From NCBI GenBank assembly GCA_017398555.1, contig JAFQFV010000035.1, positions 1 to 64,000 of the forward strand: DNA of 64,000 nt. The letters run 5' to 3'. Position numbers and translations under genes: made by a program. Source of the DNA: Alistipes sp. (lineage in GTDB: Bacteria; Bacteroidota; Bacteroidia; Bacteroidales; Rikenellaceae). Shown piece by piece: positions 1 through 64,000 of the stretch (the first letter of the stretch is position 1; the number at the start of each line of letters is the position of its first letter). The notes under the pieces were generated by a model. That model searched no databases, was not told the origin of the DNA, and saw nothing but the letters and a program-made list of their open reading frames with translations.

Positions 1-397
1 ATTGAAAGGGGAAAGGTTTTCGGGCTGAATACTCTCCGTAGGAGGAAGATTCAGTCCAAAACGGCTTGCCGCCCGACCTTTCAACTTTCAAGGGCTGATG
101 TACTACCTTTGCAGACGAGCAAAGGAGATGGGCGAATGACGGAATCGGGAAACTCATAATATCGCAGATTGATGATAGACCAAATTCAAATATTACACTG
201 CAATAATGAAAAACGCACCACCTTTTTGCTCGTTCATAAAAAAGTTGTACCTTTGTTTCAAGATGAGTTGTACATCAATGCAAATCACGCAAGTATGTAG
301 AAATCAGAACAGTTGCCAACTCATTACCTCGTTCTTGAACTTTCCGCATAAACTTTTTATTCTTAGCGGATTATGAGATTATTCCAAAAATATTGAT
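1..397. other. Non-coding leader region with promoter-like boxes
   Basis: No credible coding region is visible before the acyltransferase gene. The stretch holds a nested hairpin (11-82) and two matches to the Bacteroidota -7 box, TACCTTTG, near 105 and 248. The second lies in a short segment where GTTGTAC occurs twice about 24 bases apart. It may be the edge of a mobile or regulatory element whose other half lies outside the window. That is inference. Confidence 0.4.
11..82. other. Nested inverted-repeat structure (possible structured RNA)
   Basis: GAAAGGT (11-17) pairs with ACCTTTC (76-82), CGGGC (21-25) with GCCCG (71-75), CTGAAT (25-30) with ATTCAG (49-54), and CTCC (33-36) with GGAG (41-44). 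The arms nest in order, with a side bulge around 55-70. No T-tract follows, so a simple terminator is unlikely. It could be a leader RNA or the folded end of a mobile element. I do not recognise the family. Confidence 0.4.
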
Positions 398-405
398 TAT
401 CTTTG
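398..405 (+). promoter_or_regulatory. Bacteroidota -7 box for the acyltransferase operon
   Basis: TATCTTTG matches TAnnTTTG exactly and lies 27 bases before the ATG at 433. The longer reading frame that begins with TTG at 403 starts inside this box, which argues for the ATG start. No convincing -33 TTG is seen. Confidence 0.5.
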
Positions 406-432
406 TGGATATTAATACAGACACAACTAACA

Positions 433-1530
433 ATGGAGAACCAGAGAGTTATTTTTCTTGATTATTTGCGCGTGATGGCCTGTTTTATGGTTATGTGGGT
501 GCATGCGTGCGAGCCATTCTATTTGGGTGGTTTAGGTACATATATTGCCAATAGTTATGACGCATTTTGGGTGACTATCTTCGACTCGGCATTGCGTTGC
601 GCGGTACCTCTGTTTATCATGACCTCAAGTTATCTGCTCTTCCCACTCAAGGTTGATACTGCATCGTTTTTCCGTCGTCGTGCAGTACGAATACTCATCC
701 CGCTTGCCGTTTGGAGCCTAATCTATGCGCTTGTGCCGATGTGGGGTTGCAGTGAGGGCTTTGATTGGAAGCAAAACCTTGCAAATCTGACACTTAACTT
801 CAACATGCACTCCGGACATCTCTGGTTTGTCTATATGCTTATCGGTGTCTATATCGCAATGCCGCTCCTCTCGCCGTGGGTTGAGAAGGTCTCAAAGCGT
901 GGCGAACAGATATTCATCGCCGCATGGGGTGTAACGACCCTCGTACCGTTCCTCCATCAGGCAGCGTTGGCTCTGTTCGGCAGGGCTGAGGTCTATGGTG
1001 AGGCAAATTGGAACGAGTTTGGCTCACTCTACTACATCAGCGGCTTTATCGGTTACGTCGTATTGGCCCACTACATCCGCACACACATCGATTGGAGTTG
1101 GAAGAAGACCCTTGCCGTAGCTATCCCGATGTGGGCGGTAGGCTATGCTATTGCTGCGTTATGGTTCTGGTCTCAGATTCCAACAGAATATCCTGTAAAT
1201 GAGCCGATAGATTTGGCTGTACTGATGGAGCAGAGTTGGCGTTTCTGTTCTATTGGCGTAGCGATGACCGCAGTGGCTATCTTCCTTATATTCAAGAAGA
1301 TAAACTGTGCAGGCGCACTCTATCGCATCATAGCTCCAATTTCAAAGGCGAGCTACGGCATCTACCTGATGCATATGTTTGTACTTGTTGCAGTTCTTGC
1401 GGCTGTCTCTGCCTGGGGTCTTGCCACTCCATGGACAATCCTACTCTCAACTGCAATTACCTTTGTAGTATGCTCTGTAGTGGCTGTAATAATCTCTAAA
1501 CTCCCCGGAGGAAAGTACATTGTCGGATAA
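433..1530 (+). CDS. Acyltransferase 3 family membrane protein
   Basis: Integral inner-membrane acyltransferase of the OafA/WecH (AT3) family, 365 residues with about ten hydrophobic segments. Near the N-terminus, FLDYLRVMACFMVMWVHA carries the family's R-x10-H pattern, which includes the catalytic histidine. Members transfer acetyl or succinyl groups to sugars of envelope polysaccharides or peptidoglycan; the substrate here is unknown. The frame extends upstream to a TTG at 403, but that start lies in the promoter, so ATG 433 is chosen. The stop codon overlaps the next start (TAATG), so the M15 peptidase is translationally coupled. Confidence 0.85.
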   Translation: MENQRVIFLDYLRVMACFMVMWVHACEPFYLGGLGTYIANSYDAFWVTIFDSALRCAVPLFIMTSSYLLFPLKVDTASFFRRRAVRILIPLAVWSLIYALVPMWGCSEGFDWKQNLANLTLNFNMHSGHLWFVYMLIGVYIAMPLLSPWVEKVSKRGEQIFIAAWGVTTLVPFLHQAALALFGRAEVYGEANWNEFGSLYYISGFIGYVVLAHYIRTHIDWSWKKTLAVAIPMWAVGYAIAALWFWSQIPTEYPVNEPIDLAVLMEQSWRFCSIGVAMTAVAIFLIFKKINCAGALYRIIAPISKASYGIYLMHMFVLVAVLAAVSAWGLATPWTILLSTAITFVVCSVVAVIISKLPGGKYIVG

Positions 1531-2219
1531 TGAGACGCACGCTCTTTTTGCTCATACTATGCCTTACGCTCCACCTCGCAAGTGGCGAGGAGTGGCGTGC
1601 CGGCACCGAGGTAACTGCTGAAGAGTTAGCAAGTTACGGAGCGGATGGTCTATTCGTTTCAGAGCCTATATCGGATGCTGTATTTACCCGAATGTGGGGC
1701 AAGAGCTACAAGGAGAACTGCACAATTCCTCGCAGCGAGCTGCGCTATATCAAGGCGCTGCACATCACCCTCGATGGCAAGGTTAAGAGGGGAGAGATGG
1801 TGGTTAATCGCGTCATTAGCGACGATATTGTAACTATTCTCCGAGAGCTGTTTAAGGCGGGCTACCCGATAGAGAGAATGGTGCTTGTGGATGAATATAA
1901 TGCTGATGACGAGGCCTCTATGACCGCCAATAACTCATCGGCCTTCAACTACCGCACAACACCGGGAGGCACGCGACTTTCAGCCCATAGCAGAGGTATG
2001 GCTGTGGATATTAACCCGCTCTATAATCCATACGTTAAAGTATTGAGTGACAGGACTATAGTTGCGCCCAAAGCTGCCGCAGAGTATGTAGATCGCAGTG
2101 GGCCATTCCCATATAAAATAGATAGGCACGATATCTGCTGCCGACTATTTCTCAAGCACGGATTTGAGTGGGGCGGCGACTATAAAAGCATAAAGGATTA
2201 TCAACATTTTGAAAAGTAA
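1530..2219 (+). CDS. M15-family peptidase (D-Ala-D-Ala carboxypeptidase-like)
   Basis: Secreted zinc peptidase of 229 residues with a signal peptide (about 1-19). Residues 151-160, SAHSRGMAVD, give the zinc ligands H153 and D160. The C-terminal HFEK supplies the third ligand, H227, after a WGGD segment. This is the VanY/M15 metal site used to cut peptide cross-links of peptidoglycan. The start overlaps the acyltransferase stop by one base. Pairing with an envelope acyltransferase fits a role in cell-wall modification, which is inference. M15 endolysin-type or L,D-type specificity cannot be told apart from sequence. Confidence 0.85.
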   Translation: MRRTLFLLILCLTLHLASGEEWRAGTEVTAEELASYGADGLFVSEPISDAVFTRMWGKSYKENCTIPRSELRYIKALHITLDGKVKRGEMVVNRVISDDIVTILRELFKAGYPIERMVLVDEYNADDEASMTANNSSAFNYRTTPGGTRLSAHSRGMAVDINPLYNPYVKVLSDRTIVAPKAAAEYVDRSGPFPYKIDRHDICCRLFLKHGFEWGGDYKSIKDYQHFEK

Positions 2220-2223
2220 AGAT

Positions 2224-2670
2224 ATGTTAAAGATTGGAGATAAAATGCCTCATTTTGAGGTTGTTAATCAAGATGGCAAGGTTGTCACATCGGAGGAGTT
2301 ATTGGGTCGCAAAACTATCATATATTTCTACCCAAAGGACAACACACGTGGCTGTACAGCAGAGGCTTGCAGTCTTCGCGACAATCACGAGGCTCTTATT
2401 GCAAAGGGCTATAATGTTATCGGTGTAAGCAAAGATAGCGCAGCTTCACACCGCAAATTTATCGACAAATATGAGCTGCCTTTCACTCTGCTTGCCGACA
2501 CAACTACACAGATGCAGCAGGCCTTTGGTGTTTGGGGCGAGAAGTCTATGTATGGTCGCAAATATATGGGTACTATGCGCCGCACATTCATCTTTGACGA
2601 GGCGGGAATCCTGACCGAAATCATCGAAAAAGTCGATACCAAAAACCACGCAGCACAGATACTCAAGTAA
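2224..2670 (+). CDS. bcp: Thioredoxin-dependent thiol peroxidase (Bcp/PrxQ)
   Basis: Cytoplasmic peroxiredoxin of the PrxQ/Bcp class that reduces hydroperoxides with electrons from thioredoxin. The 148-residue protein has the expected length. TRGCTAEAC holds the peroxidatic C44 and the resolving C49 five residues on, the spacing seen in atypical two-Cys Bcp. An upstream in-frame start at 2209 would overlap the M15 gene by 11 bases; ATG 2224, four bases after the previous stop, gives the standard N-terminus. It is the last gene of the operon, ahead of a strong terminator. trxA, the likely electron donor, lies close by in convergent orientation. Confidence 0.93.
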   Translation: MLKIGDKMPHFEVVNQDGKVVTSEELLGRKTIIYFYPKDNTRGCTAEACSLRDNHEALIAKGYNVIGVSKDSAASHRKFIDKYELPFTLLADTTTQMQQAFGVWGEKSMYGRKYMGTMRRTFIFDEAGILTEIIEKVDTKNHAAQILK

Positions 2671-2697
2671 AAAAACAGACCCGAAGGTCTGTTTTTT
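2671..2697 (+). terminator. Rho-independent terminator after bcp
   Basis: The stem CAGACC/GGTCTG with loop CGAA is extended by A/T pairs on both sides and ends in a T-run. It begins directly after the bcp stop codon and ends the forward operon. Confidence 0.9.
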
Positions 2698-2708
2698 ATT
2701 TCTCTTTA

Positions 2709-2878
2709 CACCGTTTTATCATCAAAGTCTGCACTCCGATCCCTCTGTGCACTCATTTGTCGTCAAAAGGTAGTAGTAGGTGCATATCGTGAAAAATCCC
2801 CAGATGGGACATACTCTGCGTATTTCCCATTCGGGGAGTTAAGGGATATGCAGCTAATGCTGCCTTTTCACGGCAAAT
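2709..2878. repeat. Interspersed intergenic element, copy A
   Basis: This 170-bp stretch begins with CACCGTTTTATCATCA and ends with a 29-base block (2850-2878) found identically at 37957-37985, where the matching left end is CACCGTTTTATCGTCA. Between the ends lies a long imperfect hairpin (2798-2836): CCCC and ATGGGA arms with an inner ATAC/GTAT stem. The interior differs from copy B, but both have a hairpin just before the shared block. Both copies sit immediately 3' of a reverse-strand gene (here trxA). It could be a REP-like or non-autonomous mobile unit. Confidence 0.6.
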
Positions 2879-2889
2879 GCCGCGATAAA

Positions 2890-3204
2890 TTACAGGAGGG
2901 CATCAATCTTCGCCTGCAAATCATTCTTCGAAATTGCGCCTACGTGCTTATCAACAACCTGACCACCCTTGATAAATACGAGGGTAGGGATGTTACGAAC
3001 GCGGTAGAGAGCAACTACATCATCAGAGCTATCAACATCGCACTTACCGATGTTTACGCGATCTGCATACTCCTCAGCCAACTCCTCCACGATTGGAGCG
3101 ATAGTGCGGCAAGGGCCACACCACTCTGCCCAGAAATCAATAACCAAAGGCTTGGACTCAGCTACCAATGCCTCATAATTCTCATTTGTAATGTTAAGTG
3201 CCAT
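2890..3204 (-). CDS. trxA: Thioredoxin
   Basis: Small cytoplasmic dithiol carrier of 104 residues. The WCGPC active site gives C29 and C32, and IPT before the last strands is the cis-proline loop. The length and fold pattern are those of classical TrxA. It lies 30 bases downstream of dnaE on the same strand and may share its transcript. It can supply electrons to Bcp and other thiol enzymes in the cell. Confidence 0.95.
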   Translation of the reverse strand: MALNITNENYEALVAESKPLVIDFWAEWCGPCRTIAPIVEELAEEYADRVNIGKCDVDSSDDVVALYRVRNIPTLVFIKGGQVVDKHVGAISKNDLQAKIDALL

Positions 3205-3234
3205 AATAGTTTATTATTTAAGTGTTTATAATGA

Positions 3235-6200
3235 TTATATCAATGTGTACTTTATCTCATTTTTATCCAAGAATCGTCTTAACTCATCGCTAAAAGTCAC
3301 TCGACGTTTCTTTGTGTGCATATTCACGCCCACACCCTCCACTGGGTCATAAATCGAGAAGTGTAGCGGTGTTTTACCCTTCGACTGCTTAACAACTTCC
3401 GTAAGCTCGGCTATAAAGTCAGGCGTAAGGGTTGTAACATCTATCCAGAGTGTAATCTGCTTCAAGTTCTCAACCACATCGGCGAGCTGAGTTATCGAAC
3501 TGATATTAAAGTAGTTACGCACTATCGGATTCTGCTTGTGAACATCATCCTTATTAAATGTAGTAAACTGCTTAACCTCACCACGAATCAGCAGATAGTA
3601 GTCCGGATGCAGGAAGTTCCTAAATCGCTCAAAATCCTTACGGCGCAACCAGAACTCATACTTATCCGAGTAGTCCTCCACTCCCAAAATACCATACTGC
3701 GACTTACCGTCTGCCGTTGTCTTCTCCTCGCCGGACACCGTTACGCAGGCTATAGCAAGCTCCTTACCAACATGGTCCTCGATATGGTTCAAATCTATCA
3801 GCGTAGCGTTACAGAGTCTATCGATAATAGGCTTGTAGTCATCAAGTGGATGAGAAGAGAGGTAGAGGCCGACAACCTCTCGCTCCTTTCCTAATCGTTT
3901 CAGTGTGCTCCACTCCTCGCATACAGGCGGATTTGGACGCTGAATAACGCTACCGCCGCCACCACCAAACATACCGAAGAGGCTTTGCTGTGCATTCTGT
4001 CGCTCCTCAATCTGTCGCTGGCCATACTTTACAAGCTGCTCAAGGAAGGTTACTGACGAATCCTTACTCTCCGGAGCAAAAAACTTACAACGTGAGAATG
4101 TTGCGATAGAGTCAAAGCCACCTGCATAGGCGATACTCTCAAGACATTTACGATTGACTACCGAGTAATTTACACGCTCAAAGAAGTCGTACATATCCTT
4201 ATACGGACCATTCTTCTCGCGCTCGGAGATAATCGACATCGCTGCAGCCTCGCCAACGCCCTTAATCGCACCAAGACCAAAGCGGATATCGCCATTGCGG
4301 TTTGATGAGAAGTTAAGCATAGACTCGTTCACATCAGGGCTGAGCACCTTAATACCCATCTGCTGACACTCGTTCATATATGCAGTCAGGGTAGTGATAT
4401 CGTTCAGGTTACTGCTGAGCAATGCCGCCATATACTCTGACGGATAGTTTGCCTTCAGATATGCGGTCTGGTATGCCACCCAAGAGTAGCATGTTGCGTG
4501 CGACTTATTGAAGGCGTAAGATGCAAACTTCTCCCAATCCGCCCAAATCTTCTCAAGCACATCCTTGTCGTGGCCATTTTTGATACCACCCTTGATAAAC
4601 TTTGGCTTAAGAGCATCCAGCTTATCCTTGAGCTTCTTACCCATCGCCTTACGCAGAGTATCGGACTCTCCACGGGTAAAGTCGGCAAGCAGACGCGAGA
4701 GAAGCATCACCTGCTCCTGATAGACCGTAATACCGTAAGTATCTTTTAGATACTTCTCCATTATCGGAATATCATAAACAATCGGCTTGCGACCCTGCTT
4801 ACGGTCGATAAAGTCAGGGATATAATCCATTGGGCCCGGACGATAGAGGGCATTCATCGCAATAAGGTCCTCAAAGACACTCGGTTGGAGCTCTCTCAGA
4901 TACTTCTGCATACCCGGCGACTCAAACTGGAACGTACCGACAGTGTGACCCTCGCAGTAGAGACGATATGTCGCAGGGTCATCAATAGGGATATTATCCA
5001 CATCGACCTCTACGCCCTTAATACGGCGGATATTCTCCACCGCATCCTTCATAATGGTAAGGTTCTTCAGACCGAGGAAGTCCATCTTAATCAGACCTGT
5101 ATCCTCAATCACAGAGCCCTCATACTGGGTTACCAGCATCTTCTCTCCCGTCTCTTTATCATCGGCTGTAGATACAGGTACCCAATCGGTAATATCGTCA
5201 CGACAGATAATCGTTCCACAGGCGTGTACGCCCGTACCACGAACATTACCCTCCAACTTGCGGGCATACTTGATTGTGTCGCGAAGTATCGGATTGTCAG
5301 AGTTCTCTGCAGCCTGCAACTCAGCCACGTGGGCAATAGAGTTGGCAAGATTGACCTTTAGCTGCTTATCTTTATTCTTTGGGTCAGGAATACGCGCAGG
5401 GATGAGCTTACAGAGGCGATCTGCCTCGGCAAGTGGCAGTTGCTGCACTCGAGCAACATCCTTCAGTGCCATCTTGGTAGCCATAGTACCGTATGTGATA
5501 ATATGTGCCACCTTCTCCTTACCATACTTATTTGTCACCCACTCAAGCACTCGACCTCGACCCTCATCATCAAAGTCGATATCGATATCGGGCAGTGAGA
5601 TACGATCCGGATTGAGGAATCGCTCAAACAGCAGGTCATACTTAATAGGGTCAATCTGCGTAATACCAAGACAATAAGCCACCGCAGAGCCCGCCGCAGA
5701 ACCACGACCGGGGCCTACCCAAACACCGAGCTTCTCGCGCGCAGCTGCGATAAAATCCTGCACAATAAGGAAGTAACCCGGAAAACCCATCGTCTTCATA
5801 ATATGCAACTCGAACTTCAGTCGCTCGGCTGTCTCGGCATCCAATGGGTCGCCATAACGCTTCTTGGCGCCAATCATCGTAAGGTGCGCAAGATAGTCAG
5901 CCTCAAACTTTATTCGATAGAGTCTATCGTAGCCACCGAGCTTTTTAATCTTCTTCTCGGCATCCTCGGCGGACATAATTACATTGCCATTCTCGTCACG
6001 AGTAAACTCATCGAACAGATCCTGCTCAGAAAGACGTGCGCGATACTCCTCCTCCGTACCGAACTCGGCAGGAATATCGAACATCGGCATAATAGGGTCG
6101 TGGTCGATAGAGTAGCTCTCTACCTTATCGCAAATCTCAACCGTATTTGTCAGCGACTGAGGTACATCTGCAAAAATCTCGCCCATCTCGGCACGTGACT

Positions 6201-7251
6201 TCATCCACTCCTGCTTGGAGTAGAGCAGACGGTCAGGGCTATCAAAATCGTGACGCGAGTTGATAGTAATAAGACGGTCGTGCGCCTCTGCATCATCCTC
6301 CTCGACAAAGTGCACGTCGTTTGTAGCCACCAACTTGATATTATGCTTCTCGGCAAGGGCTATCAGCTGCTCATTTACACGACACTGCAACTTATATGTC
6401 TCGTGATTTGCGCGCTCTACAGTCGCCTTATGACGCTGCAACTCAAGGTAATAATCCTCACCAAAGAGCTCCTTATGCCACAATATAGCCTTCTCGGCAT
6501 CATCTATACGACCGGCAAGAATAAGTTTCGGTATCTCACCACCAATACAAGCCGAACAGCAGATAAGACCCTCATGGTAGCGCTCCAGCTCCTTATGGTC
6601 AGTTCGCGGACGGTTGTAGAAACCATCAGTCCAAGCACGTGAGACAATCTTTATAAGGTTTTTGTAACCCTTCAAATTCTTGGCAAGCAGGATAAGGTGC
6701 CAACCACCAATATCACTCTTTACCTCTTTGCGCTTAAGGTGGAGCGACTCGCGAGCCACATAGACCTCACAACCGATAATAGGCTTAAAATCAGGAACCG
6801 CCGAGAGCTCATCCACAATCTGATTTGCCTTCTCGACGCTATAACCGAACTCCTTACCCATAGACTCGACACGCGAGAGGGTAGCCTTGAGTTTGAGAAG
6901 CTCCTCGTTATCCTCCATCGAATAGACCTTAGCAGAGTCTATCTGTGCCTGTTTCTGCTCAATAGAGGCCTTAAGCTCTGCAATGTACTGCTCGGTATCG
7001 GAATGGTGTTCCAACAGAGTTACCAACTCGTCACGCAGTTTGGTCAGAGATTTAAGAGTATCTCGCTTCTGACCATTCTTCTTCTTTACATAGTTCCAGA
7101 ACTCTTTGATACCAAACATATTACCGTGGTCGGTCACAGCAATACCGGGCATACCATCCTTAATCGCCTTATCGACAAGACGAGGGATGCTCGCCTGACC
7201 ATCGAGCAGTGAATATTGAGTATGTACGTGAAGGTGTACGAAGTTGTGCAT
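3235..7251 (-). CDS. dnaE: DNA polymerase III alpha subunit
   Basis: Replicative polymerase of the C family, 1338 residues. The N-terminal PHP domain starts with HLHVHTQYSLLDG. The catalytic motif PDIDIDF lies near residue 554, with the aspartates that bind the metal ions. Fingers, helix-hairpin-helix and OB-fold regions follow, and a PolC-type exonuclease is absent. Residues about 60-155 are an inserted, charged, coiled-coil-like segment splitting the PHP core between the KKKNG and FKPIIGCE strands; E. coli DnaE has no such insert. I believe related Bacteroidota enzymes carry something similar. A -7 box at 7324-7331 lies upstream. Confidence 0.97.
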   Translation of the reverse strand: MHNFVHLHVHTQYSLLDGQASIPRLVDKAIKDGMPGIAVTDHGNMFGIKEFWNYVKKKNGQKRDTLKSLTKLRDELVTLLEHHSDTEQYIAELKASIEQKQAQIDSAKVYSMEDNEELLKLKATLSRVESMGKEFGYSVEKANQIVDELSAVPDFKPIIGCEVYVARESLHLKRKEVKSDIGGWHLILLAKNLKGYKNLIKIVSRAWTDGFYNRPRTDHKELERYHEGLICCSACIGGEIPKLILAGRIDDAEKAILWHKELFGEDYYLELQRHKATVERANHETYKLQCRVNEQLIALAEKHNIKLVATNDVHFVEEDDAEAHDRLITINSRHDFDSPDRLLYSKQEWMKSRAEMGEIFADVPQSLTNTVEICDKVESYSIDHDPIMPMFDIPAEFGTEEEYRARLSEQDLFDEFTRDENGNVIMSAEDAEKKIKKLGGYDRLYRIKFEADYLAHLTMIGAKKRYGDPLDAETAERLKFELHIMKTMGFPGYFLIVQDFIAAAREKLGVWVGPGRGSAAGSAVAYCLGITQIDPIKYDLLFERFLNPDRISLPDIDIDFDDEGRGRVLEWVTNKYGKEKVAHIITYGTMATKMALKDVARVQQLPLAEADRLCKLIPARIPDPKNKDKQLKVNLANSIAHVAELQAAENSDNPILRDTIKYARKLEGNVRGTGVHACGTIICRDDITDWVPVSTADDKETGEKMLVTQYEGSVIEDTGLIKMDFLGLKNLTIMKDAVENIRRIKGVEVDVDNIPIDDPATYRLYCEGHTVGTFQFESPGMQKYLRELQPSVFEDLIAMNALYRPGPMDYIPDFIDRKQGRKPIVYDIPIMEKYLKDTYGITVYQEQVMLLSRLLADFTRGESDTLRKAMGKKLKDKLDALKPKFIKGGIKNGHDKDVLEKIWADWEKFASYAFNKSHATCYSWVAYQTAYLKANYPSEYMAALLSSNLNDITTLTAYMNECQQMGIKVLSPDVNESMLNFSSNRNGDIRFGLGAIKGVGEAAAMSIISEREKNGPYKDMYDFFERVNYSVVNRKCLESIAYAGGFDSIATFSRCKFFAPESKDSSVTFLEQLVKYGQRQIEERQNAQQSLFGMFGGGGGSVIQRPNPPVCEEWSTLKRLGKEREVVGLYLSSHPLDDYKPIIDRLCNATLIDLNHIEDHVGKELAIACVTVSGEEKTTADGKSQYGILGVEDYSDKYEFWLRRKDFERFRNFLHPDYYLLIRGEVKQFTTFNKDDVHKQNPIVRNYFNISSITQLADVVENLKQITLWIDVTTLTPDFIAELTEVVKQSKGKTPLHFSIYDPVEGVGVNMHTKKRRVTFSDELRRFLDKNEIKYTLI

Positions 7252-7283
7252 AGTCTGTTATATAGTAATTATCTGTCACTCAA

Positions 7284-7331
7284 GGTGTTAATTTAGCACC
7301 GGCGACACTATCCATATTTGTTACAAATATA
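7284..7331. promoter_or_regulatory. Dyad symmetries and dnaE -7 box in the divergent region
   Basis: Two palindromes lie between dnaE and the DUF2007 gene. GGTGTTAATTTAGCACC (7284-7300) is near-perfect, and ATATTTGTTACAAATAT (7314-7330) is a perfect 17-bp dyad. The reverse strand of the second provides a TATATTTG -7 box (7324-7331) pointing at dnaE. These could be operators, but the regulator is unknown. Confidence 0.45.
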
Positions 7332-7372
7332 GGATTTTTTATGGAAAATGAAAAGATTTTTGGCAAGAATAT

Positions 7373-7402
7373 TGCAACTTTTCGATAAAATCACTAAATT
7401 TG
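7373..7402 (+). promoter_or_regulatory. Promoter of the DUF2007 gene
   Basis: TTG at 7373-7375 and TAAATTTG at 7395-7402 are separated by 19 bases, matching the Bacteroidota -33/-7 pattern. The ATG at 7429 follows 26 bases later. Confidence 0.55.
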
Positions 7403-7428
7403 AGAAACAAACCAAAAACCATAATCTT

Positions 7429-7638
7429 ATGCAGACACAGGAATTGGTTGTAATCGCCGAATACAACTCATATTTAGAGGCAGAGATGGCGAAGAGTATC
7501 GTGGCAAGCGCCGGTATTCACGCAGAGATTAGAAACGAGTACATGTCAACCGCCTATGCTGTTGCCATACCGCCGCAATTGCTCGTTCCTTATGACGATG
7601 CAGAGCAGGCAAAGACACTTCTGCGACTGCACCCATAG
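7429..7638 (+). CDS. DUF2007-type small protein
   Basis: A 69-residue cytoplasmic protein resembling the DUF2007 (putative signal-transducing) family: a short beta-alpha-beta fold starting QELVVIAEYNSYLEAEMAKS. Small members of this family recur in Bacteroidota; their function is not established. An upstream in-frame ATG at 7348 would add 27 basic residues encoded across the promoter, so ATG 7429 is preferred. It ends six bases from the convergent aroE stop. Confidence 0.7.
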   Translation: MQTQELVVIAEYNSYLEAEMAKSIVASAGIHAEIRNEYMSTAYAVAIPPQLLVPYDDAEQAKTLLRLHP

Positions 7639-7644
7639 CCCATC

Positions 7645-8364
7645 CTATCTATTCCAAATCTTCCAAGAGGCCTCCGCTTGACGACGAAACATCTTGTCGC
7701 CACCTATTACTATTGCGCCACGCTGTTCTCCTCGCTTGAGAAAGAGGGTTTTAGAGGGATTGTATATCAAATCAAAGAGGATATGCTTTGAAGTCAAGGC
7801 GTGATAAGGTAGCTCGGGAGCCTCGTCAGTATGTGGAAACATTCCAACAGGTGTTGCATTGACAATCAGTGTTGTAGATGCGATTACCTCATCCGTTACT
7901 TTATCATAAGTAATTCTATTCTCGCCCGCTGTACGCGACACCAAAGTAACCTCCATGCCCAACTGCTCAAGCACAAACTGCACCGCAGCTGCAGCGCCTC
8001 CCGTACCCAAAATAAGTGCTTTACAACCCGCCAAATCGTACTCCGACAAAGTTGCACGAATACCCACAACATCAGTATTATAGCCGTGCATAGCGCCGTT
8101 ACTATCAATCTTTACACAATTCACCGCACCGACCTTTGCAGCCTCCTCGCTAACAGATGCAAGATAGGGTAGTATCTGCTTTTTGTATGGTATTGTAACA
8201 TTAAATCCTGAGAGTTTCGCACGCAGACCCTCCACCTGCTCTATATGTTGAAGTTCATAGAGCTGATACTCTGCATCAATACCCTCTACGGCAAACTTCT
8301 CGGCAAAGTAACTTGCAGATGCCGAGTGTCCCAACGGACAACCTATAAGACCATACTGTTTCAT
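7645..8364 (-). CDS. aroE: Shikimate dehydrogenase
   Basis: NADPH-dependent reduction of 3-dehydroshikimate to shikimate in aromatic amino-acid and chorismate synthesis. GCPLGHSAS (8-16) is the substrate-binding start, NVTIPYKK (55-62) holds the catalytic lysine, D98 is in NTD, and GTGGAA (120-125) is the nucleotide loop. At 239 residues it is shorter than E. coli AroE, as I would expect for Bacteroidota. It is followed by no obvious partner and appears monocistronic or downstream of the PUR-like gene. Confidence 0.93.
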   Translation of the reverse strand: MKQYGLIGCPLGHSASASYFAEKFAVEGIDAEYQLYELQHIEQVEGLRAKLSGFNVTIPYKKQILPYLASVSEEAAKVGAVNCVKIDSNGAMHGYNTDVVGIRATLSEYDLAGCKALILGTGGAAAAVQFVLEQLGMEVTLVSRTAGENRITYDKVTDEVIASTTLIVNATPVGMFPHTDEAPELPYHALTSKHILFDLIYNPSKTLFLKRGEQRGAIVIGGDKMFRRQAEASWKIWNR

Positions 8365-8421
8365 AATAAAAAAATGCGATACAGGTATCCGTATCGCACA
8401 AAGACTCTATAAGTGCAAATA

Positions 8422-8712
8422 CTACTCCTCAAAAAATTCGGGTTTCTGAGCCTTAATAAACTCTATAACCTCGGCAAGTCCATCTGTAAACTTCGCAAAA
8501 TCCTCCTTATATAGAAAGATTTTATGGCGATCAAATGTCGGCGTACCATCCGGACGGCTAACCTTTCGTGACTCGGTAATGGTCAGAAAGTAGTCGCCTC
8601 CACGAGTAGCCTTAACATCGAAGAAGTAGGTTCTTCGACCGGCCTTTATCGACTTGGAGAGAATCTGAGCTTCGTAATCATCCCCCTCAAGCTGGTGTGT
8701 TAATGATGTCAT
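8422..8712 (-). CDS. DUF3276 PUR-domain-like protein
   Basis: A 96-residue cytoplasmic protein with the pattern of the DUF3276 family, related to the PUR-alpha single-stranded nucleic-acid-binding fold: ILSKSIKAGRRTYFFDVKAT, then GGDYFLTITESRK and a C-terminal helix ending in acidic residues. Such proteins are near-universal in Bacteroidota and probably bind DNA or RNA, but the role is not settled. A promoter with both boxes is visible upstream (8757-8785). Confidence 0.8.
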   Translation of the reverse strand: MTSLTHQLEGDDYEAQILSKSIKAGRRTYFFDVKATRGGDYFLTITESRKVSRPDGTPTFDRHKIFLYKEDFAKFTDGLAEVIEFIKAQKPEFFEE

Positions 8713-8756
8713 CCTAATAATAATATAATATATATGTGTGTGTGTTGTGTAAGGTG

Positions 8757-8785
8757 CAAATTTAACATTTTTTATCGAATTACAA
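8757..8785 (-). promoter_or_regulatory. Promoter of the DUF3276 gene
   Basis: On the reverse strand TTG (8783-8785) precedes TAAATTTG (8757-8764) with 18 bases between. About 44 bases separate the -7 box from the start codon. Confidence 0.55.
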
Positions 8786-8863
8786 AAGAGAGATGGATAT
8801 TTTCAGCCAAAAAAATAGTCGAGAACTAACCATTCCCGACTATCATACACCTTTTACCGGTAA

Positions 8864-10207
8864 TTATGCGATATGCGACGCAATTTCAGCGATTGCAACA
8901 GTACTCTGCTCACCGGTATTCATATTCTTCAGAGTTACAACGCCCTGCTCCAACTCATTGCTACCAATAATGGCGACATACGGGATGGCACGGCGATTTG
9001 CAAACTCCATCTGCTTCTTCATCTTTGCACTATCAGGATATATCTCGGCAGAGATTCCCGCCTGACGCAACTTATTTACAGCACAGAGTGACGCCATAGC
9101 CTCAGCCTCGCCCAGATTGACAAACAGAACCTTTGTTGAGCAACCAATCTCCGCAGGGAAGAGGTCAAGGCCAACCATAACATCGTAGATACGGTCAGCG
9201 CCAAACGAGATACCGACACCCGACACATCCGGCATACCGAAGATACCTGTAAGGTTATCGTATCTACCACCACCACAGATTGAGCCGATAGCAAAGTCAT
9301 TCGCCTTAACCTCAAAAATAGCACCTGTATAGTAGTTAAGACCACGTGCAAGTGAGAGGTCAAGCTCGATATTGAGTGTATAACCAGCCTTTGCTACGCA
9401 GTCAAACACGGTACGCATCTCCTCCACGCCAAGCAGACCTGTAGGCGAATTGGCAAGAATAGCCTCCAAAGTATCGAGTTTCTCGGCAGTCGTTCCGCTA
9501 AGTTCGAGGATTGGCTGCAACTTCGCAATAGCCTCATCCTCAATACCGCGCTCAGAGAGCTCAGCCTTAACATTCTCAAGACCAATCTTCTCAAGTTTGT
9601 CGATAGCCACGGTGATATCAATCATCTTATCTGCGTGACCCATAACCTCAGCGATACCAAAGAGTATCTTTCGGTTATTCATCTTCAGCGTCACACTGAT
9701 ACCGAGCTTCTCAAACACACTCTGAACAATGCCGACCAACTCCACCTCATTGAGTAGCGACTTTGAGCCGATAACATCGACATCGCACTGATAGAACTCG
9801 CGATAGCGACCCTTCTGAGGACGGTCAGCACGCCATACAGGCTGAATCTGATAACGCTTGAACGGGAAGGCGATATCGTTCTGATGCTGAACGACATAGC
9901 GAGCAAAAGGAACGGTCAAATCATAACGCAGACCCTTCTCGCAAATCTTTGACGCCTCAGTAAGCTCCGATGGCTGCAACTTTGCTGCATAGTCACCTGA
10001 GTTAAGAATCTTAAAGAGGAGTTTGTCGCCCTCATCGCCATACTTACCCAACAGAGTCGAGAGATTCTCCATTGCAGGAGTCTCGATAGGGGAGTAACCA
10101 TTAAGGCGAAAGACTGAACGAATAGTATTGAAAATATAGTCACGACGCATCATCTCAACAGGTGAGAAGTCACGCGTACCCTTTGGAATTGATGGTTTCT
10201 GTGCCAT
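8864..10207 (-). CDS. hisS: Histidyl-tRNA synthetase
   Basis: Class II synthetase charging tRNA-His, 447 residues. [10 protein letters not shown] opens the catalytic domain. Motif 2 is in [16 protein letters not shown] (about 118-133), [12 protein letters not shown] is the histidine-binding loop, and the C-terminal third is the anticodon-binding domain. It lies five bases downstream of ettA on the same strand, so the two translation genes probably form one operon. Confidence 0.96.
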
Positions 10208-10212
10208 ATTAT

Positions 10213-11892
10213 TTAGTTTTCTTCTGTTAATTTACGATACTTAACGCGCTTTGGTGCAGTATCAAGACCCTGCGCCTTCTTCCACTCCTCATACTCTGAA
10301 TATGAGCCCTCGTAGAACATAACATTACCATCGCCCTCAAATGAGAGGATATGGGTTGCTACACGGTCGAGGAACCAACGGTCGTGCGAGATAACAACTG
10401 CACAACCTGCGAAGTTCTCCAGACCCTCCTCAAGTGCTCGCAGAGTATTTACATCGATATCGTTGGTAGGCTCATCGAGCAGGATGACGTTACCCTCCTC
10501 CTTAAGCGCAAGGGCGAGGTGGAGTCGGTTACGCTCACCACCTGAGAGCACACCGCACTTCTTCTCCTGATCGGCACCTGTAAAGTTAAAACGAGCAACA
10601 TAGGCACGTGCAGGCACCTGACGATTACCCAGAGTGATAAGGTCGCTATTCTGCGAAATCACCTCATAAACGGTCTTCTCAGGGTCGATAGATGCGTGCT
10701 GCTGATCCACGTAGGCGAGTTTTACGGTCTGACCTACGGTAAATGTACCGCTTGTAGGCTGCTCCAGACCCATAATCATACGGAATAGGGTAGTCTTACC
10801 TGTTCCGTTAGGGCCGATAACACCTACGATACCTGCAGGTGGCAACTTGAAGTCCAAACCCTCATAGAGCACACGGTCACCAAAGGCCTTAGATACGCCA
10901 TTTGCCTCGATAACAACATCTCCCAAACGTGGTCCGTTAGGGATGTAAATCTCCAGCTTCTCCTCCTTCTGCTTTGTATCCTCATTGAGCATCTTATCAT
11001 AAGCCGACAGACGAGCCTTGCTCTTTGCACGACGACCTGCAGGGGCCATATTAACCCACTCAAGCTCTCGCTCCAAGGTCTTACGACGCTTACTCTCCTG
11101 CTTCTCCTCCAGAGCCATACGCTTGGTCTTCTGGTCGAGCCAACCTGAGTAGTTACCCTTCCAAGGAATACCCTCACCACGGTCAAGCTCAAGAATCCAA
11201 CCAGCTACATTGTCGAGGAAATAACGGTCGTGGGTTACAGCGATAACTGTACCCTTATACTGCTGCAAGTGCTGCTCCAACCAATCGATAGACTCTGCAT
11301 CGAGGTGGTTGGTAGGCTCATCGAGAAGCAACACATCAGGCTGCTGCAAAAGCAGACGACACAGAGCCACACGACGACGCTCACCACCCGAAAGCACAGC
11401 TACACTCTGGTCTGGCTCAGGGCAACGAAGGGCATCCATAGCACGCTCCAAAACGCTATCAAGCTCCCAACCGTTTACGTGGTCAATCTTCTCATAGACA
11501 ACACCCTGACGCTCGATGAGTGCATTCATCTCATCATCAGACATCGGCTCACAGAGCTTCATATTAATCTCTTCGTACTCCTTAAGAAGTGCTACTGTCT
11601 CTGCGCAACCCTCCTCGACAACCTCACGGACAGTCTTTGAGTTATCAAGCTGAGGCTCCTGCTCAAGGTAACCAACAGTGTAGCCAGGAGAGAAGACAAC
11701 CTCACCCTGGAAGTTCTTGTCGATACCCGCAATAATCTTCATCAGGGTAGATTTACCCGAACCGTTAAGACCGATAATACCGATCTTCGCACCATAGAAG
11801 AATGAGAGGTAGATGTTGTTAAGCACCTTTTTCTGATTGGTAAATGTCTTTGACACGCCAACCATCGAGAAGATAATTTTTTCGTCTGCCAT
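10213..11892 (-). CDS. ettA: Energy-dependent translational throttle protein EttA
   Basis: Soluble ABC-F ATPase of 559 residues that acts at the ribosomal E site and gates early elongation according to ATP/ADP ratio. Two ABC domains are complete: Walker [10 protein letters not shown] and GPNGTGKTT, and signatures LSGGERRRV and LSGGERNRL with the DEPTNHLD and DEPTNDID Walker B motifs. The linker carries a charged helical arm ([20 protein letters not shown]). There are no membrane segments. The length fits EttA better than other ABC-F types such as Uup. Co-transcribed with hisS. Confidence 0.93.
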
Positions 11893-11945
11893 ATAGTATT
11901 TTTATTTATATTTTGCTTATATCTCGTTTAATTTGCCAATTTGGG

Positions 11946-11975
11946 CAAAGATACAAAATTTTAGGCAATACCAAA
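11946..11975 (-). promoter_or_regulatory. Promoter of ettA-hisS
   Basis: Reverse-strand TTTG (11972-11975) and TATCTTTG (11946-11953) with 18 bases between, about 54 bases before the ettA start. It is a full match to the Bacteroidota housekeeping promoter. Confidence 0.6.
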
Positions 11976-12030
11976 GCCGTTTTGCAAAGTTTTTGCAGCA
12001 CACTCTCCGAATAATTCTAAAAGATACAAT

Positions 12031-12609
12031 ATGAATAGCATTAAAGGTACAAAGACCGAGCAAAATCTACTCAAAGCATTTGCCGGAGAGAGTCAGGCAC
12101 GAAACCGTTACACCTACTTCGCATCTGTCGCAAAAAGAGAGGGTTACGAGCAGATTGCCGCCGTATTTGAAGAGACTGCCGACCAGGAGCGTGAGCACGC
12201 AAAACGCTTCTTCAACCTACTTGAGGGCGGTAGCGCAACAATCTACGAGGCGAGCTATCCCGCAGGAAAAATCGGCACAACACCCGAAAATCTGCTTGCT
12301 GCAGCAATGGGAGAGAAGGAGGAGTGGGATATTCTCTACCCGACATTTGCACAAGTAGCCGAAGATGAGGGCTTTATTGAGGTTGCCGAGGCATTCAGGA
12401 AGGTTGCAGGGGTAGAGGTCGAGCACGAACGCCGATACCTCAAACTCCTCAGCCGTATAACCGACGGCGACTTCTTCCACCGCAAGGGTGAGATATGGTG
12501 GCAGTGTCGCAACTGCGGCTATACCGTAAAGGCGAAAGATGCACCAAAGCTCTGTCCAACCTGTCTGCATCCGAAGGCATTCTTTGAGCCAATGAAGGAG
12601 AACTATTAG
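12031..12609 (+). CDS. rbr: Rubrerythrin
   Basis: Cytoplasmic peroxide reductase of anaerobes, 192 residues. The N-terminal ferritin-like four-helix domain has diiron ligands including E20, EREH (53-56) and EVEHE (129-133). The C-terminal rubredoxin domain binds one iron through C159, C162, C175 and C178. It reduces hydrogen peroxide to water with electrons from NADH-linked rubredoxin-type donors. It stands alone, divergent from ettA, with a shared terminator behind it. Its presence suits an anaerobe exposed to occasional oxygen. Confidence 0.95.
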   Translation: MNSIKGTKTEQNLLKAFAGESQARNRYTYFASVAKREGYEQIAAVFEETADQEREHAKRFFNLLEGGSATIYEASYPAGKIGTTPENLLAAAMGEKEEWDILYPTFAQVAEDEGFIEVAEAFRKVAGVEVEHERRYLKLLSRITDGDFFHRKGEIWWQCRNCGYTVKAKDAPKLCPTCLHPKAFFEPMKENY

Positions 12610-12613
12610 ACAA

Positions 12614-12648
12614 AAAAGGGCGTGTCCGGTTATCAGACACACCCTTTT
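12614..12648. terminator. Bidirectional terminator between rbr and the convergent gene
   Basis: AAAAGGG-C-GTGTC pairs with GACAC-A-CCCTTTT around a nine-base loop. The A-run on one side and T-run on the other allow termination of both convergent transcripts. Confidence 0.85.
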
Positions 12649-12665
12649 AGTTTAGAGATTGCAAG

Positions 12666-13109
12666 TTACTTATTCTGGTACTGTACAATCTTGCGAACCT
12701 CCTTTGAGATACGATCATCAATGCGATAGAGCTTCTCAATCTGCATAGGCTCGATAATCTCGGCAAATTCCCATAGATACTTCTGCTTCACAGAGGCTGT
12801 ATTGATAGTGTTCGAGAGGCGAATAGAGATCACCTTAAGAACATTGTCATTATTAAGTTCCTCGCGCTTTACACGTGCACCCTTATCCGACACGCGACCA
12901 AGAGCCTTACGGTACTCACGATACAGAGGCTCAAAAGCCACATACTGCGCATCAGTCATCTCAAGCTCATTCTTAAGCATCTCAAGACGGGTAGTCATAA
13001 GTTTCTCTCCATCCACCTTATTACCCTTTGCAGGCTGCTCCTGAGCTGTTGCATCTATCACAAAGAGTGATGACACGGCAAAAATTACCACTAACAAAAT
13101 CTTCTTCAT
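12666..13109 (-). CDS. Secreted helical protein of a sigma-factor operon (Spy-like)
   Basis: A 147-residue protein with a clear signal peptide (about 1-22), so it should act in the periplasm. The rest is charged and helical, with ELEMTDAQYVAFEPLYREY and a following long helix. This resembles the Spy/CpxP type of periplasmic helper or metal-sensor protein that often accompanies ECF sigma operons in Bacteroidota, but no LTxxQ motif is obvious. It is the third gene of a sigma factor, anti-sigma-like, secreted-protein operon, so an envelope-stress role is inferred. Confidence 0.6.
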   Translation of the reverse strand: MKKILLVVIFAVSSLFVIDATAQEQPAKGNKVDGEKLMTTRLEMLKNELEMTDAQYVAFEPLYREYRKALGRVSDKGARVKREELNNDNVLKVISIRLSNTINTASVKQKYLWEFAEIIEPMQIEKLYRIDDRISKEVRKIVQYQNK

Positions 13110-13127
13110 AATCCGATATTTTAAGGT

Positions 13128-13436
13128 TTACAAAAGTGTTATATCCTCCTCATACTCAACAACATCCACACTCATATCATAGAGCACATCCGCAGGCACA
13201 TCGGCAAGCTGCTCGATAAAGAGCTCATAGTGCATCGGGCGCTCCAAGTACCAGATAGCGACAACAGCCAACACCATACTCACCGCCATTGCCATAGATA
13301 TTGCCCAACGAACCCTACGGCGCGGTTTTACCTCTGCTGCGGCACGCGCAACGGCGGCCGAAGAGCGAATCTTCATCAACTCCATATCCCCATCCGAGAT
13401 GCGATACGGCATACTTTTCAATCTACTATTACTCAT
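13128..13436 (-). CDS. Small membrane protein, probable anti-sigma factor
   Basis: A 102-residue protein with one central membrane segment (about 43-62), a basic cytoplasmic N-terminus and an acidic outer C-terminus. It starts at ATG 13436 and overlaps the sigma gene by eight bases; a longer frame from 13454 would lie fully inside that gene. Position and topology suit an anti-sigma factor holding the ECF sigma at the membrane. No zinc-binding anti-sigma motif (HxxxCxxC) is present, so the mechanism would be different. Confidence 0.6.
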   Translation of the reverse strand: MSNSRLKSMPYRISDGDMELMKIRSSAAVARAAAEVKPRRRVRWAISMAMAVSMVLAVVAIWYLERPMHYELFIEQLADVPADVLYDMSVDVVEYEEDITLL

Positions 13437-13989
13437 ACTCCAACTCCTCCACACTCTGTTTTACACGCTTTACAGCGTAGTGATAATTTGTCTTTAGCGT
13501 AGCCACACTTTGCCCTGTAATCTGCGAAATATCGTTAAATGACATCTCATCAAAATAGCGCATATTAAAGACCAACTTCTGCTTCATCGGTAGCGCAAGT
13601 ACGGCTCGTTGCAGTCGTACCGTTATCTGGTCCGCATCAGGGGCAATCTCCCCCTCAAAGTCCGCCACTAGTTGATGCGAGAGCGAATCTATCGAGGTAA
13701 AGATATACCTTTTACGGCGTCTGAGTGAGCGTATAGCCTCTGTAGTTGCTATTTTGTAGAGCCACGCCACCAAAGAGCCCTCACTGTCACCTCGGAAACT
13801 CTTTGCCGCCAAAAATGCCTTTACAAAGGTCTCCTGCAGCGCATCCTCACTCGCCTCATGTTGCACCAGAATACGACGGATATGCCAATACAGGCGCTCA
13901 CTATACCTCTCAATAATCGCATCGAACGCACCCGTTCCACACTCTGACGACCTCAGAGCCTCAATTATCTGCGATATATCTCTATCCAT
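13429..13989 (-). CDS. ECF RNA polymerase sigma factor
   Basis: A 186-residue extracytoplasmic-function sigma factor. Region 2 contains EDALQETFVKAFLAAKSFRG and the WLYKIATTEAI segment. Region 4 has the helix-turn-helix EMSFNDISQITGQSVATLKT that reads the -35 element. ATG 13989 is preferred over the TTG at 14007. The first gene of a three-gene reverse operon with an anti-sigma-like membrane protein and a secreted helical protein. Target promoters are not evident in the window. Confidence 0.9.
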   Translation of the reverse strand: MDRDISQIIEALRSSECGTGAFDAIIERYSERLYWHIRRILVQHEASEDALQETFVKAFLAAKSFRGDSEGSLVAWLYKIATTEAIRSLRRRKRYIFTSIDSLSHQLVADFEGEIAPDADQITVRLQRAVLALPMKQKLVFNMRYFDEMSFNDISQITGQSVATLKTNYHYAVKRVKQSVEELEYE

Positions 13990-14034
13990 CTTCTGAAGCG
14001 CTTTCAACTAATAGACCCCAAGAGAGGGCAAAGG

Positions 14035-15078
14035 TTAAAAATTAGATGTGAAAATTTTGCGTGTATCCTCAAAGAATAGGTCAGCTGTAGCACGCTCATC
14101 TGCTGTAAGACAAACACTTTCCACTACCGACTGCGGTATTACGGCATAGTCGCGCTTGCGCACCCATACAGGCAGAATATCGAGCCAGAATTGGCAGCCA
14201 TCAACACCCTTCTCGACCGTAACCTTAGCCATCACGCCACCATCCGAGTAACGCATACGCTGATTGGAGATAAAGTTACCGAGCGAATAGACCGTAACAG
14301 CATCTTTACTACACTCGGCACGCTGAACGGTATGAGGATGCGAGCCGATAACTACTTGACAACCTGCACGATGCAGAAAATCAGCCAACTCCCGTTGCTG
14401 ACGATTTGGGCGGTGGGAGTACTCCGTTCCCCAATGCAGAAAGACGATACGGCAATCAGCATCTGCTGCACTCTGAAGGTCGCGTTTCATCTGCAAAGTA
14501 TCTATCTTATGTACCGAAACGCCATCGGGCAGAGGTATGCCGTTTGTGCCGTATGTATATGCCATAATGGCGAACTTTACCCCCCTCTTCTCAAAGCGCA
14601 ACACACTCTGCGGGGTTGTTCCCACAGCCGCTAAGCCTCGACTACGCAGCAGCTCAAGCGTTCTATGTACACCGACGCTACCCGCATCGAGCGAGTGGTT
14701 ATTTGCCGTCACAGCTATATCTACACCCGCATCGGCAAGTGCATCTGCAAGTGCTGCAGGGGCTGTAAAACAGGGATAACCGCTATATGGAGGGGTATTA
14801 GAGAGTGTGGTTTCAAGGTTTGCTACAACGCAATCTGCAGCCTCGAAGATAGGCTTAACATACCTAAAGCAAGGCGTAAAGTCATAGTTGTTACCTCGCT
14901 TTGCCACAGCAACTTGCGGAGAGTGAGCCATAACATCACCAACAAAGAGAAGTTCAACCCGTTCAGGGCGAGGAACAGACTCAAATTGTGGCGGTGGTGG
15001 GGCAATAACTACCGCTGCGCACCAAACCGACAACAGCGATGCGCAGAGCAGATAGAGTATTGACCCAAAGACTCTCAA
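14035..15078 (-). CDS. CapA-family metallophosphatase-like protein
   Basis: Envelope protein of the CapA/PGA_cap family (calcineurin-like fold), 347 residues with an N-terminal membrane anchor or signal (about 5-27). Metal-site motifs are in order: LFVGDVMAH, VVANLETTLS, NNHSLDAG, HWGTEY and GSHPH, then SLGNF. Family members are tied to poly-gamma-glutamate capsule synthesis, but many are of unknown substrate. The start is TTG at 15078, overlapping the TGA of DUF4491 (TTGA); the next ATG lies inside the catalytic motif, so a non-ATG, translationally coupled start is well supported. Confidence 0.85.
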   Translation of the reverse strand: MRVFGSILYLLCASLLSVWCAAVVIAPPPPQFESVPRPERVELLFVGDVMAHSPQVAVAKRGNNYDFTPCFRYVKPIFEAADCVVANLETTLSNTPPYSGYPCFTAPAALADALADAGVDIAVTANNHSLDAGSVGVHRTLELLRSRGLAAVGTTPQSVLRFEKRGVKFAIMAYTYGTNGIPLPDGVSVHKIDTLQMKRDLQSAADADCRIVFLHWGTEYSHRPNRQQRELADFLHRAGCQVVIGSHPHTVQRAECSKDAVTVYSLGNFISNQRMRYSDGGVMAKVTVEKGVDGCQFWLDILPVWVRKRDYAVIPQSVVESVCLTADERATADLFFEDTRKIFTSNF

Positions 15079-15359
15079 TCTCGTTTCTCGCGTTTAGGAA
15101 ACCAACCTCGCTCCACACGTCTGCGCTGCTCAAATAGCTCTCCGATACTCCAAAATGAGGATGCACCCCAAACAGCAAGCAGGGTGGAGATAAGTACATT
15201 CTCAACAAAGAGTGCAGCAACCACCGTAACCACGCCCATAAGCGCAAAGACCCACCAGCAACGTGTGCCGATATAGTACTCCGCCTTAATTACAATCGGA
15301 TGAAAGAGTCCGATAATCAGAAAGGTTGCAACACCTATAATTATACCTGTAAAGTTCAT
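15075..15359 (-). CDS. DUF4491 membrane protein
   Basis: A 94-residue inner-membrane protein with three hydrophobic segments and a basic C-terminal tail. The opening MNFTGIIIGVATFLIIGLFH and KAEYYIGTRCWW match my memory of the DUF4491 family of Bacteroidota. Function unknown. It overlaps the capA-like gene by four bases and follows the M14 gene by 12, so the three are probably one operon. Confidence 0.75.
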   Translation of the reverse strand: MNFTGIIIGVATFLIIGLFHPIVIKAEYYIGTRCWWVFALMGVVTVVAALFVENVLISTLLAVWGASSFWSIGELFEQRRRVERGWFPKREKRD

Positions 15360-15371
15360 AATATCAATAGT

Positions 15372-16586
15372 TTATTGTGCCGGCACTACAGGAATTTCCG
15401 TTACAAGTTCCTCGCCCTCAATATAGGCCTTCAGAGCTCGTGCTATGCCGTGACCAAACTTACGCATCTTATCCGGATAGACGAGCTTTCCATTGGCATA
15501 AGCGAACGGAATCTCGAATGTGCGGCAAATTTCAATACTCTTTATATTGTTATGCACCCAGCCCGTAACATTGAGGCCGTCGGTGTAGTTTCCAGCCTTA
15601 TTCCAGCTGACGCCATACGGCATATTATCGGATGCTCTATAGTCCAAATCGCCCTCCTGATACTTCTCGATAAGGGCAGAGAAGTTATACTCAGTAACGC
15701 CGCTAAACGCCTTATACGGGGTGTAGATGTAGTTATCGTTATACTTGTAGAGTTTCGGATTATGGAAATCCATAAAGACCTGAGGCTCAGTCTCTGCCAT
15801 AAGGCTTGCAAAGGCAGCAGTTTCGGGATAGAGGAACTCTGTATAGTCGCGGTTATGGTCGTGCGGCAGTCGCCACTTACCCTGATCACCATCCACAGCA
15901 CCATCCATATCCACAAAAGGCACAACTGTCAGCTCAACATTCTCTCGCAACCAAGCTCCAAGCTGACTATCCTCAAGAAAAGCGGCCACAAAACCCTCCA
16001 TAACATAGGATGCAGGGGCCTCCGAGCAGTGATGACGGGCACTGACAACAACAGACTTCTTCGGCAGAGAGTTCTTGGTCGTCATTCTAAAGAAGGGCAC
16101 ATCTCGACCTTTACGGGTCTTGCAGAGCACACCTGTCTCAAAGTCGCCCTTATGGCTGCGCTTGCTCAAAAACGCCTCCCACATCTGTGGGGTATATGGG
16201 TGGCACTCATAGAACCACACCTCCTTAGCATCGTCTGGGAATGTATAGGTAAATGTGTGCGGAGTAGAGCCCTCCTCTGCCAAATATTCGTAGCTCTTAC
16301 CCTTATCGAGCGAGACAAGCGGGCCACGCTCACAGAGGGCAAAGCTCTTTGTGAATACAAAAGTCAGCCTCTTTCCCTGCGCACCGCGAACACGAAATGC
16401 CCAATAAAACCAAGCCTTCTTAGAGCCGCGCAACGACTGATGAACATAGACCGTATCGTTAATTATACGCTCAAAGACAATATTTCCTGCAGGCAGCTGG
16501 TCATCCACCACAACCTGCTTAGGGGTGCAAGAAGAGGTAAAAAACGCCGCAACGAGGGCAACAACAGCCAAATAGATAGTTCTCAT
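15372..16586 (-). CDS. M14-like zinc carboxypeptidase lipoprotein
   Basis: A 404-residue protein with a lipobox (TSSC, C20), so anchored in an envelope membrane. ARHHCSEAP gives HxxE zinc ligands H186 and E189, DFHNP gives the third ligand H275, and E352 in KSIEICRTF is the likely catalytic glutamate. The DHNRDY segment (243-248) resembles the substrate-binding Asn-Arg pair. The beta-rich region before residue 170 fits the N-terminal domain of cytosolic-carboxypeptidase-like M14 proteins. Substrate unknown. The ATG at 16586 is chosen because the longer frame crosses the promoter. Confidence 0.8.
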   Translation of the reverse strand: MRTIYLAVVALVAAFFTSSCTPKQVVVDDQLPAGNIVFERIINDTVYVHQSLRGSKKAWFYWAFRVRGAQGKRLTFVFTKSFALCERGPLVSLDKGKSYEYLAEEGSTPHTFTYTFPDDAKEVWFYECHPYTPQMWEAFLSKRSHKGDFETGVLCKTRKGRDVPFFRMTTKNSLPKKSVVVSARHHCSEAPASYVMEGFVAAFLEDSQLGAWLRENVELTVVPFVDMDGAVDGDQGKWRLPHDHNRDYTEFLYPETAAFASLMAETEPQVFMDFHNPKLYKYNDNYIYTPYKAFSGVTEYNFSALIEKYQEGDLDYRASDNMPYGVSWNKAGNYTDGLNVTGWVHNNIKSIEICRTFEIPFAYANGKLVYPDKMRKFGHGIARALKAYIEGEELVTEIPVVPAQ

Positions 16587-16612
16587 TCTACTCAATTTAG
16601 GGTTATAACACG

Positions 16613-16643
16613 CAAATATACGAAATTTGATTAACATCCGCAA
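16613..16643 (-). promoter_or_regulatory. Promoter of the M14-DUF4491-capA genes
   Basis: Reverse-strand TTG (16641-16643) and TATATTTG (16613-16620) with 20 bases between. It lies 26 bases before ATG 16586 and inside the longer alternative reading frame. Confidence 0.55.
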
Positions 16644-16653
16644 GTCGTCTCCA

Positions 16654-16690
16654 AACAAAAAGAGCCTGTCCGACAGCGTCGAACAGACTC
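16654..16690 (-). terminator. Terminator after the porin gene
   Basis: Reverse-strand stem GAG-CTGT-CGAC with loop GCT and the matching GTCG-ACAG-CTC arm, followed by TTTTTGTTT. It ends the porin transcript before the M14 promoter. Confidence 0.85.
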
Positions 16691-16722
16691 GATATTACGC
16701 ACCAAGAGACGGAGTAAATTCT

Positions 16723-18081
16723 CTAAAATGCGTACTTGAGCAGCAGATTGATACGATTTGCGTGGTTATGCTCGCCATTCATATTCTTGCGGGCTGCCCA
16801 CAGATACTCCGCAGCAATCTGAAAACGATTTGTAAAGCAGTAGAATACGTTTCCGAAGGCATACTGGCCTCGGCGATACTGATCGTCTGCAAAGTAGCCG
16901 TTCTTATGCTGAATCTGCACCATTGAGTAACCGCCTGATACAAAGAGGTTTGGAAGAATATTAATCTGCGCAGCTGCCTGGAAGCCCCACATCGGCATAG
17001 TCTGAATACGGTTTGCATCCATCGGATTTGGTGTAAAGTCAAGTCCTGAGCCTGTCAAATCCTGAATATACGGGGTAATACCTTCACCATAAACGCCATT
17101 CATAAAGAACTGCAACATCTTATTTACGTGGATGTTACCACTAAACTGCACACCCCAGCCGAACAGATCGGTAGTGGTCTGTCGTGCATCATTATAGAGG
17201 TACATATTGCGCAGTACAGCCGATGCTCGGATATGGCTCTGACGGTGTTTGCCCCACATATACTGCAAATATATCGGGAAGTCGGGCACACGCTGCGGAA
17301 CAGGCATAAATGTCTCGCCATAGCTACCCGAAACCGCAGGAAGTTCGGCAGCAACACCCGCCTTCATATGGTTATCGAGGAACGGTATCTCGTAGCGAAT
17401 AACGGTCGAGAAGTTGAAATTATAGGCATTAGGGCCTTGAAAATCAATCGTTGTCGGTGCAGCATTAAGGTCACAGAAAGTGGTCACATCACGACCAAAA
17501 GTAAGTCCCGCAATGCTCACATATCCCGAACGCAGACGAGGCGTGTAGCTACCCTCGGCACCACCTCGAAAATCGGTATCAAAGTAGAGCACAATAGGGT
17601 GGTTACAGTGTTTCGGATTGATTATCGTACGCAAGTATAGGCGCGAAGTGGTCGCATCCATACCCAACGCCTGACGTGAGGCGAAAGATGAGGCTATAGG
17701 CACATCGTATGGCACCATATCGATATTGCCTACCGCATTATCAAAACTATAGCTCGCCCTCATTGCCACAAAACCACCAAAGGCAAAGGATACGCGATTA
17801 TAGTTTGTCGTAAATATCAGGCTCGGCTCTGCAACAGACTGAAAGCCCGTGCGGTTCGCCTTGCGATGGTCGGCAATCGCCGCCTTGGCATCTGCCGTAC
17901 GTTGATGTGCAAGTGCCTTTGCATCAACAAGTTCGCCACCCTTTGCCGTCATATCTGGCTCCTTTACCGATATAATATAGACGGATGGCTCCTCAGAGTG
18001 TATGTAACGCTTCCAAGAGCGCTGAGCCGATGCAGTCATAGCTATTGCGACTGCTAAAGAGAGAGATAAAATTTTTTTCAT
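16723..18081 (-). CDS. Outer-membrane porin (DcaP-like beta-barrel)
   Basis: A 452-residue outer-membrane protein: a signal peptide ending ASAQ near residue 20, a short helical segment (about 50-77), then alternating amphipathic strands to a C-terminal LLLKYAF ending in the terminal phenylalanine of barrel proteins. The layout resembles DcaP-type trimeric porins, in which an N-terminal coiled coil precedes a 16-strand barrel. The substrate is not predictable. It stands alone between a terminator and the export operon's leader. Confidence 0.7.
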   Translation of the reverse strand: MKKILSLSLAVAIAMTASAQRSWKRYIHSEEPSVYIISVKEPDMTAKGGELVDAKALAHQRTADAKAAIADHRKANRTGFQSVAEPSLIFTTNYNRVSFAFGGFVAMRASYSFDNAVGNIDMVPYDVPIASSFASRQALGMDATTSRLYLRTIINPKHCNHPIVLYFDTDFRGGAEGSYTPRLRSGYVSIAGLTFGRDVTTFCDLNAAPTTIDFQGPNAYNFNFSTVIRYEIPFLDNHMKAGVAAELPAVSGSYGETFMPVPQRVPDFPIYLQYMWGKHRQSHIRASAVLRNMYLYNDARQTTTDLFGWGVQFSGNIHVNKMLQFFMNGVYGEGITPYIQDLTGSGLDFTPNPMDANRIQTMPMWGFQAAAQINILPNLFVSGGYSMVQIQHKNGYFADDQYRRGQYAFGNVFYCFTNRFQIAAEYLWAARKNMNGEHNHANRINLLLKYAF

Positions 18082-18112
18082 AGAGCTAAAATTTAATTAC
18101 ACCCTCTGCAAA

Positions 18113-18180
18113 GCAAGTTATGTGCCAGAGGACGACTGCTGGCTATGAACTAACAGCGTGTCACTTGGCATACAACTTGC
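18113..18180. promoter_or_regulatory. Long inverted repeat ahead of the export operon
   Basis: GCAAGTTATGTGCCA (18113-18127) and TGGCATACAACTTGC (18166-18180) are complementary at 13 of 15 positions, with 38 bases between. An inner GCTG/CAGC pair sits in the spacer. It lies between the divergent porin gene and the TolC gene, whose ATG is 15 bases further on. It could be two operator half-sites or a folded leader RNA. Confidence 0.45.
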
Positions 18181-18195
18181 TCGGCACAAAGAGTT

Positions 18196-19566
18196 ATGAG
18201 GTATCTTACAGCACTACTCTTTATTATGGCGACACTCGCCGCATCTGCGGCCGAGCAGCTCTCGTTACGTCAGGCAGCAGAAACAGTTTCTGCGCACAAC
18301 CACACCATCAAAGCCGCTGAGGAGCAGGTAGTTACAGCACAGCGTAACCGTCAGGCGGCACGAGGACTATATATGCCTAAAATATCGACAACAGCCGCGT
18401 GGGTGACACTCCAAAAGGATTTGGCGATAGATATAAACCCACTCAAGCCATTGCTTGGCAACCTCGATATTGCGCCACTGCTTGGGTTGGATTGGAGCTA
18501 CACTCTACAGCGTCGCAACCTCGGTTTTATCGAGGCAGAGATCACCATTCCACTCTTTATGGGTGGAAAAATCATCGCAGCCAACCGCGCCGCGGAGGCG
18601 GAGTACAGCGCAGCAACTGCCGAGAGCAAGGCCTGCAACTTAGCGATATTCACAACCCTTGTAGAGCGTTATTTCGGGGTTGTACTCGCTCATAATACAG
18701 TAGAGGTCAGACAGTTAGCCGTAACGGCAATAGAACGCCACAAGGCGGATATTGTCGCCCTTATCGACAACGGCATGGCGACAAATACCGCACTATTACA
18801 GGTCGAATATGCGCTGATAAAGTCGCAACAGGAGCTCCGTTCAGCACAATCCCTCCTCTCAACGGCGCATCGCGCACTACAGACAACCATCGGCAGCAGT
18901 GGCACCGTGCAGCCCACCACATCCATCTTCATCTGCAACGCCATAGAGAACCTCAGTTCTTTTCTCGAACAGGCGGAGCAGGGTAGTGCTCAGTTAGAGA
19001 TTATCGACGCCAAATCGCGTCTTGCACGCGAGAATATAGCCATACATCGCGCCAGTTTCTTCCCCGAATTTGTCGCTATGGCAGGGGGAGGATTTGGACA
19101 CAACATAACCAACATTCTCCCGCGCTGGGCAGTGGGTGTAGGGATGCGATTTACACTCTTTGACGGACTAAACCGCGAATACAGCTACGCCGCTGCAAAG
19201 AGCACAGCAAAGCGCGTAGAGGAGCTTAAACTCGCTGCAAATCAAGATATTAAACTGCTCGTCGAGAGCCTATACAACAAGAGCATCGACCACCTTAACA
19301 AGAGCCTTGCGCTCGGTGCAGCCATAGATGCAGCCCGTAGCTACCTGGATAGTATCCGTGAGGCTTTTCGGCAGGGTATGGCCACCTCGACCGAGGTTAT
19401 TGACGCTACTCTGACTCTTGCAGCCACGCAGATTGAGCAGTTAGAGGCGGCATACAACTTCGACATCAGCCTCGCCAAACTCCTTGAGAGTTGCGGTCAG
19501 AGCGACCGATTTTTTGACTATATAGACTCCATAAACAGCACGAAGATAGAGTATGAAAACCATTAA
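18196..19566 (+). CDS. TolC-family outer-membrane efflux protein
   Basis: A 456-residue outer-membrane channel of the TolC/OEP family. A signal peptide (about 1-18) is followed by two similar helical-hairpin halves: LSLRQAAETVSAHNHTIKAA opens the first, and a barrel-forming segment sits near ITIPLFMGGK. In the second half, GVGMRFTLFDG matches that segment. It would form the exit duct for the downstream HlyD protein and two ABC-2 permeases, with which it overlaps or nearly abuts. The inverted repeat at 18113-18180 may control the operon. Confidence 0.9.
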   Translation: MRYLTALLFIMATLAASAAEQLSLRQAAETVSAHNHTIKAAEEQVVTAQRNRQAARGLYMPKISTTAAWVTLQKDLAIDINPLKPLLGNLDIAPLLGLDWSYTLQRRNLGFIEAEITIPLFMGGKIIAANRAAEAEYSAATAESKACNLAIFTTLVERYFGVVLAHNTVEVRQLAVTAIERHKADIVALIDNGMATNTALLQVEYALIKSQQELRSAQSLLSTAHRALQTTIGSSGTVQPTTSIFICNAIENLSSFLEQAEQGSAQLEIIDAKSRLARENIAIHRASFFPEFVAMAGGGFGHNITNILPRWAVGVGMRFTLFDGLNREYSYAAAKSTAKRVEELKLAANQDIKLLVESLYNKSIDHLNKSLALGAAIDAARSYLDSIREAFRQGMATSTEVIDATLTLAATQIEQLEAAYNFDISLAKLLESCGQSDRFFDYIDSINSTKIEYENH

Positions 19567-20530
19567 ACGACTGACAATTCCCGCACTACTGATAGTTGCA
19601 AGTGGCGTCATTATCGCCGTCGGCTATCTTTTACAACGCCGCCAACCAACTCTATTACAAGGTGTTACGATGTGCCGACAATATACCGCACAATCCAAAA
19701 TTGCAGGGCGTATAGACTCACTCTGCGTCACCGAAGGGGATAGCGTCACCATTGGAGAGTTGCTCTACACCCTCTCCACGCCCGAACTCGACACAAAACT
19801 CGAGCAGGCTGTAGCCGCCAAGCAAGCAGCCGTTGCCCTTGATAATCAAGCGCTTGCAGGCGCCCGTAAACAACAGATAGAGGCGGCACGAAACCTCTAC
19901 CAGAAGGCTACGGCGGGTCGTGAGCTTGCAGAGAAGAGCTATAATCGCATCAAAAATCTCCACGATAAGGGCATTGCCACCACCCAACAACTCGATGAGG
20001 CTACTGCCACTTTTGAGGCTCTCAAGGCCACTCAAAGTGCAGCCTACGCCGAGTACTCCCTCGCCCTCGCAGGGGCAACAAAGGAGCAGAAAGCTGCCGC
20101 AGCAGCACAAGTATCAATGGCGCAAGGTGCTGTAAATGAGGTAGAAAGCTATATCTCTGACAGTCGAGTATATGCACCCGCCACAGGTGAGGTCTCGACC
20201 GTTGCCTTCAATCGCGGAGAGGTTGTCGGAGCGGGTTTTCCCGTGGTTACGATACTCGACTTGAGCGACCTTTGGATTGAGTTCAACATCAAGGAGACCC
20301 TGATGCCACAGATTGCCGTAGGGGAGCGTTTTGACGCCTTTATCCCTGCGCTGAACCAACACATCGAGCTTCGTGTGAGCTACATCGCGCCACAAGCCGA
20401 CTTTGCCGTCTGGAACGCCACCCGCACCGAGGGAGGTTTCGATATTCGCACCTTCGTCGTTCGGATGCGACCCACCGCAACCAAGAGCAGACTACGACCA
20501 GGAATGAGTGCAATAATAGATTTGAGGTAG
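19553..20530 (+). CDS. HlyD-type periplasmic adaptor
   Basis: Membrane-fusion protein of 325 residues that bridges the inner-membrane permeases and the TolC channel. One N-terminal membrane anchor (about 9-26) is followed by a lipoyl half-motif (KIAGRIDSLCVTEGDSVTIG), a long alpha-hairpin of coiled coil (about 80-190), the second lipoyl half (YAPATGEVSTVAFNRGEVV) and a beta-barrel domain. It overlaps the TolC gene by 14 bases, and the first permease follows after one base, so all are coupled. Confidence 0.9.
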   Translation: MKTIKRLTIPALLIVASGVIIAVGYLLQRRQPTLLQGVTMCRQYTAQSKIAGRIDSLCVTEGDSVTIGELLYTLSTPELDTKLEQAVAAKQAAVALDNQALAGARKQQIEAARNLYQKATAGRELAEKSYNRIKNLHDKGIATTQQLDEATATFEALKATQSAAYAEYSLALAGATKEQKAAAAAQVSMAQGAVNEVESYISDSRVYAPATGEVSTVAFNRGEVVGAGFPVVTILDLSDLWIEFNIKETLMPQIAVGERFDAFIPALNQHIELRVSYIAPQADFAVWNATRTEGGFDIRTFVVRMRPTATKSRLRPGMSAIIDLR

Positions 20531-20531
20531 T

Positions 20532-21587
20532 ATGTTCAGGGCTTTTAGGGATGAATTGCAATACATACGCCGCCACCGAGAGTATCTTCTGCTGCTAACG
20601 TTGCTGCCGATGCTCTCACTGCTCTTTTTCTACCTATTTTTCCGCAATACGGCAATCGAGAAACTACCCATCGTTGTTGTGGATTACGACCACAGCAACA
20701 CATCTATACAATTAGTTGAGATGATAGATGCAACAGCCTCTGTATCTGTTGCGTACTCCGCATTAGATACCACAGAAGCCGAGCAACTTATCCGCTCAGG
20801 TAGAGCCTATGCCGCCCTTATCATTCCGCACGATTTCGAGCGTTACGTACTGCGCCGAGAGCCTTGTCAGGTGGTGCTCTACAACAACGGCACCAACATC
20901 TCGACCAATGGCTTTATCGAGAAGGATTTGCAGACGGTCATAACCACCTTTGGCGCTGCCATCTCCCTCAAAACGGGGCAGAGCCTTGCCCAAATTATAC
21001 CCGTGCGCATCGAGCAGCAGATACTCTTCAACCCCACACTCGACTACGCCGCCTACTTAGCACCCTGTTTTATGCCGATGATGGTGATGATTTTTACCAT
21101 TTTAGGCAGTGTTATGGCAACGGCAGAGCGCAAGAGAAGAGGAGTTAAAACCTTGATAGGCAGAGTGTTACCAACAACTATTTCGATGACTCTGTTTACA
21201 CTGATGATGGTCGTAGTACTCTTTACGCTATTAGATGTACCGCTCAACGGCAGTATATGGATTATTCTTGCTGCCACAGCACTCTTAATCATTGATTATC
21301 AGGCTATTGCTATATTCCTATCACTACTCACAAATAACCGACACATCGCCATATCGCTCGGTGGAGGTTATGCAGTGCTCGCCTTTACCTTTTCGGGACT
21401 CACCTTTCCCACGATGGCAATGGCGCCCATTTTGCAGTTTTTGAGCCACCTTTTCCCATTTACCTACTATATGCAGATTATGGTTGAGCAGGCTCTGCGT
21501 GGTGTTCCCGTGGCAATCTCAATTCCAAATCTTGGATATATGGCACTATTTACGCTTGTGCCGATATTTATATATAAACGACTATGA
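20532..21587 (+). CDS. ABC-2 type permease (first)
   Basis: Inner-membrane ABC-2 transporter subunit of 351 residues, YhhJ/YbhR-like. One N-terminal membrane segment (about 18-38) precedes a 130-residue extracytoplasmic domain that begins IVVVDYDHSNTS. Five to six membrane segments follow after residue 170, with GLTFPTMAMAP in the last third. It shares an ATGA overlap with the second permease. No nucleotide-binding domain is fused or adjacent, which is odd for this family. Confidence 0.87.
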   Translation: MFRAFRDELQYIRRHREYLLLLTLLPMLSLLFFYLFFRNTAIEKLPIVVVDYDHSNTSIQLVEMIDATASVSVAYSALDTTEAEQLIRSGRAYAALIIPHDFERYVLRREPCQVVLYNNGTNISTNGFIEKDLQTVITTFGAAISLKTGQSLAQIIPVRIEQQILFNPTLDYAAYLAPCFMPMMVMIFTILGSVMATAERKRRGVKTLIGRVLPTTISMTLFTLMMVVVLFTLLDVPLNGSIWIILAATALLIIDYQAIAIFLSLLTNNRHIAISLGGGYAVLAFTFSGLTFPTMAMAPILQFLSHLFPFTYYMQIMVEQALRGVPVAISIPNLGYMALFTLVPIFIYKRL

Positions 21588-22705
21588 TACAGCAACTTAT
21601 ATCAACAATACACGCCGAATACCGCCTAATTTCCCGCAATAGTGGGGTAGTGCTGGTACTCATATTTGCACCGCTGATATACTCACTGCTCTACTCCTCG
21701 GCCTATGCAGAGCAGGTGGCTACAGAGATACCCGTTGCCCTTATCGACCATAGCCACAGCCATAGTAGCCGAGAGCTTATCGCAGAGCTCAGCGCCTCCC
21801 CATATATAGATATAAGGTACCGACCAACAGATATGCAGGCGGCAAAATCGTTACTGTTTGACTACCGCATTCACGGTATAATCTACATTCCCGACGACTA
21901 CGAGAAACTCGCCCTGCAGGGCAACCAGAGGTGGATTTCGCTCTATTTGGATGCCAGCTACTTTCTGATGTACAGACAGACGCTTTTGGGCGTTTCGGGC
22001 GCTCTGTCATCACTCAAAAGCGCTACGCCGTCAGTGGCTCTGCAGTCGCATACACTCTTCAACCCCTCACTCGGCTACGGCACATTCATAATGCCCGCTG
22101 TACTACTGGTAATCCTGCAACAGACCGCCCTGATGGGTATCGGTATGGCTGAGGTCATCGGGCGCAGAAGGCAACGTATTGCAAGGTCACCAATCATCAC
22201 TTTGCTTGGCAAATTACTGACTTACAGCACTATATATGCGTTACTATGTGGCTATATCTTTACTATTCACTACCATATTTTCGGCTATCCGCAGAGTGGA
22301 GAGCTGTGGAGTGTTGTGGTGGTTGTCGCCTCGTATATGCTCTGCACAATCACACTCGCCATAGCCCTTTCAAGGCTCTACAGAAGGGTAGAGACCCCAC
22401 TTATTGCCATCATTTGGAGCTCTATTCCTATTCTACTACTCAGCGGAGCCTCACTACCCACCGAGGCCTTTCCGCGCTGGATGCATACCATAGGGCTGCT
22501 ACTACCATCAAGCAGTGCCGTTACAGCCTTTATTCGCGTGCAGAGTATGGGAGCCACCCTTGCAGGGGTAATGCCCGAGTTGTGCCGATTATGGGCTCTG
22601 ACAGCCATCTATGCAGCAATATCCATCAAAAACAAAGTACCCGAGCAGCAATCACTACCCGGATACCCGCTGTCGCATAAAAGCGACAATCACACACTAC
22701 TATAA
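21584..22705 (+). CDS. ABC-2 type permease (second)
   Basis: Paralogue of the preceding gene with the same plan, 373 residues: an N-terminal anchor (about 20-38), an extracytoplasmic domain starting VALIDHSHSHSSRE, then about five membrane segments and the conserved SGASLPTEAFPRW turn. The pair would form a heterodimeric channel. The operon ends here, 18 bases from the convergent barrel gene, so no ATPase gene belongs to it locally. Confidence 0.87.
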   Translation: MIQQLISTIHAEYRLISRNSGVVLVLIFAPLIYSLLYSSAYAEQVATEIPVALIDHSHSHSSRELIAELSASPYIDIRYRPTDMQAAKSLLFDYRIHGIIYIPDDYEKLALQGNQRWISLYLDASYFLMYRQTLLGVSGALSSLKSATPSVALQSHTLFNPSLGYGTFIMPAVLLVILQQTALMGIGMAEVIGRRRQRIARSPIITLLGKLLTYSTIYALLCGYIFTIHYHIFGYPQSGELWSVVVVVASYMLCTITLAIALSRLYRRVETPLIAIIWSSIPILLLSGASLPTEAFPRWMHTIGLLLPSSSAVTAFIRVQSMGATLAGVMPELCRLWALTAIYAAISIKNKVPEQQSLPGYPLSHKSDNHTLL

Positions 22706-22722
22706 ACAACCTTATAAAAGGT

Positions 22723-25700
22723 TTACCTTCTCATCATTGGTGGGCCCATACGCACACCGCCGTTGCTGTTACCCATACCTACTGAAGACTTACTCTCCTT
22801 GTAGTCGTAATCAGCCATCTGCTTACTGCCTCGCTTACCGAAGTGGCGCAGATTATAGACGAACTGTATGCTGTAGTAGCGACCAATGACGCTATTTGTC
22901 ATATTCTGAGTATATCCCGAACCTGTTGCACGGCTGAAGGCTGTATTCTGATTGGCAACATCATTTACGCCAATCTGAATCTCACCACGCTTATTCTTAA
23001 AGAGCTTCTTACCCAAGTAGAGGTTGCAGAGAATGTACTGCTCGTTATAGTCCTGAGTAATACCGATATACTGATTGTAAGAGGCCGCAGCGGTAAATGT
23101 AAAGCCCTTCCAGAAGACCCACTTCAGACTTGCCGAAGCGGAGTGGTTGAAGTAGTCGTTCTTTGCGCCACCCTTAGCTGCGGTATTCCACGCCTGGTTG
23201 TATCTTCCACGCCAAGAGATAGTAAAGTCGATATTCTCCGAGATATTACTACCCAATGTCAGCGCTGCATCATAGCCGATATTCTTTGCATAGTTGGTTG
23301 TAAAGTTGTGGTTAAGGATATTCTCCACAACATCGCCTGTAGTGTTATATACCGCTGACGGGATAATGCTGTAATTAACACCTGCCGACATATTGAGGTT
23401 ACACTTCATAAACGAGAGTGGCAGACCATAGCTTACATGCGTACGCAAAGACCAATAACCATCCATATTCTCATACGAGGTTATGCGCTGTGGACGATAG
23501 TTCTCGCCCTTACTGTTGGTTGGAACAGTCACCTCGTCACCAAAGCGGCTCAACTCAAAGCCTGCAGGGCAGTAGAGTGTCGCAGAGGAGATGTAATCCT
23601 GCTGAGTCTCTGCTGATGCCATCCACATAAATGTACGACCCTTCTCGATATTTGAGTGTACGTAGTGGATATTCACACGATGGCTAAATGACGGATTGAG
23701 ATCCTTATTACCAATGCTCAGATACTGCGGTGTAGATACATCGAAGATGCTCTGTAGCTGCGTTACAGACGGAGAAGAGGTGTTCGAGAAGAGACGAATA
23801 CGCAGTGTATTCTCCTTATTGAAGGCGTAGTTCACCATACCGAAGTAGCGGATATTGTGGAACTTACGAGCTATCTTATCACCCTGCTCGCCATTCTCCT
23901 TCACGATATTGCCATCCAGCTCTGAGTACTGATAGTAAACATTTGCCACGATAGTATTTCTATCCTTTGAGTAGCGATAACCAGGGCCTACACGGTGAGT
24001 CCAATAACCGCTCTCGTACTTGGAGGTCATTTGGTTATTTGGTACTTGGGAAGTCGGATCGAACGCATCGCTACCGTAGTAGAACGCCTCCTGATCCTTT
24101 AACTCATCCTCATACGAAAGACGGTATTGCAGACTCAGTGAGCTATTGTGCGACAGAGGCTCATTATAAGAGAGATTTCCACGCACATTGTACTCCCTTG
24201 TAGGGGCTGTAATAATCTGATAAATAGGAGAGTAGAGAGCCGAATTACTATTCATATTGCTCCACTGACCACCCTGTACAAACTCTGCATAGAGGTCATT
24301 GTACTCGCTCGAACCATAATCCACACCCGAAGACTCATTAGAGATAAGCTTGCGGGTATTGTTATTGTTTCGATAGTTGAAGTTACCATCCACAGTCAGC
24401 GTACGACCCGGCTTGCCTAACTTTACACGATACTGAAGGAATTCACGGAAGTTATAGCCTCGGCCATTGCGGTCGCTCCAATTGTACTGATAGAGCAGTC
24501 CGCTCTGACCATACTGATAACCGGCACTCTCAGAGAGTGGGTCATTGCCCTGGAAACTGAACGAAGTACGCGACATAAGCGAATGGTTGCGCGAAATCTT
24601 CCAATCGAGTCGGGCATTAAAACGGTGGTTATTATTGATTGTATGCGACCTACCCTCGGTGTGCAGTGTATCAACCGGTGACGGATCCTCATACCAAGTA
24701 TCTGTAACAGAGAGGTTTTTGGTATTTGTATTGTTGAAGAAGTAGCTACCCTGGAACTTAACCTGGTCCTTACGACCCCACTGGTCAGAGTAGTTCAGAC
24801 CAATAGAGTTTACCGCAGCCACACCGCTCTGTGGGCGCACCATATACTGACCAAAGCCACGACGACCGCCGCCACTACCACCTGACACACCCAGAATATC
24901 CTCAAATGAGAAGTTCTGCTGGTTGATGTTGTTGAACAGCGCCAATACGGATACTCGGCTATCGCCCTGGAAGAAGTTTACGTTACCACCGACAGTATAT
25001 TTATGGTGTGATGTAATATCGTCTGTCTGAGGCTGATAACCATAGCCGGCATACATCTTACCAAACTGTCCCTGACGCATATTTGTCTTGGTTACGATAT
25101 TGAGTGCCTTGTAGCCCTCTCCATCATCCATACCCGAAAACTCTGCTTGGTCAGAGAGCTTATTGAAGACCTCGATACGATCTACAGCCTCCGCAGGGAG
25201 TGATTTAATCGCGGTATTTACATCCTCGCCGAAGAACTCCTTACCATCGACAAAGACCTTCTTAATTGTCTCACCCTGAGCCTCTACCTCGCCATTATTT
25301 ATATTGATACCCGGCATCTTCTTCAGCAGGCCCTCCACATCGGCATCTGTCGAGACCTTAAACGCACCTGCATTGTAGCTCAACGTATCGCCATTTTGAG
25401 ATGCACGCAGCGACTTCACCTCCTTGACAACGGTATCGATACGGGTTGTGCTCTCCTTCATATCGACCTTACCTAAATTAAGAGTTGCACCCTTAACGGT
25501 AAAGGTCTTGTTCAGGTCGTCATAACCCAAGCAGGTAGCCACAATTGTGTACTCTCCATACGCAAGTGACGGCAATGGCACCGAACCATCTACATTAGAT
25601 GTATAGTAGCGCTTACTATCCGGCTTGGCTGTAGGGTAGAGCTCCACCACTGCGCCGATAACAGCCTGCTTAGTCACGCTATCTACGAGCACCAAATTAA

Positions 25701-25776
25701 CCTTTCCCTTCTGCTGTGCAAATGCAGTTGAGACGGTCGCACAAAGCGTAAGAACAAACAACAAAAATTTTCTCAT
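22723..25776 (-). CDS. Outer-membrane beta-barrel protein with CarboxypepD-like and plug regions
   Basis: A 1017-residue outer-membrane protein. The signal peptide ends AFAQ near 20. A carboxypeptidase-regulatory-like beta domain (about 23-105) comes first. A plug-like region follows, including DADVEGLLKKMPGININNGE and AVDRIEVFNKLSDQAEFSG. A long barrel of about 750 residues rich in Asn, Ser and Tyr comes next, with a Gly/Met-rich tail (GGVRMGPPMMRR). This is the OMP_b-brl_3 type related to TonB receptors but without a SusD partner. ATG 25776 is chosen over 25830 because the promoter lies between. A LytTR two-component system sits just upstream on the same strand. Confidence 0.82.
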   Translation of the reverse strand: MRKFLLFVLTLCATVSTAFAQQKGKVNLVLVDSVTKQAVIGAVVELYPTAKPDSKRYYTSNVDGSVPLPSLAYGEYTIVATCLGYDDLNKTFTVKGATLNLGKVDMKESTTRIDTVVKEVKSLRASQNGDTLSYNAGAFKVSTDADVEGLLKKMPGININNGEVEAQGETIKKVFVDGKEFFGEDVNTAIKSLPAEAVDRIEVFNKLSDQAEFSGMDDGEGYKALNIVTKTNMRQGQFGKMYAGYGYQPQTDDITSHHKYTVGGNVNFFQGDSRVSVLALFNNINQQNFSFEDILGVSGGSGGGRRGFGQYMVRPQSGVAAVNSIGLNYSDQWGRKDQVKFQGSYFFNNTNTKNLSVTDTWYEDPSPVDTLHTEGRSHTINNNHRFNARLDWKISRNHSLMSRTSFSFQGNDPLSESAGYQYGQSGLLYQYNWSDRNGRGYNFREFLQYRVKLGKPGRTLTVDGNFNYRNNNNTRKLISNESSGVDYGSSEYNDLYAEFVQGGQWSNMNSNSALYSPIYQIITAPTREYNVRGNLSYNEPLSHNSSLSLQYRLSYEDELKDQEAFYYGSDAFDPTSQVPNNQMTSKYESGYWTHRVGPGYRYSKDRNTIVANVYYQYSELDGNIVKENGEQGDKIARKFHNIRYFGMVNYAFNKENTLRIRLFSNTSSPSVTQLQSIFDVSTPQYLSIGNKDLNPSFSHRVNIHYVHSNIEKGRTFMWMASAETQQDYISSATLYCPAGFELSRFGDEVTVPTNSKGENYRPQRITSYENMDGYWSLRTHVSYGLPLSFMKCNLNMSAGVNYSIIPSAVYNTTGDVVENILNHNFTTNYAKNIGYDAALTLGSNISENIDFTISWRGRYNQAWNTAAKGGAKNDYFNHSASASLKWVFWKGFTFTAAASYNQYIGITQDYNEQYILCNLYLGKKLFKNKRGEIQIGVNDVANQNTAFSRATGSGYTQNMTNSVIGRYYSIQFVYNLRHFGKRGSKQMADYDYKESKSSVGMGNSNGGVRMGPPMMRR

Positions 25777-25801
25777 GATATTCTGTCTATTTTTTCCGAT
25801 G

Positions 25802-25830
25802 CAAAAGTAAAAAAATAATCGTTCCACCAA
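25802..25830 (-). promoter_or_regulatory. Promoter of the large barrel gene
   Basis: Reverse-strand TTG (25828-25830) and TACTTTTG (25802-25809) with 18 bases between. It lies 25 bases before ATG 25776 and shows the gene is transcribed separately from the two-component genes. Confidence 0.6.
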
Positions 25831-25934
25831 TCTCTAAAATCAGTGAAACGACCAAATATAGGGGTGAATCGCCCGATATAATCGCTGAATTTTCAACTAC
25901 ACGTAACTTATTGCTACTTACAGCACTATAATCG

Positions 25935-26696
25935 CTACTCCTGTCCGATTTTCAGCCACTGTTTGAACTCCGGAACACGCGCTTTAGGAACGATAATCTT
26001 TTCAGGAATATCAACCTTCAAATTGACCGACAATCGACTACCGAACCACACCGAAACATCGACAACAGCCTGACGAGCGATGATAAATTGGCGGTTAGCT
26101 CGATAAAATCTCTTCTGCGAAAGCATACCCTGCAGAGCCTCCAAAGTGTACTCCATAGGGTAGCGCTCGCCATTGTAACCATAGGCATATACCTTCTCCT
26201 CCGAAGTGTAACAGAAGGCTATCTCACTCTGAGTTACAGGGATGAGTTTGTCGCGGAAACGCACCAAAAAACTCTGCTTCTCATCCTGCTGCTCCGACAC
26301 CATATTACCCACCTTCTCCGCATAATCCTTACGGTCAGAACCCGTCAGCAGACGCCACTTCTCAACAGCGCGCTGCACCTCTTTCTCCTGCAGAGGCTTG
26401 AGAAGATAGTCAATACCGTTGGTCTGAAACGCCTTGAGGGCATATTGGTCGTACGCTGTGGTAAATATCACAGGCGAGGTTACTGCAACCTTATCAAAAA
26501 TCTTAAATGACTCGCCATCCGAGAGGTGGATATCCATAAATACCAAATCGGGCGCAGGGTTGTTCTTGAACCACTCCACGCTATCGACAATAGTATCTAA
26601 GGTGTCCAAAATCTGAGCATCAGGGGTAATAGTGCTCAATATACTGCGTAAGTTCTTTGCCGCAGCGGTCTCATCCTCAATAATCAAAAACTTCAT
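25935..26696 (-). CDS. LytTR-family response regulator
   Basis: A 253-residue transcription regulator. The receiver domain (about 1-120) has the acidic cluster D8/E9 and phospho-acceptor D55 in VFMDIH. The C-terminal LytTR DNA-binding domain (about 150-250) contains ERYPMEYTLEALQGMLSQ and FYRANRQFIIARQAV. It follows the sensor kinase by two bases and is its obvious partner. The next gene on the strand is the large barrel protein, a possible target, which is inference. Confidence 0.92.
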   Translation of the reverse strand: MKFLIIEDETAAAKNLRSILSTITPDAQILDTLDTIVDSVEWFKNNPAPDLVFMDIHLSDGESFKIFDKVAVTSPVIFTTAYDQYALKAFQTNGIDYLLKPLQEKEVQRAVEKWRLLTGSDRKDYAEKVGNMVSEQQDEKQSFLVRFRDKLIPVTQSEIAFCYTSEEKVYAYGYNGERYPMEYTLEALQGMLSQKRFYRANRQFIIARQAVVDVSVWFGSRLSVNLKVDIPEKIIVPKARVPEFKQWLKIGQE

Positions 26697-26698
26697 AC

Positions 26699-28015
26699 CT
26701 ACGCGCGCTTTAGTGGTAACTTGACTATAAACTGCTCGCCGTTGTTCTCCACAATAATCTCACTACCCAACATCAACATATAGCGACTGTTGAGATTTTG
26801 CAGACCTGTACCCGTTCCGATTTCAGGCTCCAAAAGTGGGCGAATAGGGTTGGAAACAATCAGATAACCATCCTCTGCAGTGATTGATACACGCAGCGGT
26901 TTCTTCGAGGTTATCGTATTATGTTTCACTGCATTACCTATCAGTGGTTGAAGTGATAGTGCAGGTAACAGATAGCCCTTATACTGCTCATCTACATCTA
27001 TATCGAAAAATATCTTATCGGCATATCTGATTTGGAACATATAGCAATATGCCTCGGCAAATTGCAACTCCTCACGCAATGGTACAGGCTCTGCATTATT
27101 TCCATTCTGCGTAATATAACGGAAGGTATATGAGAGCTGGTCGATATACTCAAGCGCACGCTTTGTATCCTCCTCGCGCACAAGCATAGAGAGCGAGTTG
27201 AGCGAATTGAAGAAGAAGTGCGGATTTATCTGACTCACGAGCATATTATAGCGTGTTGTCAGGTTCTCATTTTGCAACTGCTCATTCTCGATAAGTATCT
27301 GCTGGCGCTGATATATCAGCACATATATCTGCGAATAGAGCAACACAACCGCAAGCATAAACAGACACTTCAGCATCACCACAAAGTCGAGCAGATTATC
27401 CAGCTGGCACACCAACTTAGTCTCTCCACTATGGTAGAATGTGACAGGCGAGAGGAAATATGCCACCGCGGTTATCAACACAGCCACAATAGCTCTTGCA
27501 AATAGCGATGTCCACACAGGATTTGTGCCCGTACGGCGTACAGTCATCAGCAACAACAGCAGCAACGATACCAACATATAGAACAGTATCTGATAGAGCA
27601 CAACCTCCCACTGGTCTGAACTGTTATAGAGCGAGCCGTAGTCAAACTCCTTACCATTTCGCTCAAGCAGACGGCTCATTATAAGGTGCGCACCCTCATA
27701 TCTATCCTGATCCCTCGCCTCAATCTTCAGAGTATCCCCATTGAGCAGCTCCAAACGACGCACGGAACGACGATCGACGTAGATGCTATCTCCCTGCTCA
27801 TCAATCACATAGCCAAAGCCATCGACACTCAAACTTATCACACCCTCTGCAACAACTATAGGGCCACGGTCGTGCGACTTATTTCCACCTCTGACCTCTG
27901 CCGACTGATTTACCACCATCAGCAGCATATACGAGAAGTTTACAATTAAGCTGATAGCCAATGCTACCAACGTGTATGACACAATAGGGGACTTGCGTAA
28001 CTGTTTGAGTTTCAT
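26699..28015 (-). CDS. LytS/YehU-type sensor histidine kinase
   Basis: A 438-residue membrane kinase. An N-terminal membrane helix (about 13-35) and an outer beta-rich sensor region (about 50-130) are followed by three further membrane helices (about 130-235). The His_kinase domain has QINPHFFFNSLNSLSMLV near 265-282, where the histidine is phosphorylated. The ATPase domain follows, with LQPLIGNAVKHN and GTGTGLQNLNSRY. It pairs with the LytTR regulator two bases downstream. Confidence 0.92.
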   Translation of the reverse strand: MKLKQLRKSPIVSYTLVALAISLIVNFSYMLLMVVNQSAEVRGGNKSHDRGPIVVAEGVISLSVDGFGYVIDEQGDSIYVDRRSVRRLELLNGDTLKIEARDQDRYEGAHLIMSRLLERNGKEFDYGSLYNSSDQWEVVLYQILFYMLVSLLLLLLMTVRRTGTNPVWTSLFARAIVAVLITAVAYFLSPVTFYHSGETKLVCQLDNLLDFVVMLKCLFMLAVVLLYSQIYVLIYQRQQILIENEQLQNENLTTRYNMLVSQINPHFFFNSLNSLSMLVREEDTKRALEYIDQLSYTFRYITQNGNNAEPVPLREELQFAEAYCYMFQIRYADKIFFDIDVDEQYKGYLLPALSLQPLIGNAVKHNTITSKKPLRVSITAEDGYLIVSNPIRPLLEPEIGTGTGLQNLNSRYMLMLGSEIIVENNGEQFIVKLPLKRA

Positions 28016-28042
28016 AGTTTTTACTTGCTATTAAGTTAATTT

Positions 28043-28573
28043 CTACTCCTCGTCGTACCAAGATGCGTACATACGATAGTCACGAGCGATACGGGCAATG
28101 ATAGTCTCTCGCTGCTCAGGAGTAACCTCCTTAACCTTCTTTGCAGGCACACCTGCATAGACCGAATTTGGCTCCAACTTAGAGTTTGAGAGCACCAGAG
28201 CATTTGCTGCAATGATACAGCCCGACGCCACCACAGCGTTGTCAAGGATTGTCGCGCCCATACCGATAAGGCAGTTATCCTCGATAATCGCGCCGTGAAT
28301 AGTCGCATTGTGACCCACCGACACATCGTTTCCGATATGGGTCTGTGAAGGCTTTGGAGAGCCGTCATAAAGGGTGTGGATAACTGTTCCATCCTGAATA
28401 TTGGTTCTGTCACCAATAGTGATTGTATTTACATCGCCACGCAACACAACATTATACCAGATAGAGGAGTCCTTACCCACGGTAACATCGCCGATAAGCA
28501 CCGCTGTTTCAGCTACAAAAGTACCCTCGCCAACCTTTGGCGTATGGTTACGAACAGATTTTATATATGCCAT
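28043..28573 (-). CDS. Gamma-carbonic-anhydrase-like hexapeptide-repeat protein
   Basis: A 176-residue left-handed beta-helix protein of the YrdA/PaaY/CaiE type. Repeating hexapeptides run from about 15 to 140. Histidines in GTVIHTLYDG and VSVGHNATIHG are placed as the three zinc ligands of gamma-class carbonic anhydrases. Whether it hydrates CO2 or is an acyltransferase-like relative cannot be judged from sequence. No operon partner is evident. Confidence 0.85.
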   Translation of the reverse strand: MAYIKSVRNHTPKVGEGTFVAETAVLIGDVTVGKDSSIWYNVVLRGDVNTITIGDRTNIQDGTVIHTLYDGSPKPSQTHIGNDVSVGHNATIHGAIIEDNCLIGMGATILDNAVVASGCIIAANALVLSNSKLEPNSVYAGVPAKKVKEVTPEQRETIIARIARDYRMYASWYDEE

Positions 28574-28658
28574 ATTTTTTTGCTTTTGCCGTTAGCCCTT
28601 AGCTATTGGCGTTTTATACACAATTACAATTATATTCCTCGCAGAATCGGTTTAAGAC

Positions 28659-29429
28659 CTACTCTCTCTTTGCCTCCTGCCAATAGCTCTCAAGCTCCTC
28701 AAGTGGCAGCTCGCTGACCATCTTACCCTTCTCTGTTGCACGCGCCTCGACGTGGCTGAAACGCTTGATAAACTTCTTATTTGTGCGCTCCAACGCATTT
28801 TCAGGGTCGATACCGTATAGGCGACAAGCATTGATAAGCGAGAAGAACAGATCACCAATCTCGCCCTCCAACTTATCGCGGTCATCAGCTCTCAACTCTG
28901 CCTCTACCTCGGCAACCTCCTCATGTACCTTATCCCAAACATCCTCCTTCTGCTCCCAATCGAAGCCTGCTGATGCCGCCTTTTCGCCAATTCTAAAGGC
29001 CTTAACCATTGCAGGCAGAGAACGTGGCACACCGCCTAAAATACCGCTCTTGCGAGCCTTTTTGCGCAATTTGAGTGCCTCCCAATTCTGCTTAACCTCC
29101 TCCGGAGAGTCTGCAAGCACATCGCCATAAACGTGCGGATGACGATATATCAACTTATCGCACAGCGCATTACATACATCAGCAAAGTCGAACTTTCCCT
29201 GCTCGTCTGCCATCTTCGAGTAGAAGACGATATGGAGCAACACATCGCCAAGCTCCTCCTTAATACCCTCCATATCGCCATCTGTAATGGCATCAGTCAG
29301 CTCAAAAGCCTCCTCGATGGTATTATTTCTCAACGAAGCAAAGGTCTGCTCTCTATCCCACGGGCACTGCTCGCGCAGAGTATCCATCACCTCCAACACA
29401 CGTGCCGTAGCTTTTAATTTGTTTTCCAT
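28659..29429 (-). CDS. mazG: Nucleoside triphosphate pyrophosphohydrolase MazG
   Basis: A 256-residue cytosolic enzyme that hydrolyses NTPs to NMP and pyrophosphate, cleaning aberrant nucleotides or tuning stringent signalling. It has two tandem MazG domains: NTIEEAFELTDAI with EELGDVLLHIVF in the first, and EEVAEVEAELRA with EGEIGDLFFSLINACRL in the second. The metal-binding EExxE-x12-ExxD pattern is present. ATG 29429 is used; a longer frame from 29489 crosses the promoter-like TATATTTG at 29467-29474. Confidence 0.93.
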   Translation of the reverse strand: MENKLKATARVLEVMDTLREQCPWDREQTFASLRNNTIEEAFELTDAITDGDMEGIKEELGDVLLHIVFYSKMADEQGKFDFADVCNALCDKLIYRHPHVYGDVLADSPEEVKQNWEALKLRKKARKSGILGGVPRSLPAMVKAFRIGEKAASAGFDWEQKEDVWDKVHEEVAEVEAELRADDRDKLEGEIGDLFFSLINACRLYGIDPENALERTNKKFIKRFSHVEARATEKGKMVSELPLEELESYWQEAKRE

Positions 29430-29452
29430 ACTTAGAAACGATACTTTTACGT

Positions 29453-29483
29453 TTGTTATTTTAGCGCAAATATAGTAATTTTG
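29453..29483 (+). promoter_or_regulatory. Promoter of the GH20 gene, overlapping the mazG -7 box
   Basis: TTG (29453-29455) and TAATTTTG (29476-29483) are 20 bases apart on the forward strand. The reverse-strand mazG box TATATTTG (29467-29474) lies in the spacer, so the two divergent promoters overlap. Confidence 0.5.
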
Positions 29484-29516
29484 TAACAAATAGTATTAAG
29501 GTATGTTTTAGAAATT

Positions 29517-31673
29517 ATGAAGAAGTTTCTCTTTTTTATACTAACAATCTCAACTTTAGGCTCTGTTTCAGCCCAAATTATTCCGCAACCAAAGAGCGAG
29601 AGTTATGGAGATGGCAGCTTTACAATTACCAACAAGAGTTGTTTAGTCTATAACAGCACCGTTCGCCAGTCGGCACTCTATCTGCTTAACTACCTACCAT
29701 TCAAGCAGATACTCAGTTCTTCAAAGGTTATGGTGGGCGATATTGAGTTGAGCATCAACCGCTATTTAGACGAGGAGGGTTACCGTCTTACGGTCGATAA
29801 GGATAATATCCGCATAGTCGGCGGTAGCAATGCCGGAGTCTTTAACGGCATACAGACCCTGCTCCAACTTCTCCCTCCACAGGTCTATAGTGGCAACGTA
29901 AAACTACCACTCTCTGTCCCTTATTGCACTATCGAGGATAGCCCGAAGTTTAGCTATCGCGGCTTTATGCTCGATGTGGCAAGAACGTGGATTAGCGCAG
30001 ATAAAGTAAAGCGTTATATAGACTTAATGGCATACCTCAAGCTCAATAAGTTACATTTCCACCTAACTGACGATGAGGGTTGGCGTATCGAGATTAAATC
30101 GCACCCAGAATTGGCACAAATCGGTGGCTTCCGTGGAGGCGATAGTCCCGTATTTCCGCGCTATGGTAAGTTTGACGAGAAGTGGGGTGGTTACTACACA
30201 CAGCAGGAGCTGAAAGAGATTGTCGCCTACGCTGCACAGCGCAATATCGAGGTCATCCCCGAGATAGATATGCCGGGCCATAGCAAGGCTTTAGGTGCTA
30301 TTTACGGCGATATTCTCTGTAACTACACTCCCGATAAGAACAAGACAAACGGCCTTGAAATTCGCAATGTATGGTGCGCTGCCAAAGAGAGCAACTATGC
30401 CCTTATTGACGATATTATCCGCGAAATGAGCGAGATATTCACCTCCGACTACATCCATATCGGTGGCGATGAGGTTAATATGTCGCAGTGGCGCAAGTGT
30501 CCTGATTGCCAGAAACTTAAAGCAGACAAAGGACTTGAGAACGAGAAGCAGATTGAGGACTATTTCATCGCCCGCGTAACAGAAATTCTGACAAAATATG
30601 GCAAGAAACCTGCCGTATGGAACGAGGCAATCGAGGGCGGTCTGCTACCTAAAACAACACGTGTACACGGCTGGGCAAGCATCAAAAAGTGCCTTGCAGC
30701 AACCTCCAAAGGCTATCCGACAATCATTATGCCGGGTAACTACTTCTACTTCGACATGAAGCAGTCGCCATCCGAGCCGGGTCATAATTGGGCTGCGATT
30801 TTCGATGCAAAAAAGGTGCTATCGTTCAACTTTGCAAAGGAGGGTTTTACAGCCGAGCATCTGAAGAATGTTGCGGGCATTGAGGCATCGTTCTTCAGCG
30901 AGATATACATCGCTCACAACCCCGAGAGTTGCAATTACCTCGACTATATGCTCTTTCCACGCCTTACAGCGCTATCTGAAGTTGCTTGGAGCCACTCACG
31001 CCGCAGTTGGGATGAGTTCTACAACGCCCTCAAGAGTGTCCATTACGCACGTATGGATGCAATGGGCGTGACATATCGTTTAGAGACTCCGACGGTCGAG
31101 TACACCAACGGCACACTTACTGCATCGACAGCCGACGGCTCTACCTTATATTATACAGACCTCACCACAGGCAAGAGTTCTCGCTACAACAAACCAATCG
31201 CTACAAAGAGTCCTTACAACTACGAATTCTACAGCAAAAAGGGTAGTGGAGTGAGTAAAAAGACGGGCAGCAAAGAGTATTATACACGCCTTAAACCCGC
31301 CGTAACCGTCACATCATCAATATCTTGCAGCAGCAAAGCTCCAATCACAAATGCAACGAAGTACAGCAACAGCATTGCCCGTACTACACGCGCTGCAAAG
31401 GCCGGCGATTGGATTGAATATCGCTTTACAGAACCGTTGAACTGCCGAGAGATTGAGGTGCAGACAGGTCATATCCATCTGCGTCGTTGCCACCTGCTCA
31501 AGGGTTATGTAGAGGTGAGTTATGACGGCAAAGACTTCTCTCGCATAGCCGAACTTACAGAGGGTGGTGCAACCATCAAGCCGAGCCCATCTCTGCAAGC
31601 TGTTCGCGTAGTTGCCACCGACAGAAGCGATGCAGAGGATCAGATTGTAATTCAATCACTCAAAATAAAGTAA
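29517..31673 (+). CDS. GH20 beta-N-acetylhexosaminidase
   Basis: Secreted exo-hexosaminidase of 718 residues that removes terminal GlcNAc or GalNAc from glycans. Signal peptide ends near residue 20. A GH20b-type N-terminal domain runs about 22-140. The catalytic (beta/alpha)8 barrel starts at FSYRGFMLDVART, and HIGGDEVN (about 315-322) holds the Asp-Glu pair of substrate-assisted catalysis. A C-terminal domain from about 590 is F5/8-like and may bind sugar. The next gene follows after three bases. The context suggests use of host mucin or other glycoprotein sugars. Confidence 0.93.
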   Translation: MKKFLFFILTISTLGSVSAQIIPQPKSESYGDGSFTITNKSCLVYNSTVRQSALYLLNYLPFKQILSSSKVMVGDIELSINRYLDEEGYRLTVDKDNIRIVGGSNAGVFNGIQTLLQLLPPQVYSGNVKLPLSVPYCTIEDSPKFSYRGFMLDVARTWISADKVKRYIDLMAYLKLNKLHFHLTDDEGWRIEIKSHPELAQIGGFRGGDSPVFPRYGKFDEKWGGYYTQQELKEIVAYAAQRNIEVIPEIDMPGHSKALGAIYGDILCNYTPDKNKTNGLEIRNVWCAAKESNYALIDDIIREMSEIFTSDYIHIGGDEVNMSQWRKCPDCQKLKADKGLENEKQIEDYFIARVTEILTKYGKKPAVWNEAIEGGLLPKTTRVHGWASIKKCLAATSKGYPTIIMPGNYFYFDMKQSPSEPGHNWAAIFDAKKVLSFNFAKEGFTAEHLKNVAGIEASFFSEIYIAHNPESCNYLDYMLFPRLTALSEVAWSHSRRSWDEFYNALKSVHYARMDAMGVTYRLETPTVEYTNGTLTASTADGSTLYYTDLTTGKSSRYNKPIATKSPYNYEFYSKKGSGVSKKTGSKEYYTRLKPAVTVTSSISCSSKAPITNATKYSNSIARTTRAAKAGDWIEYRFTEPLNCREIEVQTGHIHLRRCHLLKGYVEVSYDGKDFSRIAELTEGGATIKPSPSLQAVRVVATDRSDAEDQIVIQSLKIK

Positions 31674-31676
31674 GCA

Positions 31677-33236
31677 ATGAAGAGACTTTTTCTTATCGCA
31701 GCACTCTTTTGTGCAGCAGTTTCGTGCGCACCAAAAGATGCCAATCAGCGCCTTGCAGAGCAGGCCGCAAAGGAGTATCTAATACCCGTTCATCCGGGTA
31801 GTTCTGAGCGCCCATTTTGGAATGGCTTTGCCAAGAAGTTTATCTATGCGCCAGCCTTTGATTTTCAGACAGTTGAGGGCGCAACGGAGTACCTCTATAA
31901 GGTCACATCCGAGGTCGGAGAGTGGAACTTTAAGGCAGAGAGTCCGCAGTGCTCACTCGCTCCGATTTGGAACGAAATTCCACAGGGCACAAACGTCACA
32001 CTTACCGTCGAAGGTCTGTCTGCTGACGGAGTAGTTTTAGGCAAGGCTGGCGAGCGTACTTTTTGGCGTGATTACGGCTTTAATCCGCCATATACGGGTG
32101 CAGTTCGCGGCTATCGTGAGGCTGCAATTTTGGGTATGCTCTATGTTCATACAATGCCTCAGGTGCAGAACTTTGCAACCTCCGCAGAGCCCGATATGAG
32201 CTACAAACACTTCACATACCCTTGCAAGATTATAGGTGCTGTGGTTAAGTTGGAGGTACTCTTATCCAAGACTCTGCCTCAATACAGCGAGAATGCTCTG
32301 GCGATTGCCAAGAATGCAGCGCAGTTCCTCATCGACCAAGCGCGTAAGCCTGGCGAGCCACTTGCATATTTTCCACCGACATATTATAAAAATCTGATAG
32401 CCTCAAAGCGCAGTAGCAATCAGGGTAAAACGATGGCTATGGAGGCTGCATCAGCAGGTCAGGCATACCTCGATTTGTACGACGCTACGGGCGACGAATT
32501 ATACCTGCAGCAAGCCCTCGGCATTGCCGATACATATCTTCGCTTGCAGTGCGAGGATGGCTCATGGCATATCAAGTATGACTTTGCGACGGGCGAGCCT
32601 GTAAATAACAGCAAAGCGATGCTCCACCCACTTCTCAACTACTTCCTCCGCCTTGAAAAGGAGTATGGACAGACCAAATACGCTGACGCCCGTATTCGTG
32701 GCGAGAAGTGGATGGCAACCCATATCCTCGATAAGTTTGATATGACAGGTCAGTTTGAGGATACAGCCGTAGAGGGTCTGCAGCCATACGAGAACTTAAC
32801 AAATTGTACTGCAGCACCTTACGCATCATATCTACTCAACCGTGGTGCAAGTAAAGAGGAGGTTGCAACAGCCTACGAGCTTGTGCGTTTCAGCGAGGAT
32901 CAGTTTGTATATTGGAATCAGCCTGTAACTGAGAGAGGTTACAGACGTGACATTACCCCGTGCGTCTTCGAGCAGTACAAGTATCCAATGCCTGTAGATA
33001 ACAGCACTTGCAATGTTGCAAACGCTATGTTGAGCATCTATGAGCAGACCGGCGATGAACTGATGCTTGCCAAAGCAAAGGCGCTTGTCGATAACATTAC
33101 CGTTGCACAATGCGTCAATACGGGTAAAATTCCGACCACTTGGCGCATCCGTCATAATTACAAGCCAACATTCTGGGTAAATTGCTCATACAGCTCTATC
33201 TGCATGCTGCTCAGAATGGATAAATTAGAGGAGTAG
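31677..33236 (+). CDS. Lipoprotein with alpha/alpha-barrel glycosidase-like region
   Basis: A 519-residue lipoprotein (VSCA, C17). After a beta-rich N-terminal part with a fibronectin-like look (about 55-130), the remainder is helical with paired repeats such as QAYLDLYDATGDELYLQQAL and AMLSIYEQTGDELMLAKAKA. That pattern is typical of six-hairpin (alpha/alpha)6 enzymes such as GH88, GH105, GH127 or epimerases. I cannot assign a family or catalytic residues. It is coupled to the GH20 gene by a three-base gap, so a role in processing the same glycan is likely. Confidence 0.6.
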   Translation: MKRLFLIAALFCAAVSCAPKDANQRLAEQAAKEYLIPVHPGSSERPFWNGFAKKFIYAPAFDFQTVEGATEYLYKVTSEVGEWNFKAESPQCSLAPIWNEIPQGTNVTLTVEGLSADGVVLGKAGERTFWRDYGFNPPYTGAVRGYREAAILGMLYVHTMPQVQNFATSAEPDMSYKHFTYPCKIIGAVVKLEVLLSKTLPQYSENALAIAKNAAQFLIDQARKPGEPLAYFPPTYYKNLIASKRSSNQGKTMAMEAASAGQAYLDLYDATGDELYLQQALGIADTYLRLQCEDGSWHIKYDFATGEPVNNSKAMLHPLLNYFLRLEKEYGQTKYADARIRGEKWMATHILDKFDMTGQFEDTAVEGLQPYENLTNCTAAPYASYLLNRGASKEEVATAYELVRFSEDQFVYWNQPVTERGYRRDITPCVFEQYKYPMPVDNSTCNVANAMLSIYEQTGDELMLAKAKALVDNITVAQCVNTGKIPTTWRIRHNYKPTFWVNCSYSSICMLLRMDKLEE

Positions 33237-33275
33237 TGTAATATTTTACCACTTTTGCAGTCCTATATACAAACG

Positions 33276-33812
33276 ATGTATAAAATGACTGACAAAGAGC
33301 TGATAACCCGAATAGTTTTGCATAACGACACCGAGGCATTCTCAATCGTTATGCAGAGGTATTCGGGTTTAGTCTTCTCCACAGCACTCAGCATTACAAA
33401 GGATTACGCCCTTGCCGAGGAGGTGACACAGCTCTCGCTGATAAAGGCATACAAAAACCTACACCATTGGCGAGGTGGTAGTGATTTAGCCCCGTATCTG
33501 CGAGTGATTACGCACAATCAGGCTCTTGACACACTTAAAAGCCGACAAAAGGAGCGGCATAGCGATATAGACAACCAACCCATTGCCGACGATGACGGAC
33601 AGACAGAGCACCTCGCGCTACTCGATGCAATGGATAGGGCAATCGCTCGGCTGACGGCTGATGAGCGCGATATTATCGAGCTACACTACTACCAAAAATT
33701 AAAGGTAAAAGATATTGCAGAGCAGACGGGACTCAGTCAATCAAATATACTTGTCCGACTGCATAGAATACGTGAAAAACTAAAAAATTTCATTGAGAAT
33801 GAAGACGATTGA
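33276..33812 (+). CDS. ECF RNA polymerase sigma factor
   Basis: A 178-residue ECF sigma factor. Region 2 runs through TKDYALAEEVTQLSLIKAYK and LAPYLRVITHNQALDTLKSR. Region 4 has the helix-turn-helix KLKVKDIAEQTGLSQSNILV. A TTG at 33255 would extend the frame across likely leader DNA; ATG 33276 (or 33285) is preferred. It overlaps the next gene and heads a three-gene operon with two membrane proteins. It lacks the FecR-type partner typical of polysaccharide-utilisation sigma factors. Confidence 0.88.
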   Translation: MYKMTDKELITRIVLHNDTEAFSIVMQRYSGLVFSTALSITKDYALAEEVTQLSLIKAYKNLHHWRGGSDLAPYLRVITHNQALDTLKSRQKERHSDIDNQPIADDDGQTEHLALLDAMDRAIARLTADERDIIELHYYQKLKVKDIAEQTGLSQSNILVRLHRIREKLKNFIENEDD

Positions 33813-34119
33813 CGATAGACAACTCGACGGGCTTATCTCCGAGAGTCTGCAACGACAGCACACCATCAAAAGTATCAATACCCAGGTGCTTGCAGAGGTC
33901 AAAAGATACAATCGCGCAAGCAAATGGAGAAGTATTGTGCGCGTTGTCGCATTCTCTTTTGGTGTGCCTACGATGATGGCAGTAATGGGATATTGCGCAT
34001 ACCTGATATTGATTACAGCAGAGAGTGCAATGAGCTATATGTTAGTTGCCATAACTATTATCTCGGCACTGTTTATGGCAATATACTCGGTTGCAAATTT
34101 TTCTTTAGATGAGGTGTAA
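33799..34119 (+). CDS. Small two-TM protein, probable anti-sigma factor
   Basis: A 106-residue protein with a basic N-terminal half and two hydrophobic segments (about 46-70 and 75-98). ATG 33799 lies 14 bases inside the end of the sigma gene. The N-terminal region DDRQLDGLISESLQRQ could bind the sigma factor. Function by position only. No zinc motif is seen. Confidence 0.55.
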   Translation: MKTIDDRQLDGLISESLQRQHTIKSINTQVLAEVKRYNRASKWRSIVRVVAFSFGVPTMMAVMGYCAYLILITAESAMSYMLVAITIISALFMAIYSVANFSLDEV

Positions 34120-34174
34120 TAATTCACTTAGTCTCAAGTCTTTAATACGAAGTTAAACTAAAACAAAAACTATT

Positions 34175-34594
34175 ATGGATTCCTATTCTATCAGGTACAT
34201 CGTGGATAGCTTAATAACCGGAGCTATCATTATCACTCCGATTGTTCTCTTCTTTGTAGCCTACATTCGCAACAAGAGAGCCGAGAACGAACTACGAATG
34301 CGACTTTTAGAGAACAACTCAAACCCCGAACTTGCCAAGGCTCTTATCGAGAGCAAACCAAAGACACAACCAAAGCTCATTCTGCTCCGCATAGGTCTGC
34401 CGGCAATCTTTGCCTCTCTCTTCGGCTTTGGTTTCTTCTATTGGATGAATACTCAGGTCGAAAATCCAAACAGTTTTGATGGTGCACCTATAATGCTTAT
34501 CTTCATAGTAGTTTTCGGCCTCGGACTTGGACTTATATCGGCACTGCTCATCGAACGCAAACTGCTCAAAAAACACCCAAACACCGAAGAATAA
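34175..34594 (+). CDS. DUF6249-like membrane protein
   Basis: A 139-residue inner-membrane protein with three hydrophobic segments (about 11-30, 70-90, 103-125) and a charged loop after the first (RNKRAENELRMRLLENN). The plan resembles DUF6249 proteins that accompany sigma/anti-sigma pairs in Bacteroidota; the family name is from memory. Fifty-five bases follow the anti-sigma-like gene, and a terminator lies just after it. Confidence 0.55.
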   Translation: MDSYSIRYIVDSLITGAIIITPIVLFFVAYIRNKRAENELRMRLLENNSNPELAKALIESKPKTQPKLILLRIGLPAIFASLFGFGFFYWMNTQVENPNSFDGAPIMLIFIVVFGLGLGLISALLIERKLLKKHPNTEE

Positions 34595-34623
34595 TTAGTA
34601 CTAATATATTTAGACGTGTTTTC

Positions 34624-34648
34624 AGAGTCCGCAATCGCGGACTCTTTT
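34624..34648 (+). terminator. Terminator after the second sigma operon
   Basis: AGAGTCCGC, loop AATC, GCGGACTCT, then TTT. A perfect nine-base stem about 30 bases after the stop codon. Confidence 0.85.
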
Positions 34649-34675
34649 GGTTGCTGAACCTATAGCGACTACAAG

Positions 34676-34714
34676 AATAAACAGAGGCGAGAACAAATCT
34701 CACCTCCGTTTATT
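34676..34714 (-). terminator. Terminator of the HEPN-gene operon
   Basis: AATAAAC and GAGGCGAGA pair with TCTCACCTC and GTTTATT around an ACAAA loop. Read on the reverse strand it follows the HEPN gene stop at once. Together with the preceding hairpin it insulates the two convergent operons. Confidence 0.75.
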
Positions 34715-34716
34715 TA

Positions 34717-35181
34717 TTAAGATTCTTCATTCAGAATTTTCAATGCTTTATCAGCAATCTTTAGGACAAAACGCTTAAAAGAGTAAAAATCCAAATCTTC
34801 TACTTCAATTTTATTAAAGTCGCTCCTGAATGATATTTTATCAATAGGTACAGACTTTGAATCATTATATTCAAATGAAAAATTATAATGAGCAATACTA
34901 TTACGTATTTCTAATGCGATTTTTGCGACAGAAAAATCATTATTCTCGATATGTTTTATATCACTTGGCTCTATACCCCAATCTTGTTTGTTAATTTGAC
35001 TTTGTGGCAAGTCATTTAAGATCGTTTCTCGTGTTACCATCAATAGTCCAACACATGCATTGATAAATAGTGTATGACTATAACTTTGTTCTCCATCCTT
35101 CAAATTGTTTTCATATTGCTGCAAAATGCTTATGGTCCTCTCGATAAACATTCTTGCTTGTTCATTATCTTTCTTTGTCAT
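34717..35181 (-). CDS. HEPN-like protein
   Basis: A 154-residue, mostly helical cytoplasmic protein. Residues 93-98 read RNSIAH, an exact RNxxxH motif of HEPN-domain RNases and related proteins; a long helix (7-25) and a second (about 35-58) precede it as in HEPN bundles. HEPN proteins act as RNA-cutting toxins, defence effectors or nucleotide-binding partners. The gene overlaps the two-TM gene by 17 bases and lies in an AT-rich island. Catalytic use of the motif is inference; a non-enzymatic helical bundle is possible. Confidence 0.6.
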   Translation of the reverse strand: MTKKDNEQARMFIERTISILQQYENNLKDGEQSYSHTLFINACVGLLMVTRETILNDLPQSQINKQDWGIEPSDIKHIENNDFSVAKIALEIRNSIAHYNFSFEYNDSKSVPIDKISFRSDFNKIEVEDLDFYSFKRFVLKIADKALKILNEES

Positions 35182-35536
35182 TGTTCAAACATTTTGACAT
35201 TATTATTAATCCACTTCCTAATACATATAATATCAGCTGAATCCAATCGCATACCTCTATTTGATTGTCTGCCATCGTATAATTTCTCCTAAATTCTTCA
35301 TGAGTTTCCCATTGTTTATTAACAGCGTCTATATCCACGCCCATTGCCATACCTGTCGTATTACTATGAGAAAACTTAGTAAGTTCATTCTCCCATAATA
35401 AATCGACCTTATGATTAATTGCTGACAAATAATCTTCCGTCTTGTTATTTTTCAAATCTAACGACACACATTCCCAACCAAAAGAAATCAAAAGAAAAAT
35501 CAAACCTGTTATTTCTAATTTCTTACTCAAATTCAT
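35165..35536 (-). CDS. Two-TM protein of the LRR/HEPN island
   Basis: A 123-residue protein with hydrophobic segments near residues 9-24 and 100-118 and a polar 75-residue loop between them (SLDLKNNKTEDYLSAINHKV and onwards). ATG 35536 overlaps the LRR gene's 3' end by 14 bases; a longer frame from 35611 would lie deep inside that gene. The 3' end overlaps the HEPN gene by 17 bases. I recognise no family. Tight overlaps on both sides suggest all three act together. Confidence 0.6.
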   Translation of the reverse strand: MNLSKKLEITGLIFLLISFGWECVSLDLKNNKTEDYLSAINHKVDLLWENELTKFSHSNTTGMAMGVDIDAVNKQWETHEEFRRNYTMADNQIEVCDWIQLILYVLGSGLIIMSKCLNNDKER

Positions 35537-37229
35537 ACCCATGAATGTATTTAGAATACTGAGACCAACCATCTGCGACCTTGTATAATTCCTTCGACGA
35601 AGATGGTACATAAATATAACGAACTGTGGTATTCATAAATGTATATGAATCACATAATGGTGGTGTTATTGGTTTGCAATACACTATGTTAAGATTACAT
35701 TCCGAAAATGCATGAGGATAAATCAAAGTGACACCATTGCCAATTGTAACTCGGTACAGCCGACTGCAATTATAGAATGCATAACTTCCAATCTCGGTAA
35801 CGTTATTTCCGATTGTTACACTTGTCAGGCTGCTGCAATTATGGAATGCAGAACTTCCAATCGAAGTAATATTATCGCCTATAATAATTGTAGAAAATTT
35901 TGCCCCATCAATCCATTTATTCGCCGCTCTAATACTATCATCATAAAAATCTGTTTCAATAAAATTACTATCTATAACCAACTCTCCACTGCAATCATAG
36001 AATGCATAATCTCCAATCGAAGTGACACTATCAGGGATAGCAATTGCAAGGCTACTGTAACCATAGAATGCATACCTTCCAATCGAGGTGACACTTTTTG
36101 GAATAACAGTGGCAACACACCCTACTTTCAAAGCATTAGTGGCAGTTTCTATAATAGCATTGCAATTATCTCGACTATCATATACAGCATTATCCAATGC
36201 AACAACTATACTTGTCAGGCTACTGCAATTAGCGAATGCAGCATGTCCAATCTCAGTAACGCTATCAGGGATTGTTACACTTGTCAGGCTACTGCAATCT
36301 TCGAATGCATAATCTCCAATCGAAGTAACGCCGTCACCAATAGTAAGTTTTGTAAATCCAGAACCATATAGCCAATCGTTGGCCGTTACCTCATCCTTAT
36401 CATAATCATAATGGCCGTAATTATATCCAACAACTTGTTGGCTATTGATAATAAGTTCTCCTTTACAATATCTAAATGCGCCCTCTCCAATCTCGGTAAC
36501 GCTATTAGGAATTGTCACACTTGCGAGGCTGCTGCAACCAGAGAATGCATCACTACCAATCGAAGTAACGTTATTTCCGATTGTTACACTTGTCAGGCTA
36601 CTGCAATCATAGAATGCCTCTCTTGTAATAGTAGTTAATTTAGTATTTTTACTCAAATCTATGCTTTGCAAGCCTGTATTCTTAAAGGAAATATCTTCAA
36701 GATTTGTAAATAATGATATACCTTTTACCGATTTCAACTTAGGCTCATCTTCAATCTCAATAACTTTGACTGTATTTGCCTCCATCATTGATATTGTTCC
36801 ATCTTTATTAAGGTCAAAATTTTCATAGCAATAGGCAATGAACACAGCATCATCCATCAAAGTTGCAGCATCATCAACTTGCTGAGCTTCCTGCGCTACT
36901 TTCAACTCAACAATTTCAGTCCCAAATTCACCTTCAAATTCAAAGTAAAAAGTTGTTTTCAAATCTCTGATTGCATCATTTTTAGCCGCAGTAAAGATGA
37001 TTGACATATTACCATTACCCTTATCTATCGATGGAATACACCAGCTGTCACCACCCGTAATAATCCACCTGCAATTACTTGACACTTTAACAACTTCATT
37101 TCCTCCATCTGCATCGAATGTCAACAGTTCTTTATCAATTCCCCAATACGGTGCATCATTAATATCATTGACCTTTTCGCAACTCCAAAATAGAGTAGTA
37201 ACTAACGCTATAATCAAAAACTTTCTCAT
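35523..37229 (-). CDS. BACON/EF-hand/BspA-type leucine-rich-repeat lipoprotein
   Basis: A 568-residue surface lipoprotein (lipobox FWSC, C17). A BACON-like beta domain runs about 30-115. A perfect 12-residue EF-hand loop, DLNKDGTISMME (139-150), should bind calcium. BspA-type LRR_5 repeats follow from about 165 to 540 with the unit SLTSVTIGNNVTSIGSDAF in many near-copies. Such proteins bind host or bacterial surfaces. It heads an overlapping three-gene operon, and its DNA is clearly AT-richer than the housekeeping genes around it, consistent with acquisition by transfer. Confidence 0.85.
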   Translation of the reverse strand: MRKFLIIALVTTLFWSCEKVNDINDAPYWGIDKELLTFDADGGNEVVKVSSNCRWIITGGDSWCIPSIDKGNGNMSIIFTAAKNDAIRDLKTTFYFEFEGEFGTEIVELKVAQEAQQVDDAATLMDDAVFIAYCYENFDLNKDGTISMMEANTVKVIEIEDEPKLKSVKGISLFTNLEDISFKNTGLQSIDLSKNTKLTTITREAFYDCSSLTSVTIGNNVTSIGSDAFSGCSSLASVTIPNSVTEIGEGAFRYCKGELIINSQQVVGYNYGHYDYDKDEVTANDWLYGSGFTKLTIGDGVTSIGDYAFEDCSSLTSVTIPDSVTEIGHAAFANCSSLTSIVVALDNAVYDSRDNCNAIIETATNALKVGCVATVIPKSVTSIGRYAFYGYSSLAIAIPDSVTSIGDYAFYDCSGELVIDSNFIETDFYDDSIRAANKWIDGAKFSTIIIGDNITSIGSSAFHNCSSLTSVTIGNNVTEIGSYAFYNCSRLYRVTIGNGVTLIYPHAFSECNLNIVYCKPITPPLCDSYTFMNTTVRYIYVPSSSKELYKVADGWSQYSKYIHGYEFE

Positions 37230-37719
37230 ATCATCTATCTTTATTATCTATTAACACAATTGGGCTTTATACCAATATTTAACCCAATAACACCTATAAC
37301 GGCGTAGTAATACCTATCCTGACAAATTGAAGTTAGCGTCATTTGTGTCTACATTGTTTAAGTAAAGCATAATTTGAATTAGTTTTTACCCACCAACCCC
37401 GATTGAGTATTATACAAAAAAAGAAAGTGTGGAGTTGATTTTCGTTTAATTGTTAGAAGGTTGTGGTAGAACCCTGCGATAATAAACGATACAATGCCCC
37501 ACACCTGTAATATGCCAACAGATTGGTGTGGATACACCAATAGCATATATACAAGAGAGGTGTTGTTCGTATCCTATCGCTTTGAAAACTACCACATTCT
37601 CTAACAAGGACTGCGAAAACACTTTCAATATGTCTGCCATTTTGCAATAGCACCACAAATTTAGGAAAAGTTTCGCAAACAAACAACACCTTGCGGAGCA
37701 TTGCAATACAATAAAACAA
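37230..37719. other. Long non-coding stretch, possibly a repeat-type element
   Basis: No credible gene. Two overlapping reverse frames (37446-37719) of 86-88 codons are rich in Cys, Ile and Leu and look non-coding. The stretch holds several inverted pairs: GTGGTAG near 37463 with CTACCAC near 37588, TTGGTGT/ACACCAA around a GGAT loop near 37525, and GGTGTTGTT near 37557 with AACAACACC near 37682. A folded RNA or degraded mobile element is possible. I have an unverified impression that related sequences recur in Bacteroidales. Confidence 0.4.
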
Positions 37720-37757
37720 AATTAAGGTGGCTAAAATAATATTTAGCCACCTTAATT
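37720..37757 (-). terminator. Perfect 16-bp hairpin, reverse-strand terminator
   Basis: AATTAAGGTGGCTAAA (37720-37735) and its exact complement (37742-37757) flank a six-base loop. On the reverse strand it is followed by TTTTGTTTTATT. It would stop transcription coming from pheT and the element at 37775-37985. Confidence 0.75.
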
Positions 37758-37774
37758 ACAACACTTATTACTTG

Positions 37775-37985
37775 CACCGTTTTATCGTCAGAATGCGGTA
37801 GATACAACGCTGCGATTAAGTCGAATGCAATCAAACTTGTTTGAATTGCTGAGACGAAGCAGTGAAAAGACTCCGAAGGAGGATTAACGCACGGCACAAA
37901 AAACAGCGAAGGGCTGTACAAGACGTACTGCCCTTTGCTGGTTATTTGGGTTAGCGGCAGCTAATGCTGCCTTTTCACGGCAAAT
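37775..37985. repeat. Interspersed intergenic element, copy B
   Basis: Shares both ends with copy A at 2709-2878: CACCGTTTTATCGTCA on the left and an identical 29-base block (37957-37985) on the right, which begins GCAGCTAATGCTGC, a small hairpin itself. The interior is longer and different but again holds a strong hairpin (37904-37940: CAGC, AAGGGC, GTAC, loop, and the matching arms). It abuts the pheT stop codon, as copy A abuts trxA. Confidence 0.6.
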
Positions 37986-40447
37986 TATCGGATTGAGGCA
38001 CCGCATTGCTTCTCAAACGCCGCCTGCAAATTCGCCATAGTGCGCTCGATAGCCTTATCGGTCAGGGTCTGGCTCTTATCCTCAAGGATAAATGAGAGTG
38101 CGTAAGACTTCTTGCCCTCTGGGAGCTTATCGCCCTCATATACATCGAACAGGGCAACACTCTTAAGCAGCTTGCGCTCGGTAGCAAATGCAATAGCGCG
38201 CAGAGTAGAGAATGTTACGCTCTTATCGACAAGCAGAGCAAGGTCACGCTTAACCTCCGGATACTTTGAGAGCTCTGTTACGGTAATCTTATGCTTGCGG
38301 GTAGCCTTCACGAGCAGATCAAAGTCAATCTCGGCGAAGAATACCTCCTGCTTGATACCCATACTCTTACAGAGCTTGCTTGCAATCTGACCCATCCAGA
38401 TAAGCGGCTTATTATTGATAGAGAGGCACACTGCGTCTCCGAAGATATCGAAATTACAGCTCTCGCACTTAAGGTCGTAGATATTAAGGCCAAAGCGCTT
38501 GAGAAGCAGCTCTACAGATGCACGCAGAGTGAAGAATGAAGCAGAATTTGCCTTGCAGTTCCAAGATGGAGCGCTATCGTTACCTGTAACGGCAATAGCA
38601 AGGCGGTAGTTCTCAGAGTATGCTGCAAGCGGATTCTCCTCAGTAGCAGCCTCGGCGTTGTAGTAGTAGCAATTACCGGCCTCATAGAGCTTAAGGTCTG
38701 CGTTCTTGTGGTTAATATTGAGCGCTACAGCCTCCAGAACATTAAACGCAAGGGTCTGACGCATAACATTAAGGTCCGCAGAGAGCGGGTTGAGAATCTT
38801 CACGCAGTTCTCAGCCTTATAGCACTGCAAGTTCTCGTAGTATGCCGCCTTTGTGAGCGAGTTCGACATAATCTCGGTATAGCCACGCGCTGTAAGCATA
38901 TCCGACACCATATTAACAAGGCGGTTCTTGTCGGGTTTTTGAACATACGAAAGGGTAGAGTTCACATGCTCAGGAATCTCCACGTTGTTATAACCATAGA
39001 TACGCAGAACATCCTCCACCAGGTCAGCCTCACGCTGAACATCTACGCGGTATGGCGGAACAGCAACACTCAGAACGCCATTCTCCTCCTTCTCGATAGT
39101 AACATCGAGGGCAGTGATGATGTTCTTAATAGTATCATCTGCAATATCCTTACCGATAAGCATCTTGGCACGAGAGAGTGAGAAGTCAAAGCGGAACGGC
39201 TCAACCTTCACAGGGTAGATATCTGTAATCTCGCTGCTGATAGTTCCACCTGCAAGCTCCTTAAAGAGCAGCGCAGCACGCTTAAGGGCATATACCTGCA
39301 TATTTGGATCTACACCACGCTCGAAACGGAATGATGAATCGGTGTTAAGTCCGTGACGCTTTGCACTCTTACGCACAGATACAGGATTGAAGTATGCGCT
39401 CTCGATAAATACATCGGTAGTAGTATCGCTTACGCCTGAATCAAGGCCACCAAATACGCCGGCAAGGCACATTGGGCGCTCTGCAGAGCAAATCATAAGG
39501 TCAGCAGCAGACAATTTACGCTCTACGCCATCGAGAGTTACAAATGGAGTACCCTCCTCGCAGTTACGAACAACGATTTTGCTGCCCTCAATCTTGCTTG
39601 CATCAAAGGCGTGGAGCGGCTGACCAAGCTCAAAGAGTACGAAGTTGGTTATATCGACAAGGTTATTCTTCGGATTGATGCCTGCAGCACGCAGATAGTT
39701 CTGCATCCAATCAGGTGACGGAGCAATCTTACAACCCTTAACGGTCACGCCCGCATAACGAGGACACGCTGTAGTATTTGCAACCTCTACATCAATCTTA
39801 AGGTCATTATTCTCAACTGCAAAGTCATCAACGCTCGGCATACGAAGCTCAGCACGCTGACCCTGGCTCTTAAGATATGCCACAATGTCACGTGCAACGC
39901 CGATGTGCGAAGCTGCATCTACACGGTTTGGAGTAAGACCGATTGCAATGAGGTAGTCATCCTCAATATTGTAATATTCGCGAGCAGGTGTGCCGACAAC
40001 AGCATCCTCCGGAAGCTCAATAATTCCTGCGTGGTCAGAGCCAATGCCCAGTTCATCCTCTGCGCAGAGCATACCGAGTGACTCGACGCCGCGAATCTTG
40101 CTGCGCTTAATCTTAAAGCCCTCAGTTGCATCAATAGGGTAGAGTACAGCGCCAACGGTAGCGCACATAACCTTAAGTCCCTGGCGGCAGTTTGCTGCGC
40201 CACAAACGATATTCAGAGGAGCCTCTGCGCCGACATCTACTGTTGTAATGTGGAGGTGGTCAGAGTCCGGATGGTCCTCACAAGTGAGCACCTGACCCAC
40301 AACAACGCCCTCAAGGCCACCACGAATAGTCTCGACCTTCTCAAAACCCTCTACCTCCAAACCGATATCGGTCAGAAGTGTTGCAACCTGCTCTGCCGAA
40401 AGGTCTATATCGGCATAGTTTTTAAGCCACTTAAACGAAATATTCAT
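37985..40447 (-). CDS. pheT: Phenylalanyl-tRNA synthetase beta subunit
   Basis: The 820-residue beta subunit of the PheRS heterotetramer. An EMAP-like tRNA-binding domain (about 40-150) comes first. The B3/B4 editing region follows, with KGCKIAPSPDWMQNYLRAAG. B5 comes next, then a catalytic-like domain, and a C-terminal FDX-ACB anticodon domain with LSKYPEVKRDLALLVD. The length is normal. pheS is not in the window. A -7 box lies 44 bases upstream (40491-40498). Confidence 0.97.
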   Translation of the reverse strand: MNISFKWLKNYADIDLSAEQVATLLTDIGLEVEGFEKVETIRGGLEGVVVGQVLTCEDHPDSDHLHITTVDVGAEAPLNIVCGAANCRQGLKVMCATVGAVLYPIDATEGFKIKRSKIRGVESLGMLCAEDELGIGSDHAGIIELPEDAVVGTPAREYYNIEDDYLIAIGLTPNRVDAASHIGVARDIVAYLKSQGQRAELRMPSVDDFAVENNDLKIDVEVANTTACPRYAGVTVKGCKIAPSPDWMQNYLRAAGINPKNNLVDITNFVLFELGQPLHAFDASKIEGSKIVVRNCEEGTPFVTLDGVERKLSAADLMICSAERPMCLAGVFGGLDSGVSDTTTDVFIESAYFNPVSVRKSAKRHGLNTDSSFRFERGVDPNMQVYALKRAALLFKELAGGTISSEITDIYPVKVEPFRFDFSLSRAKMLIGKDIADDTIKNIITALDVTIEKEENGVLSVAVPPYRVDVQREADLVEDVLRIYGYNNVEIPEHVNSTLSYVQKPDKNRLVNMVSDMLTARGYTEIMSNSLTKAAYYENLQCYKAENCVKILNPLSADLNVMRQTLAFNVLEAVALNINHKNADLKLYEAGNCYYYNAEAATEENPLAAYSENYRLAIAVTGNDSAPSWNCKANSASFFTLRASVELLLKRFGLNIYDLKCESCNFDIFGDAVCLSINNKPLIWMGQIASKLCKSMGIKQEVFFAEIDFDLLVKATRKHKITVTELSKYPEVKRDLALLVDKSVTFSTLRAIAFATERKLLKSVALFDVYEGDKLPEGKKSYALSFILEDKSQTLTDKAIERTMANLQAAFEKQCGASIR

Positions 40448-40490
40448 ATCTTATCTGTTCTTATACTATTTCCTAACTTAATAGACGCGC

Positions 40491-40498
40491 AAAGATAG
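40491..40498 (-). promoter_or_regulatory. -7 box of pheT
   Basis: Reverse-strand TATCTTTG. No matching -33 TTG is seen at the usual distance. Confidence 0.4.
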
Positions 40499-40513
40499 TA
40501 AAAAAGTTGGAAA

Positions 40514-41242
40514 TCAGAAGCACTTGCAGAAAATATCTGCCATTCTTTGCTGAATCTCCGAATCGCGACCCCTCTTCGGATGCCAACCATACTCCACGCC
40601 GTCTATTGTCTCGTTAGCATTTGCATCGGGATGAGCAAAGAAAACCGATATCTGCTTACCTGTCTTTGCATCCGGTTTATCCATCGTAAAACCTATCTGT
40701 TCATCGAACTTACAGAGGCGTACGCAATCCCATTTTTGGGCAAATTCACGCACCGAGCGATTGAAGTACTTACGCGCATCGTGCCAATGGGTACAGATAA
40801 GAATATCCACAGGCTTACCACCCTCCACTCCATACCATTTTGAATCAGAATTATACTCAAGAGCCTGACACATAGCAATATAGCCCTTGACAACATAGTT
40901 ATAAGCCGTAGCAAATGGGGCGTGCACCTCCTCCTCCGAACAGATGTCGTAGTTGTGCGTGTGCATAATTACAAAAGTAGCAAAACTATCAAGTTCCTCT
41001 CGAGTAAAAAGAGTATTATCCTTCATACTCTGAGCTGTATCAATTATGTCTGTACCCGAGATAGCCTTATTTATCGGTTTAAGATTAAGCCTCTCACACG
41101 CCATCTCAAACCAGCAATTTTCAGGATATGCAAACGATGCACCGACAATACAGAGGCTATCCATCTTAGCCTCCTCTGGCAGTTTATCTGCACTACAACC
41201 ACACAGAAGTAGTGCAAAAAGTATCGTAAATACCCTCCTCAT
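40514..41242 (-). CDS. SGNH-like lipoprotein (DUF5040-type)
   Basis: A 242-residue lipoprotein (LCGC lipobox near residue 15). SLCIVGASFAYPENCW places a serine in a GxS block near the start of the mature protein, as in SGNH/GDSL esterases. MHTHNYD, HWHDARKYF and a late FFAHPDANAN follow. It resembles what I recall as DUF5040 of Bacteroidota. Substrate unknown. The longer frame from 41257 would encode across the promoter's -7 box, so ATG 41242 is used. Confidence 0.65.
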   Translation of the reverse strand: MRRVFTILFALLLCGCSADKLPEEAKMDSLCIVGASFAYPENCWFEMACERLNLKPINKAISGTDIIDTAQSMKDNTLFTREELDSFATFVIMHTHNYDICSEEEVHAPFATAYNYVVKGYIAMCQALEYNSDSKWYGVEGGKPVDILICTHWHDARKYFNRSVREFAQKWDCVRLCKFDEQIGFTMDKPDAKTGKQISVFFAHPDANANETIDGVEYGWHPKRGRDSEIQQRMADIFCKCF

Positions 41243-41246
41243 ACCA

Positions 41247-41254
41247 CAAAGGTA
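41247..41254 (-). promoter_or_regulatory. -7 box almost touching the SGNH-like start codon
   Basis: Reverse-strand TACCTTTG ends four bases before ATG 41242. If the usual 5-8-base distance to the start point holds, the mRNA would be leaderless or nearly so. Confidence 0.45.
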
Positions 41255-41297
41255 CAAAATTTAGCTGAACATTATCACGCGATTATCAACTTTTTAC

Positions 41298-41305
41298 TAC
41301 TTTTG
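41298..41305 (+). promoter_or_regulatory. -7 box almost touching the prenyltransferase start codon
   Basis: TACTTTTG ends four bases before ATG 41310, the mirror of the box at 41247-41254. Only 43 bases separate the two divergent boxes, so both transcripts may be leaderless. Confidence 0.45.
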
Positions 41306-41309
41306 CGCT

Positions 41310-42182
41310 ATGAAACAGATTTTTGCCAAGATTGGGGACTACATGGGACTTGTAAAGTTCTCCCACACAATATTCGCCATGCCGTTTGCGCTGATGGCTT
41401 TTGTATTTGCTCTTAAGACTACAGATACTCAATTTAGTTGGATTCTTCTGCTGCAGATAGTTGGCTGTATGGTCTTTGCCCGCAATGTCGCTATGGGCTT
41501 TAATCGCTGGACAGATTGGAAGATTGACCGCGATAATCCCCGCACCACTTCACGCGAAATTCCGACAGGAAAGATTTCGCCCAAGAGTGCCCTTATATTC
41601 GTTATTATAAACGCGCTGCTCTTTATTGCAGTCAGTTCAAGTATCAATTTACTTACAGCCGTGTTATCTCCTGTAGCTCTGGCTGTTGTAATGTTCTATA
41701 GTTACTGTAAACGTTTTACCTCTTGGGCTCACATAGTACTCGGATTATCGCTCGGTATTGCGCCCTCTGCGGCATATATTGCCACCACAGGAACACTCAC
41801 TTTTGCGCCGTGTCTAATCTCGCTTTTGGTACTTACATGGTGTGGTGGTTTCGATATTATTTATGCCCTGCAGGATCTCGACTTTGACCGCCAACGAGGA
41901 CTACACAGCATCCCCGTTCGCTTTGGTGTCAAGGGAGCCCTATATATCAGTATTGCTCTGCACGCAATAAGCATTGCATTCCTCATTCTCTTTTCACTCT
42001 ACTGCCCACAAGGTTGGCTGCTTTGGATAGGGGAGGGTCTCTTCTGTGGCTGTATCATCCTTGAGCATATACTCGTAACGCCGACAAAGCAACGCAGTAT
42101 TGGCATCGCTTTCGGCACACTGAATGGCATTGCAAGCCTCACGCTCGCAACATTTACTATTTTACAACTGATTGTAGGTTAG
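41310..42182 (+). CDS. UbiA-family polyprenyltransferase
   Basis: Integral membrane prenyltransferase of 290 residues with about eight to nine hydrophobic helices. The two Asp-rich motifs that bind magnesium and prenyl diphosphate are NRWTDWKIDRDN and DIIYALQDLDFDRQRG. The KFSHTIFAMPFALMAF start fits the UbiA-like subgroup that includes the futalosine-pathway enzyme MqnP, rather than MenA. It attaches an isoprenoid tail to a quinone precursor; menaquinone is the likely product in this phylum. No other quinone genes are adjacent. Confidence 0.85.
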   Translation: MKQIFAKIGDYMGLVKFSHTIFAMPFALMAFVFALKTTDTQFSWILLLQIVGCMVFARNVAMGFNRWTDWKIDRDNPRTTSREIPTGKISPKSALIFVIINALLFIAVSSSINLLTAVLSPVALAVVMFYSYCKRFTSWAHIVLGLSLGIAPSAAYIATTGTLTFAPCLISLLVLTWCGGFDIIYALQDLDFDRQRGLHSIPVRFGVKGALYISIALHAISIAFLILFSLYCPQGWLLWIGEGLFCGCIILEHILVTPTKQRSIGIAFGTLNGIASLTLATFTILQLIVG

Positions 42183-42853
42183 CGCTTTGCGCCCGATTTA
42201 GTCTTGATAGAGATTACGCCGCCAACGCCTCTAAAACCGTAGAGCGTACCGTCGCGCTGTATCTCCACACTCGCCACGTCATTGATATTGACAGCATTTA
42301 TCGAGCCGACCTCCATACCATCGCAGACGATAAGCGCAGGTGCGTGATTTCCGATACTATTGACGCCACGAATAGTTACATTGCCCGCACCGTCAATGAT
42401 AAGACTTGTCGCCTTTGCGCGCAGTGCATCTGCAAGATTTGTAAAGCCCTCACGCTCAATCATCTCCGCAGTCAACACGCCACCCTTTGTCGGCAACTCA
42501 CGACGCAAAACGTGGTCCATACCCGCAGCTACAAGCTCCTTATCGTCAGTCACAGAGTGTATTGTTCCCTCGTCCGAGATGACAATTTTCGCACTCTTAC
42601 GACCCTCGACAGCCACCTCTAAGCGCAACTTCTTGTAGCGTAGTTGTAACACATCATCCGCCTTGATATTGGTCAGGCCGAACTTACCATCCTTACCCGA
42701 AACGGTGCGTTTTTCTGAACCTTTGACAGTTATCTGAGCCTTCAGACCCAAACCGTCAATATCACAAATAAGACCATTAAATGGCACATTATCAGCACAA
42801 TAGGCGCTAATTGCCACGCACAAACAGAGTGCAAAAACAGAAAATCTCTTCAT
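42179..42853 (-). CDS. TonB-receptor plug-domain protein without a barrel
   Basis: A 224-residue secreted protein: signal peptide ending near 20, a carboxypeptidase-regulatory-like domain (about 25-90), then a plug domain with GGVLTAEMIEREGFTNLADA, NVTIRGVNSIGNHAPALIV and the plug-end signature VASVEIQRDGTLYGFRGVGG, stopping at ISIKTKSGAKR. A SusC-type receptor would continue for some 800 residues of barrel. The frame stops cleanly, and the downstream DNA is the convergent prenyltransferase, so the short form looks real. It may be periplasmic or TonB-interacting. Confidence 0.75.
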   Translation of the reverse strand: MKRFSVFALCLCVAISAYCADNVPFNGLICDIDGLGLKAQITVKGSEKRTVSGKDGKFGLTNIKADDVLQLRYKKLRLEVAVEGRKSAKIVISDEGTIHSVTDDKELVAAGMDHVLRRELPTKGGVLTAEMIEREGFTNLADALRAKATSLIIDGAGNVTIRGVNSIGNHAPALIVCDGMEVGSINAVNINDVASVEIQRDGTLYGFRGVGGVISIKTKSGAKR

Positions 42854-42874
42854 TTTACTTCAATAATTTGAATC

Positions 42875-42911
42875 CAAATATACGAAATAAATTCGACAAT
42901 CACTATCTTTG
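42875..42911. promoter_or_regulatory. Divergent -7 boxes of the plug gene and EamA gene
   Basis: TATATTTG on the reverse strand (42875-42882) points to the plug gene. TATCTTTG on the forward strand (42904-42911) points to the EamA gene. They are 21 bases apart. The TTG at 42909 inside the second box is a false start of the EamA frame. Confidence 0.45.
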
Positions 42912-42929
42912 CAGCCTATTTTTACGACT

Positions 42930-43838
42930 ATGTGGATAATTCTTGCATTTATATCGGCATTTCTGCTCGGTCTGTATGACGTTTCAAAGAAGCAGGCACT
43001 AAAGGGCAACGCGGTACTTAAAGTACTGCTGCTCAACACTATATTCTCAACAATACTCTTCTCACCCGTAGTCCTCAACTCTCTTTTCGACCTCGGTTGG
43101 TTTGAGGGAACACGCTTTGCAGTGCCACTCGGCAGCGCAGCTGAACATGGGGCGGTATTTATCAAGGCTGTTTTGGTGCTTATCTCGTGGATTTGCGGCT
43201 ACTTCGGACTCAAGGAGTTACCGCTCACTATCGCCGCACCGATACACGCCACACGCCCCGTTATGACACTTGTGGGTGCGATGATTATCTTTGGCGAGAG
43301 ACTCAACCTTACACAATGGGCAGGCGTTTTGCTTGCCATCGCATCACTCTTTATGCTTAGCCGTTCGGGCAAAAAGGAGGGTATAGATTTTAGACACAAT
43401 CGCGGTGTTCTTTTGGTCGGATTAGCTGCTATAACAGGAGCCTGCTGCGGTCTATATGACCGCCATATTATGCACTCATTAGAGCCTATGTTTGTGCAGA
43501 GCTGGTACACATTGTATCAGGCTGCGCTAATGAGTATTACAATAATCATCTTAACCTTTTTCAAGGTACGTAAGCAGGGTAGTGCTGACCCTTTCCATTG
43601 GTCGTGGGCAATACCTCTCATTTCACTCTTTTTATCGGCTGCCGATGTGGCATATCTCTTTGCTCTTTCCGAGGCAGATGCGATGATTTCGGTAGTCTCG
43701 ATGATACGCCGTTCGAGTGTTCTGGTATCATTCACCTGCGGAGCGATACTCTTCCACGAACGCAACTTGAAGGCTAAAGCCTTCGACTTGGCACTCATAT
43801 TTATTGCAGCCATATTACTTTATATTGGATCGAGGTAG
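42930..43838 (+). CDS. EamA/DMT-family transporter
   Basis: Inner-membrane protein of 302 residues with ten hydrophobic helices in two EamA repeats, the first ending near [20 protein letters not shown] and the second near [20 protein letters not shown]. Family members export metabolites or amino acids; the substrate is unknown. ATG 42930 is chosen since the frame from 42909 begins inside the -7 box. It is followed 35 bases later by lepA on the same strand. Confidence 0.85.
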
Positions 43839-43873
43839 TAAAATTCAAAAATTTTTACTATCTTCGCGCCGTT

Positions 43874-45664
43874 ATGAAGAATATACGAAATTTTTGCATC
43901 ATTGCACATATTGACCACGGCAAAAGTACACTTGCCGATCGTCTGCTCGAGATGACCGACACCCTGAATCAGCGCGAAATGCAGAATCAGGTGCTTGACG
44001 ATATGGATTTGGAGCGTGAGAAGGGTATTACCATCAAGAGCCACGCAATCCAGATGGAGTACAAGGCGAAGGATGGTCAGACATACACACTCAACCTTAT
44101 TGACACTCCGGGACACGTCGATTTTTCGTATGAGGTTTCGCGCGCTATTGCCTCTTGCGAGGGCGCACTGCTTGTTGTAGATGCCACACAGGGCATTCAG
44201 GCGCAGACTATTTCGAACCTATATTTGGCATTAGGCAACGACCTTGAGATTATCCCCGTTCTGAATAAAATCGACATGGAGTCGGCTATGATTGACGAGG
44301 TTAAAGACCAGGTTGTCGATATGCTCGGCTGTGACCACGATGACATCCTCTGTGCATCGGGTAAGACCGGCGAGGGTGTTGATGGCGTTCTTGAGGCTAT
44401 CGTAAGCCGCATTCCTGCGCCTAAGGGCGATGAGAACGCCCCTCTACAGGCTCTTATTTTCGACTCTGTATTCAATCCATTCCGAGGTGTTATTGCATAC
44501 TTCCGCGTATTTAACGGTACCATCCACAAGGGCGAGCACGTTAAATTCTTCAACACCGGAAGTGAGTACGATGCCGATGAGGTTGGCGTGCTCAAACTCA
44601 AGATGGTGCCTCGCAAGGAGATTAAGGCCGGCGATGTAGGCTATATCTGTTCGGGCATCAAAAATTCAAAGGAGATTAAGGTTGGTGATACAATCACCTC
44701 TGTTGCAAACTCTTGTACTGAGGCTATTGCAGGTTTTGAGGATGTAAAACCTATGGTCTTTGCCGGTGTATATCCTGTCGAGGCTGACCAATACGAGGAT
44801 TTGCGCGCTTCGCTTGAGAAGTTACAGCTCAACGACGCCTCGCTCACTTTCGAGCCGGAGAGTTCACTTGCGCTCGGTTTCGGTTTCCGTTGCGGCTTCC
44901 TCGGTCTGCTACACATGGAGATTATTCAGGAGCGACTCTACCGCGAGTTTAACATGGATGTAATTACGACCGTTCCGAACGTATCGTACAGAATTACAAC
45001 CACTTCCGGCGATGAACTTGAGGTACACAACCCATCAGGACTGCCTGAGGTTACAAAGATTGCTAAGATTGAGGAGCCTTATATCCTTGCGCAGGTCATT
45101 ACCAAGACCGAGTTTTTGGGAAATGTTCTCAAGCTCTGCATCGACAAGCGTGGCGTGATGAAGAATCAGACATACATCACCACCGACCGCGTGGAGGTGA
45201 ACTTCGAGATGCCACTCTCTGAGATTGTCTTCGACTTCTACGACAAGCTCAAGAGTATCTCTAAGGGTTATGCCTCATTCGACTACCACCGCACAGGTTA
45301 TCAGGCAAGTAAGCTTGCTAAGCTCGATATTCTGCTCAATGGTGAGCCTGTGGATGCACTCTCATCACTCATCTATGCCGACCACGCCTACGACTTTGGT
45401 CGCAAGATGTGCGAGAAGCTCAAAGAGCTTATCCCGCGTCAGCAGTTTGATATCGCTATTCAGGCGGCTATCGGTAGCAAGATTATCGCCCGTGAGACTG
45501 TTAAGGCTGTGCGTAAGGATGTGACAGCGAAGTGTTACGGCGGTGATATCTCCCGTAAGCGTAAGCTGCTTGAGAAGCAGAAGGCTGGTAAGAAGCGTAT
45601 GCGCCAGATTGGTCAGGTACAGGTACCTCAATCGGCGTTCCTTGCGGTGCTTAAAATGGACTAA
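43874..45664 (+). CDS. lepA: Elongation factor 4
   Basis: Ribosome-associated GTPase EF4 of 596 residues. G1 is [10 protein letters not shown]3 is DTPGHVDF, G4 NKID. Domains II, III and V of the EF-G type follow, and the LepA-specific C-terminal domain ends with [20 protein letters not shown]. It acts on ribosomes during stress or assembly. A near-match to the -7 box (TATCTTCG) lies just before the start. Confidence 0.97.
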
Positions 45665-45700
45665 TACAATAGACTACAACACTTTACAATAAACAGAAAG

Positions 45701-47602
45701 ATGGCAAAAAGAACTATTATTGACCTATTTGAGGAGTCAGTTGCCAAGTATGGTGACAAGACATTCCTTTTGGAGAAGTTGGACAAGCAGTTTGAACCTA
45801 CTACGTATGCTGCAGTGAAGGAGGAGGCGCTGAAAATTGGTGCTGGTCTTGCAGCTTTGGGCGTTACACCAAAGCAGACAGTATCTATTCTTGCCGAGGG
45901 TTGCAATAATTGGATTATCTCAGAGCTCGGTCTGCTCTATGCTGGTGCTATTTCGGTACCTCTCTCTATTAAGTTGGAGGAGGCAAACGACCTGCTCTTC
46001 CGTCTGCGTCACGCTGATGTAACAACCATATTCGTATCGAAGTATCAGCTGCCGAAAATTCGTAAAATCAAGGATCAACTGCCACTCATCGAGCGCATTA
46101 TCGTCTTCCATAACGATGTAGAGCTTGAGGAGAAGGAGATGACTCTCGATGCAGTTAAGGAGCTTGGTGACAAGCACTTGGCAGAGCATCGTGACGAGTT
46201 CCTCGCTATCAGCGCGGCTCTTCAGAACGATGACTACGCGACTATCACCTACACTTCGGGTACTACTGCCGACCCTAAGGGTGTTGTGCTTACACACCGT
46301 AACTACACAGCAAATGTCGAGCAGGCTCTGACCCGTATCTCTATCCCTTCAACATACCGCACGTTGATTATCCTTCCGCTCGACCACTGCTTTGCACACG
46401 TCTGCGGTTTCTATATTATGATTGCGTGTGGTGCTGCTGTAGCAACTACACAGGTGGGCTCTACACCTATGCAGACCCTGCGAAATATCCCTACAAATAT
46501 CCGCGAAGTTAAGCCACACTTCTTGCTCTCTGTTCCTGCTCTTGCAAAGAACTTCCGCAAGAATATCGAGGGCTCTATTAAGAGCAAGGGCGCATTTACC
46601 GAGAAGCTCTTCAAGTTTGCCCTTAAGGTCTCTTATGAGTACAATCAGGACGGATACAGCAAGGGTCGCGGTTGGAGATTTATCCTCAAGCCACTTGTTG
46701 CGCTGTTTGACAAGATTCTCTACAGCAAGGTTCGCCAGGCATTTGGTGGCGAGTTGCAGTTCTTCGTTGGCGGCGGCGCACTGCTCGACTCTGAGCTTCA
46801 GCGCTTCTTCTACGCTGTAGGTATGCCGATGTATCAGGGTTATGGCCTTAGTGAGGCTACGCCTATCATCTCAACAAACTCTATCGGTAAGCACAATCAC
46901 CGCTTCGGCTCATCTGGTAAGCTTATCCAGCCTCTTGACATCAAGATTCTTGACGATGAGGGTCGTGAGCTGCCTGTAGGCGAGAAGGGCGAGATTGTCA
47001 TCAAGGGCGAGAACGTTATGGCAGGCTATTGGAAGAACCCTTCAGCTACAGCCGAGACCGTTAAGGATGGCTGGCTCTATACAGGCGATATGGGTTATAT
47101 GGCCGCTGATGGTTTCCTCTATGTTCTCGGTCGTTTCAAGAGCCTTCTGATTGCATCTGATGGCGAGAAGTATAGCCCGGAGGGTATGGAGGAGGCTATG
47201 GTGGATAAGTCACCATATATCGACCAGATTATGATTTATAACAACCAGAGCCCTTATACCATTGCTCTTCTTGTTCCAAATGGCGATGCTCTGAAGGCCG
47301 CTGTTACAGGCGCAGAGGATAAGGCAAAGGCGGCAGCCGATCTGTTGCACGCCGAGGTTGAGAAGTACCGCACAGGTGGCGTATTTGCAGACGAGTTCCC
47401 TGACCGCTGGCTCCCTGCAGCACTCGCTATCGTAGATGAGCACTTCACCGAGCAGAATGGCCTTGTAAATAGCACCATGAAGGTTGTCCGCAATAAGGTC
47501 GAGAGCTACTTCAAGGCTCGTATCGACCACGCATACACCGCCGAGGGCAAGATGCTCCACAACGAGCAGAATATCGCTTCACTCAAGAAGCTGGTAGAGT
47601 AA
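45701..47602 (+). CDS. Long-chain acyl-CoA synthetase (AMP-dependent ligase)
   Basis: A 633-residue adenylate-forming enzyme. P-loop motif YTSGTTADPKGVVLTH (about 185-200), GYGLSEATP in the acceptor region, and YTGDMGYMAADGFLYVLGR before the C-terminal lid. It resembles bacterial long-chain fatty acid:CoA ligases (FadD15-type). It activates fatty acids with ATP and CoA, probably for phospholipid use in a fermenter that lacks beta-oxidation. It is 36 bases after lepA. Confidence 0.88.
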   Translation: MAKRTIIDLFEESVAKYGDKTFLLEKLDKQFEPTTYAAVKEEALKIGAGLAALGVTPKQTVSILAEGCNNWIISELGLLYAGAISVPLSIKLEEANDLLFRLRHADVTTIFVSKYQLPKIRKIKDQLPLIERIIVFHNDVELEEKEMTLDAVKELGDKHLAEHRDEFLAISAALQNDDYATITYTSGTTADPKGVVLTHRNYTANVEQALTRISIPSTYRTLIILPLDHCFAHVCGFYIMIACGAAVATTQVGSTPMQTLRNIPTNIREVKPHFLLSVPALAKNFRKNIEGSIKSKGAFTEKLFKFALKVSYEYNQDGYSKGRGWRFILKPLVALFDKILYSKVRQAFGGELQFFVGGGALLDSELQRFFYAVGMPMYQGYGLSEATPIISTNSIGKHNHRFGSSGKLIQPLDIKILDDEGRELPVGEKGEIVIKGENVMAGYWKNPSATAETVKDGWLYTGDMGYMAADGFLYVLGRFKSLLIASDGEKYSPEGMEEAMVDKSPYIDQIMIYNNQSPYTIALLVPNGDALKAAVTGAEDKAKAAADLLHAEVEKYRTGGVFADEFPDRWLPAALAIVDEHFTEQNGLVNSTMKVVRNKVESYFKARIDHAYTAEGKMLHNEQNIASLKKLVE

Positions 47603-47607
47603 TAATA

Positions 47608-47625
47608 GGGGAGGAGAACCTCCCC
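47608..47625 (+). terminator. Hairpin between the ligase gene and tRNA-Gly
   Basis: GGGGAGG, loop AGAA, CCTCCCC. A perfect seven-base stem directly after the stop codon and five bases before the tRNA, but without a T-run. It could be a weak terminator or a processing site. Confidence 0.5.
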
Positions 47626-47629
47626 ACTT

Positions 47630-47701
47630 GCGGCAGTAGCTCAGTGGTAGAGCATCGGCTTCCCAAGCCGAGGGTCACGGGTTCGAATCCCGCTTGCCGC
47701 T
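47630..47701 (+). tRNA. tRNA-Gly (CCC)
   Basis: A 72-base cloverleaf: acceptor GCGGCAG/TTGCCGC (the last pair G-T), D arm GCTC/GAGC, anticodon stem TCGGC/GCCGA with loop TTCCCAA (anticodon CCC), and T arm with TTCGAAT. Discriminator T; CCA is not encoded. Its 3' end is duplicated downstream at 47819-47840. Confidence 0.95.
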
Positions 47702-47840
47702 CATGATTTAAGCAAACGATAACGACAGAGAAATTTCTTTAAGGAGGGTTACCTCAGTCGTGTATTCCCGTACCGTTACAACGACTACGGCACTCCTTCG
47801 GTGATGTTGCAAGCAACATTCGAATCCCGCTTGCCGCTCA
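47682..47840. repeat. tRNA-Gly 3'-end duplication (attachment-site-like)
   Basis: The 22 bases at 47682-47703, from the T loop through two bases past the discriminator, are repeated exactly at 47819-47840. The flanking bases differ at both ends, so the repeat is bounded. The 115 bases between (47704-47818) hold no gene. The tRNA terminator begins three bases after the second copy. This is the pattern left by a site-specific integrase at a tRNA 3' end, with the element now lost or reduced. Confidence 0.7.
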
Positions 47841-47842
47841 CG

Positions 47843-47872
47843 CAGACAGTTCTTCGGAGCTGTCTGTTTTTA
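47843..47872 (+). terminator. Terminator of tRNA-Gly
   Basis: CAGACAG/CTGTCTG stem extended by two pairs to a TTCG tetraloop, followed by TTTTTAT. It lies right behind the second copy of the tRNA 3' end. Confidence 0.9.
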
Positions 47873-47930
47873 TATTGTTACACAATATAACAGCACATCT
47901 ATTCGTTACTTTATTAACTTTTTGTCCGCT

Positions 47931-49121
47931 ATGAAAAATAATATTGGTTTTCTCATTATTGCTCTGTTCGCAATAGCCTGCAATCCTCATTCTGAGGAGC
48001 GTTTCTCTATTCAAGGAGAGATCTTCGGTTCTACTGATGGTGAGATGATTTGCCTATCGTACCCAATAAAGCGTGATGGCATTTGGTACAAACAGTGCGA
48101 TACGACATATATTAATGGTGGTCATTTTCGCTTTGATGGTATGGCTAATGGGGTTGTTCCCGCTGAATTGTCATTCCAAAACATGGACTTTGCGCAACTA
48201 TTTATAGAGCCTTCGGAGATGCAATTTAGTGCAGAGCGTAATAGTTTGTATAGCTATTCAATATCGGGATTGAGTATTGGTAACGAGCTCGATGAGTATC
48301 GCAGACTCTTTGCAGAGCACGACAAAGCGATATACGAAAAGAGCTATCAAGCATCCCGCAAGAATGAGCAGTGGCTGGCGGCCAATAATGACGGCGCTCC
48401 AAATACCAATGAACTATGGGCAGAGTTTTACAATTTGATATTAGAGCATCACGCCATAAGCGACAGATGGCCCGATATGGCGATTAAATATATTGATAGT
48501 CATCACGACCAAACCATCATTCCATATTTAATCGACAAGTTAATTCGTTTTAATTACGATATAACGACTATAGAATCATATATCAGCACACTTACGGAGA
48601 AACAAAGATATAGTCCTCTTGGCGAATTGATGCAGACTCGCTATAACGTCGCTAAACTAAATGGCGGTAAGATTGGCAGCCAAGCATTAGATTTTACACT
48701 AAGCTCCGCCGACAGCAAACAGATTACACTCTCAGAGTGTTACGCCAAAGGCTATGTGTTGCTTGATTTCTGGGCAAGTTGGTGTGTTCCGTGCATCAAC
48801 GAGATACCGAAAGCGCGAAAACTACACGAGAAATATGGCGACAAACTACAAATTCTCAGCATTTCGGTAGATAAAGATGAAGCCGATTGGCGTAATGCAG
48901 TTGAAAAACTACATCTTACTGATTGGTCGCAACTGATTATAGATTATCCGGATAATGCCGAGAATTATTACTTCACAGAGCAGGTAGATATATCTCTTGC
49001 TTACGGAGTAGAGCAGATACCGTGCTTTATCCTTATCGACAAAAACGGCACCATTGCCGGTCGCTGGTCGCACTTAACGTCTGATGCTATCAAGGAGATT
49101 GAGCAAAAAGTGTTAGAATAG
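47931..49121 (+). CDS. TlpA-like thiol-disulfide oxidoreductase lipoprotein
   Basis: A 396-residue protein with a lipobox-like IACN near residue 16. An N-terminal DUF4369-like beta domain (about 25-130) and a helical linker precede a thioredoxin domain whose active site is FWASWCVPCINEIP (about 280-294). The C-terminal IPCFILIDKNG holds the cis-proline. Such proteins reduce or isomerise envelope disulfides. ATG 47931 is chosen over the start nine bases upstream. Its 3' end overlaps a convergent gene remnant by nine bases. Confidence 0.87.
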   Translation: MKNNIGFLIIALFAIACNPHSEERFSIQGEIFGSTDGEMICLSYPIKRDGIWYKQCDTTYINGGHFRFDGMANGVVPAELSFQNMDFAQLFIEPSEMQFSAERNSLYSYSISGLSIGNELDEYRRLFAEHDKAIYEKSYQASRKNEQWLAANNDGAPNTNELWAEFYNLILEHHAISDRWPDMAIKYIDSHHDQTIIPYLIDKLIRFNYDITTIESYISTLTEKQRYSPLGELMQTRYNVAKLNGGKIGSQALDFTLSSADSKQITLSECYAKGYVLLDFWASWCVPCINEIPKARKLHEKYGDKLQILSISVDKDEADWRNAVEKLHLTDWSQLIIDYPDNAENYYFTEQVDISLAYGVEQIPCFILIDKNGTIAGRWSHLTSDAIKEIEQKVLE

Positions 49122-49397
49122 ACTACGAATAAACTCTGCCTGTTCGTTGGTCGCAATATTTAACAACTCAAATATCTTATCGTACTTTGTTGCCTCAAAC
49201 AATCGCAATACTTCACTCTCGCCACCTCGCTGTAGCGCATACTCTATTATAGCGGCCGCAACAACATTTGACAGTTGAACATCCTCTCTCAACGATATGT
49301 TAAGATAGTCTTTATTGTTAAAATCGACATTATGTTGTTCGATAAATTCCTTTGCGGCAGATTTAATCGTCTTGTTATCTCTGCAAGCATTGAGATA
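49113..49397 (-). pseudogene. 5'-truncated gene remnant
   Basis: On the reverse strand, 94 sense codons are open from just after a TAA (49398-49400) to a stop at 49113. The translation starts YLNACRDNKTIKSAAKEFIE and ends EQAEFIRSLF; it is helical, charged and well composed, as real protein is. It has no methionine codon and no credible start, so it looks like the C-terminal end of a lost gene, cut off at the promoter of the next gene. Family not recognised. Confidence 0.5.
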
Positions 49398-49420
49398 TTA
49401 CATCTTTGGCTAAAATTTTG

Positions 49421-49428
49421 TACTTTTG
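49421..49428 (+). promoter_or_regulatory. -7 box of the iron-sulfur flavoprotein gene
   Basis: TACTTTTG ends 19 bases before ATG 49448. A clear -33 box at the usual spacing is not seen. Confidence 0.4.
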
Positions 49429-49447
49429 TAGGTAAACAAATCGCAAT

Positions 49448-50065
49448 ATGAAGGTACTGATTATCAACGGTAGCCCGCGCAGGGGCGGGAATACAGCTAT
49501 TGCAACGGCAGAGATTGCAAAGAGACTCAATGAGGAGAATATTGAGGTTATCGAGTATCAAATCGGCACAAAAAGCATCCGCGGATGTACGGCGTGCAAC
49601 TATTGCCGTCTAAATGGGGTCTGCGTCTTTGATGACGATGTGAGAAAGTTAGCCGAGATTTTCGAGAGCGCTGATGGGGTAGTGGTCGCCTCGCCTGTCT
49701 ATTACGCCTCGGCAAATGGTTCGCTCATTGCGCTGCTCGATAGACTCTTCTACAGCACCTCCTTCAACAAGACAATGAAGGTCGGTGCCTCGGTCGCCGT
49801 AGCCCGCCGTGGTGGCTGTAGCGCAACATTCGACCAGCTGAATAAGTACTTCACCATATCGGGTATGCCCGTCGCCTCCAGCCAATATTGGAACTCCGTT
49901 CACGGACTGATGCCAGGCGATGCCGAGCAAGATGTCGAGGGGTTGCAAACTATGCGCACCCTCGCCCGCAATATGGCATTTTTGATAAAGTCCATCGCCC
50001 TTGGTCGCGCCAAATTCGGTCTGCCGGAAAAAGAGGCACCAATCGCCACACATTTTATCAGATAA
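49448..50065 (+). CDS. Iron-sulfur flavoprotein / NAD(P)H-dependent FMN reductase
   Basis: A 205-residue cytoplasmic flavodoxin-fold protein. INGSPRRGGNTA (6-17) is the FMN phosphate loop. GCTACNYCRLNGVC gives a CxxCxxCx5C cluster motif as in iron-sulfur flavoproteins of anaerobes. ASPVYYASANGSL contacts the flavin. It moves electrons between ferredoxin or NAD(P)H and small acceptors such as quinones or oxygen. A terminator follows directly. Confidence 0.87.
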   Translation: MKVLIINGSPRRGGNTAIATAEIAKRLNEENIEVIEYQIGTKSIRGCTACNYCRLNGVCVFDDDVRKLAEIFESADGVVVASPVYYASANGSLIALLDRLFYSTSFNKTMKVGASVAVARRGGCSATFDQLNKYFTISGMPVASSQYWNSVHGLMPGDAEQDVEGLQTMRTLARNMAFLIKSIALGRAKFGLPEKEAPIATHFIR

Positions 50066-50070
50066 AACAG

Positions 50071-50102
50071 AGGGGCTGACTAAAAACTTAGTCGCCCCTT
50101 TA
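50071..50102 (+). terminator. Terminator after the flavoprotein gene
   Basis: GGGGC and GACTAA pair with TTAGTC and GCCCC around an AAAC loop with one bulged T, then TTTAT. The reverse strand has an A-rich mirror, so it could also serve the convergent S1/P1 gene. Confidence 0.8.
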
Positions 50103-50131
50103 TATCAAAAAGAGTAAATGTCGCGCTACAG

Positions 50132-50905
50132 CTATCTATAAATCTCATTTAGCAGCCACGCAAGGCGGATACCACCGGCAAGGATGCGCTCCTCGATGCG
50201 CGGAGTGTAGTAGTTGAGATAGTAGTACCACAGCTTCGCATTCTTCGGTGAGGCGATATAGATATCCTTGGCAAGTGTATGGCTCTCCTCAAGCCACTCC
50301 TCTGCCGTTCCCGCAGCAAGTTGTGCCTTACGCTCGGCAGGACAGAACTTATCAAGCTGTTGCTGCCACTCGGTGTAACTCCAGCGGTGACAATCTTCGA
50401 TAAGGTTTGTATCCCACAGCGCGTGCAGCTTAATCTTCTCGCCGAAGTACTTGACAATCACTCTATTACCGCCCAAATCACTCAAGCGACCCGCGTGCAT
50501 TGGCGCGTGAACATCGCCAACAAGGTGTATCAAAAACTTAAGATTTACAGCCTCTTGCTCGGCAGTGAGCTTGCCACTTTTAAGCTTTGCCACAATCTCG
50601 TTAATCGCCGTAACTACATCGCCCTTCGGATTTTTGGTCATTGTGGCGTAGGTGTAGCCTTTATCGACATTAGCATAGTGCCAAGTCTTTGTATAGCGGT
50701 AGGCGTCCGAGTTGCTGGCGTTATCCATCCAATTGGCGTAATAGACTAACGAGTGACCACCGAGAATCTTCACCACCTTCTGATATACCGCAGGCTCAAG
50801 GTTACACTCGGCGATATATGCCACAGCATCGTGCCCCTTCTGACCCCAGCCAAAGGAGTTGAGAGTTGCAAGCAACGCACAGATAGTCAGAATTATACGC
50901 TTCAT
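50132..50905 (-). CDS. S1/P1-family nuclease
   Basis: Secreted zinc phosphodiesterase of 257 residues. Cleavage of the signal peptide after FG would leave the N-terminal Trp of WGQKGHDAVA as the first zinc ligand, the hallmark of S1/P1 nucleases. The others come from HLVGDVHAPMHAG and LHALWDTNLIED, with ANWMDN near 60. It cuts single-stranded DNA or RNA, or removes 3' phosphates, outside the cytoplasm. It lies ten bases downstream of rho on the same strand. Confidence 0.9.
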   Translation of the reverse strand: MKRIILTICALLATLNSFGWGQKGHDAVAYIAECNLEPAVYQKVVKILGGHSLVYYANWMDNASNSDAYRYTKTWHYANVDKGYTYATMTKNPKGDVVTAINEIVAKLKSGKLTAEQEAVNLKFLIHLVGDVHAPMHAGRLSDLGGNRVIVKYFGEKIKLHALWDTNLIEDCHRWSYTEWQQQLDKFCPAERKAQLAAGTAEEWLEESHTLAKDIYIASPKNAKLWYYYLNYYTPRIEERILAGGIRLAWLLNEIYR

Positions 50906-50915
50906 ACTACATCTT

Positions 50916-52508
50916 TTACTGATTCATAGTTGCCAAGAACTCGGCATTGCTTACAGTCATACCCATCTGCTTCTGCAAAAACTCCATAGCCTCGACAGTA
51001 GTCATATCGGAGAGGTACTTACGCAAAATCCAAGTGCGCTGCATAACCTCACGACTGAGCAGCATATCCTCACGGCGAGTACCAGATGCTATAACATCAA
51101 CAGCTGGGTAAACACGCTTATTCGCAAGGCGGCGGTCGAGTTGAAGCTCCATATTACCCGTACCCTTGAACTCCTCGAAGATAACCTCATCCATCTTCGA
51201 GCCTGTATCAATCAGAGCCGTTGCAATAATAGTCAGCGAGCCCTTCTCCTCAGTATTTCGAGCCGCACCGAAGAAGCGCTTTGGCTTATGGAGCGCATTT
51301 GCATCCACACCACCCGAGAGCACCTTACCCGATGCAGGCTGTACAGAGTTGTAGGCACGTGCAAGGCGTGTAATAGAGTCGAGCAGGATAACCACATCGT
51401 GTCCGCACTCAACCATACGCTTTGCCTTCTCCAGTACCATCTCGGCAACCTTTACGTGACGTGTTGCCTGCTCATCAAAGGTTGAAGCGACAACCTCTGC
51501 CTTGACGTGGCGCGCCATCTCGGTAACCTCCTCAGGTCGCTCATCGATAAGAAGGACAATCATATATACCTCAGGGTGGTTGTCGGCAATAGCATTGGCA
51601 ATGCTCTGCAACAGCATAGTCTTACCGGTCTTTGGCTGTGCAACAATCAGCGCACGCTGACCCTTACCAATAGGCGAGAAGAGATCTACAACTCGATTTG
51701 AGAGGTCATTATGGCCATTTCCCGTAAGGTTAAACTTCTCGTTAGGGAAGAGCGGTGTCAGATACTCAAACTGCACACGGTCACGCACAGCATTTGGCTC
51801 CAAACCGTTAATTTCAAGCACCTGCACCAGCGGGAAGTACTTCTCGCCCTCCTTCGGAGGACGGATAACACCCGTTACAGTATCGCCCGCCTTCAGACCA
51901 AAGAGCTTAATCTGCGATGGAGATACGTATATATCATCCGGCGAATTGAGATAGTTGTAATCGGCAGAACGAAGGAAGCCATAACCCTCCGGAATAAGCT
52001 CCAATACACCCTCGCCAATTACCTCGGCAGTAAAATCATCCTTGGTAATCTCCGGCTCGGCAGCAGGCTCTACAACTGGCTCTGTAGCGGTTTGAGCAAC
52101 CTCCGCAGCCTTAGCAGGCTCCTCTACAGCTACTTTTTCCACTATCTCTACCTTCTCCGCCTTTCTCGGACGACCTCGACGCTTTGCCTCAGGTTTTACC
52201 TCGGTCTTCTCTGCAACTTTTGGCTCTACAGCAGACTCCGCCACAACCTCCGTAGCCTCTGCCTCCGCCTCAATTACAACCTTCTCGGCTGCACGCGGAC
52301 GGCGACCACGACGCTTCGGCTGTGCCTGATTAGCAGCAGCCTCCGCTTGTGGCGCAGGCTCTGCTACAGGCTCCTCGGCATCACTGCCACCGGATATAAT
52401 CTTAATAAGTGTCCTTTTTGATAACTTGTCGCTGGCAATACCAAATGCCTTTGCAATCTCACGCAACTCTTTGAGAGTCTTACCCTCCAGGGTAGCCAAA
52501 TCTTCCAT
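50916..52508 (-). CDS. rho: Transcription termination factor Rho with long disordered insert
   Basis: Hexameric RNA helicase that ends transcription, 530 residues against about 420 in E. coli. The N-terminal Rho-N helical domain (about 1-35) has [14 protein letters not shown] low-complexity segment (about 45-155) rich in Ala, Glu, Val and Lys follows, with AT-hook-like PKRRGRRPR and AKRRGRPRK. The RNA-binding cold-shock domain begins near [20 protein letters not shown]. Walker A is AQPKTGKT, and the Q and R loops lie in the C-terminal ATPase. Rho of Bacteroides has a comparable disordered insert reported to drive condensates; the same role here is inference. Confidence 0.97.
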
Positions 52509-52647
52509 ATATAAAAATGTATTTGCTTCTGATTTGAAAACAGTCGGACGACTGCCTTAATGACACTGCAAAGATAGTACAAAATTGGGAAAAACAAAAG
52601 ATAGAGGGGCTAATTAATAGCCCCTCTACCTATTTATATACACTTTT

Positions 52648-53277
52648 TTACCAGCAGAAACCAACCTTTACGTAGAATGATGTGCCGTGGTAGCCGCCCT
52701 CGCTATCGGACTCAGAGTAAGAGCCGTCTGAAACTACCAACTTAACGCCCATCTGCTGGTGCTGCATACCGATACCGACATTAATCTTATCATTAAGCAG
52801 CTTCACGCCCGCACCGCAGTCGCAATAGAAGCCACCTATAAGCTTTGCCTTAATGCCAATACCATCGCTTGTAGCATTTACATTCTGGCCGCTATATGGG
52901 ATAACGCTACCACCAAAACTTGCTGAGATATAAGGAGTTACACCCTTAAGCGGATACATACCTTTAAGATTTACAAACAACGGCAGGGTAAGGGTATCCC
53001 ACTTCTCCTCCGGAATATCCTTATCAAGAGCGCCAAAGTAGCCCTGCAAACCCAATCCCGCACCTACAAATGCGTACTTTGTGATAGATACACCGTGAAT
53101 GGTCTCAACAAACGGACGATGAAGCGAAGATTTTGTAGCGGTATTCTCATACCTCATCTTACCACCCGCTGCATAGCCAACATTTACCTCGCCCGCATAC
53201 TTAATTACAGGTGATGCCGCAAAAGAGATTGATACTGCACAAATAGCAGCCACAAAGGTCAATAAAATCTTTTTCAT
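52648..53277 (-). CDS. Small outer-membrane beta-barrel protein
   Basis: A 209-residue protein with a signal peptide (about 1-20) and alternating strands ending in SFYVKVGFCW, a C-terminal aromatic of outer-membrane barrels. The plan fits the OMP_b-brl porin family (eight strands, OmpA/OmpX-like size). Function unknown. It stands alone behind rho. Confidence 0.75.
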   Translation of the reverse strand: MKKILLTFVAAICAVSISFAASPVIKYAGEVNVGYAAGGKMRYENTATKSSLHRPFVETIHGVSITKYAFVGAGLGLQGYFGALDKDIPEEKWDTLTLPLFVNLKGMYPLKGVTPYISASFGGSVIPYSGQNVNATSDGIGIKAKLIGGFYCDCGAGVKLLNDKINVGIGMQHQQMGVKLVVSDGSYSESDSEGGYHGTSFYVKVGFCW

Positions 53278-53650
53278 AATAGTTCTTTTATAATGTGTGT
53301 TTTACAATTCTGTACACTGATACCCTCAGTTCCACTACAAAATTAAATATTTTTTCTGATTATTGCAATATAAATATAGAGATTTTACACTATATTATTT
53401 TATTATAGCATTATAAATATTAGATACAGACTAAAATATACACAATCAGGGATCGAGCGACCGCAGCAGATTTGAGCAGAGCAAGGAAGGTTGTTGCAAT
53501 CGAAGATTGTCGGGGTTGATGAACGATGGGGCGAAAATTTATTTTCAGACACACTCGTTCAGCAAACACGATAATTTGCATAGCAAACAACAACCGACCG
53601 CAGACAACTCTGCCACACCGCCACAGGTTGAACGAGCACGGCGAGAGTAT
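53278..53650. other. Non-coding stretch between the barrel gene and tRNA-Leu
   Basis: The first 140 bases are very AT-rich and probably hold the barrel gene's promoter. From about 53440 the sequence is GC-richer; three open frames run across it, but all continue into the terminator or tRNA-Leu, so none is credible. Some of it may belong to an intergenic repeat family, which cannot be tested from one copy. Confidence 0.4.
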
Positions 53651-53686
53651 AAAACAAAGAAGGAGAACTTGTGTTCTCCTTCTTTG
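53651..53686 (-). terminator. Terminator of tRNA-Leu
   Basis: Perfect 14-bp stem CAAAGAAGGAGAAC/GTTCTCCTTCTTTG with a four-base loop, followed on the reverse strand by TTTTAT. It starts at the base next to the tRNA's 3' end. Confidence 0.93.
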
Positions 53687-53772
53687 TACTCGAAGCCGGG
53701 ATCGAACCGGCACGGACATTTCTGTCCACAGGATTTTAAGTCCGGCGTGTCTACCTATTCCACCATTCGAGC
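53687..53772 (-). tRNA. tRNA-Leu (TAA)
   Basis: An 86-base class II tRNA: acceptor GCTCGAA/TTCGAGT, D arm with TAGGTAGACAC, anticodon stem GGACT region with loop CTTAAAA (anticodon TAA), a long variable arm (TGGACA-TGTCC) and T arm GGTTCGATCCC. Discriminator A; CCA not encoded. Confidence 0.95.
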
Positions 53773-53797
53773 AACCGTTCTATTTTGCGGTGCAAAT

Positions 53798-54721
53798 TTA
53801 AGAATTTATATCTGATTCTCCAAATTGCTCATCAATATATTTAACAATTTGCTCCTCCTCGCCACGATTAAACCAAGCAATATCCTTATCGCGACCAAAC
53901 CAAGTAATTTGGCGCTTTGCATAGTGGCGCGAATTTCTCTTTATCAGCTCCACAGCCTGCTCAAAGGTTGTTTTTCCATCGAAATAGTCAAACATCTCGA
54001 CATAGCCGACGGTGCGAAGCGAGTTACAGTTTCGATAGGGTAGTACTGCACGTGCCTCCGCCTCAAGACCCGCCTCAACCATTATATTCACACGGCGATT
54101 TATGCGGTCATAGAGTTCTTCCCTCGGCATCGTAACGCCCACCTTAACAATCTGAAAATCACGCTCTTTACGCTCCGACTTTCGCAGTTGCGAATACTTA
54201 CAACCACTTACCAGGCACACCTCCAAAGCACGCATCACTCGCGCTGGATTTTGCCTATCCACCACCTCATAAAACTCCGCATCAAGCTCCTTTAGTTGCG
54301 CCAGCAGAGAGTCCAACCCCTCATTTTGCAGACGTGACATAAGCTCTGCACGCAACGCCTCATCTGCCTCAGGAAGGTCATCCATACCCTCACACAACGC
54401 ACGAATATAGAGGCCTGAACCTCCTACAGCCACCACCGTTTCGTGCTTCTTAAAGAGTTTCTCAAGGCGTTCAAGAGCCTGCTTCTCGTACTCACCGCAG
54501 TTAAAGTTTTCAGTTAGCTCAAGCTCGCCAATAAAGTGATGTTCAACCATCTGTAACTGCTCCTCTGACGGGTAGGCGGTACCTATCGGCAGCCCTTTAT
54601 AGACCTGGCGGGAGTCGGTAGAGATAATAGGGGCATTATAATAACGGGCAAGAGCGATACTTAGATCAGTCTTGCCCGAAGCTGTTGCCCCGACGACAAC
54701 AATAAGTCGTTTAGTACTCAT
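53798..54721 (-). CDS. miaA: tRNA dimethylallyltransferase
   Basis: Adds a dimethylallyl group to A37 of tRNAs that read UNN codons; 307 residues. VVGATASGKTDLSIALA is the P-loop, TDSRQVYKGLPIGTA the catalytic Asp region, and ITWFGRD near the C-terminus is typical. ATG 54721 overlaps the upstream gene by 11 bases; a longer frame from 54754 lies inside that gene. The tRNA-Leu with TAA anticodon, a natural substrate, is encoded immediately next to it. Confidence 0.96.
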   Translation of the reverse strand: MSTKRLIVVVGATASGKTDLSIALARYYNAPIISTDSRQVYKGLPIGTAYPSEEQLQMVEHHFIGELELTENFNCGEYEKQALERLEKLFKKHETVVAVGGSGLYIRALCEGMDDLPEADEALRAELMSRLQNEGLDSLLAQLKELDAEFYEVVDRQNPARVMRALEVCLVSGCKYSQLRKSERKERDFQIVKVGVTMPREELYDRINRRVNIMVEAGLEAEARAVLPYRNCNSLRTVGYVEMFDYFDGKTTFEQAVELIKRNSRHYAKRQITWFGRDKDIAWFNRGEEEQIVKYIDEQFGESDINS

Positions 54722-55217
54722 CGTCATAGTTATCGTCGCCATCAAACTCTCCAAACTCGTCCATCATCTCCTCGAAGATAGAGCCATCATCCGCAGGAAC
54801 GGCATCCGGATCGTACTGATCAGGCACGCGAGCATTCTCAAACGACACACGCGGATACTCCAACTGAGGGTTTGGCTGAGTTGCGCTCACAACCTCCAAA
54901 TAGAAGGCTCTGTCAGTGAGCATATCGAACTGATATATCAGACGGTTATACTCCGACACAACAAGCTCGGCAAGGGTCACCTTATCCATAGCTATCGGCG
55001 CACCCTCAAACTGCTCATCGCCCAAATCCATCTGCGAGAACTCCTGAATAGGGTTCCACTGCGCATCTGCTGTATAGAATGACGCCATACAATCATCGTA
55101 CTCAATAGAGTTGATGATAAAGTCGTGCAACTGACGGAGGTTCATCTCATGAGAGACCTCAAAATCACGAACGAAGTTATCGTTCTCGTCGCTGAGCATT
55201 CTTAGTCTGAGTATCAT
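54711..55217 (-). CDS. pRiA4b ORF-3-like acidic protein
   Basis: A 168-residue acidic protein. The N-terminal half, with FEVSHEMNLRQLHDFIINSI and CMASFYTADAQWNPI and the segment LAELVVSEYNRLIYQFDM, matches the plasmid pRiA4b ORF-3 family (also named for an IS1096 passenger protein). The C-terminus is a strongly acidic tail (DEFGEFDGDDNYDDEY). Function unknown. It overlaps miaA by 11 bases and is probably co-transcribed. Confidence 0.65.
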   Translation of the reverse strand: MILRLRMLSDENDNFVRDFEVSHEMNLRQLHDFIINSIEYDDCMASFYTADAQWNPIQEFSQMDLGDEQFEGAPIAMDKVTLAELVVSEYNRLIYQFDMLTDRAFYLEVVSATQPNPQLEYPRVSFENARVPDQYDPDAVPADDGSIFEEMMDEFGEFDGDDNYDDEY

Positions 55218-55229
55218 AGCCTATTCTTT

Positions 55230-56753
55230 TTACTTTACCTTTACACAACGAATCTGCATTGCATTTGCACGCTTCGAAGGGTAATTGAGGTTAAACTTAT
55301 TTATAGTTCTGGTTGTTGTAAGGTCAAAATACATACAGGTACTCTGCTTACCATCAGCAGTCACGCCTGCTGTCCAATAGTAACCCTCCCACGGCTCAGG
55401 CTGTGAAGGATATACATCGGTCTTATAGTTCATATTATGAATAATACCGTCGTAGTAGCTTCTAAAGCCTCCACCGAGGTAGAAGTAGCTATTTGTGCCA
55501 TCTGTAAGCATCCAACCAAATCTGCCACGCGCAGCATTGATATCCATTCCATCCTCCTCTGCAGGAAGTGAGAGAACATCAAAATCGCTACCAGCAGGCA
55601 CTCTCCAACCGTATGGACATGGGTCATAGAGGCTCTTTGTAGTACCGCTCCACAGCGAGCTGTCAGGAGTTGAGAGCCAATCACCGATGCCATCACCATT
55701 CTCTGCATCCACACAAGCAGCATTTGTGATAAATGTTGTCGGATGAGCAATAGTATATGCGACAGTGCCAGTCTCCGAGCTGCGCTCTGCAAACTCAAGG
55801 TAAGCCGCGCTATTCTGGCCATTGTAGAGATACTCATCATCACCACCGGCGCAATCGTGATAATATGGACGAACAAAAGGATCCTTACGACCCCACTGAT
55901 AGTACAGACCATAGCTGTCAAGGATAAGGTTTGTATTATCTGTTGCGCCATTGCTATTTCCATAAGCGCCGAGGTTGCGATTCATAAATGTAACGCCGTT
56001 AGCGTAGGTAGAGTAGTCTTTAAGCGGATTATTCACCTCCTTGCTAAACCAGAGGTGCCAGCTCCACAGAATATTATCCGAAGCATCTACAGCGGCGATA
56101 AGCACGTTACCATCAACCATTACATACTCGCCATTCTCCTTGATGTATGTATCCTCATCATCCACCTCGGTCTTGGCATCAACATAGAAGGTAACTACGC
56201 CATCATCCTCGTTATAGTAGAAGTGCTCAATCAGTCCATAAGAGCTCTGCCACAGAACTTTAGCACCGGCAACGCCCGACAGCGGCTGACCTGCGCCATT
56301 CTTGGTCACATCAAACAGATATGCCGACTTTGGAGAGGTGAGCACATAGCTGTTTGCATACTGACCCGCAGCTGTAATGGCGATAATAGAGTCGCCAACA
56401 ATATATGCATTGAGGGTGTAGTATGAAGTTGTACCACTCGGTGCGGTAATCATAAACTTCAAATTTGCATCACGCATTGTATCTCGCTTATCATCTGTGC
56501 CCGGATCACTTGGTGGGGTAACGGTGATAGTCTGTGCACTCTGATCTACAGTAGCACTCCAACCCTCTGTTGCACTATTAAGCTCCACCTTAGTAACGTC
56601 GATGGTTGTATAAGAGATAGTCTGAGGCTCGCCACCCCACTGGAAGTAGAGTCCCTGCTGAGAGAAGCTCAAGCCCGGATTCTCCGTATCGGAGCAGCTA
56701 CCCAAAACAATTACAGAGCAAATTGCAAGAAAAATAGTTTTTAATGTCTTCAT
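55230..56753 (-). CDS. FISUMP-domain surface lipoprotein
   Basis: A 507-residue lipoprotein (lipobox LGSC near 19). An N-terminal BACON-like beta region runs about 25-110. The second half is the Fibrobacter succinogenes major domain, with TFMNRNLGAYG, YGLYYQWGRKDPF, YDPCPYGWRVP and the C-terminal ANAMQIRCVK. Such proteins are exported and surface-exposed in Bacteroidota; some relate to fimbriae or adhesion. ATG 56753 is preferred over the frame from 56816, which crosses a -7 box. Confidence 0.82.
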   Translation of the reverse strand: MKTLKTIFLAICSVIVLGSCSDTENPGLSFSQQGLYFQWGGEPQTISYTTIDVTKVELNSATEGWSATVDQSAQTITVTPPSDPGTDDKRDTMRDANLKFMITAPSGTTSYYTLNAYIVGDSIIAITAAGQYANSYVLTSPKSAYLFDVTKNGAGQPLSGVAGAKVLWQSSYGLIEHFYYNEDDGVVTFYVDAKTEVDDEDTYIKENGEYVMVDGNVLIAAVDASDNILWSWHLWFSKEVNNPLKDYSTYANGVTFMNRNLGAYGNSNGATDNTNLILDSYGLYYQWGRKDPFVRPYYHDCAGGDDEYLYNGQNSAAYLEFAERSSETGTVAYTIAHPTTFITNAACVDAENGDGIGDWLSTPDSSLWSGTTKSLYDPCPYGWRVPAGSDFDVLSLPAEEDGMDINAARGRFGWMLTDGTNSYFYLGGGFRSYYDGIIHNMNYKTDVYPSQPEPWEGYYWTAGVTADGKQSTCMYFDLTTTRTINKFNLNYPSKRANAMQIRCVKVK

Positions 56754-56793
56754 ATAAATATTACACTTTTTCGTCAACATATAAATATTGGTG

Positions 56794-56801
56794 CAAATGT
56801 A
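56794..56801 (-). promoter_or_regulatory. -7 box of the FISUMP gene
   Basis: Reverse-strand TACATTTG, 40 bases before ATG 56753. A TTG lies 21 bases further upstream, slightly beyond the common spacing. Confidence 0.4.
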
Positions 56802-56887
56802 CCAAAAAAGTTGCAAACTTTACAATCTTTAGAGGTCAATTCTACTATCAATCAACGATTTTTCCCATTTTTTAGTATTTATCGCAA

Positions 56888-56920
56888 TAAAAAAGCCCCC
56901 AAAAGTATAACTTTTGAGGA
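56888..56920 (-). terminator. Terminator after the QueG-like gene
   Basis: Reverse-strand CCTCAAAAGT, loop TAT, ACTTTTGGGG, then a T-run. It ends the floA/QueG-like transcript. Confidence 0.85.
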
Positions 56921-56940
56921 CTTGAACTAAGCACTATCTG

Positions 56941-57777
56941 CTACTTTTTAGGAATACCCCTCTCGCAAGGCACCTTCACTTGGCATTTACCACAACCAAA
57001 CCGTGGTGCGTACTTCACTCGTGTAGTATGTACGTATGCGCTACACTGCTCGTGTGACTTGCCACCCTCAAGCGTGATAGCTCCACCAGGGCAGCGCATA
57101 CAGGCACCACACATAGTACAATACTCGTAAATGCCCGTATATGGACGAGGTGTAACCTCAAGCGGAGCATCCACAATAACGCTACCGAAACGGCCTGCAA
57201 CGCCTTTTCGAGTTATCAGACCCTTCGAGAGTCCGAATGTTCCCAAACCACAGACAAAGGCCACATGACGCTCAGACCAATTACTTGTAAAACTGAGCGA
57301 TTTATCAGCAATATCCTCGCTACTACCCGCCTCAAAGACATACTTAAACTCCTCACTCGCATAAGGAGATAGAGCCTTAACACCTTGACTCTCAAACCAT
57401 TGCTCTAAAAAGTGGTTCATCTCGGTCAAAAATGCCTGACCCTCGACACGGGCATAGAGCCAACCATTACCCACAAGGACATTATCCTCACGATTACCCT
57501 CGACAACATAGTCGCTAAATGGTGCAAAATAGCTCACCACACAGCGTCCCTGCGGCAACCACTGCTTCGGCGTGCGGAATATAGCACCGACCGCCTGTGG
57601 CTCCTTCAGTTTCTCCCAAAGAGGGTCATCCGCAGAGCCAATAGCGATAATCGGGTCATCATAGAGTCGCTGACCCACATCTTCGGGCGCAAGGGCCATC
57701 TGCTCGCTCACGTAATTATGCGGTGAGGTACGAACAGCTTCAGCGAGTGCAGCAGTAATATCCTCAAGAGGTATCAT
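56941..57777 (-). CDS. 4Fe-4S protein related to epoxyqueuosine reductase
   Basis: A 278-residue protein with the domain order of QueG relatives: a flavin/cobalamin-fold-like N-terminal part and a C-terminal iron-sulfur region. CTMCGACMRCP and CGKCQVKVPCERGIP provide eight cysteines for two clusters. FVCGLGTFGLSKGLITRKG and AGRFGSVIVDAPLE are conserved in the group. It is shorter than true QueG and lacks a clear HEAT tail, so a reductive role other than queuosine synthesis is possible. It lies two bases downstream of floA. Confidence 0.75.
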   Translation of the reverse strand: MIPLEDITAALAEAVRTSPHNYVSEQMALAPEDVGQRLYDDPIIAIGSADDPLWEKLKEPQAVGAIFRTPKQWLPQGRCVVSYFAPFSDYVVEGNREDNVLVGNGWLYARVEGQAFLTEMNHFLEQWFESQGVKALSPYASEEFKYVFEAGSSEDIADKSLSFTSNWSERHVAFVCGLGTFGLSKGLITRKGVAGRFGSVIVDAPLEVTPRPYTGIYEYCTMCGACMRCPGGAITLEGGKSHEQCSAYVHTTRVKYAPRFGCGKCQVKVPCERGIPKK

Positions 57778-57779
57778 CT

Positions 57780-58751
57780 CTACTTCTTATCGTTTTTAGG
57801 GGTTGCGATAGACTCACGCATCTGAGTATCGGCTATCATATTCTTCATCTTATAATAGTCCATAATACCCAAATTACCGTTCTTAAACGCCTCTGCCATA
57901 GCAAGTGGCACCTCTGCCTCAGCAAGGATAACCTTTGCACGAGCCTCCTGAGCCTTTGCCTTCATCTCCTGCTCAAGAGCTACTGCCATTGCGCGACGCT
58001 CCTCTGCCTTTGCCTGCGCGATATTCTTATCAGCCTCAGCCTGATCCATCTGCAACTGCGCACCGATATTCTTACCCACGTCGATATCTGCAATATCAAT
58101 CGAGAGAATCTCAAAGGCTGTACCTGCATCCAGACCCTTCTCAAGCACTACGCGAGAGATAAAATCGGGATTCTCAAGCACCGACTTATGTGATGCTGAC
58201 GAACCGATAGACGATACAATGCCCTCACCAACACGAGCCAAGACAGTCTCCTCGCCGGCACCACCGACAAGCTGACGGATATTTGCACGCACTGTAACGC
58301 GGGCCTTGGCGATGAGCTGAATACCATCTTTTGCCACAGCTGTTACAGGAGGAGTGTTGATAACCTTCGGATTTACAGACATTTGCACAGCCTCAAATAC
58401 ATCACGACCGGCAAGGTCGATAGCTGTTGCCTCCTCGAAATTAAGGTTAATACCAGCCTTCTGGGCAGATACGAGAGCATGCACAACATTGCGGAAATTT
58501 CCACCTGCAAGGTAGTGAGCCTCAAGCGAGTTAGGGTTGAGTTTCAGACCCGCCTTTGTACCCTCAATCATTGATGAAACGATTGCCGATACAGGAATCT
58601 TACGCCAACGCATAAGCACCATCTGCAGCAACGAAATGTGCGCACCTGAGATAAGGGCTGTAAACCAAAGACCTACAGGCACAAAATAGAACACAATCCA
58701 AATAGCAATAAGCGAAAGGACTGCCACAATAAAAATAAGACCAATCTCCAT
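57780..58751 (-). CDS. floA: Flotillin-like protein FloA
   Basis: Membrane scaffold protein of 323 residues organising functional membrane microdomains. Two hydrophobic stretches at the N-terminus (about 4-20 and 25-47) insert in the membrane. The SPFH/band-7 domain runs about 50-210. A helical Ala/Glu/Lys-rich coiled coil (about 225-285) includes [20 protein letters not shown]. The usual partner nfeD is nearby but separated by a GH31 gene. The downstream QueG-like gene follows after two bases. Confidence 0.93.
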
Positions 58752-58772
58752 AACTACTTATGTTTTAGTTTA

Positions 58773-61376
58773 TTACTTAAATTGACGCTCCAATTTGGAG
58801 ATAAACTCCGCATCGACTCTACCCGAAGCCTTAAGTGCCGGAATACAAGCCTCAAAGCTTCTCTCATAGCGATCCAGCCACTCAACAATACGCTCTGGAT
58901 ATTCCACAATAAAGTTAGGGGTCTGCGATACATTCATATACTCATCCGGAAGCAGTGGATATGGGTCATAGCTGACCGCATAACGCTCCTTAAACTCCGG
59001 TGTCAGCACAACGCAGCGGTTAAAGATACCCTGCTTGCCATAGAGGCGTGGTTGGTGCTTCTGCAGCTGACTGTCAAACTCTATCTCTACGACGCACTCC
59101 TTGTTGCAATCGCACAAGTCGGTATAGACGATAGGCGAGAGAGAATAGCCGTCATATCCCCACTCTCCGCACTTGGCATAACGAGTATAAGGAACCTCTA
59201 CGCCATTGACCTTCACCACCTTAGCAGGCATCTGTGCAGGGAATCGAAGCTCATACTTGCGCTCTGCCAAAGCGCCCTCATAGCTACCCTGACGTGGAGA
59301 GATAACCACACGAATAGAGTTCTCTGTACTGCTCTTGACAACCTTTGTGGTTGCATACTGCTCGGCATAGTTCTTCGACACACCATCATCCTCATAGAGC
59401 GATAACTCACCATCAGCACCAGGAATAAATGTCAGCACAAGAGTATCGCTCGCCTCCTGCAGGCTATTTACCGTTGCAGGATTCATTGGAATAATAGCTC
59501 CGGCACGCACGTAGTACGGATTTTCAGCAACAGTATAGTTGAGCGAGAGTGTCTGATTACCCTCTATCAGTTCTCCGCTGACCATATCGTACCACTTACC
59601 CTCAGGGAACCACATTGTTCGCTCTGCTACTCCTGTAACCTTGTCCACAGGCTTTACGACTGCCGTTACAATCATATCATCGCCAAACATATACTGCTCC
59701 TTCATATCGTAAGCCTCGTTGCTCTCAGGATAGTAGTAGTACATCGGACGACACATCGAGATACCTGTATCATAGCCCTGACGAGCGGCATTATATATGT
59801 AAGGTGCAAGGGTATAGCGCAGTCTGATTGCATCTCTCATATAGAAGAAGTGGTCAGGGAACTGCCAGATACGACGCTCGATATTGCTATTCTTGGTGCA
59901 ATGGGTCTTGAAGATAGGGGTAAAGACACCATACTGCAACCAGCGCAAATAGAGTTCAGGGTCGGTCTTAGAGCTGCGGATTTTGAATGTATGACCGCCA
60001 ATATCGTGGCCCCAATAACCATAGCCGACATTCGATGCTGTACTTGTAAACCACGGTAAAAATCCGAGCGACTCCCAATTAATATGAATATCTCCCGAGA
60101 AGCCGACCTGATAGCGATGTGAGCCGAGGCCACCCCAACGGTGATAAATCATAGCGCGCTCATTACCACGCTCTTCCGAATGTTTATTAAAGGTATAGTT
60201 TAACCAAAAAGTATTACTCAAATCCTTTGTATATTTACTATTGCGCCACTGTTGCCAATCGAGCCACCAGAAGTCCACACCAATCTTCTCAAACGGCTCC
60301 AAAACAGTGTTAAAGTAGGCGTCTGCCCACTTCTGCTCGTCAATCTTAAACGGAACGCTCTTGCCCTTCTCTGTCCAACCGTAAGCCTCTACAAATCGCT
60401 CATACGGCTCCTCAAATGGCTGAATACCCGAAGCAGGGTGAAGGTTAAGCGCCGTTTTCAGCTTCTCTGAACGACACCACTCAAAGAAGTTTGCAGGCGA
60501 TGGGAAGAGTTGCTCCTTCCAGGTATAACCCGTCCAACCGACACGCTGGCCATACTCATCCTTCTTGGCTCCTATACGACGCAGACCCCAAGTCTCGTGC
60601 CAATCCATATCGATAATAAGCACGTCGATAGGGATATTAAGGCTACGCATCTGACCAATCAAGTCACGCAACTCATTATCCGAATACTGCCAATATCTGC
60701 TCCACCAATAGCCAAAAGCGTACTTCGGAGGGAGTGGAATGCGGCCTGCAAGTGAGATATAGTCGCCCACTGCCTCCATATAGTCGTGACCGTAAGCGAA
60801 GAGATACAAATCCTGATAATTGCGCTCAGGACGGCACTCTACCCACTGCTGCCAATGTGTCGGAGTATCAACAAACAGGTGACGAGAGGAGTCATCAACC
60901 ACACTCCAACCGCTACGAGAGATAACTCCCGGCTCCATCGGGTCTTTTGGGTTCAAGTTCCAGCCATCAGCCTTATCGAGCGTGCGGGTAGTACCCATAA
61001 GATTGAGAGAATCTACATCTCCATAGTGCCAAACGACCTTTTTAGCACCCAAAGTAAACTCTGCCCACAGATTATCTGCCGAGAACTTCGCGCCCTTGTT
61101 ATAGGTAAGTTTTACCTTATCGGTAGTGATAGTGACACGATTTTTACGATTCACAACCTTAAAGTTCGGTACTTCGGTCTTGCGATTGATAAATGTCAGC
61201 GTAGCTCTATCCTCAAAGATGCCATCCTCACTCCACTCCATACGGATAAGTTGCGGAGTAAGCACAGTAAATCGGGCATTGCCTGCCTCGACAATCGCCC
61301 TTTGGTCAGCTTTTGGCTGAGCAATCACCACTGCAGAGATTAAAAGAGCTGAGAGTGATAAGAGTAGTTTTTTCAT
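58773..61376 (-). CDS. GH31 glycosidase (alpha-glucosidase/xylosidase-like)
   Basis: Secreted retaining glycosidase of 867 residues with a signal peptide ending near 19. A galactose-mutarotase-like N-terminal domain precedes the (beta/alpha)8 barrel. VDFWWLDWQQW (about 365-376) carries the nucleophile aspartate, and GFSGDIHINW (about 428-438) the acid/base aspartate. C-terminal beta domains, including a DUF5110-like one with LSLYEDDGVSKNY, follow. It releases alpha-linked glucose, xylose or galactose; specificity is not decided by these motifs. It lies between nfeD and floA. Confidence 0.92.
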   Translation of the reverse strand: MKKLLLSLSALLISAVVIAQPKADQRAIVEAGNARFTVLTPQLIRMEWSEDGIFEDRATLTFINRKTEVPNFKVVNRKNRVTITTDKVKLTYNKGAKFSADNLWAEFTLGAKKVVWHYGDVDSLNLMGTTRTLDKADGWNLNPKDPMEPGVISRSGWSVVDDSSRHLFVDTPTHWQQWVECRPERNYQDLYLFAYGHDYMEAVGDYISLAGRIPLPPKYAFGYWWSRYWQYSDNELRDLIGQMRSLNIPIDVLIIDMDWHETWGLRRIGAKKDEYGQRVGWTGYTWKEQLFPSPANFFEWCRSEKLKTALNLHPASGIQPFEEPYERFVEAYGWTEKGKSVPFKIDEQKWADAYFNTVLEPFEKIGVDFWWLDWQQWRNSKYTKDLSNTFWLNYTFNKHSEERGNERAMIYHRWGGLGSHRYQVGFSGDIHINWESLGFLPWFTSTASNVGYGYWGHDIGGHTFKIRSSKTDPELYLRWLQYGVFTPIFKTHCTKNSNIERRIWQFPDHFFYMRDAIRLRYTLAPYIYNAARQGYDTGISMCRPMYYYYPESNEAYDMKEQYMFGDDMIVTAVVKPVDKVTGVAERTMWFPEGKWYDMVSGELIEGNQTLSLNYTVAENPYYVRAGAIIPMNPATVNSLQEASDTLVLTFIPGADGELSLYEDDGVSKNYAEQYATTKVVKSSTENSIRVVISPRQGSYEGALAERKYELRFPAQMPAKVVKVNGVEVPYTRYAKCGEWGYDGYSLSPIVYTDLCDCNKECVVEIEFDSQLQKHQPRLYGKQGIFNRCVVLTPEFKERYAVSYDPYPLLPDEYMNVSQTPNFIVEYPERIVEWLDRYERSFEACIPALKASGRVDAEFISKLERQFK

Positions 61377-61507
61377 AAAATCTATATTAGTTAGGTTAAA
61401 AAATTACACTATTCAGACGATGCTAACAAAACTTTGTCCCCAATAGCATCTACAGGTATCTTAAACCTACAATCAGAACAGCAATAATCTTTTTAATCTA
61501 CAGCACT

Positions 61508-61969
61508 TTAGTCTATCTTCTTGACTATCAATGTGAAGCTATCAAAACCGACAACCTCAACATTACTGCGCTGGTCGATAAATACATCTGTGGACTTTGC
61601 CTCATAAATCTTTCCGCCGACCTCAACCTTTCCCATAGGACAGAGGCGCGATACAGCCACACCGACAGCACCTACAGCCACCTCCGTTTCGGGTTTCGGC
61701 ATACTTACAGAGTCAATCTGCTGCTTTAGCGTCAGACGCTGCCAAGTCTTTGCACGCAGTGAAAACACAAGCGTAATAAGCGAGAGCACAGCAACTGCCA
61801 CAATAGTCCATACGCCGGGCATAACTCCCATAGAGTCAAATGCATACCATATTGCTCCTCCATAACAAGCCATTGCCAATATTCCACCTATAGACAGACC
61901 GGGGAACAACAATAATTCTGCTACCAAAAAGAGCAGACCCAAAATAATCAGCAAAACAATGTACCACAT
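61508..61969 (-). CDS. NfeD-like protein
   Basis: A 153-residue membrane protein: two to three hydrophobic segments in the first 80 residues, then the OB-fold NfeD C-terminal domain with AVGAVGVAVSRLCPMGKVEV and VEVVGFDSFTLIV. NfeD proteins pair with flotillins; floA lies 2.7 kb downstream on the same strand with GH31 between. ATG 61969 is chosen over the TTG at 61975. Its N-terminal ClpP-like protease domain is absent, so this is the short form. Confidence 0.85.
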   Translation of the reverse strand: MWYIVLLIILGLLFLVAELLLFPGLSIGGILAMACYGGAIWYAFDSMGVMPGVWTIVAVAVLSLITLVFSLRAKTWQRLTLKQQIDSVSMPKPETEVAVGAVGVAVSRLCPMGKVEVGGKIYEAKSTDVFIDQRSNVEVVGFDSFTLIVKKID

Positions 61970-61976
61970 ATTCAAT

Positions 61977-63473
61977 CTATTTTACAGATTTTACTTCAGC
62001 CTTAATATTACTATCCATCGCCACAATCTCCGAAGCAACCAACTCCGCATCCGACTTTGAGGCAAATGTACCGACAATAAACGCACTGCCTACACGAGAG
62101 AAACGAGCGTTCTCATTTCGCAGCGAAATGTGTGCCTTAACGGCATCTGACAGGGTAGCGGTGCCGGTAATCTCGATGTTAAATCCCAAATTCTTACTCT
62201 TCCACTCGGCAATATTGGAGATATACTCGCCATCCACCCACATTACAGGCTGTGGCGACTTAAAGCCGAGCTTTTTCAGATAGGCGACACCCTCCATAGC
62301 CTCCTCCTCACTACGGAAACCACCCACAAAGTAGGCATACTTGCCACCATGATACTTATCTGTATATGAGAGCGGAGTGATACCCCTCAGTGCTGAGAGG
62401 TTCGGTCTGTTGGTAAAGATACCTATACGGATACGATATACCGTGCCATACTCATAAATGCGAGTGTGCGGAATAGGGTTCTTCGATGTATAAATTGTCG
62501 GCTTAATAACCTTAAGTGGCTCATGCTCAATAAATGAGCGGCGCACAATCTTAACCTTCGGCACGCAGTAGTTCTCACGCTTAAGAGCTCGCTGCACCTT
62601 AACAAGAGAGTCCTTTGCCACCTGGAGCTCCAACACCTCTGCCACACGGCACTCGTAGCCGAGCAGTGCATTTTTACGGTAGAAATACTCGCTCAAAACC
62701 GCCGACTCACACCCCTTCTCGCTCTGCTCTGCATCGCGCAGCGCCTTTGTAAGCTCCACATCTGCCGAGGTGAGAACATCGACTCTATCCTTCTGCTCCA
62801 TAAGCAAGTTATAGGCATATATCTTATTATCACACAGAGTGTGCCAAGCGTCGCCAATAGCAGCCTCAACACCCCCTGCAACACCCCTTACAGAGTCGAG
62901 CAGATGCAGAACACTATCGGCCGCCACCTCTGTATCCACACGCTCATACTCAAGCTGCAGAGCCACCATCTTATCATAGTGGCGGAGGTACTCCTGAATC
63001 TTCGACTGAATAACGCCTTCTGTTTTTTGTGCCTCACGCAGAGTGCGCAGGTCTGCTGCCGACATATAGTGCTTAAAGTGGTTGTTATAGACCAAATTTG
63101 CAACCTTAGGGTAGTTTGGCACCTTTGCCACAGCAGCCGTATCCTCACCCTTATATTGTTGAAGAGGGGTTGATGATTTTGCTGTATAATTCCTCTGCTC
63201 ATTGCTGATATACGCCGCTAACGCCCTATCATAGACACCTTTAAGCTCAAGAGCCTTACCCTCCATTGCAAGCAGTTGATTAGCCAGATTGGCTCTTAAT
63301 TCGGGTTTAGTCGCATACTGGCTACGCATCCTTGCAAGCTCGCCATTGAGCGAATCAAGGCTACGCTTTGCCCTCTCCACGTTGCGCTCCAAAGCACTGC
63401 CATCCGTATCTTGTGCCGAGGCTGAAAATACCACAAACAATAGGGCAAACAGATATGTCGCAAATCTCTTCAT
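61977..63473 (-). CDS. Secreted coiled-coil protein with SPOR-like C-terminus
   Basis: A 498-residue exported protein (signal peptide ending SASAQ near 20). A long helical region (about 25-300) is rich in charged heptads. Two repeats of about 75 residues follow near the C-terminus, the first with YRIRIGIFTNRPNLSALRGI and YAYFVGGFRSEEEAMEGVAY, the second with FIVGTFASKSDAELVASEIV. That pattern resembles SPOR domains, which bind denuded peptidoglycan at division sites. Start ATG 63473 shares a TAATG overlap with trkH's stop, so the two are coupled. Confidence 0.7.
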   Translation of the reverse strand: MKRFATYLFALLFVVFSASAQDTDGSALERNVERAKRSLDSLNGELARMRSQYATKPELRANLANQLLAMEGKALELKGVYDRALAAYISNEQRNYTAKSSTPLQQYKGEDTAAVAKVPNYPKVANLVYNNHFKHYMSAADLRTLREAQKTEGVIQSKIQEYLRHYDKMVALQLEYERVDTEVAADSVLHLLDSVRGVAGGVEAAIGDAWHTLCDNKIYAYNLLMEQKDRVDVLTSADVELTKALRDAEQSEKGCESAVLSEYFYRKNALLGYECRVAEVLELQVAKDSLVKVQRALKRENYCVPKVKIVRRSFIEHEPLKVIKPTIYTSKNPIPHTRIYEYGTVYRIRIGIFTNRPNLSALRGITPLSYTDKYHGGKYAYFVGGFRSEEEAMEGVAYLKKLGFKSPQPVMWVDGEYISNIAEWKSKNLGFNIEITGTATLSDAVKAHISLRNENARFSRVGSAFIVGTFASKSDAELVASEIVAMDSNIKAEVKSVK

Positions 63474-64000
63474 TATCTCCACCATTTAAGGAATAACAAC
63501 TGTATAAAACCAAATATCTCAAGACGACCCATCAACATCAAAATAGAGTCCTGAATCTTCAATATCGCAGGTATATCGGCAAAATTACTCATCGAGCCGA
63601 CCTCGCCAAAGCCCGGGCCTACATTACCTAAACAAGCTACAGTCGAGGTAAATGCTGTCAGCATATCCTGACCAAAGAGGGTATTTATAAATGTCGCCAA
63701 TAGTAGCAGCGCTATGTAAGTAACGATAAACACTACCACATTATCGAGCATATCATCATCTTGAACCACGCCATCAACGCGAATACGGATAACTGCGTTA
63801 GGGTGCTGCTGACGACGAATTCGTGCCATAAGAATCTTGCAGAATATCAACAACCTATCCACCTTCACACCACCCGAAGTAGAACCCGCACAAGCACAAA
63901 CAATAGAGATAAAAATGAGAACTACTATTGCGAACGGTGTCCAGGCATTTGTATCGGCCGTAGAATAACCCGTAGAGGACATAAGCGAGACTACTTGGAA
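63473..64000 (-). CDS. TrkH-family potassium transporter (partial, 3' end only)
   Basis: Only the C-terminal part is in the window; the open frame runs off the right edge. The visible 175 residues hold pore loops of a TrkH/KtrB channel: SSTGYST at the start, CAGSTSGGVKVDR, and ACLGNVGPGFGEVG in the last filter, with membrane helices between. It ends QLLFLKWWR. The full protein imports K+ or Na+/K+ with a TrkA-type regulator that would lie outside the window. Confidence 0.9.
   Translation of the reverse strand, partial: FQVVSLMSSTGYSTADTNAWTPFAIVVLIFISIVCACAGSTSGGVKVDRLLIFCKILMARIRRQQHPNAVIRIRVDGVVQDDDMLDNVVVFIVTYIALLLLATFINTLFGQDMLTAFTSTVACLGNVGPGFGEVGSMSNFADIPAILKIQDSILMLMGRLEIFGFIQLLFLKWWR

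Follow-up and report, generated by a model that had tools for sequence, protein, structure and literature searches.

A multi-copy structured leader RNA precedes a putative surface LRR protein and a HEPN protein in a probably acquired operon of Alistipes

Results

A three-gene operon with a promoter and a leader RNA

The window, which is the whole stretch of 64,000 nucleotides of Alistipes sp. DNA that was analysed, carries a reverse-strand operon of three overlapping genes, headed by a predicted promoter and a structured leader RNA (Table 1). Bacteroidota promoters follow a -33/-7 consensus. The promoter and leader (37413-37690) belong to the operon and lie just outside the three-gene island (34717-37229) that an earlier, sequence-only reading had delimited.

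Table 1. Features of the operon and its surroundings in the window (approximate ends are marked)
Feature	Position	Strand	Description	Basis
Predicted promoter	37656..37686	-	Bacteroidota type: TTG (37686-37684), 20 nt, TAAATTTG (37663-37656)	read by eye
Structured leader RNA	37413..37634	-	long rod	fold, covariation, model R1
LRR gene	35523..37229	-	568 aa, secreted BspA-type protein (LRR_5), probable lipoprotein (LFWSC)	Pfam and reading of the translation
Middle gene	35165..35536	-	123 aa, two predicted TM helices, orphan accessory	hydrophobicity; no convincing relative
HEPN gene	34717..35181	-	154 aa, pEK499_p136 family (PF18736), predicted cytoplasmic RNase	Pfam
Possible operon terminator	34676..34714	-	hairpin AATAAACGGAGGTGAGA / TCTCGCCTCTGTTTATT directly behind the HEPN gene	read by eye
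Inserted island	34650..37760	.	exact ends approximate	flanks adjacent in L051, L052, L053
Left boundary of island	34624-34645		terminator-like hairpin behind a 139-aa gene	
Right boundary of island			repeats behind the 820-aa gene (37985-40447)	gene pheT-like by sight
Dispersed intergenic repeats	37758..37980	.	between island and 820-aa gene, outside the operon	repeat matches in own genome

Much of what the sequence-only reading had said of the genes was borne out. The coordinates agree with overlaps of 14 bp and 17 bp between the three reverse-strand genes, and the middle protein, described as spanning the membrane twice, has hydrophobic stretches at about residues 6-28 and 93-117. Its start has three options: the ATG at 35536, a position two codons earlier, or 35611, which would give 148 aa. 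No convincing relatives of this two-TM protein were found in plasmids, genome_contigs, viral_contigs, 295 genomes of the order or 151 genomes of the genus; four matches with E-values of 0.004-0.05 (L004, L005, L080 and L081) were rejected, as by sight they fall within unrelated genes or on the strand opposite to such genes. The hairpin directly behind the HEPN gene was not among the calls of a terminator scan.

For the first protein, proposed to be an LRR/BACON lipoprotein, the LRR part stood (LRR_5 of the BspA type, E 1e-70 in Pfam) and the BACON-like N-terminal part is sub-threshold. A Pfam scan of the whole protein gave no BACON match at E 1, and the N-terminal 89 residues alone reached PF13004 (BACON) with E 0.0073 and 16.7 bits, below the cut-off of 25. 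Residues 138-150 form a weak EF-hand-like segment. The lipoprotein-like signal MRKFLIIALVTTLFWSC passes a simple home-made rule, and the 568-aa protein is probably a lipoprotein that may be displayed at the surface. LRR_5 matches occur in 20 stretches of the same genome, and no repeated small gene was seen behind the LRR paralogues in the five of six stretches viewed by eye.

The HEPN protein belongs to a rare family

The 154-aa protein had been called HEPN-like on account of an exact RNxxxH motif. Pfam supports this call with a match to pEK499_p136 over residues 6-148 (E 3.9e-24; 85.5 bits, cut-off 26.6), and the motif, RNSIAH at R93-H98, is in register with that of its relatives: R93, N94 and H98 are invariant in 10 of 10 aligned sequences. 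RNxxxH also arises in 0.9% of 20,000 shuffles of the protein, so that the motif by itself is only modest evidence. A sequence search of the PDB matched no chain at E 10. We predict from the profile and the motif that the protein is a HEPN RNase acting in the cytoplasm.

The family is rare in the order, the phylum sample and the genus. With the window genome counted each time, PF18736 scores above its cut-off in 4 of 295 order genomes, 5 of 395 genomes of the phylum sample and 5 of 180 genus genomes; at E 0.001 the first two counts become 6/295 and 9/395. The window genome itself has one match. Relatives lie on enterobacterial plasmids (94 of 72,556 records match at E 0.01, none of them reaching 60% identity), and no match was found in phages and viral contigs.

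PADLOC models gave no match to the HEPN and LRR proteins at E 1. The middle protein matched Csx19 (E 0.0057), a weak match that is probably due to chance, and there was thus no convincing PADLOC model match of the three proteins to a known anti-phage system.

The operon lies in an AT-rich island with empty sites in congeners

The island (34717-37229) had been described as visibly AT-richer than both flanks and hence possibly transferred, and both points hold. Its GC content is 0.348, compared with 0.469 and 0.468 on either side and a mean of 0.467 over 2.5-kb windows, and it is lower than that of every 2.5-kb stretch of the whole window taken in 500-bp steps (minimum 0.352). By gene, GC is 0.301 for HEPN, 0.312 for the middle gene and 0.366 for the LRR gene.

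Transfer is backed by empty sites in three congeners. The alignment ends of the convergent flanking genes are separated by 3,397-3,434 bp in the window and by 140, 167 and 237 bp in G028, G029 and G006, three other genomes of the genus. These empty sites emerged when the region behind the 820-aa gene was compared in 12 congener stretches. In two others (L060 and L061), the window block 30.0-31.6 or 30.0-30.9 kb sits 208 or 989 bp, respectively, from the 820-aa gene, which means that the island and window positions 31.6-34.6 kb are both missing there. The remaining seven stretches are uninformative, as the contig ends first (L054, L055) or the left flank is unaligned (L056-L059, L062). Neither an integrase nor a target duplication was seen. 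Taken from its sequence context, the operon appears to be an acquired gene cluster.

Positions 37230-37980 give 54 matches in the own genome (self included), most of them within the 37758-37980 part. On the other side, adjoining the island, a sigma-factor-like gene and a small membrane protein were recognised by sight (window 33255-34119).

The leader is a multi-copy RNA with covarying helices

A repeated element of ~300 bp precedes the LRR gene. Sets of 8 and then 35 of its copies were folded, each time giving one long rod with internal loops. The leader is ~200-230 nt long. At the window, the rod is closed by GAAAGTG (37626-37620) pairing with CACTTTC (37429-37423), followed by 7 T (37422-37416); the fold has a z-score of -5.7 for 37413-37700. 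This copy scores 188.9 bits with model R1, of which it is itself a part.

The helices are strongly supported by covariation. Among the 35 copies, 20 of 60 pairs are changed on both sides, compared with an average of 13.7 in shuffles and at most 11 in slid versions of the pairing. Counted by cells, 164 are changed on both sides (shuffles average 51.2; slid versions at most 26), and the share of cells that pair is 97.4%, falling to 38.6-48.9% in slid versions. A further measure, that of further pair types, showed no excess over shuffles, 103 of 500 of which reach the observed value. All 35 inspected copies have a TAnnTTTG box upstream of the hairpin, and most of them, the window copy included, have a T-rich tail behind it.

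Leader copies were found by BLAST in 81 of 101 genus genomes. Across the order, model R1 detects the leader in 28 of 295 genomes, the own one included, and in 25 of 184 genera. These counts are probably a floor, as no genome has more than 7 scored candidates in the rows listed; the E-values of R1 are rough. The own genome has 7 BLAST matches, six of them listed, and R1 adds L075 and L078, one of which could be the seventh. In a set of 24 further copies, the box lies within 100 nt upstream in 20 (the others being L172, L179, L183 and L189), and about 17 precede a secreted protein as judged by eye, LRR-like ones among them (L180, L182 and L184).

The next gene in the sense of the leader passes the simple lipoprotein rule in 28 of 36 copies, compared with 22 of 186 rough genes from 13 genus stretches; the 36 are those in loci already studied plus the best-ranked matches and not a random draw, and the script looked in the leader sense only, by design. 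Inspection by eye would amend this count at three places: of the 28, L161 passes falsely and L162 has the look of a secreted protein without a lipoprotein signal, whereas L145, counted otherwise, is lipoprotein-like. The leader is thus a multi-copy structured RNA that mostly precedes lipoprotein genes. Examples of genus copies before other genes are L149, with a Band 7 protein, and L146, with a DUF805 protein.

Rfam assigns no family to the leader, whether in window positions 33000-41000, in 7 genus loci or in 17 of the 19 loci L172-L190 (the set without L184 and L186). A reading of the repeat at 37.4-37.7 kb as the end of a mobile element was set aside, because its copies precede genes, in a downstream search made in sense only, and have a -7 box.

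Leader, surface protein and HEPN recur together in the genus

All five HEPN operons of the genus begin with the leader, and only same-strand genes lie between leader and HEPN. The order is leader-LRR-2TM-HEPN in the window. In G743 it is leader-LRR-HEPN, with an LRR_5 lipoprotein-like gene ending 26 bp before HEPN; in G827 leader-93aa-BACON/LRR-HEPN, with a BACON/LRR_5 protein of 808 aa 34 bp before HEPN; in G799 leader-174aa-LRR-HEPN, with HEPN 77 bp behind the gene for a secreted 356-aa LRR_5 protein; and in G812 leader-HEPN, 33 nt apart and with no LRR gene. An LRR_5 secreted protein thus precedes HEPN in four of the five genomes, directly or, in the window, one gene earlier. The arrangement of leader, then surface protein, with HEPN appears stable within the genus.

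None of the other four operons has the two-TM gene, and a fixed three-gene system was rejected on this ground. Of the co-occurrence that the sequence-only reading had proposed to check, the two small genes were found together nowhere else, and the association of HEPN with LRR proteins was upheld in the genus.

The leader copies of the window, G743 and G827 are part of model R1. Those of G799 and G812 are divergent copies outside the model that score 54.0 and 38.7 bits, and both have the -7 box; the best chance match to R1 reaches 11.3 bits and the antisense of true matches 22.9-24.4 bits. Three leaders end without a U-tract like that of the window, namely those of G827 (TTTCTGCATATA), G799 (TTTCTGTTTACTCA) and G812 (TTTCTTTATTTACT). 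By eye, the neighbours are of a mobile type, with a methylase-like gene and a recombinase-like end in G827 and helicase-like genes in G799 and G812. Since the latter two share these neighbours, the five operons do not represent five independent events.

Outside the genus, none of 10 HEPN-bearing loci gave a leader match at E 0.1 (L063-L066, L068-L071, L170 and L020; L072 and L073 were left out of this search), and five of these 10 gave none beside HEPN at E 1. Neighbours outside the genus are mostly different: in a set of ten loci viewed for their neighbours, an LRR protein lies at one (L066), the other nine judged by eye. At that locus, in another family (L066:6738-9000), a HEPN match below the cut-off has on its downstream side an LRR lipoprotein-like gene and the gene for a one-TM protein. 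In a sheep-rumen Bacteroidales sequence (L170:298-5429), a 1528-aa Big_2 Ig-like lipoprotein-like gene lies directly upstream of a pEK499_p136 HEPN gene. The E. coli plasmid HEPN locus has neither an LRR protein nor a Big_2 lipoprotein-like gene among its neighbours.

Discussion

Proposed co-expression of a surface protein and an RNase

The simplest account of the operon is that a regulated leader brings about co-expression of its genes. We tentatively favour, with confidence a little short of even, an acquired cassette that co-expresses a surface LRR protein and a cytoplasmic HEPN RNase. In this model, a Bacteroidota-type promoter would drive the ~200-230-nt leader, whose U-tract end at the window is attenuator-like, and the leader may hold back read-through until a signal lifts the block. 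The LRR protein would work at the surface by binding or shielding, and the HEPN protein would cut cytoplasmic RNA as an effector that arrests growth and is probably directed against phage. The two proteins would be linked by co-expression, with no signalling chain across the envelope. Plain attenuation is disfavoured at three of the five HEPN operons, where the U-tract is weak or missing; this lowers our estimate of the co-expression reading and raises that of hitch-hiking.

Hitch-hiking would mean that the leader and LRR genes, being common and prone to recombination, receive a HEPN gene behind them without a functional tie. We consider this rather unlikely. The leader is multi-copy in the own genome and stands ahead of many unrelated genes, LRR_5 stretches abound there, and the HEPN gene of G812 has no LRR gene beside it. 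Against this, chance would place a given gene within three genes downstream of a leader about 1.5-3% of the time. This estimate assumes about 10-20 copies of the leader in a genome of roughly 1,900 genes, the latter figure scaled up from the 59 rough genes in 64 kb. Five of five is far higher, unless the cassette was inherited as one.

Leader and HEPN might also form a pair of their own, either like a type III toxin-antitoxin system, in which the RNA restrains the RNase, or as an autoregulatory unit, in which HEPN cuts the leader. The leader opens the HEPN operon in all five genus loci, at a distance of 33 nt in G812. We nevertheless judge this improbable: many leader-preceded genes have no HEPN, HEPN loci outside the genus have no leader (0/10), and there is no repeat array, unlike in type III antitoxins. 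In known type III systems, a structured RNA stands ahead of an RNase-like gene, in the order RNA then RNase. The window leader differs in that no short tandem repeats were noticed in it and that it also serves many non-toxin genes. A variant that we regard as very doubtful is that the leader is the element controlling a regulon of surface proteins, and that HEPN acts on leader RNA in cis and in trans and would thereby reset the expression of surface lipoproteins, or arrest growth on loss of the leader, for example upon phage attack.

The outside-to-inside chain of the sequence-only reading, in which contact sensed by the LRR protein at the surface would be passed on by the two-TM protein to HEPN, fits the gene overlaps and predicted locations but is highly improbable, because the other four operons do without its only membrane protein, for which no convincing relatives were found. 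Nothing spanning the periplasm was found, and the G799 LRR protein looks, by sight, secreted without a lipobox.

Relation to known systems

The pEK499_p136 HEPN family was described by Anantharaman et al. 2013 (PMC3710099). Its neighbours named there are R-M, ART, Macro, NamA-like and Pgl proteins, including R-M and Pgl operons; the words 'leucine' and 'lipoprotein' are absent from the main text, and its passages on the family name no leader RNA. The window protein resembles the family in its profile match and the conserved RNxxxH, and differs in these neighbours. A role of the operon in defence is inferred from this company and from the acquired setting.

The LRR protein is like the BspA-type surface proteins of Bacteroidales in its LRR_5 repeats and lipoprotein-like signal, and differs in having a HEPN gene behind it. 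To our knowledge, no trigger of a pEK499_p136 HEPN protein is known, and its repeated occurrence in surface-protein operons under one leader RNA may offer a testable handle on that trigger.

The leader is the larger result and the most interesting part. The UpxY-regulated leaders of Bacteroides capsule operons are promoter-proximal and lie ahead of genes for surface structures. The position of our leader is likewise promoter-proximal. 6S RNA (RF00013) and 6S-Flavo RNA (RF01685) are rod-like and of similar length. The leader is unlike them in that it has no Rfam match, is multi-copy and stands ahead of genes, and its identification as a known 6S-type RNA was dropped for want of Rfam support. 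Among the titles listed by literature searches, none describes the leader or the trio; the leader may be among the candidate RNAs of PMC8040213, the supplementary tables of which hold thousands. The locus is partly new: the HEPN family is known, the operon is uncommon and the leader RNA has no Rfam match.

Should the leader prove to control expression, it would be relevant to the way in which gut Bacteroidales coordinate some of their accessory surface proteins. A copy in another family (L172:1754-2383) has, in place of a lipoprotein gene, one for a PDDEXK_9-like protein downstream (E 5e-4, below the cut-off).
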